Shown here one piece after another: positions 1 to 25,169 of a stretch of DNA of 25,169 nt. Within the stretch, counting starts at the first letter, position 1. The number at the start of each line of letters is the position of its first letter. The notes under the pieces are model-generated. The model searched no databases, was not told where the DNA came from, and saw nothing but the letters and a program-made list of their open reading frames with translations. The position numbers and the translations under genes were made by a program. Source of the stretch: a virus; IMG/VR virus record IMGVR_UViG_3300023176_000042, positions 1 through 25,169 of that record. One strand, 5' to 3'.

Positions 1-1
1 C

Positions 2-133
2 GCAGGTTTTGCGGGGATTGCCCTACCTGATTTACCGCAATTTGATATGAATAGCCTTATGACGGTTTTGCTTGGCATGTTGGGTCTTGGTGGTTTAAGA
101 ACATATGAGAAGCAAAAAGGGCTAACAAAATAA
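2..133 (+). CDS. Holin-like membrane protein, C-terminal part (5' truncated)
   Basis: An open frame enters from the left edge and ends at a TAA whose last base is the first base of the next ATG. The visible 43 residues hold a hydrophobic stretch (MTVLLGMLGLGGL) followed by a short basic tail RTYEKQKGLTK. This ending, a glycine-rich hydrophobic segment then RTYEKxKG, resembles what I remember at the C-terminus of the three-TM holin family first described in gene transfer agents (GTA_holin_3TM). If so, it would help permeabilise the inner membrane for lysis. The N-terminal part is outside the window, so length, number of membrane segments and start cannot be judged. It could instead be a small virion or membrane protein of unknown role. 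The assignment is by motif resemblance only. Confidence 0.45.
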   Translation, partial: AGFAGIALPDLPQFDMNSLMTVLLGMLGLGGLRTYEKQKGLTK

Positions 134-327
134 TGGACGCATTAAAACTTGCAGAATTTCTGCTTAAGGACATTCGTGACCGCCGTGAGAATTATAAAGA
201 GCGGTTGGCGGATGGTGGCTTTGACTCTATGGAGCAAGCCAAACTCATCGTAGGTCAGATACGCGGCCTGAACTACTGTGAGGATTTGATTAGGTCCGCG
301 ATGAAGGGTATCGAACTCGATGACTAA
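133..327 (+). CDS. Small hypothetical phage protein (64 aa)
   Basis: This short charged protein is predicted to be mostly helical and starts at an ATG overlapping the upstream TAA (TAATG). It has many Lys/Arg/Glu/Asp, a central RDRRENYKERL segment and an acidic C-terminal end (IELDD). There is no signal peptide or membrane segment. It lies between a holin-like gene and the co-chaperonin gene and overlaps the latter by 8 bases, so it belongs to the same late transcript. I do not recognise a function. A helical small protein at this site could be a minor head or assembly factor, but nothing in the sequence proves that. Confidence 0.75.
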   Translation: MDALKLAEFLLKDIRDRRENYKERLADGGFDSMEQAKLIVGQIRGLNYCEDLIRSAMKGIELDD

Positions 328-805
328 AAAACTTTTCGTCCCCGAAAGGGTGGCGGCCACGGCGAAATCTGCGCCGATTTCTGAAGTGCCTGAAAACATC
401 TCTAAGGCATACGACAATCAGCAAGAGATGACAAAAAACAATGAAGACCCATCAAAGATGGAGGCTTCTGCGCTAGAGCGGCTCCCACAACCAGTAGGAT
501 ACCGCCTCCTTGTCATTCCCTACTACATGCCACAAAAGACAAAAAGCGGCATCTACATTCCAGATGCAACTCGTGATCGTGAGAGTTTTGCAACTGTTGC
601 TGCTTATGTTGTTAAGGCTGGTCCTGACGCTTACAAAGACTCAGATAAGTTCCCTTCTGGCCCTTGGTGTAAGGAAGGATCATGGGTACTTATGGGACGT
701 TATGCTGGAAACAGGTTCAAAGTGGACGGTCTTGAGGTAAGACTGATAAATGATGACAATATTATTGCCACCATCCTTGACCCTTCCGACATTTCGTATG
801 TATAA
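320..805 (+). CDS. groES: GroES-like co-chaperonin (phage Cpn10)
   Basis: The protein has 161 residues. Residues 1-52 are a polar, probably disordered extension. Residues 54-155 follow the Cpn10 pattern: PVGYRLLVIPYYMP matches the first core strand (RPLHDRVIVKR in E. coli GroES). KTKSGIYIPDATRDRES (73-89) matches the GroEL-binding mobile loop, with IYI in the place of the IVL/III tripeptide. VAAYVVKAGPDAY matches the GEVLAVGxG strand, and KEGSWVLMGRYAGNRFKVDGLEV with NIIATI matches the last strands. GroES caps the GroEL folding chamber; phage versions such as T4 gp31 replace host GroES to fold the capsid protein. The position right before scaffold and capsid genes supports that role. An AAGGG sits 11 bases before the ATG, and the start overlaps the upstream stop. 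Family assignment is strong; a capsid client is inferred. Confidence 0.85.
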   Translation: MTKKLFVPERVAATAKSAPISEVPENISKAYDNQQEMTKNNEDPSKMEASALERLPQPVGYRLLVIPYYMPQKTKSGIYIPDATRDRESFATVAAYVVKAGPDAYKDSDKFPSGPWCKEGSWVLMGRYAGNRFKVDGLEVRLINDDNIIATILDPSDISYV

Positions 806-823
806 TTCTGGCTGGAGATAAAA

Positions 824-1735
824 ATGGAAATGAACACTCAAACTGCTGAAGCGCAAGAATCAATCTCATACGAGATTGATGATGACAACGAACAGGCGGG
901 TACCGAAATTGAACAGGAGGCTGCTTCTTCTGAAGAAGAAAACAGTACAATTGTTCGTGATCAACAAGAGAACGAACTTGAGAACTACAGCGAAAATGTT
1001 CAAAAGCGAATTAATCAATTAACTGCAAAACGCAAGCAGGCCATGGAAGAGGCTGAGGCTGCGTTGGCTTATGCTAAGTCAATTCAAGAGCAGAATGAGA
1101 ACATGAAGAAGCGTCTCGCTGAACTTGATCAGGGCTATATGACTGAGTATGGAAGCCGAGTAGAAACACAAGCCGCAGAAGCCAAGCGTATGCTCAAAGA
1201 GGCGTATGACAATGGCGATGTGGAAAAAATGGCAGAGGCTCAGGATATGATGGCTCGTTTGGCCATTGAGAAGGAGCGTCTTCGCGTTCAGAAACTTCGT
1301 GCAGAAAAAGAAGTTCAAGAACCAAAGCAGGAAGTTCCAACCCAAGCCAAAGCGCCTCAAAAGCAGGATTTAGACCCCAAACTACAAACGTGGATGGGTA
1401 AAAATTCTTGGTTCGGCACTGATATGGTGATGACGCGAGGCGCTCAGGCCATTCACGAGCAACTTGTTTCTGCTGAGGACTTTGATCCCAGCAGCGATGA
1501 ATACTATGCGGAAATTGACAAGCGTATGCGCGTTGAGTTCCCTCACAAATTTCAGGAGAAGCGGGCAAACGCCCAGTCCGTAACTCCTGCGTCTAATGGA
1601 CGGTCAGCTACCAAAAATGGGCGGAAAAAAACAGTAGAACTTACTGCTGGTCAGGTCAATATGGCCAAAAAACTAGGCATTAGCCTTGAACAAATGGCGA
1701 AAGAAGTAGCCAAGATCGAACAGAGGAGATCATAA
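824..1735 (+). CDS. Capsid scaffolding/assembly protein
   Basis: The 303-residue protein has the layout of a phage scaffold. An acidic, disordered N-terminus (1-52, rich in Glu/Gln/Ser) precedes a long Ala/Glu/Lys/Arg-rich coiled coil (about 53-165, including QKRINQLTAKRKQAMEEAE). A Pro/Gln/Lys linker (165-185) follows, then a conserved block around 187-243 (WMGKNSWFGTD, MTRGAQAIHEQLV, SSDEYYAEIDKRMR, EFPHKF) and a basic C-terminal helix with LTAGQVNMAKKLGIS. Scaffolds direct procapsid assembly and bind the capsid protein through a basic C-terminal helix. It is encoded two genes upstream of the probable decoration protein and three before the major capsid protein. GGAG lies 6 bases before the ATG, so I keep this start although a second ATG follows two codons later. 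No internal protease motif is seen. Confidence 0.8.
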   Translation: MEMNTQTAEAQESISYEIDDDNEQAGTEIEQEAASSEEENSTIVRDQQENELENYSENVQKRINQLTAKRKQAMEEAEAALAYAKSIQEQNENMKKRLAELDQGYMTEYGSRVETQAAEAKRMLKEAYDNGDVEKMAEAQDMMARLAIEKERLRVQKLRAEKEVQEPKQEVPTQAKAPQKQDLDPKLQTWMGKNSWFGTDMVMTRGAQAIHEQLVSAEDFDPSSDEYYAEIDKRMRVEFPHKFQEKRANAQSVTPASNGRSATKNGRKKTVELTAGQVNMAKKLGISLEQMAKEVAKIEQRRS

Positions 1736-2196
1736 TGACAGATCGTTCAAGCCGTGACTCGCAAACTCGTGAGAGCAAAGCCCGCGTAAAAGCTTGGCAA
1801 CCCGCAAGCGCTCTTGAGGCGCCTGAGGCTCCTGTCGGTTTTAAGCATCGTTGGATTCGTGAATCCGTGATGGAATACGATGATCGTAACAATGTTCACA
1901 AGCGCCGCCGTGAAGGTTGGGAACTTGTCAGAGCAGAGGAATACCCTGACTTTGATGCTCCTGTCCTTGATGAAGGCAAAAACGCAGGCGTAATTGGCGT
2001 AGGTGGTCTGGTTCTTGCCAGAATCCCTGAAGAAATTGCGGACCAGCGTAACTCGCATTACCAGCAAGTTACACAACAACAAATGGAAGCTGTGGATCGT
2101 GATTGGATGCGTGAAAGCAATCCGAACATGCCAAAGCTAAAACCCCAACGTTCTACCTCTGTGTCCTTTGGTGGCCCGAAGGTAGCTGATAACTAG
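1735..2196 (+). CDS. Conserved head-region protein of unknown function
   Basis: This 153-residue protein starts at an ATG inside the scaffold stop codon (TAATG). It has a basic N-terminus, then a conserved-looking core: FKHRWIRESVMEYDDRNNV followed by KRRREGWELVRAEEYPDF. A Gly-rich stretch (GVIGVGGLVLARIP) and a helical C-terminal half (EIADQRNSHYQQVTQQQMEAVD) come next, ending in SFGG near the terminus. I recall similar proteins beside capsid genes in many marine phages, always unnamed. Its place between scaffold and decoration/capsid genes implies a virion or head-assembly role, for example a minor capsid or head-completion factor. That role is inferred from context only. Confidence 0.8.
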   Translation: MTDRSSRDSQTRESKARVKAWQPASALEAPEAPVGFKHRWIRESVMEYDDRNNVHKRRREGWELVRAEEYPDFDAPVLDEGKNAGVIGVGGLVLARIPEEIADQRNSHYQQVTQQQMEAVDRDWMRESNPNMPKLKPQRSTSVSFGGPKVADN

Positions 2197-2207
2197 GAGA
2201 AAATAAG

Positions 2208-2795
2208 ATGGCTAATCAAGACGCCTCTTTCGGCCTGCGCCTTTCGCGCTCAGGTAACGGCTCCGACCTGACAAACATGCAGAACAAGTACCGCATTGCT
2301 TCTGGCTACGCTACTGCAATTTACCAAGGTGACCTCGTTGCAGTCGTTACCGCTGGTACAATTGAGCGCGTTGCCGCTGGCGGCTCTGGCTTGATTCTGG
2401 GTGTATTCAACGGTTGTGAGTACACTGACCCAACCACTGGTAAACCAACTTGGTCTAACCACTACCCTGGGTCAATCGCTGCTTCTGACATTGTAGCGTC
2501 AGTAATTGATGCACCTTACGCAGTGTACGAAATTCAAGCAGACGACACCTTCCCTGTTGCTGATCTGTTCGGCAACTTTGACATCGTTGACCAGTCCCCT
2601 GTTGGCGATACCAATTCTGGTATTTCCCGCATGGAACTTGATGTCACCACTGGCGCAACAACCGCGACTTTGCCTTTGAAAGCAATCGACATTTCTCAGG
2701 ATCCTGAGAATAGCGATGTTTCATCTGCAAACACCAACGTTGTTGTAATGATCAACAACCACCTGTTTAGTGCTGGCACTACAGGCTTGGCGTAA
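2208..2795 (+). CDS. Probable capsid decoration/head stabilisation protein
   Basis: The 195-residue protein opens with MANQDASFGLRLSRSGNGSD and is predicted to be almost entirely beta. A small barrel-like section (YATAIYQGDLVAVVTAGTIERV, then GLILGVFNGCEYTDPTTGKP) is followed by another beta section ending in NNHLF. The opening with IASGYATAIYQGD and GVFNGCEY is one I associate with small structural proteins encoded immediately upstream of HK97-fold capsid genes in marine phages. It has no membrane segment or signal peptide. A clear AGGAG site precedes the ATG. It is encoded 12 bases before the capsid gene, consistent with production at similar levels. A decoration role is inferred from size, beta content and position. 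Confidence 0.65.
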   Translation: MANQDASFGLRLSRSGNGSDLTNMQNKYRIASGYATAIYQGDLVAVVTAGTIERVAAGGSGLILGVFNGCEYTDPTTGKPTWSNHYPGSIAASDIVASVIDAPYAVYEIQADDTFPVADLFGNFDIVDQSPVGDTNSGISRMELDVTTGATTATLPLKAIDISQDPENSDVSSANTNVVVMINNHLFSAGTTGLA

Positions 2796-2807
2796 GGAGA
2801 CTGATTA

Positions 2808-3716
2808 ATGGCTATTTCTCGCGCTCAATTGGCGAAAGAACTGGAACCCGGTCTTAACGCCCTCTTTGGCATGGAATACAACCGCTACGATGCGGAACAT
2901 GCTGAAATCTACGACACTGAATCTTCAGATCGAGCATTTGAAGAAGAAGTAATGCTGGTCGGTTTTGGCAACGCCCAAACCAAAGCAGAAGGTGCTGGCG
3001 TTTCATTCGACAGCGCTTCCGAAGCTTACACGGCACGCTATACGCATGAGACAGTTTCTCTTGCGTTTGCTTTGACCGAAGAAGCAATGGAAGATAACCT
3101 GTATGATCGTCTTGGCGCACGGTACACCCGCGCACTTGCACGTTCAATGGCTCACACCAAGCAGGTTAAAGCCGCTGCTACGTTGAACAATGCGTTCGAC
3201 AGCTCTTACACTGGCGGTGATGGTAAGGAGCTTTGCGCTACTGACCACCCACTTGCTGGCGGCGGTACTTTCCGCAACGAGCCAAGCACTGCTGCTGACC
3301 TCAACGAAACTTCATTGGAAAATGCTCTGATCGACATTTCCACTTTCGTTGATGAGCGGAACATGATCATCGCCCTTCGTGGTACCAAGTTGATCATTCC
3401 ACCTCAGCTTCAGTTCGTAGCAGATCGCCTGCTGGAATCAACGCTCCGCGTTGGCACTGCTGACAACGATGTAAACGCAATCCGTAACATGGGCATGTTG
3501 CCTGAAGGTTACACTGTCAACCACTTCTTGACAGACCCAGATGCGTTCTTCATCAAGACTGACGCTCCGAATGGCTTCAAGCACTTCGAGCGTGCGCCTT
3601 TGGCAACCAACATGGAAGCTGACTTCGACTCAGGTAACATGCGCTTTAAGGCTCGTGAGCGTTACAGCTTCGGCTACAGCGATCCTCGTGCAGTCTTCGG
3701 CTCACCTGGCGCCTAA
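2808..3716 (+). CDS. Major capsid protein (HK97-fold type)
   Basis: The 302-residue protein has the size and texture of a phage major head subunit. A helical N-terminus (ISRAQLAKELEPGLNALFG) leads into an E-loop-like region (YTARYTHETVSLAFALTEEAMEDN). A helix rich in Ala follows (ARYTRALARSMAHTKQVKAA), then the CATDHPLAGGGTFRN segment, the A-domain region LIIPPQLQFVADRLLES, and a final beta block ending RYSFGYSDPRAVFGSPGA. The sections with TKLIIPP, DPDAFFIKTDAPNGFKHFER and the closing YSFGYSDPR are typical of capsid proteins related to Mu gpT/HK97-fold subunits in marine phages. AAGGAG precedes the ATG. The gene follows scaffold and decoration genes and is followed by a terminator, as expected for the most abundant virion protein. 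No N-terminal delta domain or maturation protease is evident here. Confidence 0.85.
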   Translation: MAISRAQLAKELEPGLNALFGMEYNRYDAEHAEIYDTESSDRAFEEEVMLVGFGNAQTKAEGAGVSFDSASEAYTARYTHETVSLAFALTEEAMEDNLYDRLGARYTRALARSMAHTKQVKAAATLNNAFDSSYTGGDGKELCATDHPLAGGGTFRNEPSTAADLNETSLENALIDISTFVDERNMIIALRGTKLIIPPQLQFVADRLLESTLRVGTADNDVNAIRNMGMLPEGYTVNHFLTDPDAFFIKTDAPNGFKHFERAPLATNMEADFDSGNMRFKARERYSFGYSDPRAVFGSPGA

Positions 3717-3749
3717 TAACATCCCCCTTGTCTTTGTACTTGGGTTTGA

Positions 3750-3783
3750 AGGGGCGGCTTTACAGTCGCCCCTCTCTTATTGT
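3750..3783 (+). terminator. Intrinsic terminator after the capsid gene
   Basis: A nine-pair stem (AGGGGCGGC at 3750-3758 with GTCGCCCCT at 3765-3773, one G-T pair) closes a six-base loop TTTACA and is followed by CTCTTATTGT. The stem is GC-rich and the tail is pyrimidine-rich with only short T runs, so termination may be partial. It sits 34 bases after the capsid stop codon. Partial termination here would make the head mRNA more abundant than the tail mRNA. Confidence 0.65.
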
Positions 3784-3788
3784 ACAAT
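3759..3788 (+). promoter_or_regulatory. Candidate sigma70-like promoter overlapping the terminator
   Basis: TTTACA at 3759-3764 matches five of six bases of TTGACA. An 18-base spacer follows, then TACAAT at 3783-3788, which matches five of six bases of TATAAT. The -35 hexamer is exactly the loop of the terminator hairpin. Transcription would start near 3795 and drive the tail genes from 3846. Hexamer matches of this quality also occur by chance, so this is a candidate supported mainly by its position in the only sizeable intergenic gap. Confidence 0.4.
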
Positions 3789-3801
3789 CACTTATCCCTG
3801 A

Positions 3802-3820
3802 CAGTCGCATGGTGCGGCTG
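3802..3820 (+). promoter_or_regulatory. Leader hairpin upstream of the tail gene block
   Basis: CAGTCGC (3802-3808) pairs with GCGGCTG (3814-3820), seven pairs including one G-T, around the loop ATGGT. It lies 11 bases before the AGGAG ribosome site (3836 onward) of the gene at 3846. It could stabilise the 5' end of a transcript made from the upstream promoter candidate or be a second weak terminator, although no T run follows. Confidence 0.35.
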
Positions 3821-3845
3821 ACACTAGCCACGACAGGAGATAAGC

Positions 3846-4061
3846 ATGGCTAACACCACTTTTGAAGGAGCAGTCCGTTCTAAGGGCGGCTTCAAGGAAA
3901 TTGACGTAAACGCAACAACTGGCGCAGTTACTGAAAACATTTCCATCACTCACGATGGTACAAACAGCGTTGTAATCATCAAAGATCTTCCAACTTCTGA
4001 TCCATCAGTCGCAGGTCAACTCTGGAGCAACTCTGGCGTAGTAACCGTCTCTGCTGGTTAA
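3846..4061 (+). CDS. Small structural protein (71 aa)
   Basis: This small beta-rich protein starts MANTTFEGAVRSKGGFKEI and ends with DLPTSDPSVAGQLWSNSG plus a short hydrophobic tail. The ending, LPTSDPxVAGQLWxNSG and VxVSAG, is a recurring C-terminal signature that I recall from phage virion proteins of unknown fold. A related pattern ends the 76-residue product encoded at 22555. AGGAG lies 7 bases before the ATG. It is the first gene after the terminator/promoter region, so it heads the tail-side transcript if that promoter works. It could be a decoration or fibre-attachment protein; exact role unknown. Confidence 0.75.
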   Translation: MANTTFEGAVRSKGGFKEIDVNATTGAVTENISITHDGTNSVVIIKDLPTSDPSVAGQLWSNSGVVTVSAG

Positions 4062-4073
4062 TAGGAGGCTACT

Positions 4074-4355
4074 ATGGCTGGTCCAGTAAAAGCCTATAAT
4101 TGGGCGCAGGGTACGTCTGCCGCTGTTGTGGGGCCTGCTAGGTCACGCATCCGTCAGATTGTAATCTACGCCGCCGCCGCAGGTTCGTTTACCATCAAAG
4201 ATGGCAGCGCATCTGGTGAAACATTGATTACGCAAACTTTCCCTACAGGGATTCATCATCTGAACATTCCAGATAATGGCATTCTTGCAACAAGTGGCGC
4301 GTATATCTCTGCTTTCACAGGCGCAAGCAATGAACTGACAATCTTCTTATCATAG
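4074..4355 (+). CDS. Small beta-rich structural protein (93 aa)
   Basis: A strong AGGAGG site precedes the ATG. The 93 residues alternate hydrophobic and polar positions as in a small beta sandwich: RSRIRQIVIYAAAAGSFTIKD, SGETLITQTFP, GIHHLNIPDNGILATSGAYIS and ELTIFLS. No membrane segment, coiled coil or catalytic motif is seen. The pattern of a charged/hydrophobic first strand, a GSFTIKDG turn and a G-I-xATSGAYIS strand resembles small trimeric decoration-type proteins found in phage structural blocks. It is flanked by other structural genes with 9-12 base gaps. A virion role is likely; the specific one is unknown. Confidence 0.7.
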   Translation: MAGPVKAYNWAQGTSAAVVGPARSRIRQIVIYAAAAGSFTIKDGSASGETLITQTFPTGIHHLNIPDNGILATSGAYISAFTGASNELTIFLS

Positions 4356-4364
4356 AGGTTTGTT

Positions 4365-5102
4365 ATGGCCCACGAGATAAGATCTATCAGCCAAATAGGC
4401 ACATCAGAGCCTTTTGAATTGCAGGTCGCTCGTGGGCAAATTCCCTTGCATTCTATACGGAATATTTTTGGCACAAATCCATCCATAGGGACAACGTTTA
4501 GAACGCCTTGGGAGAACAATACGGCGCTTCCTTTTCTTTCTTCAGCACAACAACTTTCCGTTGTTAGTAGTAGCGTCAGTGACACTGCTGTCAGCATTTT
4601 AATTAATGGCTTGGATGCAAACTACGAAATAATTACAGAAGTTGTATCTCTAAACGGCACAACCCCCATAACCACTACAAAATCATTTTTTAGAATAAAT
4701 GACTTGATAACTGTTGCTGGCAATGCGGCAGGAGATGTAACAGCAAGTTACAATTCGATTGTATATGCAAAAATAATTGCAGGACGTGGAAAAAACCAAG
4801 CAGCCGTTTTTACTGTTCCTGCTGGATATTCTTTTTATCTTGGCCGCATTGACGCTTTTACTGCAACAGCAAATAACGACACAAAAATCATGACCTTCAG
4901 GAATAAGGTTACTTACTCTGATGGGCGTATTTTTAACGTGGCTCAAACTTCTTTTGTTCAGCGCATGGATATTGCAAGGACACTTCCTTTTAAGGTGCCA
5001 GAGAAGGCAACTATAGAATTTCAAGCATCTATGAATAGCCAAACTGCTGATATTGGAATATTTGGCGATGGAATTTTATTAAGAGAACAAGGATCGTTAT
5101 AA
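4365..5102 (+). CDS. Virion structural protein (245 aa)
   Basis: The protein is predicted to be mostly beta. It begins MAHEIRSISQIGTSEPFELQVARGQI, then IRNIFGTNPSIGTTFRTPWE. Its centre has AKIIAGRGKNQAAVFTVPAGYSFYLGRI followed by a strand-rich C-terminal half (FRNKVTYSDGRIFNVAQTSF, PFKVPEKATIEFQASMNS) ending in a GIFGDGILL strand. The combination of 'FTVPAGYSFYLGRIDAFT' and 'PFKVPEKATIEF' is one I associate with unnamed virion proteins in marine podoviruses and some large-virus genomes. It could be a fibre, capsid spike or decoration protein. No enzyme motif is seen. Its stop codon overlaps the next start (TAATG). Codon use looks more AT-rich than the capsid genes, which may reflect lower expression or separate acquisition. 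Confidence 0.75.
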   Translation: MAHEIRSISQIGTSEPFELQVARGQIPLHSIRNIFGTNPSIGTTFRTPWENNTALPFLSSAQQLSVVSSSVSDTAVSILINGLDANYEIITEVVSLNGTTPITTTKSFFRINDLITVAGNAAGDVTASYNSIVYAKIIAGRGKNQAAVFTVPAGYSFYLGRIDAFTATANNDTKIMTFRNKVTYSDGRIFNVAQTSFVQRMDIARTLPFKVPEKATIEFQASMNSQTADIGIFGDGILLREQGSL

Positions 5103-5386
5103 TGGCTCGTAAACCCGCAAAAATGCCTGCCCGTAACAAAAAGAACTTTCGTCCTACAAAATCTGGTGCTGGCATGACTAAGGCTGGCGTGAAGGCGTAT
5201 CGCCGTAAAAACCCAGGTTCAAAACTTCAAACTGCTGTAACAGAAAAAAAGCCGAGTAAGGCACGCGCTAAACGCCGTAGTTCATACTGCTCTCGCTCTG
5301 AGGGTCAGAAGAAGATGCACAATATTAATTGTCGCAAGACTCCTAACAAAAGAATTTGTCAGGCAAGAAAACGTTGGAGATGCTAA
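5102..5386 (+). CDS. Very basic Cys-containing small protein (DUF6321-like)
   Basis: Of 94 residues, 32 are Lys or Arg and only two are Glu. The N-terminal half contains GAGMTKAGVKAYRRKNPGSKL, a motif I know from small phage and giant-virus proteins (DUF6321-type, from memory). The C-terminal half carries four cysteines at 63, 77, 86 and 94 within SYCSRSEGQKK...NCRKTP...ICQARKRWRC, which replaces the usual 'SFCARMxG' version. Such a charge suggests nucleic-acid binding, and four Cys could bind a metal. It starts inside the previous stop codon and is the first of four similar mini-genes. A virion-internal DNA-associated role is plausible but unproven. Confidence 0.7.
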   Translation: MARKPAKMPARNKKNFRPTKSGAGMTKAGVKAYRRKNPGSKLQTAVTEKKPSKARAKRRSSYCSRSEGQKKMHNINCRKTPNKRICQARKRWRC

Positions 5387-5387
5387 A

Positions 5388-5612
5388 ATGACAGATCACG
5401 AAACAGAAGAACGGCAGTGGAAGTTTATTTCAGAGATGCAAGGCGACATAAAAGTAGTATTTAATAGGCTCGATACAATTGAAAATAATCATCTTGCTCA
5501 TATGCAGGATGACATTAGTAAACTGGATCAAAAATTATGGATGATTTTAATGGTTGTATTCGCGCAACTATTTGCCATAGTTGGCGGTTTTATTGTTTTT
5601 TTGGTTAGATAA
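5388..5612 (+). CDS. Small coiled-coil membrane protein, holin/XhlA-like
   Basis: The 74 residues divide into a hydrophilic helical part (1-49, with heptad-like FNRLDTIENNHLAHM and ISKLDQKL) and one strong membrane segment (about 50-72, WMILMVVFAQLFAIVGGFIV) ending in Arg. This topology, a cytoplasmic coiled coil then one C-terminal membrane helix, is that of XhlA-type lysis accessory proteins and small phage membrane proteins. GGAG precedes the ATG by about 9 bases. It sits within the basic mini-protein cluster, and its stop codon overlaps the next start. It may serve lysis together with the holin-like gene at the left edge, or anchor a virion part at the membrane. Confidence 0.65.
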   Translation: MTDHETEERQWKFISEMQGDIKVVFNRLDTIENNHLAHMQDDISKLDQKLWMILMVVFAQLFAIVGGFIVFLVR

Positions 5613-5854
5613 TGGCAATTGGTCGATCACAAATGAGGCAGCAAGTCTCGAAAGGAGGCGGGAGAATGGCAAAAGATGCTTGTTACAGAAAAGTTAAGGC
5701 AAGATATAGAGTCTTTCCTTCAGCGTATGCTTCAGGAGCCATCGCTAAATGCCGTAAGGTGGGAGCCAAAAAGTGGGGAACTGGAGGAAAAAGTAAGACT
5801 GCTAAGACTTCGACACGCAGAACTGCAAAAAGAACTACTAAAAGGCGGTCATGA
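5612..5854 (+). CDS. Very basic small protein with CYRKVKxRYxVxPSAYASG motif
   Basis: Of 80 residues, 25 are Lys or Arg. The conserved core (residues 22-56) reads DACYRKVKARYRVFPSAYAS then AIAKCRKVGAKKWG, with Cys24 and Cys47. This is a widespread small viral domain (DUF5872-like by memory) seen in phages and large eukaryotic viruses. The C-terminus (60-80) is a Lys/Arg/Thr/Ser tail like histone tails. The start at 5612 overlaps the previous stop (TAATG); an in-frame internal ATG at 5666 has a better ribosome site. Function is unknown. Its charge and place among structural genes suggest nucleic-acid binding in the virion. It overlaps the next small gene by ATGA. Confidence 0.75.
   Translation: MAIGRSQMRQQVSKGGGRMAKDACYRKVKARYRVFPSAYASGAIAKCRKVGAKKWGTGGKSKTAKTSTRRTAKRTTKRRS
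5651..5668 (+). promoter_or_regulatory. Internal ribosome site and in-frame ATG
   Basis: AAAGGAGG at 5651-5658 lies 7 bases before ATG 5666-5668, which is codon 19 of the gene starting at 5612. This is a near-perfect ribosome binding site, stronger than anything before the 5612 ATG, which depends on stop/start overlap. A 62-residue form beginning MAKDACYRK would contain the whole conserved core. The same bases encode Lys-Gly-Gly, so the match may be partly coding coincidence. Confidence 0.5.
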
Positions 5855-5994
5855 TGAGGTCACCATTAAAAAGTCCAAAACCCAAGAGAAAGTTCAGAGG
5901 CAAGAAGATGGAAGGGACAGCAGTAGCGAGAGGTTGCGGATGCGTCTCATCAAGAAGGCGTAAGCGCACTAAAGGATCTGTGGAGCAGTCATAA
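5851..5994 (+). CDS. Tiny basic protein with ARGCGCV motif (47 aa)
   Basis: This gene is short enough to be missed by length filters. It starts at ATGATG overlapping the previous TGA and ends in a TAA that overlaps the next ATG, so it exactly fills the space between two supported genes. Sixteen of 47 residues are Lys or Arg. The core GTAVARGCGCVSSRRRKRTK (22-41) follows the pattern 'G-T-A-x-A-R-G-C-G-x-V-x-x-x-R-R-K-x-T-K' that I recall at the end of tiny proteins in many phage structural blocks. Cys29 and Cys31 are present. The +3 frame also holds a longer open frame here (5676-5963), but it lacks this motif and overlaps two real genes. Function unknown. Confidence 0.75.
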   Translation: MMRSPLKSPKPKRKFRGKKMEGTAVARGCGCVSSRRRKRTKGSVEQS

Positions 5995-6275
5995 TGGCAG
6001 TTCGTAAAACGAAAAAGGGCGCCGCCCTTAAAAGATGGTTCAAAGAGGAGTGGAAAGATGTTCGCACAGGCAAAGCGTGTGGTCGTAAGGCGGGTGAGAA
6101 GCGTGGGACGCCATATTGCCGCCCAACTAAGCGAGTTAGTTCAAAGACTCCAAAAACTGCTTCAGAGATGACAAAATCTGAGAAGCGTAGTAGAATATCA
6201 CAGAAAAAACGTTTAGGGCAACCAGCAGGAAAGCCTAAACGTGTATCGCCCTTGCGGAGAAAGCGTAAGTCATGA
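5994..6275 (+). CDS. Very basic small protein with LKRWFKEEWKDVRTGKxCGR motif
   Basis: The 93-residue protein starts inside the stop of the preceding mini-gene. Residues 9-46 carry the core GAALKRWFKEEWKDVRTGKA then CGRKAGEKRGTPYCRPTKRV, with Cys29 and Cys42, followed by a Lys/Ser/Thr-rich tail containing EMTKSEKRSR and ending RKRKS. This 'LKRWFKExW...CGR...C.P..R' domain is common in small viral proteins across phages and large DNA viruses, without known function. It is the fourth basic mini-protein in the cluster. It overlaps the connector gene by ATGA, so expression is probably coupled to connector production. Confidence 0.8.
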   Translation: MAVRKTKKGAALKRWFKEEWKDVRTGKACGRKAGEKRGTPYCRPTKRVSSKTPKTASEMTKSEKRSRISQKKRLGQPAGKPKRVSPLRRKRKS

Positions 6276-6940
6276 CCACCTCAGGTTCAACAGATTTTGA
6301 ATTGGATGTAGCAGATTACATTGAAGAGGCTTTTGAGCGTTGTGGCTTGGAAGTGCGAACTGGCTATGATCTGAAAACGGCAAAGAGATCGTTGAACCTT
6401 TTATTTGCTGACTGGGCTAATCGTGGCTTAAATCAATGGACCATTGCACAACGGCAACAAGTTGTTACTGCAAGTGATGGTGAGTACGATCTTGGATCCG
6501 ATGTTATTGATGTTTTGTCTATGGTGATACGCAGAAGCGGTACCGATTACACTATGGATCGGATTAGCCGCGATACATATATCAGCATTCCAACAAAAAC
6601 CACCACTGGACGCCCAACACAATTCTTTATTGATCGTCAGGTCACGCCGCAGATTAAAGTGTGGCCATTGCCTGAAAATAGCACAGATACATTAATTTTT
6701 GACTGTTTAACTAGAATTGAAGACGCGGATACCATGACTAATACTTTGGACGTTCCGTTTCGGTTTTATCCGTGTTTGGCGGCTGGCCTTGCATATTATA
6801 TCGCCATTAAAAAAGCGCCAGATCGCATTCAAATGCTAAAGGCAATTTACGATGAAGAGTTTGATCGCGCACAAGCGGAGGATAGAGACAGGGCATCATT
6901 TAATGTAGCGCCTAATCTTCGTTATTATAGGGTATCGTAA
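6272..6940 (+). CDS. Head-to-tail connector/adaptor protein (T7 gp11 / P22 gp4-like)
   Basis: The 222-residue protein opens with a helical bundle. Residues 9-56 include ELDVADYIEEAFERCG, then TAKRSLNLLFADWANRGLNQWT, the pattern of connector proteins that bind below the portal: paired helices with 'LN.LL.EWANRG.N.W'. A beta section follows (QQVVTASDGEYDLGSDVIDVL, DYTMDRISRDTYISIP, GRPTQFFIDRQVTPQIKVWP), then a helical end (IKKAPDRIQMLKAIYDEEFDRA). In T7 and P22 such proteins form the dodecameric ring between portal and tail nozzle. Two further connector-type proteins follow immediately. The start overlaps the previous gene (ATGA), and the stop overlaps the next start (TAATG). Which of the T7/P22 families it belongs to cannot be settled by eye. 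Confidence 0.75.
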   Translation: MTTSGSTDFELDVADYIEEAFERCGLEVRTGYDLKTAKRSLNLLFADWANRGLNQWTIAQRQQVVTASDGEYDLGSDVIDVLSMVIRRSGTDYTMDRISRDTYISIPTKTTTGRPTQFFIDRQVTPQIKVWPLPENSTDTLIFDCLTRIEDADTMTNTLDVPFRFYPCLAAGLAYYIAIKKAPDRIQMLKAIYDEEFDRAQAEDRDRASFNVAPNLRYYRVS

Positions 6941-7446
6941 TGGCACGTTTTGCGACAGGTAAGGATGCTTGGGGGATCTCAGACAGATCTGGTTTCCGTT
7001 ATCGCTTGCGTGATATGAAGCGCGAATGGACTGGAATGCTGGTTGGCCCCGATGAGTTTGAGGAAAAACACCCTCAACTTGAGCCAATTAGAAACCTGCC
7101 AGACGCAGAGGCTATTAGGGATCCACGTCCTGACACGAGAACTGAGCCAGCAGTAGAACAATTGCTCGGCATCAACCCATTCAAATCAGGATCTAGTGGC
7201 AGCGCCGTGGTTACTGTTATAGAGCCATCTCATGGCAGAACTACTGGAGATACTGTAAGGTTTAGGAAAGCGGAGGGTTTTGATGGCTTTACTGAGTCTG
7301 TATTGGAAAACGCAAGCGGCTATACAATCACTGTGGTTGATGTTAACTCGTACACTTTCACGGCGTCATCAGGGACAGCAACCGAAGGTAGTAGACGCGG
7401 GGGCGGTCAAAATGCGACTGCTGGCCCCGTCACGTTGGAGAATTAA
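6940..7446 (+). CDS. Connector-region protein: Cys-less zinc-ribbon-like head plus FCCH-like beta domain
   Basis: The N-terminal 50 residues follow a phage pattern 'C-D-x-C-G-F-x-Y-x-L...EW.G..V......KHPQ', here SDRSGFRYRLRDMKREWTGM with FEEKHPQLEP. The metal-binding cysteines of the family are replaced (Ser14, Ser17 and no later pair), so no zinc would bind. A Pro/Arg-rich linker (51-80) leads to a small beta domain at about 86-150: SAVVTVIEPSHGRTTGDTVR, then GYTITVVDVNSYTFTASSGT. That domain resembles the E1 FCCH-type insert found in phage tail proteins and recurs in the tail hub protein encoded at 20660. The place between two adaptor genes implies a role in tail assembly. It starts inside the previous stop codon. 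Confidence 0.7.
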   Translation: MARFATGKDAWGISDRSGFRYRLRDMKREWTGMLVGPDEFEEKHPQLEPIRNLPDAEAIRDPRPDTRTEPAVEQLLGINPFKSGSSGSAVVTVIEPSHGRTTGDTVRFRKAEGFDGFTESVLENASGYTITVVDVNSYTFTASSGTATEGSRRGGGQNATAGPVTLEN

Positions 7447-8094
7447 ATGAGTTTTACATATAGCCAATTAAAAACAGCAATTCAGGACTACACAGAGAAC
7501 ACGGAAACGTCTTTTGTGACAAATCTTCCTGTGTTTATTAGGGCTTCAGAAGAGCGCATTTTCAAACTTGTTGATCTTGAATTATTTCGCAAGAACGCAA
7601 CGTCTGCGCTAACAACATCTGATCCTTATTTGTCCGTTCCATCTGACTATTTGTCTTCTTTTTCGCTTTCAATTACTAATGGCAGTTCAAAAGAATTCTT
7701 ATTACAGAAAGATGTGAATTTTTTGCAGGAGCATAGCCCCAATTCTTCATCTACTGGAACCCCTAAATATTACGCTTTTTTTGACATCGACAACTTTATT
7801 GTAGCCCCTACACCTGATAGCAATTACGCAGTTGAACTGCATTATTACTATCGCCCCGCATCATTAACGGCTGGGTCTGATAGCGGCACAACATGGTTGA
7901 GCGAGAATGCTCCAAATGCGCTTCTTTACGGATCGCTCGTAGAAGCGTATATTTACATGAAAGGTGAAGCTGACGTTCTTGCTATGTATGAAAAGCAATT
8001 TAGTGAGGCTTTATCGCGCATCAAGGATCTGGCCGAGGCCAGGGAAAACAATGACGCATATCGGCGGGGACTTCCCGACAGGCCACGGACATAG
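7447..8094 (+). CDS. Tail adaptor protein (SU10 adaptor-like)
   Basis: The 215-residue protein begins MSFTYSQLKTAIQDYTENTE, then FIRASEERIFKLVDLELFRKN, the start typical of adaptor proteins related to the phage SU10 adaptor: a short helix, 'F...LP.FI..AE.RI.R...L..FR'. The middle is beta (YLSVPSDYLSSFSLSI, KYYAFFDIDNFIVAPTPDS, VELHYYYRPASLT). The end is helical (WLSENAPNALLYGSLVEAYI, then MYEKQFSEALSRIKDLAEAR), matching the family's 'WL..N.P..LLYG.L.EAY.Y'. Adaptors of this kind sit under the portal and receive the tail fibres. It begins one base after the previous stop; the next ribosome site overlaps its own stop. Confidence 0.8.
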   Translation: MSFTYSQLKTAIQDYTENTETSFVTNLPVFIRASEERIFKLVDLELFRKNATSALTTSDPYLSVPSDYLSSFSLSITNGSSKEFLLQKDVNFLQEHSPNSSSTGTPKYYAFFDIDNFIVAPTPDSNYAVELHYYYRPASLTAGSDSGTTWLSENAPNALLYGSLVEAYIYMKGEADVLAMYEKQFSEALSRIKDLAEARENNDAYRRGLPDRPRT

Positions 8095-8103
8095 GAGTAG
8101 ATC

Positions 8104-8547
8104 ATGGCAACAAGTAACGCGGCAACCACATATCTTGAACATGCAGTTCTCGACTTCTTGTTCAAAAATAACTCTGAGGCTTTTGCATCGCCTGGCGACA
8201 GCATTTACATTGGCCTTGCAACAGCAGTTTCAGATGCCGAAGCAGGCACCGTGACTGAAGTAAACACGACTACTGAAGACGCTAACTATAGCCGACAGCA
8301 GGTAGCGGCCTCTGGTTGGACACTTGCTTCTAGTGCAACTGATGCTCAGACAGTAACCAACGCATCTAACATCGAGTATTCAGCATCAAGCGGGATTGCT
8401 TCGTATACGGTTACTCATGTGTTTATTGCTGACGCTTCCACAAGCGGCAACATCCTGTTTATTGGCGCACTTGATGCGAATAAGACGATTGCTTCAGGCG
8501 ACATCTTCCGCATCAATGCAGGTAACCTAACTGTTGAGTTGAAGTAA
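8104..8547 (+). CDS. Gp80-like tail fibre-associated protein
   Basis: The 147 residues begin ATTYLEHAVLDFLFKNNSEA then IYIGLATAVSDAEAG, the pattern of the phage 'Gp80-like' family (a helix 'YLE..LL...F', then a 'VYVGL.T' strand). The rest is beta with TASGW-like VAASGWTLAS, NIEYSASSGIASYTVTHVFI and NILFIGALDANKTIASGD. These proteins occur beside tail fibre genes and probably attach to or initiate fibres. AGGAG precedes the start by 7 bases, overlapping the upstream stop codon. It is the first gene of the fibre cluster. Confidence 0.7.
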   Translation: MATSNAATTYLEHAVLDFLFKNNSEAFASPGDSIYIGLATAVSDAEAGTVTEVNTTTEDANYSRQQVAASGWTLASSATDAQTVTNASNIEYSASSGIASYTVTHVFIADASTSGNILFIGALDANKTIASGDIFRINAGNLTVELK

Positions 8548-8548
8548 T

Positions 8549-8932
8549 ATGGCATTAGTCCTTTCTGATAGAGTCAAAGAGACTACAACAACCACAGGCA
8601 CTGGCACATACACTTTGGCTGGTGCCGTTGGGGGATTTGAGTCTTTTAACTCTATTGGAAATGGCAACACCACTTATTATGGTTGCACCGATGGCACTGA
8701 TTGGGAAGTTGGTATTGGCACCTACACTTCTAGCGGAACTACGCTGGCAAGAACCACGATCCTGCAATCGAGTAACGGCGATGCCGCAGTGAATTGGTCT
8801 GCTGGGACTCGTACAATTTTCTGTACACTTCCTGCTGAGAAGATTGTCAACACGGACAACCTTCAATCTGAAGGCAATAATTATTTTGACCCATTAGGAG
8901 AGGCGGTAGCACTCGCTATTGCTTTAGGATAA
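8549..8932 (+). CDS. Tail fibre-associated small protein (DRVKETTTTTGTGT family)
   Basis: The 127-residue protein opens ALVLSDRVKETTTTTGTGTY and has a beta core with FNSIGNGNTTYYGCTDGTDW, EVGIGTYTSSGTTLARTTIL and WSAGTRTIFCTLPAEKIV. I recognise this as a very common unnamed phage family, where 'DRV.ETT.TTGTG..TL' starts proteins or fibre N-termini and 'F..GIGTYT..GTTLART' follows. It likely forms a trimeric beta module that connects fibre to tail. It begins one base after the upstream stop with only a weak ribosome site, so coupling to that gene is likely. The C-terminal end (GEAVALAIALG) is hydrophobic. Confidence 0.75.
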   Translation: MALVLSDRVKETTTTTGTGTYTLAGAVGGFESFNSIGNGNTTYYGCTDGTDWEVGIGTYTSSGTTLARTTILQSSNGDAAVNWSAGTRTIFCTLPAEKIVNTDNLQSEGNNYFDPLGEAVALAIALG

Positions 8933-8936
8933 TACG

Positions 8937-9281
8937 ATGGCAAACTCTTTCAAATCTAAGACAGACACTGCTATAGGCACTAGCGCAGCGACTGTATATA
9001 CATGCCCCTCTTCGACTGAGACAACAATCATTGGGCTGACCGTAGCAAACATTATCACAAGTCAGGTTGAGGTAGATGTTCAACTTGATGCGAGTACCAG
9101 AACTTCTGGAGCGCAGGATAGTGTGTACATTATCAAGGATGCACCTGTGCCAGTTGGGTCATCTTTGGTTGTTATCGGCGGAGATCAAAAAGTTGTTATG
9201 GAGCCAGGTGATACCTTAAAGGTAACATCCAACACGGCGTCTTCCGCTGATGTGGTGTTATCTATTCTTGAAATTACATAA
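8937..9281 (+). CDS. Small beta-rich structural protein (114 aa)
   Basis: This protein reads as a single beta sandwich. The strands are SAATVYTCPSSTETTIIGLT, SQVEVDVQLDAS, YIIKDAPVPVGSSLVVIGGD, KVVMEPGDTLKVTSN and DVVLSILEIT. The pattern 'V.tcP....t.i..l.v.N.....v.v.....d...Y.ikd.pvp.g.sL.v..g..kvvl..gD.l.v.s' is one I recall from small phage structural proteins located next to fibres. GGA lies before the start and the gap to the previous gene is 4 bases. It is likely a virion protein, with no more precise role visible. Confidence 0.7.
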   Translation: MANSFKSKTDTAIGTSAATVYTCPSSTETTIIGLTVANIITSQVEVDVQLDASTRTSGAQDSVYIIKDAPVPVGSSLVVIGGDQKVVMEPGDTLKVTSNTASSADVVLSILEIT

Positions 9282-9292
9282 GGAACATCGCT

Positions 9293-11452
9293 ATGGGATA
9301 CATAGGTGCAGGACCAACACGCTTCAACACTGCTGATAGCCTAAACATCAATGGCGATGGCGCAACTGTCACTGGGATCAAAGACGAAGACAACATGGCA
9401 TCTGACAGTGCCGTCAAACTCGCCACTCAGCAATCCATCAAAGCATATGTAGACAGCCAGATTGGTGCCAACAATGAACTGTCAGAGGTTCTTGCTAACG
9501 GCAACACCACTGGCGGTAATAACATTGCATTTGCTGACAACGACAAGGCCATCTTTGGTGCTGGCAGTGACCTTCAGATTTATCACAATGGCAATGACAG
9601 CGTTGTGCGTGATGCTGGGACTGGCGACTTGCTTCTTGCAGGTTCAACTAATGTTAAAATAACAACAAGTGGCTTTGGTGAAACTATGGCAGAGTTTGCC
9701 ACCAACGGTGCGGCAACTCTTTACTACGACAACGCCGCCAAACTCGCCACCACATCATCTGGCATTGACGTAACTGGCACGGTGACGGCTGATGGGCTGA
9801 CGGTTGATAGTTCAACAGGCATCACAGTTAATGGCCCGTCAAGCAGTGATGGTAAGTTAAACCTTGTTGCGTATGCTGGAACACAAAACGCAGAAGCCAG
9901 AATACTTGCGGCTAGAGGCGCAACAAGCGGCACAGATAGCCGCCTAAAGTTTTACACAAACAACGGCACGTCATTAGTTGAACGTATTGATATTAACGAC
10001 AACGGCGATATTGCATTTATGTCCGATAACGGCACAACGCAAGGTCTGTATTGGGACGCCTCCGCACAGGCATTAGGGCTGGGGACTACATCGCCTAGCA
10101 ATGCTTTAACAATAGAATCCTCTGGCAGTAATTTTGCAACAATGCGTTTGGAAGCGCCTAGCAACACAACCCCTGCGGCCTTTCAAATTCGTGCGCACGA
10201 TGGCCTTTTTGACATACGAGACGCTAACAACAGCGCAATCCGAATGACCATTGACAGTAGCGGCAACGTGGGCATCGGAACTGCATCTCCGACTGCTGAC
10301 TTGCATATCTCATACGGCTCTGGCTCTGGCTTGCTTGTTGAAGACACAACAAACAGCCCATCAGTAAAGTCTGTAGTTACATCAGGCAATACAGAAAGTT
10401 ACTTTGGCGCAACATCAAATCACCCCCTTGTCTTCCTTCAAAATAATACAGAACGGATGCGGATTGATTCGTCAGGCAATGTTGCAATTGGCGACAGTGT
10501 TGCAGAAGCAAAACTTCACGTTAAATCCTCTGGCACTGCTGGCTTAAATATCTCACAGGGTGTAAAGATTGAAGGGCTAGGTGTAGGCGCAAATGGCGAT
10601 GCCGCTTGTCTTTCTTTTGCGGCAGGGGACGCTCAAGTAAAAGGAGCAGTAACTTTTACAAGAAATAGTTCATATGGGCGTGGCTATATGAGTTTCTTAG
10701 TAAATGGAGATGCAAGTTACACCAACCCATCTACTAGCGATGAACGGATGCGCATCACATCAGGCGGTAACGTGGGCATCGGGACATCACCTCTAGCCAA
10801 ATTTCACGTTGATAACACAAACTCTGCTTTTTATATGGGCTATGGTGGCAACGAAGATATTTACCTTCAGACCACAAACGGCAATGTGTTGTTCACAGAC
10901 AAGGGTGCAACAACGGAACGGATGCGGGTAGATTCGTCAGGCAATCTGCTGGTGGGTAAGACATCAGACACCTATAATACTGCTGGCTCTGTAATCAGGG
11001 CTAGTGGCATGATTAGGGCGACTGTATCAGGCGATGCGGCGGCACAATTTAACAGGCTGACCAGTGATGGCACTTTACTTAACTTTTCTCGTTCTGGAAG
11101 CACCGTAGGCTCTGTTTCTGTCACTACCACAGGCACAACCTACAACACCACATCAGACATACGCCTAAAGACCGACATCGCACCAATCGCAGATGCCACA
11201 GACAAACTGATGTCGATGAACGCAGTATCGCACAAGTGGAAGGCAGAGCCTGACGCTGATGCGGTGGTTGGCTTTATCGCTCAAGAGATGGCAGAGATTG
11301 TGCCAGAGGCGGTGAGCAAAGGCGAGGGCGAAGATGATATGTGGTCTATGGATTACGGTCGCATCACGCCTGTGCTTGTAGCGGCGTTGCAAGATGCACA
11401 TAAGAAGATTGAACAACTGGAACAGCGTATCGCTGAGATGGAGGCTAACTGA
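9293..11452 (+). CDS. Tail fibre with C-terminal S74 self-cleaving chaperone
   Basis: The 719-residue protein is a classic trimeric fibre. The N-terminus (GYIGAGPTRFNTADSLNI, then AVKLATQQSIKAYVDSQ) is the usual attachment region. The shaft has DLQIYHNGND and at least four spaced copies of a 'RM-RIDSSGNVGIG' motif (around DNA 10245, 10456, 10746 and 10918). Residues 621-719 form an intramolecular chaperone of the peptidase S74 type: SDIRLK with Ser621 and Lys626 at the five-residue spacing of the catalytic dyad known in endosialidase, then VGFIAQEMAEIVPEAV and a final coiled coil. Cleavage before Ser621 is predicted, after the chaperone has trimerised the fibre. The stop overlaps the next start (TGATG). 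No receptor-binding enzyme domain is visible. Confidence 0.85.
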   Translation: MGYIGAGPTRFNTADSLNINGDGATVTGIKDEDNMASDSAVKLATQQSIKAYVDSQIGANNELSEVLANGNTTGGNNIAFADNDKAIFGAGSDLQIYHNGNDSVVRDAGTGDLLLAGSTNVKITTSGFGETMAEFATNGAATLYYDNAAKLATTSSGIDVTGTVTADGLTVDSSTGITVNGPSSSDGKLNLVAYAGTQNAEARILAARGATSGTDSRLKFYTNNGTSLVERIDINDNGDIAFMSDNGTTQGLYWDASAQALGLGTTSPSNALTIESSGSNFATMRLEAPSNTTPAAFQIRAHDGLFDIRDANNSAIRMTIDSSGNVGIGTASPTADLHISYGSGSGLLVEDTTNSPSVKSVVTSGNTESYFGATSNHPLVFLQNNTERMRIDSSGNVAIGDSVAEAKLHVKSSGTAGLNISQGVKIEGLGVGANGDAACLSFAAGDAQVKGAVTFTRNSSYGRGYMSFLVNGDASYTNPSTSDERMRITSGGNVGIGTSPLAKFHVDNTNSAFYMGYGGNEDIYLQTTNGNVLFTDKGATTERMRVDSSGNLLVGKTSDTYNTAGSVIRASGMIRATVSGDAAAQFNRLTSDGTLLNFSRSGSTVGSVSVTTTGTTYNTTSDIRLKTDIAPIADATDKLMSMNAVSHKWKAEPDADAVVGFIAQEMAEIVPEAVSKGEGEDDMWSMDYGRITPVLVAALQDAHKKIEQLEQRIAEMEAN

Positions 11453-12051
11453 TGGCTGTATCATTAAATCCAAACGGTTTGACGCTAGGTTCAACAACGG
11501 TTGACGATTGGAATGACGCTGGTGTTTGGACTTTGATTGAGGCTGTTGACTTTTCTTCTTACGTCTCATCAGTTGATTTTACCACAGGCATAAATAGCAC
11601 CTATGACACTTATATGTTGATTGGTTCTGGTATGCACACGAACAATGCCGCAACAGAGGCTTGCGTCCAAGCGTATGTAAATGGTGCGTGGCAAACGTCT
11701 AACTATATGGTTATCTCTCAACGAATTATTCGCACAAGCACAAATGCTAATAACCAAGACACAACAAATTATACAGACTGCCTTTCAACGTCATACTTGA
11801 ACCCTAAAGGTGGCTCAAATCAAGGCGTGGATTTCAAGGTTATTTTCAACAACCCATCTAGCACCAGTTATCGGGTGCAAGCGATGGGTGAGTGGTGGGG
11901 CGAAGATAATGCCGTCAACCTTGTTTATAACAATTGCGCTGGTGTTTATCGCGGCGGCAATCAAGCAATGACAGGTATTCGGTTGCGTATCCGAAACGGC
12001 GTTTCATTCAACGGTTACAAAGTCGCTTTATATGGCTTAAAGTATTCGTGA
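11452..12051 (+). CDS. Probable receptor-binding tip/accessory fibre protein
   Basis: This 199-residue protein begins SLNPNGLTLGSTTVDDWNDA and continues as a beta sandwich: LIEAVDFSSYVSSVDFTTGI, YDTYMLIGSGMHTN, YRVQAMGEWWGED, and a closing block ITGIRLRIRNGVSFNGYKVA-like strand ending LYGLKYS. The ending 'GIR....NG..F.GYKV.LYGLK' and the earlier 'YD.Y.L.' block are typical of phage tail-spike or fibre-tip domains with a jelly-roll fold. Its start overlaps the S74 fibre's stop, so the two are made together. It may sit at the fibre tip once the chaperone leaves, or work as a separate adhesin. The function is inferred from fold texture and context. Confidence 0.65.
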   Translation: MAVSLNPNGLTLGSTTVDDWNDAGVWTLIEAVDFSSYVSSVDFTTGINSTYDTYMLIGSGMHTNNAATEACVQAYVNGAWQTSNYMVISQRIIRTSTNANNQDTTNYTDCLSTSYLNPKGGSNQGVDFKVIFNNPSSTSYRVQAMGEWWGEDNAVNLVYNNCAGVYRGGNQAMTGIRLRIRNGVSFNGYKVALYGLKYS

Positions 12052-12058
12052 GGTTAGT

Positions 12059-12340
12059 ATGACTAAAATGCACATAAAAAATGGTCAATTTGTAGAGATG
12101 ACACCAGAAGAGGAAGCGGCATTTGACGCTGATACATCTGTATTTGAGGCCAACGATACGGTTCGCTGGATGCAAGAGTTACGCAATGAGCGTAATCGCC
12201 TCTTGGCTGAGACAGACTATTGGGATGCGTCTGATACGCCCGACATGACCCAAGAGCAGATTGACTACCGCCAAGCATTGCGTGATATAACTAATACCTA
12301 TTCATCATTGGATGATGTTATCTGGCCTGTAAAACCGTAG
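12059..12340 (+). CDS. Tail fibre assembly chaperone (Phage_tail_APC-like)
   Basis: The 93 residues start with a short beta part (MHIKNGQFVEMTPEEEAAFD) and then contain WMQELRNERNRLLAETDYWD, followed by MTQEQIDYRQALRDITNTYS and VIWPVKP. The order 'LR..RN.LLAETD.W...D..MT..Q..YRQALRDI......VVWP.KP' is characteristic of small phage tail assembly chaperones encoded next to fibres. Such proteins help fibre folding or attachment and need not be in the virion. GAGGT precedes the start by 5 bases. It lies between the first fibre operon and the giant repeat fibre. Confidence 0.8.
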   Translation: MTKMHIKNGQFVEMTPEEEAAFDADTSVFEANDTVRWMQELRNERNRLLAETDYWDASDTPDMTQEQIDYRQALRDITNTYSSLDDVIWPVKP

Positions 12341-12349
12341 GAGTAGTAA

Positions 12350-15300
12350 ATGTCACGAGCAAGAGATTTAGCAAACATTGCAGATGGCGACATCACTGGA
12401 TCACTGACGCTTGACGGCCTCACTGTTGCTGGCAATGTCAGCGTAGACGGCGGCACGATTAAACTGGACGGCAATTATCCGACAGGCACAGGCAACGTAG
12501 CGTTGGGTGATGGTGCGCTTGATGACGCAAGTTTATCGGGCAGTTATAATGTTGCGTTAGGTGGATCTGCGCTTACGGCTAACACTACCGCATCCAACAA
12601 TACGGCTGTTGGTTTTCAATCTCTACTCTCCAACACAACTGGCACAGGCAACACCGCCGTTGGTACTAGCGCATTGGATGCGAACACAACAGCACAATAC
12701 AATACTGGAGTTGGTCAAAATGCTTTGGGGGCAACGACTACTGGTAGCAATAACACTGCTGTCGGCCTAAACGCCGCTGACGCAAACACAACTGGCGCAA
12801 ACAATACTGCAATGGGTGTGTCTGCTCTTGGAGCAAGCACTACGGCAAACAACAATACGGCTATTGGTTATGCGTCACTTGAGGCAAACACCACAGGCTT
12901 TAGCAACGCCGCTTTAGGCGGTCGTTCACTTGATGATAATACAACTGGCTCACAGAATACGGCGTTGGGCTATCAAGCATTGTCGGCGAATACTACGGCA
13001 AACAACAATACGGCGGTTGGCTTTCAGTCTCTGTACGCAAACACCACTGGCACATCCAATGTTGCTGTAGGTAAATCAACGCTTGATGCTAATACTGACG
13101 GTAATAGAAACACAGGGTTAGGCGAGAGTGCTTTAGGTTCTAACACTTCGGGCGATAACAACACTGCTGTTGGTCAAGGGGCGTTGTTTGGAAATACTAC
13201 AGCAAATAACAATACAGCCGTAGGATATCAAACTCTTGTTTCTAACACCACAGGCACAGGCAACGTGGCAGTTGGTTCGCTATCTGCTGATGCAAATACT
13301 ACTGGGAGTTTCAACACTGGGCTTGGTTATAATGCCTTAACCGCAAACACTACTGCTGGTCACAACACAGCATTAGGTTATAACGCCCTTTCTAGTTCAA
13401 ACGCCGCACAGAATACCGCCATCGGCTCTGGTGCTATGTCATCTAACACGTCAGGCGCAAGCAATGTGGCTGTAGGTTATTTGTCACTAGGCACTAATAG
13501 CACCGCAGACAACAACACCGCTGTTGGTTATTATTCGTTGAATCAAAACTCCACAGGCTTTGGCAATGTGGCTGTGGGTAAGGATGCCTTACAGTTTAAT
13601 ACGACAGGCACTCTTAATGTCGCTATTGGCGCACAGGCTCTAGAAGATAATACAACGGCAAGTAACAATGTGGGTGTTGGATATTTTGCGATAGCCAATA
13701 ATACCACTGGCGCAAACAACACAGCGTTAGGTAATCTCTCATTAGCCTCAAACACCACCGCATCAAACAATACGGCTGTAGGACATCAGTCATCTTACTC
13801 AAATACAACTGGCACTGAATTAGCATCATTTGGTAGATGGTCTATGTACTATAACACCACTGGCAGTTATAACACAGCGGTTGGTTACTCTGCTATGCAG
13901 TCTAATACCTCTGGTAGTAACAATTCGGCATTTGGCAGATATGCGCTGTTTTCAAACACCACAGGCGCAGGTAATGCGGCGTTTGGCTACCGTGCGTTAA
14001 GTTCTTATAGCGGCAATTACAACACTGCACTTGGCGCAGACGCACTTCAAAATGCGGTAACAGGTGGCGCAAGCAATGTGGCTGTTGGGTATCTTGCGGC
14101 AAACCAAACAACAACTGGCTCTGACAACACTGTTATAGGCCGTGAAGCACTTTATTCTAATACCACAGGTGCATATAATACGGCTCTTGGTGAAGACGCA
14201 CTTTTCTCAAACACTACCCAATCAAGAAACACAGCCGTTGGCTATCAGGCGATGCGTCAAAATAGCACTGGCTCTGGCACTGCTGTAGGTTTTCAGGCTC
14301 TTTATAGCCAAACTATTGGTGTTGACAATACAGGCGTTGGTAAAGAAACACTTGGGAGCAATACTACTGGCAATAGAAACACCTCTTTAGGTTATCGTGC
14401 CTTATTTGCAAATACCACCGCATCTAACAATACGGCTTTGGGCTATCAGTCGCTATATGCAAACACTACTGGCGCAAACAACACTGCTATTGGCTATGGG
14501 TCACTTGATGCAAATACAACTGCGTCAAACAATACGTCTGTTGGGTATAATTCTTTAACAGCAAATACTACTGGCACAGAGAATGTTGCGGTGGGTCAAG
14601 GCTCACTTGAAAGCAACACTACTGGTAGTTACAACGTGGGCTTAGGCCGACAAGCATTGCTATTTAACACTAGTGGCGCAAGAAATATTGCTATTGGTAG
14701 AAATACGCTTTATTCAAACACCGTTGCAGATGATAACACTGCCGTTGGTTTCGGTGTGATGATTGCAAACACCACTGGCACACAGAACACCGCACTGGGT
14801 CAAAGCGCCCTTGATGCTAACACCACAGGCAATTACAACGTGGCTCTTGGCGCACACGCTTTGGGGCAGAATACTACGGCGTCTGACAATACGGCTATAG
14901 GTAAGGATGCGCTTACCTCAAACACCACAGGCCAACACAATGTCGCTTTGGGAAAAGAAGCAGGTCTATCTAATGTAACTGGTTCTCATTCTACTTTTGT
15001 AGGCAAGCAATCTGGCTATTACACTACTGGTGACAGCAATACTTTCATAGGTAGAAGCGCAGGGGAAAACGTTACCACAGGCACAAAGAACACTGTCATT
15101 GGTCGCTACAACGGTAATCAAGGCGGCCTAGACATCCGCACATCCAGCAACTACATCGTGCTGTCAGATGGCGATGGTAATCCTCGCCAGATTATAGATT
15201 CGTCAGGTCAATTTAGACTTAATACAACTAGTCATCTTTGGACAAGCAATGAATTTGCATCGTTTGATTGTCCTAATGATGGCGTTACAGTTAGGTCACA

Positions 15301-15721
15301 ATATGCGACTTTACTGTTGAAGAAAACGGCATTTGCAAACTCAAATTTTGTTGTGTTTGGAGATAATTCTTCAAATGTTGTTGGGTCAATTACTTCTGGC
15401 GGCACTAGCGTTGCCTACAACACCACATCAGATTACCGCCTCAAGGAAAACATAGTTGATATGACAGGCGCAACTGAACGCCTGAAGCAACTCAATCCTG
15501 TACGCTTTAACTTTATTGCGGATGCCGACACAACTGTTGATGGCTTCCTTGCACATGAGGTTCAGGACATTGTTCCAGAGGCAATCACAGGAACAAAAGA
15601 TGAGGTTGATGATGACGGTAACGCAGTTTATCAGGGCATTGACCAATCAAAACTTGTGCCGCTTCTTGTGGCAACTATACAAGAACTTGAGGCTCGTATA
15701 GCCGCACTTGAGTCCAACTAA
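12350..15721 (+). CDS. Giant fibre: 51 tandem YadA-head-like repeats plus S74 chaperone
   Basis: The protein has 1123 residues. Residues 1-48 (RARDLANIADGDITGSLTLD) are the usual fibre attachment lead. Residues 49-913 consist of 51 consecutive units of about 17 residues, consensus N-T-A-V-G-Y-x-A-L-x-x-N-T-T-G-x-x. This is reminiscent of the beta-roll head of trimeric adhesins such as YadA, though that repeat is usually nearer 14. Residues 914-1026 are a beta neck. Residues 1027-1123 are an S74 intramolecular chaperone: SDYRLK with Ser1027 and Lys1032, then FIADADTTVDGFLAHEVQDI, then a coiled coil. Self-cleavage before Ser1027 is predicted. The likely product is a long rod-like trimer that reaches the host surface. 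AGGAG precedes the start, and the next gene follows after 16 bases. Confidence 0.85.
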   Translation: MSRARDLANIADGDITGSLTLDGLTVAGNVSVDGGTIKLDGNYPTGTGNVALGDGALDDASLSGSYNVALGGSALTANTTASNNTAVGFQSLLSNTTGTGNTAVGTSALDANTTAQYNTGVGQNALGATTTGSNNTAVGLNAADANTTGANNTAMGVSALGASTTANNNTAIGYASLEANTTGFSNAALGGRSLDDNTTGSQNTALGYQALSANTTANNNTAVGFQSLYANTTGTSNVAVGKSTLDANTDGNRNTGLGESALGSNTSGDNNTAVGQGALFGNTTANNNTAVGYQTLVSNTTGTGNVAVGSLSADANTTGSFNTGLGYNALTANTTAGHNTALGYNALSSSNAAQNTAIGSGAMSSNTSGASNVAVGYLSLGTNSTADNNTAVGYYSLNQNSTGFGNVAVGKDALQFNTTGTLNVAIGAQALEDNTTASNNVGVGYFAIANNTTGANNTALGNLSLASNTTASNNTAVGHQSSYSNTTGTELASFGRWSMYYNTTGSYNTAVGYSAMQSNTSGSNNSAFGRYALFSNTTGAGNAAFGYRALSSYSGNYNTALGADALQNAVTGGASNVAVGYLAANQTTTGSDNTVIGREALYSNTTGAYNTALGEDALFSNTTQSRNTAVGYQAMRQNSTGSGTAVGFQALYSQTIGVDNTGVGKETLGSNTTGNRNTSLGYRALFANTTASNNTALGYQSLYANTTGANNTAIGYGSLDANTTASNNTSVGYNSLTANTTGTENVAVGQGSLESNTTGSYNVGLGRQALLFNTSGARNIAIGRNTLYSNTVADDNTAVGFGVMIANTTGTQNTALGQSALDANTTGNYNVALGAHALGQNTTASDNTAIGKDALTSNTTGQHNVALGKEAGLSNVTGSHSTFVGKQSGYYTTGDSNTFIGRSAGENVTTGTKNTVIGRYNGNQGGLDIRTSSNYIVLSDGDGNPRQIIDSSGQFRLNTTSHLWTSNEFASFDCPNDGVTVRSQYATLLLKKTAFANSNFVVFGDNSSNVVGSITSGGTSVAYNTTSDYRLKENIVDMTGATERLKQLNPVRFNFIADADTTVDGFLAHEVQDIVPEAITGTKDEVDDDGNAVYQGIDQSKLVPLLVATIQELEARIAALESN
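12494..15088 (+). repeat. 51 tandem 51-base coding repeats (17-residue units)
   Basis: Aligning every NTAVG-like pentapeptide gives 51 units without a gap. Forty-five are exactly 17 residues; two have 18 and four have 16 residues. The strongest positions are N1, A/G3, G5, L/M9, N12-T13-T14 and G15. The DNA copies differ mainly at synonymous sites (NTTG is written several ways), so the array is old and held by selection on protein rather than recently amplified. The last complete unit ends at 15088 and a fifty-second, degenerate unit acts as a cap. Confidence 0.9.
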
Positions 15722-15737
15722 ACTACAGGAGTATAAA

Positions 15738-15974
15738 ATGGACGAAATCACAGCAGAAGAAATCGCACAGCACTATGTAGCAATGGGTCACAGCGTTGAC
15801 CTTATCAATGCTATCATTGCTGGCGACCACGATGAAACTATGGACGCGGATGAACGTGCAGACTGCGTAAGCCGTAACGTAGAGCATTTGGAAATTATGG
15901 TGGCAAAAGATTTCTGGACGTCAGAAGATATGACCGCCGCTAATGCCGCAATTACAGCAGGGAAGGCTTACTAA
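15738..15974 (+). CDS. Small acidic protein following the giant fibre (78 aa)
   Basis: I place the start at 15738, not at the upstream in-frame ATG at 15708, because AGGAG lies 7 bases before 15738 and the longer form would overlap the fibre gene. The protein is helical and acidic: EITAEEIAQHYVAMGHSVDL, AGDHDETMDADERADCVSRN, and VAKDFWTSEDMTAANAAITA. The 'DADERADCVSRNVEHLEIMVAKDFW' pattern is familiar from unnamed small genes beside marine phage fibres. Its size and place suggest a fibre chaperone or regulator, but I do not recognise a known family. Its stop overlaps the next start. Confidence 0.7.
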   Translation: MDEITAEEIAQHYVAMGHSVDLINAIIAGDHDETMDADERADCVSRNVEHLEIMVAKDFWTSEDMTAANAAITAGKAY

Positions 15975-16321
15975 TGGCTAACACATACACTTGGGATTTC
16001 CCACAAATTGATACAGCACCATCTGAGGGTGGCCTCACCGATGTTGCAAAGACAATCCACTGGCGGTTTACTGCTGTCAGCGATACGCACACCAACGAAG
16101 AGGGTGCGCCTTTGTCTGTTTCAGCATACGGCACAGCATCTGCTGGCGAGGCTGACGCTGATAATTTTACAGCGTTTGATGACTTGACTAAAGATTGGTG
16201 CAAGGCAAAGGTTCTTGCTGGTCTTGAGAAGACTGAGGATGAACTTTCTGCTATGCTTGATGAGCAAATTAACAATTTGGCTAATCCACCCATTGTAGGA
16301 AAACTTCCTTCTTCATGGTAG
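15974..16321 (+). CDS. DUF7936-like small protein
   Basis: The 115-residue protein has a beta first half (NTYTWDFPQIDTAPSEGGLT, TIHWRFTAVSDTHT, SVSAYGTASAGEAD) and a helical second half (AFDDLTKDWCKAKVLAGLEK, LDEQINNLANPPIVGKLPSSW). The order 'W......A.....L..V....HWR..A.......SAYG.......FT.F..LT...' and an ending with 'L...I......P......PW' match the phage protein family I know as DUF7936. Function is not established; members are coded beside fibres. It starts inside the previous stop codon (TAATG), as if translated with the 78-residue protein. Confidence 0.7.
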   Translation: MANTYTWDFPQIDTAPSEGGLTDVAKTIHWRFTAVSDTHTNEEGAPLSVSAYGTASAGEADADNFTAFDDLTKDWCKAKVLAGLEKTEDELSAMLDEQINNLANPPIVGKLPSSW

Positions 16322-16346
16322 AATAGCGCAAAAAGGAATGTAGCTG

Positions 16347-17048
16347 ATGGCATATCTAGGCAGAACACCTAGTCAAGCGGTTCGCAGCCGTTATTATTTC
16401 ACCGCTTCTGGCGGTGAAACCTCATTAAGCGGCACGGACGACAACGGCAACACGTTATCATTTAACGATGGTAACTACGTTGACGTGTACTTGAATGGTG
16501 CTTTGCTTGTTGCCGATACAGATTACAACACCACAACGGCCAACACGATCAGTAGCCTCGCCGCGCTAACTGCCAGCGACGTTGCTGAGATCGTGGTGTA
16601 TGATACCTTTAGTGTATTTAGCGGTGATGTTTTAAGCGATTTTAGTGTTGGTGGGGATCTGGCAGTTACTGGTGGGTTATCTTTTGGTGGGGATCTGGCA
16701 GTTACTGGCAATACTACATTTGCTGGTTACACCGAAAGCACCGTTTCTATCGGAACGGTTACTTCATCTCATACGCTCGATATTACTAGCGGTACTTTCC
16801 AAACAGTTACGTTGACCGCTTCTACCGCAGCCACCTTTACAATGCCGACCGCATCTTCTGGTAAAAGTTTTGTCTTAATTGTTAACCAAGCGGCAACTAC
16901 AGGCAATGGAACCGCTACCTTTACAGGTGTTTTATGGGCTGGGGGAACAGCCCCAACTGTTACAGCCGCTGCTGGCTCTGTTGACATGTTTAGTTTTGTT
17001 TCTGACGGCACTAATTGGTATGGAAACGCAACTCAGGACTTCCAGTAA
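16347..17048 (+). CDS. Tail fibre protein (AYLGRTPS N-terminal type)
   Basis: Residues 1-90 form the widespread phage fibre head: MAYLGRTPSQAVRSRYYFTA, then ETSLSGTDDNGNTLSFNDGN, YVDVYLNGALLVADTDYNTT and VAEIVVYDTFSVFS. A short shaft with a duplicated GGDLAVTG unit follows (residues 102-121). The rest is a beta domain (SSHTLDITSGTFQTVTLTAS, then FTMPTASSGKSFVLIVNQAA and SVDMFSFVSDGTNWYGNA). It lacks an S74 domain. An AAGGA lies about 10 bases before the start. The stop codon overlaps the next gene, so a fibre and the glycine-rich adhesin are probably coupled and may assemble on one fibre. Confidence 0.8.
   Translation: MAYLGRTPSQAVRSRYYFTASGGETSLSGTDDNGNTLSFNDGNYVDVYLNGALLVADTDYNTTTANTISSLAALTASDVAEIVVYDTFSVFSGDVLSDFSVGGDLAVTGGLSFGGDLAVTGNTTFAGYTESTVSIGTVTSSHTLDITSGTFQTVTLTASTAATFTMPTASSGKSFVLIVNQAATTGNGTATFTGVLWAGGTAPTVTAAAGSVDMFSFVSDGTNWYGNATQDFQ
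16648..16708 (+). repeat. 25-base perfect direct repeat inside a fibre gene
   Basis: TTGGTGGGGATCTGGCAGTT followed by ACTGG occurs at 16648-16672 and again, identically, at 16684-16708. The 36-base offset keeps frame and duplicates the GGDLAVTG segment of the shaft. Identity at every base suggests a recent duplication, and such repeats can expand or contract the shaft by 12 residues. Confidence 0.85.
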
Positions 17049-17983
17049 TGTTCGCGGCTCGTAATGTGTTTTTGACAAATAGCAGTGAGAGTGGGCCAAT
17101 CATCACTGGTGGACAGCAAGAATTTACCACCGCTGGAACTTATATTTGGCAAGTTCCCTCTGGTGTTTCAAGCATCTGCGTTGTGTGTGTCGGCGGCGGT
17201 GGTGGTGGTATGTATTATAGTGTCAGTAACTCATCTTTCACATATGCTATGAACGGTGGTTCTGGCGGTGGCCTTGTTTGGGTTAATGGCATCAGTGTAT
17301 CGCCCGGGCAGAGATATGAAATTGTTGTTGGTGCTGGTGGCAGTGGTGGTGCATATCCTAGTGGCTCAACTGATGGTGGCGATTCGTCCTTCAAACGGTG
17401 GGGCAGTAGTTACCCAATAATCTGCGAAGCTGGTGGTGGTGCGCGTGGCGTTTACACCTCGTCTACTATAGTTGGAGGAAATTTTAATGTTGCTTCTGGG
17501 TATGGCACTTCCAACGGTGGCGGTAGAGGGGGAGGGGTTCAAAGTCTAAGTTTGTCAAGTTACGGCCCGGCTGGCGGCGGCGGTGCTGGTGGTTACGGTG
17601 GTGACGGTGGTTACGGGCGAGCTGACTACCTTTCATCTGGTGGTGCTGGGACAAATGGTAGCGGCGGTGGCGGCGGCGCATCCTCAGACCCAACTTATGT
17701 AGACCATATCTCTGGCGGTGGTGGTGGAGTAGGAATTTACGGCGAAGGCTCGTCAGGAGCGGGTCAGACGGACGGCTCTGCTACAGGTGGTTCAGGTGGC
17801 GGCAACTCATCAATCCCAACAAATGTCAGCGGCTCACAAGATGGCGGCTTATATGGCGGTGGCGGTGGCGGCAAGTCGTCTTCATATTGGGGCGCACACG
17901 CTGGTGATGGGGGCGGCGGTGCTGTTAGAATTATTTGGGGGGATGGTAGGGCTTTTCCATCAACGTATACGGCGGATGTTTGA
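17048..17983 (+). CDS. Glycine-rich adhesin (polyglycine-type fibre tip)
   Basis: I take the ATG at 17048 (TAATG with the previous gene) rather than an upstream in-frame ATG at 17015, which lies inside the preceding gene. The 311 residues are about 30% Gly. FTTAGTYIWQVPSGVSSICV (26-45) and a VGGGGGG run open the domain, then Gly-rich segments follow (GGGGAGGYGGDGG, SGGGGGASS, YGGGGGGKSS), and it closes with GGGGAVRIIWGDGRAFPSTY. This pattern is common in phage tail proteins and resembles the polyglycine type II helix bundle that makes the receptor tip of adhesins such as S16 gp38. The variable loops between Gly runs would bind the receptor. Its upstream partner fibre is probably its stalk. 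Confidence 0.8.
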   Translation: MFAARNVFLTNSSESGPIITGGQQEFTTAGTYIWQVPSGVSSICVVCVGGGGGGMYYSVSNSSFTYAMNGGSGGGLVWVNGISVSPGQRYEIVVGAGGSGGAYPSGSTDGGDSSFKRWGSSYPIICEAGGGARGVYTSSTIVGGNFNVASGYGTSNGGGRGGGVQSLSLSSYGPAGGGGAGGYGGDGGYGRADYLSSGGAGTNGSGGGGGASSDPTYVDHISGGGGGVGIYGEGSSGAGQTDGSATGGSGGGNSSIPTNVSGSQDGGLYGGGGGGKSSSYWGAHAGDGGGGAVRIIWGDGRAFPSTYTADV

Positions 17984-17992
17984 GGTTAAAAG

Positions 17993-18769
17993 ATGTTTGG
18001 CGAATACTCACTAGCAGAATATTCATTTGCAGAGCATGGGGTTGTGTTCCCTGGGTCACAGACTGTTAGTGCCAACTTCACGCAAACATCAGCCGCGATA
18101 GGAATATTTTCAGGCGAAAGTTATATGCTAGGAACTTACTCCAAACTTTCTGTTGGGGTAGGTATTCTGGTAGGCATCGCCGAGATGTCTTACCAGTTTA
18201 ACCAAGACTCCGCAGCGGCCTTAGTAGCAAGCGGTGTTTCCGAGCAGTCTTTTGTCTTTGATCAGTCTTCGGCGGCGAACATCGTCAAGGAAGACTCGTC
18301 ATCACTCAGTAGTCAGTTTGACCAAACATCTATCGCCGCGCTTATAGCATCGGCTGTAGCAGATGCAGATTTTGTTTTTGTTCAAAGCGCAGATGGCAAT
18401 GTCATTAAAGATGGATCTGCTGACGCCAGATTCACGTTTATACAAACGTCTGACGGTAGTATAATAGCGTCAGCTCAATCGGATGCGGTTGCGGCGTTCA
18501 CGCAAACAACAGACGGAACGCTGATTGCGACATCTGAATCTGATATGATTACGTCATTCTTGCAGACAACGGCAGGAAATTACACGAGTTCCGCTGCGTC
18601 TGACATGATATTCTTATTCATACAGACCACCGATGGTGGATTGCTATGGGTGCCGATTGATGCGTCAACAAATCCAGAAGTTTGGTCAGAGATTGTTCAT
18701 AGCGGTGACACATGGACAGAAATCAACGCTGGTGGTAATATAGAGCCTTGGACAGAGAAGGTGGTTTAG
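17993..18769 (+). CDS. Tail protein built of ten 20-residue repeats, family unknown
   Basis: The N-terminus MFGEYSLAEYSFAEHG resembles short leaders of phage tail proteins. Residues 26-225 are ten consecutive 20-residue units with consensus x-x-x-F-x-Q-T-S/T-D-G-x-x-I-A-S-A-x-S-D-x. The later units are best kept (RFTFIQTSDGSIIASAQSDA, VAAFTQTTDGTLIATSESDM), the first two are degenerate. The C-terminus (226-258, NPEVWSEIVHSGDTWTEINA) ends PWTEKVV, a motif seen at the ends of other phage tail proteins. No S74 domain, enzyme motif or membrane segment is present. Alternating hydrophobic positions suggest a beta solenoid or stacked strands. GAGGT precedes the start. A fibre shaft or spacer is my best reading, not an established assignment. 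Confidence 0.75.
   Translation: MFGEYSLAEYSFAEHGVVFPGSQTVSANFTQTSAAIGIFSGESYMLGTYSKLSVGVGILVGIAEMSYQFNQDSAAALVASGVSEQSFVFDQSSAANIVKEDSSSLSSQFDQTSIAALIASAVADADFVFVQSADGNVIKDGSADARFTFIQTSDGSIIASAQSDAVAAFTQTTDGTLIATSESDMITSFLQTTAGNYTSSAASDMIFLFIQTTDGGLLWVPIDASTNPEVWSEIVHSGDTWTEINAGGNIEPWTEKVV
18068..18667 (+). repeat. Ten tandem 60-base coding repeats (20-residue units)
   Basis: Ten units of exactly 20 residues fit without a single insertion or deletion. Phe4 (Tyr in unit 2) and Gln6 (Lys in unit 2) are kept in nearly all, Ser8 or Thr8 in all, and Ser/Ala-Asp at 18-19 in units 5-9. Base identity between units is modest, so the array is old. Exact length conservation implies a structural period. 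Confidence 0.9.
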
Positions 18770-19501
18770 ATGGCTTCGACATATACTTCAAATAATGGTC
18801 TTGAAAAGATTGGAACTGGCGATCAGTCAGGGACTTGGGGTGATACGACCAATATCAACTTTGACATCATTGACCGTGTTCTGAACGGCGTTGGGTCGAT
18901 TACGTTGTCAGGCACAACACACACGCTGTCTACAAGTGATGGCGCGACATCTGCTGGCCATTACCGCGTTCTTGTACTCGGCGGCTCTCCGTCAGGAACA
19001 AACACGGTTACTATTGATCCAAATGACCAAGAGAAGGTGTACTACGTCTACAACAACTCTGGTCAATCTGCCATCTTTACGCAAGGTTCTGGCGGGAATG
19101 TCACCGTCACAAACGGGCAGACAAAAATTATCTATGCTGATGGTGCGGGTGCCAGCGCCAAAGTTTCTGAAGTTCCCACCGATCTTGTGTCGGACAGTTC
19201 CCCGCAGTTGGGCGCAAACCTTGACTTGAACAGCAACGATATTACTGGAACTGGTGACATCAACATCACTGGTACGATTACGTCCTCTGGTGCGCTGTCA
19301 TCTGGAGCAATCAACAGCGGATCTGCATCTATTACTACAACTGGGACCGTCAACACAGGAACAATTGATTTTGGTGATTGGACAATCACAGAAAGCGCTG
19401 GGGTTTTATACTTTGCTACTGGCGGGACAAATAAAATGAAATTGGATGCTAGTGGCAACTTGACTGTTGTTGGTGATGTAACCGCCTATGGCACTGTTTA
19501 G
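18770..19501 (+). CDS. Tail fibre protein (STYTSNNGLEKIGTGDQSGTWG type)
   Basis: The N-terminal motif ASTYTSNNGLEKIGTGDQSG then TWGDTTNINFDIIDRVLNGV is one of the commonest fibre starts in marine phages. A beta domain follows (HYRVLVLGGSPSGTNTVTID, KVYYVYNNSGQSAIFTQGSG, TKIIYADGAG). A shaft of short Gly/Thr/Ser repeats covers 150-205 (LGANLDLNSNDITGTGDINI, TGTITSSGALSSGAINSGSA), then KMKLDASGNLTVVGDVTAYG ends the protein. No S74 domain is present, so it is either a short fibre on its own or a stalk for another tip. It begins directly after the previous stop (TAGATG). Confidence 0.8.
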   Translation: MASTYTSNNGLEKIGTGDQSGTWGDTTNINFDIIDRVLNGVGSITLSGTTHTLSTSDGATSAGHYRVLVLGGSPSGTNTVTIDPNDQEKVYYVYNNSGQSAIFTQGSGGNVTVTNGQTKIIYADGAGASAKVSEVPTDLVSDSSPQLGANLDLNSNDITGTGDINITGTITSSGALSSGAINSGSASITTTGTVNTGTIDFGDWTITESAGVLYFATGGTNKMKLDASGNLTVVGDVTAYGTV

Positions 19502-19517
19502 TGATTAGGAGGTTGAG

Positions 19518-20660
19518 ATGGCTCTTCCGCCAAGTGGTACATTAAGTCTGAGTGACATGGCTACTGAGTTTGGTGATAGCACGCCAAACTCGATGAGTGA
19601 GTTCTATAAAGGCGGTAGCCTTGTTCCAAGCCAAAAGATTGTTGATGCGACAGGTAGCAATCTTTCGACTCTTTCTGGCACATATGCCCCTAAATGGCAA
19701 GGCGGCAGTATTCCTAACAATTTGCAGGTTTACCAAGGTACGTCAGCAGAACCATCTTCGCGCAGCACCTTGGCTGGAGCGGATAGGTACTTGGCAAACG
19801 GAAGCCTAATCAGCGAGAGCCAGCCCGATAACTTGTATCCTACATTTACCAGTCAAAACAATGGAACATGGACTGCGCCATATGCAGGAACTGTTCACAT
19901 TATCTGTGTTGGTGGCGGGGCATCCAGTTCTTTTTGGGGCCGTGAAGGTGGCGACAACGGTGCTGGTGGTGGTGCTGTGTATGCTACAGCAACAGTTTCT
20001 AGCGGAGCAGTTTTAACATGGTATGCTGGTGGTATGCCAAGCGCGCAACCTTTGGGTTCAAATGACGGTTCTGGAAATGACGGTGGTTCAGGTGGTGGCG
20101 GTACGTCACGAGTTACTGGAACAAACAGTAGTGGGACGGATTTTACCGTAAGGGCTTTGGGTGGGCAGTATTCGCCTTTCTCTTGGATTTGGAATCAAGG
20201 CACATCCAGCGCATCACAAGTTAATAGCCGTAATAGAACGCTTGGCGGCCCTGCATATGCTACTGGTGGATGCACCGAAGTAGCGGCATATAGTGGTGCT
20301 GATGGTTTTTGGTGGGGTTCTGCTGGAACAACTGTTCCTAGCGGCTGGGGTGATTCTGCGTTGAACAGTCTTATTACAAGCACCACAACATGGAGCGGTC
20401 ACACCGCAAGTGGATACCGCAGTCATTCTGGTTACACAGATTTGTCACTAAACACTAGCACAGGTGTGCTGACTACTGGCAGTGGCGGCTGGGGGCAAGG
20501 TGGTCAAAAACAAGACACTAGCGATGGAGGCGGTTCTCTTGGTGCGCCGGGAGTTGTGTTTATTTGGATGGATCCAAAAGAATACCAAGCAATTAACGCT
20601 TCGGTTCCTACTTCTGGTACAATAACCATATCAGACTTCTATGGTGCGGAGGATGCCTAA
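19518..20660 (+). CDS. Tail fibre/adhesin with LPPSGTLSLSDMATEFG head and glycine-rich core
   Basis: The 380 residues begin LPPSGTLSLSDMATEFGDST and NSMSEFYKGG, a frequent fibre head ('SG.ISLSDI..EFG...P.SLSEYYRGG'). Residues 111-130 (FTSQNNGTWTAPYAGTVHII) and the following CVGGG, GGDNGAGGG and GGSGGGGTSR runs resemble the glycine-rich adhesin encoded at 17048. A variable middle has GGPAYATGG and FWWGSAGTT. The C-terminus PTSGTITISDFYGAEDA echoes the N-terminal SGTLSLSDM motif, a typical closing strand in these proteins. A full AGGAGG precedes the start, the best ribosome site of the cluster. It is therefore probably an abundant receptor-binding protein. The stop overlaps the next start. Confidence 0.8.
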   Translation: MALPPSGTLSLSDMATEFGDSTPNSMSEFYKGGSLVPSQKIVDATGSNLSTLSGTYAPKWQGGSIPNNLQVYQGTSAEPSSRSTLAGADRYLANGSLISESQPDNLYPTFTSQNNGTWTAPYAGTVHIICVGGGASSSFWGREGGDNGAGGGAVYATATVSSGAVLTWYAGGMPSAQPLGSNDGSGNDGGSGGGGTSRVTGTNSSGTDFTVRALGGQYSPFSWIWNQGTSSASQVNSRNRTLGGPAYATGGCTEVAAYSGADGFWWGSAGTTVPSGWGDSALNSLITSTTTWSGHTASGYRSHSGYTDLSLNTSTGVLTTGSGGWGQGGQKQDTSDGGGSLGAPGVVFIWMDPKEYQAINASVPTSGTITISDFYGAEDA

Positions 20661-22555
20661 TGCCTTTAACTAAGTTGCAGTTCCGACCAGGCGTTAATCG
20701 CGAAATCACCTCCTACAGTAACGAAGGCGGGTGGTATGATTGTGACAAAATTCGTTTTCGCTTTGGTTATCCTGAGAAAATGGGCGGCTGGGAAAAGTAT
20801 ATGCACACCACATATCTTGGGTCTGCTCGTTCATTGCATAATTGGATTGCACTAGACGGCTCCAACTATCTTGGCCTCGGCACTCACTTCAAATACTACA
20901 TTGAGGAAGGCGGTGCATTTAACGATGTTACGCCTATTCGAGAAACCACCGCCGCTGGTGACGTTACATTTTCCGCCACAAATGGGTCTTCTACGATCAC
21001 TGTCTCGGACACAGGGCATGGCTGCTTTGAGAATGACTTTGTAACGTATTCTGGTGCCGTGTCGCTCGGCGGAAATGTAACAGCAGACATTCTTAATGCA
21101 GAACATCAAGTTGTTAGCATAACTGATGCAGACACCTACACAATTTCTGTTTCTGTTACCGCAAACTCTTCTGATACAGGCAATGGCGGTTCAAGCGTTG
21201 TTGGTGCATATCAGATCAATGTTGGCCTTGATACCTCTGTTGGCGGCACAGGTTGGGGCGCAGGAACATGGGGTCGTGGCGGCTGGGGTTCAGCAGAACC
21301 TAGCGGCTTGACAACCACAAACGAAATCCGCCTGTGGTCACATGACAACTTTGGCGAGGATCTATTAATCAACCCAAGAGACTCAAACATCTACTATTGG
21401 GACAAGTCGAGCGGTCTTGCTACCCGCGCGGTTGAACTAAGCACGCTGTCTGGCACGCCAACAAGCGTTCCTCAAATTGCAAAGCAAGTTCTGGTTTCTG
21501 ATCAAGATCGGCATGTGATCGCATTTGGTTGTGATAATGTTGGCGCTAGTTCCTCGGCAACGCAAGGAGATGGGACGCAGGATCCGCTTCTTGTTCGTTT
21601 CTCTAGCCAAGAAAACCCACTTGATTGGTGGCCGACAGCGACTAACACTGCTGGAGATTTGCGACTTGGTTCAGGGTCAAAGTTTGTTCAAGCCGTTGAA
21701 ACAAAGCGTGAGATTATGATCTGGACTGATACAGCCTTGCACTCGATGCGGTTCATTGGCCCTCCCTTTACTTTTGGTTTACAGCAGTTATCTTCTGGCA
21801 TCACCATTATGGGGCCTCATGCGGCAGTAGCCACAGAAGATGTTGTCTTCTGGATGGGCATTGATAACTTCTATGTGTATTCTGGGCAAACACAACAGTT
21901 GCCATGTACGGTCAAAGATAAAGTATTCAATGACTTCAACCTGTCGCAGACGGACAAAGTCATTGCTGGGGTCAACTCAGAGTTTGGCGAAGTGACATGG
22001 TTCTATCCATCTGAGACAAACGCTGTTGCTAATGGTGGTACGGGTGAGAATGACCGTTATGTGACCTACAACTACATGGAAAAAGTTTGGTACTTCGGCA
22101 CACTTGAAAGAACTGCTTGGCTTGACCGTGGCACTCGCACTTATCCTGTTGGCGCAGGTGGTGGTTATCTGTACAACCACGAGTTTGGCTACAATGATGA
22201 TGGATCCGAAATGAACTCGTTCATCGAGTCAGCAACGATTGACATCGGTGACGGTGATAAATTTGCCTATATAAGCCGTGTTATTCCTGATCTGACGTTT
22301 GACGGCTCGGCGAATTTGAGCAGCCCACAAGCGACATTTACAATCAAGTCTCGTAATTTTCCTGGCGGCACGTTTAACTCTGACTCTGGGGACGTAATCC
22401 GCACCAGCACGTCTCCCGTTGAGCAGTACACAAATCAATTAAATGTACGTTCCAGAGGGCGGTCTTTTGCTCTGCGTGTAGAATCTGATGCACTTGGTAG
22501 CAAATGGAAGTTAGGAAGCCCTCGCATTGATTTAAGACAGGATGGTAAGCGCTAA
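20660..22555 (+). CDS. Tail hub/nozzle protein (P22 gp10-like tail accessory, T7 gp12-like)
   Basis: The 631 residues begin with the family signature FRPGVNREITSYSNEGGWYD then CDKIRFRFGYPEKMGGW. A FCCH-like beta domain is inserted at 101-180 (DVTFSATNGSSTITVSDTGH, then YTISVSVTANSSDT). A beta-propeller-like body follows: WSHDNFGEDLLINPRDSNIY, LVSDQDRHVIAFG, NPLDWWPTATNTAGDLRL, EIMIWTDTALHSMRFIGPPF, VVFWMGIDNFYVYSGQTQQL, YNYMEKVWYFGTLER. It ends DLRQDGKR. P22 gp10 and T7 gp12 form the closed end of short tails and hold fibres. Its place after the fibre cluster and before ejection proteins fits. It starts inside the previous stop codon. Confidence 0.8.
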   Translation: MPLTKLQFRPGVNREITSYSNEGGWYDCDKIRFRFGYPEKMGGWEKYMHTTYLGSARSLHNWIALDGSNYLGLGTHFKYYIEEGGAFNDVTPIRETTAAGDVTFSATNGSSTITVSDTGHGCFENDFVTYSGAVSLGGNVTADILNAEHQVVSITDADTYTISVSVTANSSDTGNGGSSVVGAYQINVGLDTSVGGTGWGAGTWGRGGWGSAEPSGLTTTNEIRLWSHDNFGEDLLINPRDSNIYYWDKSSGLATRAVELSTLSGTPTSVPQIAKQVLVSDQDRHVIAFGCDNVGASSSATQGDGTQDPLLVRFSSQENPLDWWPTATNTAGDLRLGSGSKFVQAVETKREIMIWTDTALHSMRFIGPPFTFGLQQLSSGITIMGPHAAVATEDVVFWMGIDNFYVYSGQTQQLPCTVKDKVFNDFNLSQTDKVIAGVNSEFGEVTWFYPSETNAVANGGTGENDRYVTYNYMEKVWYFGTLERTAWLDRGTRTYPVGAGGGYLYNHEFGYNDDGSEMNSFIESATIDIGDGDKFAYISRVIPDLTFDGSANLSSPQATFTIKSRNFPGGTFNSDSGDVIRTSTSPVEQYTNQLNVRSRGRSFALRVESDALGSKWKLGSPRIDLRQDGKR

Positions 22556-22785
22556 TGTCTTCTAATCAAATTGCACCGCCAAGACTACCTGATGCTCCAT
22601 TTGAGTATAGTCAGCCGTATATGCAGGACTTACTGCGTGCGCTTGAAACATTTATTCAGCAAGAGCGCAACCCAGGTGAATTGCGCGGCACAAGAATAAC
22701 ACTAACTGATCTTCCAACGTCATCGACAGGTCTTGAAACAGGAGCATTGTATAATGACGCAGGAACGGTTAAAATCGTCACATGA
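22555..22785 (+). CDS. Small tail-associated protein (76 aa)
   Basis: The protein starts inside the tail hub stop codon. PPRLPDAPFEYSQPYMQDLL and RALETFIQQERNPGELRG form a helical first half. The second half, TRITLTDLPTSSTGLETGAL then YNDAGTVKIVT, is a beta ending. I recognise the 'LP.AP.EY...YM..LLR.LE.YIQQ.RNPG.LR' plus 'NLPTS.TGLE.G.L.NDAG.VKIV' pattern from a common phage family without a name. The ending parallels that of the 71-residue product encoded at 3846. It is probably a tail component bound to the hub protein. Confidence 0.75.
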   Translation: MSSNQIAPPRLPDAPFEYSQPYMQDLLRALETFIQQERNPGELRGTRITLTDLPTSSTGLETGALYNDAGTVKIVT

Positions 22786-22793
22786 GGTAAAGT

Positions 22794-23630
22794 ATGGGTC
22801 TTAATCTTGGAGACATTCTGAAGGCAGCCGCGCCAGTTGTTGCGGGTACGCTATTAGGCGGGCCTGCTGGCATTCTTGCGGGGATCCCTGGACTTGGTGC
22901 GGTAGCGTCAAGCCCAGCGCTTTCATCTGCATTAATTAGCGGCTTAGGTGGTTTGGCATTTGGCCAAAAACCAAAGGATGCTTTGCGTTCTGCTCTTCTT
23001 GGCGGTATTGGTGGAGCGGCGTTTGGAGGCCAAGCGGCTGGTCAAGCGGCTGGTCAGACTGCTGTGACACCAAGCATGGCTGGTATGAACCCAGCAATTC
23101 AGAAGCGTGTTGCAGATGAAGCGGCGCAAAGAGCATCAACGGGGTCTGGATTTGGCGCATTCCGTGGCGTTGCCCCTGCGGCAAAAGGCGAGACAATGAG
23201 TGGTCAACTCCTTCAGAGCCTAGGCTATGCTGGAGAAGACAAAGGAAATCTTTTGTTTAAGATTCTGAATACTCGAATGGGCGAGGGTGTTGCGGCTGGT
23301 TTGTTGGCTCAATTGCTTGCGGGAGACGAAGAAGAAGAAGATTCTCGCGGCTCCTTTGAGCGCCGTCCTTATGGTTACGGCGGTCCTGGCGGTCAGATTG
23401 GCGGTATTAATTATATGGCTGACGGTGGTGAGCCTGACTATTTCCCTCGTAGAAATGGCGGGATTGACCCATCCGAGGGATCTGGAACGAAAGATGACGT
23501 TCCTGCTATGTTGATGGCTGGTGAGTTTGTGATGACCCGTGACGCTGTAAAAGGCGCAGGCAATGGCAACTTGCGTCAAGGCATCAATAAAATGTATGAT
23601 ATGATGGATGATTTCGAGAGGATGGCGTAA
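22794..23630 (+). CDS. Probable internal/ejection protein with VPAMLMAGEFVMT motif
   Basis: Residues 8-90 are Gly/Ala-rich and hydrophobic (AAAPVVAGTLLGGPAGILAG, ALRSALLGGIGGAAFGG) and could insert in a membrane. An Ala-rich helix (GMNPAIQKRVADEAAQRAST) and an acidic loop (DEEEEDS) follow. Residues 222-257 carry GGIDPSEGSGTKDDVPAMLM then AGEFVMTRDAVKGAG, a motif found in many phage internal virion and tape-measure-type proteins, followed by a helical end (RQGINKMYDMMDDFERM). Podovirus ejection proteins share such Gly/Ala-rich hydrophobic composition. The gene follows the tail hub gene, as ejection genes do in podoviruses. GAGGT precedes the start. Confidence 0.65.
   Translation: MGLNLGDILKAAAPVVAGTLLGGPAGILAGIPGLGAVASSPALSSALISGLGGLAFGQKPKDALRSALLGGIGGAAFGGQAAGQAAGQTAVTPSMAGMNPAIQKRVADEAAQRASTGSGFGAFRGVAPAAKGETMSGQLLQSLGYAGEDKGNLLFKILNTRMGEGVAAGLLAQLLAGDEEEEDSRGSFERRPYGYGGPGGQIGGINYMADGGEPDYFPRRNGGIDPSEGSGTKDDVPAMLMAGEFVMTRDAVKGAGNGNLRQGINKMYDMMDDFERMA
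23028..23063 (+). repeat. 12-base tandem repeat encoding GQAA
   Basis: GGCCAAGCGGCT, GGTCAAGCGGCT and GGTCAGACTGCT lie in tandem, giving Gly-Gln-Ala-Ala twice and Gly-Gln-Thr-Ala once. The first two copies differ by one base. It looks like a short recent slippage duplication inside the hydrophobic region of the ejection-type protein. Confidence 0.7.
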
Positions 23631-24562
23631 TGGCAGTCCAGACAGTAGAACAAGTACAACGCCTCGCCCCATACCTTGAGGGCTTGGAAAAGCGGTTGCT
23701 AGGCACCGCTTTCGGCACATTTGATGGTGAGACGCAAACAGCGCCAGGCATCCTAGACAAGCCTATTGGCCTTCCACAATATCAGGTAGCAGGCTTTGAT
23801 CCTCTTCAGCAGGCTGCACTTGATTATGCCCCTAGTCTCGTAGGGTCATATGCTCCATTTGTTGGCGGTGCGGCGGGTCAAACCTATGGCGCACAAGCGG
23901 CATTAGGTGCTGGTTTGGGCGCTTTGGCTGACCCAGCAGCGGCTTTGGCTCAGTATTACAATCCGTATACCTCTCAAGTTATTGACCAGACAATGGGTGA
24001 TATTGCTCGTGCTGGTGAGATGCAGCGCCTTGGCCTTGGTGCTAAAGCAGTTGGCGCAGGTGCTTTTGGGGGATCACGTCAGGCTATTGCAGAATCTGAA
24101 CTTGGTCGCAATGTTCTTGAGCAGCAGGCTCGTGCTGCTGGTCAGTTGCGTCAATCAGGCTATCAGAAGGCTCTTGAAGCCGCACAACGTGGCGCTCAAC
24201 TGATGGGTGGCCTTGGCCAAGCATTTGGCCAATTAGCAGGGACAACTGCTGATATTGGTCGCGTTCAATCTGAACTTGGCCGTGCTGACGTTGGCATGCT
24301 GACACAACTTGGTCAGATTGGTCAGTCTCAGCAACAGCGTATTCTTGAGGCTCAACGTCAGAACCTGCTTCAGCAGGCTCAGGAGCCATACACACGGCTT
24401 GAGATTGGTCAGCAGTTGCTAAAAGGTGTACCTAGCGCTGGTCTTGGCTCTACATTCAAATCCGCCACAACGCCACAGACCAATCCGTTCTTGGCTGGTA
24501 TTGGCGCATACACCGCCCTGCAAGGCATTCAACCTAGCGGTGGCGGTAGCGTATCGCAGTGA
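23630..24562 (+). CDS. Probable internal virion/ejection protein (helical, Gln/Ala-rich)
   Basis: The 310 residues begin with an amphipathic helix (QTVEQVQRLAPYLEGLEKRL), a PxGLPQYQVAGFDPLQQAAL segment and a Gly/Ala-rich stretch (AAGQTYGAQAALGAGLGALA). Residues 111-190 (NPYTSQVIDQTMGDIARAGE, then GAGAFGGSRQAIAESELGRN and LRQSGYQKALEAAQ) are a conserved block I recall from marine podovirus structural proteins in front of the largest internal protein genes. Helical Gln-rich parts follow (IGQSQQQRILEAQRQNLLQQ), then a Pro/Gly/Ser tail. It is coded between two other internal-type proteins and starts inside the upstream stop. It is probably ejected with DNA or forms part of the internal core. Confidence 0.7.
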   Translation: MAVQTVEQVQRLAPYLEGLEKRLLGTAFGTFDGETQTAPGILDKPIGLPQYQVAGFDPLQQAALDYAPSLVGSYAPFVGGAAGQTYGAQAALGAGLGALADPAAALAQYYNPYTSQVIDQTMGDIARAGEMQRLGLGAKAVGAGAFGGSRQAIAESELGRNVLEQQARAAGQLRQSGYQKALEAAQRGAQLMGGLGQAFGQLAGTTADIGRVQSELGRADVGMLTQLGQIGQSQQQRILEAQRQNLLQQAQEPYTRLEIGQQLLKGVPSAGLGSTFKSATTPQTNPFLAGIGAYTALQGIQPSGGGSVSQ

Positions 24563-24570
24563 GGTAAATA

Positions 24571-25169
24571 ATGGCTGATCAACGCCCTGTACTACCATTA
24601 ACATCAGGTATTGGTGCTGTAACGCCCACTGGCATTGACAGTGGGGAGCAGGCTTTTAGAAACAGAACTGGTCTTATTCAAGACTTTTTGTCTGGGATTG
24701 GCATGGGGTTTGGTCAAAATCAATCCGCTGTTCCTATGCAGAGTTTTGAAGATATTGAATATTCACAGCCAGAAAGAGCGCCAGATAGTTTTTCAATCAC
24801 TGACATCTTTAGCGGCATTTCACCTTCCACATCACCAAGCCTTTTAGATGTTGAGTCTGGGCTTTCTATTAGCCCTGATGATACTTCTATTATGGAAAGA
24901 AGGGCTGAAGAGGCTCGTTTAGCGCAGGCTCAGGCAGAAGCAGGTAAACGCCGCAAGGACATTATTGAAGGAATAGATGAAAAGACCGCAGCAAAAAAAG
25001 CAGCAGATGATGGCAGTGATACTGCCGTTGTTACAGGTGATGCACGGGAAAGCGCTATTCCTGACAGCGCTTCTGTCAAAGGCGCTGACACTCCAATCAA
25101 ACAAGCCACAGTAACGGCTCTTGATGAATATCTGAAGAGTGCGCGGCCTGGTGTAGCGCCTAAAGATTA
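24571..25169 (+). CDS. Internal virion-type protein, N-terminal part (3' truncated)
   Basis: An open frame starts at ATG 24571 after GAGGT and runs through the right end without a stop, giving at least 199 residues. The start is ADQRPVLPLTSGIGAVTPTG, then AFRNRTGLIQDFLSGIGMGF and an acidic, low-complexity section (SITDIFSGISPSTSPSLLDV). A charged helix follows (ERRAEEARLAQAQAEAGKRR, then DIIEGIDEKTAAKKAADDG). No enzyme motif is visible so far. Its position suggests the next member of the ejection block, perhaps a large protein since such genes in podoviruses often exceed 1000 codons. The identity cannot be judged from this part. Confidence 0.65.
   Translation, partial: MADQRPVLPLTSGIGAVTPTGIDSGEQAFRNRTGLIQDFLSGIGMGFGQNQSAVPMQSFEDIEYSQPERAPDSFSITDIFSGISPSTSPSLLDVESGLSISPDDTSIMERRAEEARLAQAQAEAGKRRKDIIEGIDEKTAAKKAADDGSDTAVVTGDARESAIPDSASVKGADTPIKQATVTALDEYLKSARPGVAPKD

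Follow-up and report, generated by a model that had tools for sequence, protein, structure and literature searches.

Why do phages with a small capsid protein keep a GroES of their own? The answer given for T4 gp31, a bigger folding cage, does not fit the locus described here, which lies in a 25-kb virus fragment of 47% G+C (IMG/VR record IMGVR_UViG_3300023176_000042, positions 1 to 25,169), referred to below as the window. The gene at 320-805 encodes a GroES-like protein with an N-terminal extension and is followed by a block of head genes (Table 1). An earlier note on this DNA had read the product as a dedicated lid for capsid folding with host GroEL.

By sequence and by predicted structure, 320-805 is a real gene whose product belongs to the Cpn10/GroES family. 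The Cpn10 core recognized in the earlier note was recovered by the Pfam Cpn10 profile (PF00166) at residues 57 to 152 with a score of 40.7 bits (cutoff, 21.1; E = 2.4e-10), a full-length match covering positions 3 to 93 of the 93 in the profile, and PHROG 3188 ("co-chaperonin GroES") was also matched (E = 2.2e-13). Solved bacterial GroES was reached both via phmmer and via the family profile, and the Pfam Cpn10 match was present in 91 of 91 diverse members. An AlphaFold model built from 91 sequences (mean pLDDT = 71.6) gave pLDDT values of 63 to 91 for the barrel blocks and 45 to 60 for the low-confidence N-terminal third. The Cpn10 beta barrel expected of such a protein appeared in this model: its top PDB matches in Foldseek were GroES chains from GroEL-GroES complexes, the best being 8wuc (E = 1.9e-5; probability, 1.00; TM = 0.68 normalized by target), with T4 gp31 far below them (E = 0.012). 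The GroES-type mobile loop proposed from the motif KTKSGIYIPDA (residues 73 to 83) likewise held up, aligning without gaps to the loop of solved GroES and placing I78-Y79-I80 at the GroEL-contact tripeptide, positions 1 and 3 of which are aliphatic in nearly all family members. We predict that the product is very probably a functional co-chaperonin of host GroEL. Its C-terminal tail, DPSDISYV, is almost invariant among near relatives, and distant ones show DPxDI.

Table 1. Features of the co-chaperonin gene and the adjoining head-gene block (window coordinates)
Feature	Position	Strand	Details and basis
groES-like co-chaperonin gene	320..805	+	ATG start, 161 aa, start and stop included; Pfam PF00166, PHROG 3188
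N-terminal tip, residues 4-12 (KLFVPERVA), mobile-loop-like peptide	329..355	+	Near-invariant among near relatives
Variable-length, low-confidence tether, residues 13-55	356..484	+	pLDDT 45-60; dN/dS ~0.09-0.13
Cpn10 beta-barrel domain, residues 56-153	485..778	+	Pfam residues 57-152; Foldseek to GroES chains
Mobile loop, residues 73-88, KTKSGIYIPDATRDRE	536..583	+	Ungapped alignment to solved GroES loop
Roof segment (kept), residues 101-120, GPDAYKDSDKFPSGPWCKEG	620..679	+	GroES alignment; strongly conserved, family A2
C-terminal tail DPSDISYV, conserved in phage family	779..802	+	
Scaffold-like coiled-coil protein, 303 aa	824..1735	+	AlphaFold; PHROG 28737 (unknown function)
Conserved head-block gene	1735..2196	+	PHROG 36003
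Conserved head-block gene, place fits decoration/head protein	2208..2795	+	PHROG 37556; synteny
Major capsid protein, 302 aa, 33.1 kDa	2808..3716	+	Phage_capsid_4 4.9e-12, Mu-like_gpT 1.8e-6 (Pfam)

The placement before scaffold and capsid genes noted earlier was borne out: downstream of groES lie a coiled-coil scaffold-like protein, two small genes, and the capsid gene. In its AlphaFold model (mean pLDDT = 81), the scaffold-like protein forms helices at residues 50 to 130 and 133 to 165 and a C-terminal helical hairpin. The three genes between groES and capsid were present together in 170 of 174 loci. Judged from its Pfam matches, the capsid is of the HK97/Mu-gpT-like type, and the capsid protein is 73% identical to that of DSL-LC04. 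On the other side of groES, a 64-aa gene (133-327) overlaps the groES start by 8 bases, which suggests translational coupling; a small gene recurs at this place in relatives.

The linkage between the co-chaperonin and the capsid was measured on loci fetched by capsid protein alone, with queries from the window and from a distant Alcaligenes phage. A groES gene preceded that of the capsid by about 2 kb in all 70 loci with at least 3.3 kb of upstream sequence, a set that includes near-copies and some contigs also found by groES queries and so does not represent 70 independent events. Among the deepest capsid relatives, groES lies away from the head-block place: when entire records were searched, a single Cpn10 turned up elsewhere in vir526, MW202601, and G013 (the contig of locus L298). 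Linkage to the capsid gene is therefore not absolute, and the idea that groES was absent from the deep capsid relatives and gained later was dropped in light of the same searches. In one distant capsid relative (L306; MW202601.1, 13699-14163), the Cpn10 gene lies near a single-stranded DNA-binding protein gene, and in a Methanomicrobiales (archaea)-assigned virus of the same capsid lineage (L305; BK063670.1, 42826-43182), groS lies beside terminase. Cpn60/GroEL was not encoded in any of the 20 related records searched, and the partner is thus expected to be host GroEL. The natural reading is of a lid for host GroEL that serves capsid folding, the client being suggested by the strict linkage; the capsid protein is probably the main one. 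With one capsid lineage so strictly paired with a Cpn10, nature also provides a set of cases in which capsid folding can be tested.

Phage co-chaperonins that act with host GroEL for the capsid protein are known from T4 (gp31) and RB49 (CocO) (PMC3012670), and the present protein, with its gene linked to that of the capsid and no phage Cpn60 in the 20 records, would fit this pattern, its need for capsid folding being putative. The roof loops are missing from gp31, and its mobile loop is longer than that of GroES; these special features are explained by its 56-kDa client, gp23 (PMC6318259), a size at the cage limit. In contrast, the loop of the 320-805 product has no insertion relative to solved GroES, a conserved roof segment is kept, and the 33.1-kDa capsid protein is well within an ordinary cage. 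Taken together, the small capsid protein, the ordinary loop length, and the retained roof imply no enlarged cage. The comparison with T4 gp31 drawn in the earlier note therefore holds only loosely, for a capsid-linked lid, given its constant place in the 70 loci and the lack of phage GroEL in the 20 records, but does not extend to an enlarged cage, and the Foldseek ranking also favors GroES over gp31.

Neither the gene nor its place is new. Cultured phages share the order of all five genes, from groES through the coiled-coil scaffold and two further genes to the capsid; it is annotated in pelagiphages HTVC023P and HTVC027P, phage 023Pt_psg01, Roseobacter phages CRP-901/902, and DSL-LC04, as well as in Planktothrix Pag-Yong1, Caulobacter RW, Alcaligenes QDWS535, and Manatee Spring phages; GroES is moreover a core gene of HTVC023P-type phages (PMC9599517). 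Both are thus already known. HTVC023P gp36, HTVC027P gp55, and the CRP-901/902 GroES share with the 320-805 product the Cpn10 core and the gene order to the capsid; the HTVC023P-type and CRP-901/902 proteins carry N-terminal extensions of about 20 to 50 residues that lack an LxVP tip. Co-chaperonins of uncultured viruses in BFVD (A0A221S3B8 and others) have the same fold and length and are 41% identical. No near-identical DNA was found in phage records. Bacterial GroES (PF00166) has the barrel, a mobile loop equal in length, and the roof segment in common with the phage protein but not its 55-residue arm, which bears a loop-like tip, or its conserved 8-residue C-terminal tail. The element of 320-805 that appears to be new is the N-terminal extension with its tip.

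The extension (about 55 residues, 1 to 55) lies outside every Cpn10 match. It had been described as polar; an extension is indeed present, but its first 12 residues form a conserved, partly hydrophobic motif. The tip motif, [KT]L[FYI][VL]P[DE][HR][VIL]A, occurs within the first dozen residues in 76 of the 91 diverse members, in which the tether between tip and barrel spans 18 to 62 residues. Across 54 distinct near relatives, with pooled and hence nonindependent pairs, dN/dS was approximately 0.14 for residues 1 to 11, 0.13 for residues 12 to 38, and 0.09 for residues 39 to 55, compared with 0.04 for the barrel. The extension is therefore translated and under purifying selection; with the internal Met47 also not conserved, a start-codon artifact was rejected. 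When mapped onto a tree of 75 representative capsid proteins, the presence or absence of the tip required 4 changes, against a mean of 24 for shuffled labels, indicating that the tip is inherited, most simply through one gain and few losses. Several lineages lack it, cultured pelagiphages among them, so the tip is dispensable for basic function.

The tip resembles the mobile loop of its own protein. This likeness was first spotted by eye, before testing; the subsequent ranking covered all 9-residue windows in five gene families, each scored with the tip profile. The best non-self match of the tip was its own mobile loop (profile-profile score, 12.1), whereas 913 control windows reached at most 4.3 (mean, -19.9; standard deviation, 7.6). 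The BLOSUM mean between tips and their own loops was 16.8, compared with -9.0 for shuffled tips, and scores above 11 bits against the tip were obtained by 6 of 79 distinct mobile loops but by only 5 of 741,119 other 8-residue windows. Hydrophobic positions 1 and 3 of the tip are aliphatic throughout and the middle position varies, a tolerance pattern shared with I25-V26-L27 of GroES, in which residue 26, unlike the essential residues 25 and 27, can be dispensed with (PMC5575113); on GroEL, this tripeptide touches apical-domain helices H and I (PMC3514286). Tips were slightly more similar to their own loops than to those in permuted pairs (2 of 2000 permutations reached the observed value), for which shared descent suffices as a reason. 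The raw table (27/4/3/9) gave a strong impression that tip and loop change in concert along the tree; this idea was set aside because the independent pairs, 3 to 4 in number, are too few (sign test p of ~1). Some members (L129, L148, and L239) combine an intact tip with a changed loop.

We propose that the phage GroES-type lid would cap host GroEL and thereby promote efficient folding of proteins for capsid assembly, with the major capsid protein as the likeliest client, and that each subunit would present two GroEL-docking peptides, I78-Y79-I80-P-D in the mobile loop and L5-F6-V7-P-E on the arm. The arm-borne peptide would bind to the hydrophobic groove of the GroEL apical domain that also receives the mobile loop, either ahead of that loop or next to it. 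By raising the capture rate and avidity, this second peptide could give the phage lid a competitive advantage over host GroES and over unfolded clients of the host. As a whole, this reading of a host-GroEL lid for capsid folding with two docking peptides per subunit stands, in our judgment, an even chance of being correct. Taken by itself, the tip as a second GroEL-binding peptide is suggested by the likeness to the loop and falls slightly short of even; that a large marine phage co-chaperonin lineage carries a second, arm-borne GroEL-docking copy per subunit, giving 14 peptides per lid, is plausible but more tentative. One consideration argues against docking of the tip: in a full 7:7 complex, the mobile loops should fill all cis grooves. 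To our knowledge, no second arm-borne docking peptide has been described in cellular Cpn10 or in gp31. If the proposal is true, it would reveal a new way of taking over GroEL, by a second docking peptide on a tether, and might account for the function of a phage lid amid abundant host GroES.

Other roles for the arm were weighed against these data. The earlier note had suggested that the extension recruits the scaffold or the capsid protein; the arm would then be a client-recruiting tail whose tip binds one of these proteins and passes it on to GroEL. Recruiting peptides are typically laid out in this way, as a conserved tip at the end of a flexible tether, groES is strictly linked to the scaffold and capsid genes, and the tip (AKKLFVPERVA in relatives) loosely resembles the scaffold C terminus, AKKLGVPLEEYA. 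However, the scaffold C-terminal window scored -7.5 against the tip profile, a value on which mimicry of that terminus was discarded, and scaffold and capsid windows in general did not exceed 4.3, compared with 12.1 for the loop; the same scaffold and capsid families are also kept in phages without the tip. We regard recruitment as unlikely. It is quite unlikely, in our view, that the arm has no specific partner and instead packs on the barrel or a neighboring subunit or affects solubility or heptamer assembly, the likeness to the loop reflecting a general hydrophobic-Pro-acidic turn. Such an arm would accord with a likeness that rests on about five key positions, with the placement of the tip without confidence by AlphaFold, and with its loss from several lineages, but not with a likeness far above that of control windows or with a tip that is more constrained than the surrounding tether in both residue identity and length.

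A broader alternative concerns the gene rather than the arm: groES could be an auxiliary gene of general use, one that raises the folding capacity of the infected host during the phage cycle and has no special link to the capsid. Chaperonin genes do occur in many unrelated phages, as the BFVD matches illustrate. The identical place of groES in all testable capsid-found loci speaks against this explanation, as does its membership in the core gene set of the HTVC023P type (PMC9599517), which a sporadic auxiliary gene would lack, and we consider the explanation improbable. The two-peptide lid for host GroEL remains our preferred reading at the strength given above.

Among the metagenome-assembled genome (MAG) bins that contain related contigs are Rhodobacteraceae, Planktomarina, and Maricaulis, a hint of an alphaproteobacterial host, although binning can mislead. 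Elsewhere in the window, 9293-11452 and 12350-15721 encode large tail fibre or spike proteins, each ending in a Peptidase_S74 intramolecular chaperone domain. The SU10 adaptor family was matched separately by 6272-6940 (6.5e-13) and 7447-8094 (7.9e-28), and two adaptor-like paralogues may therefore be present.
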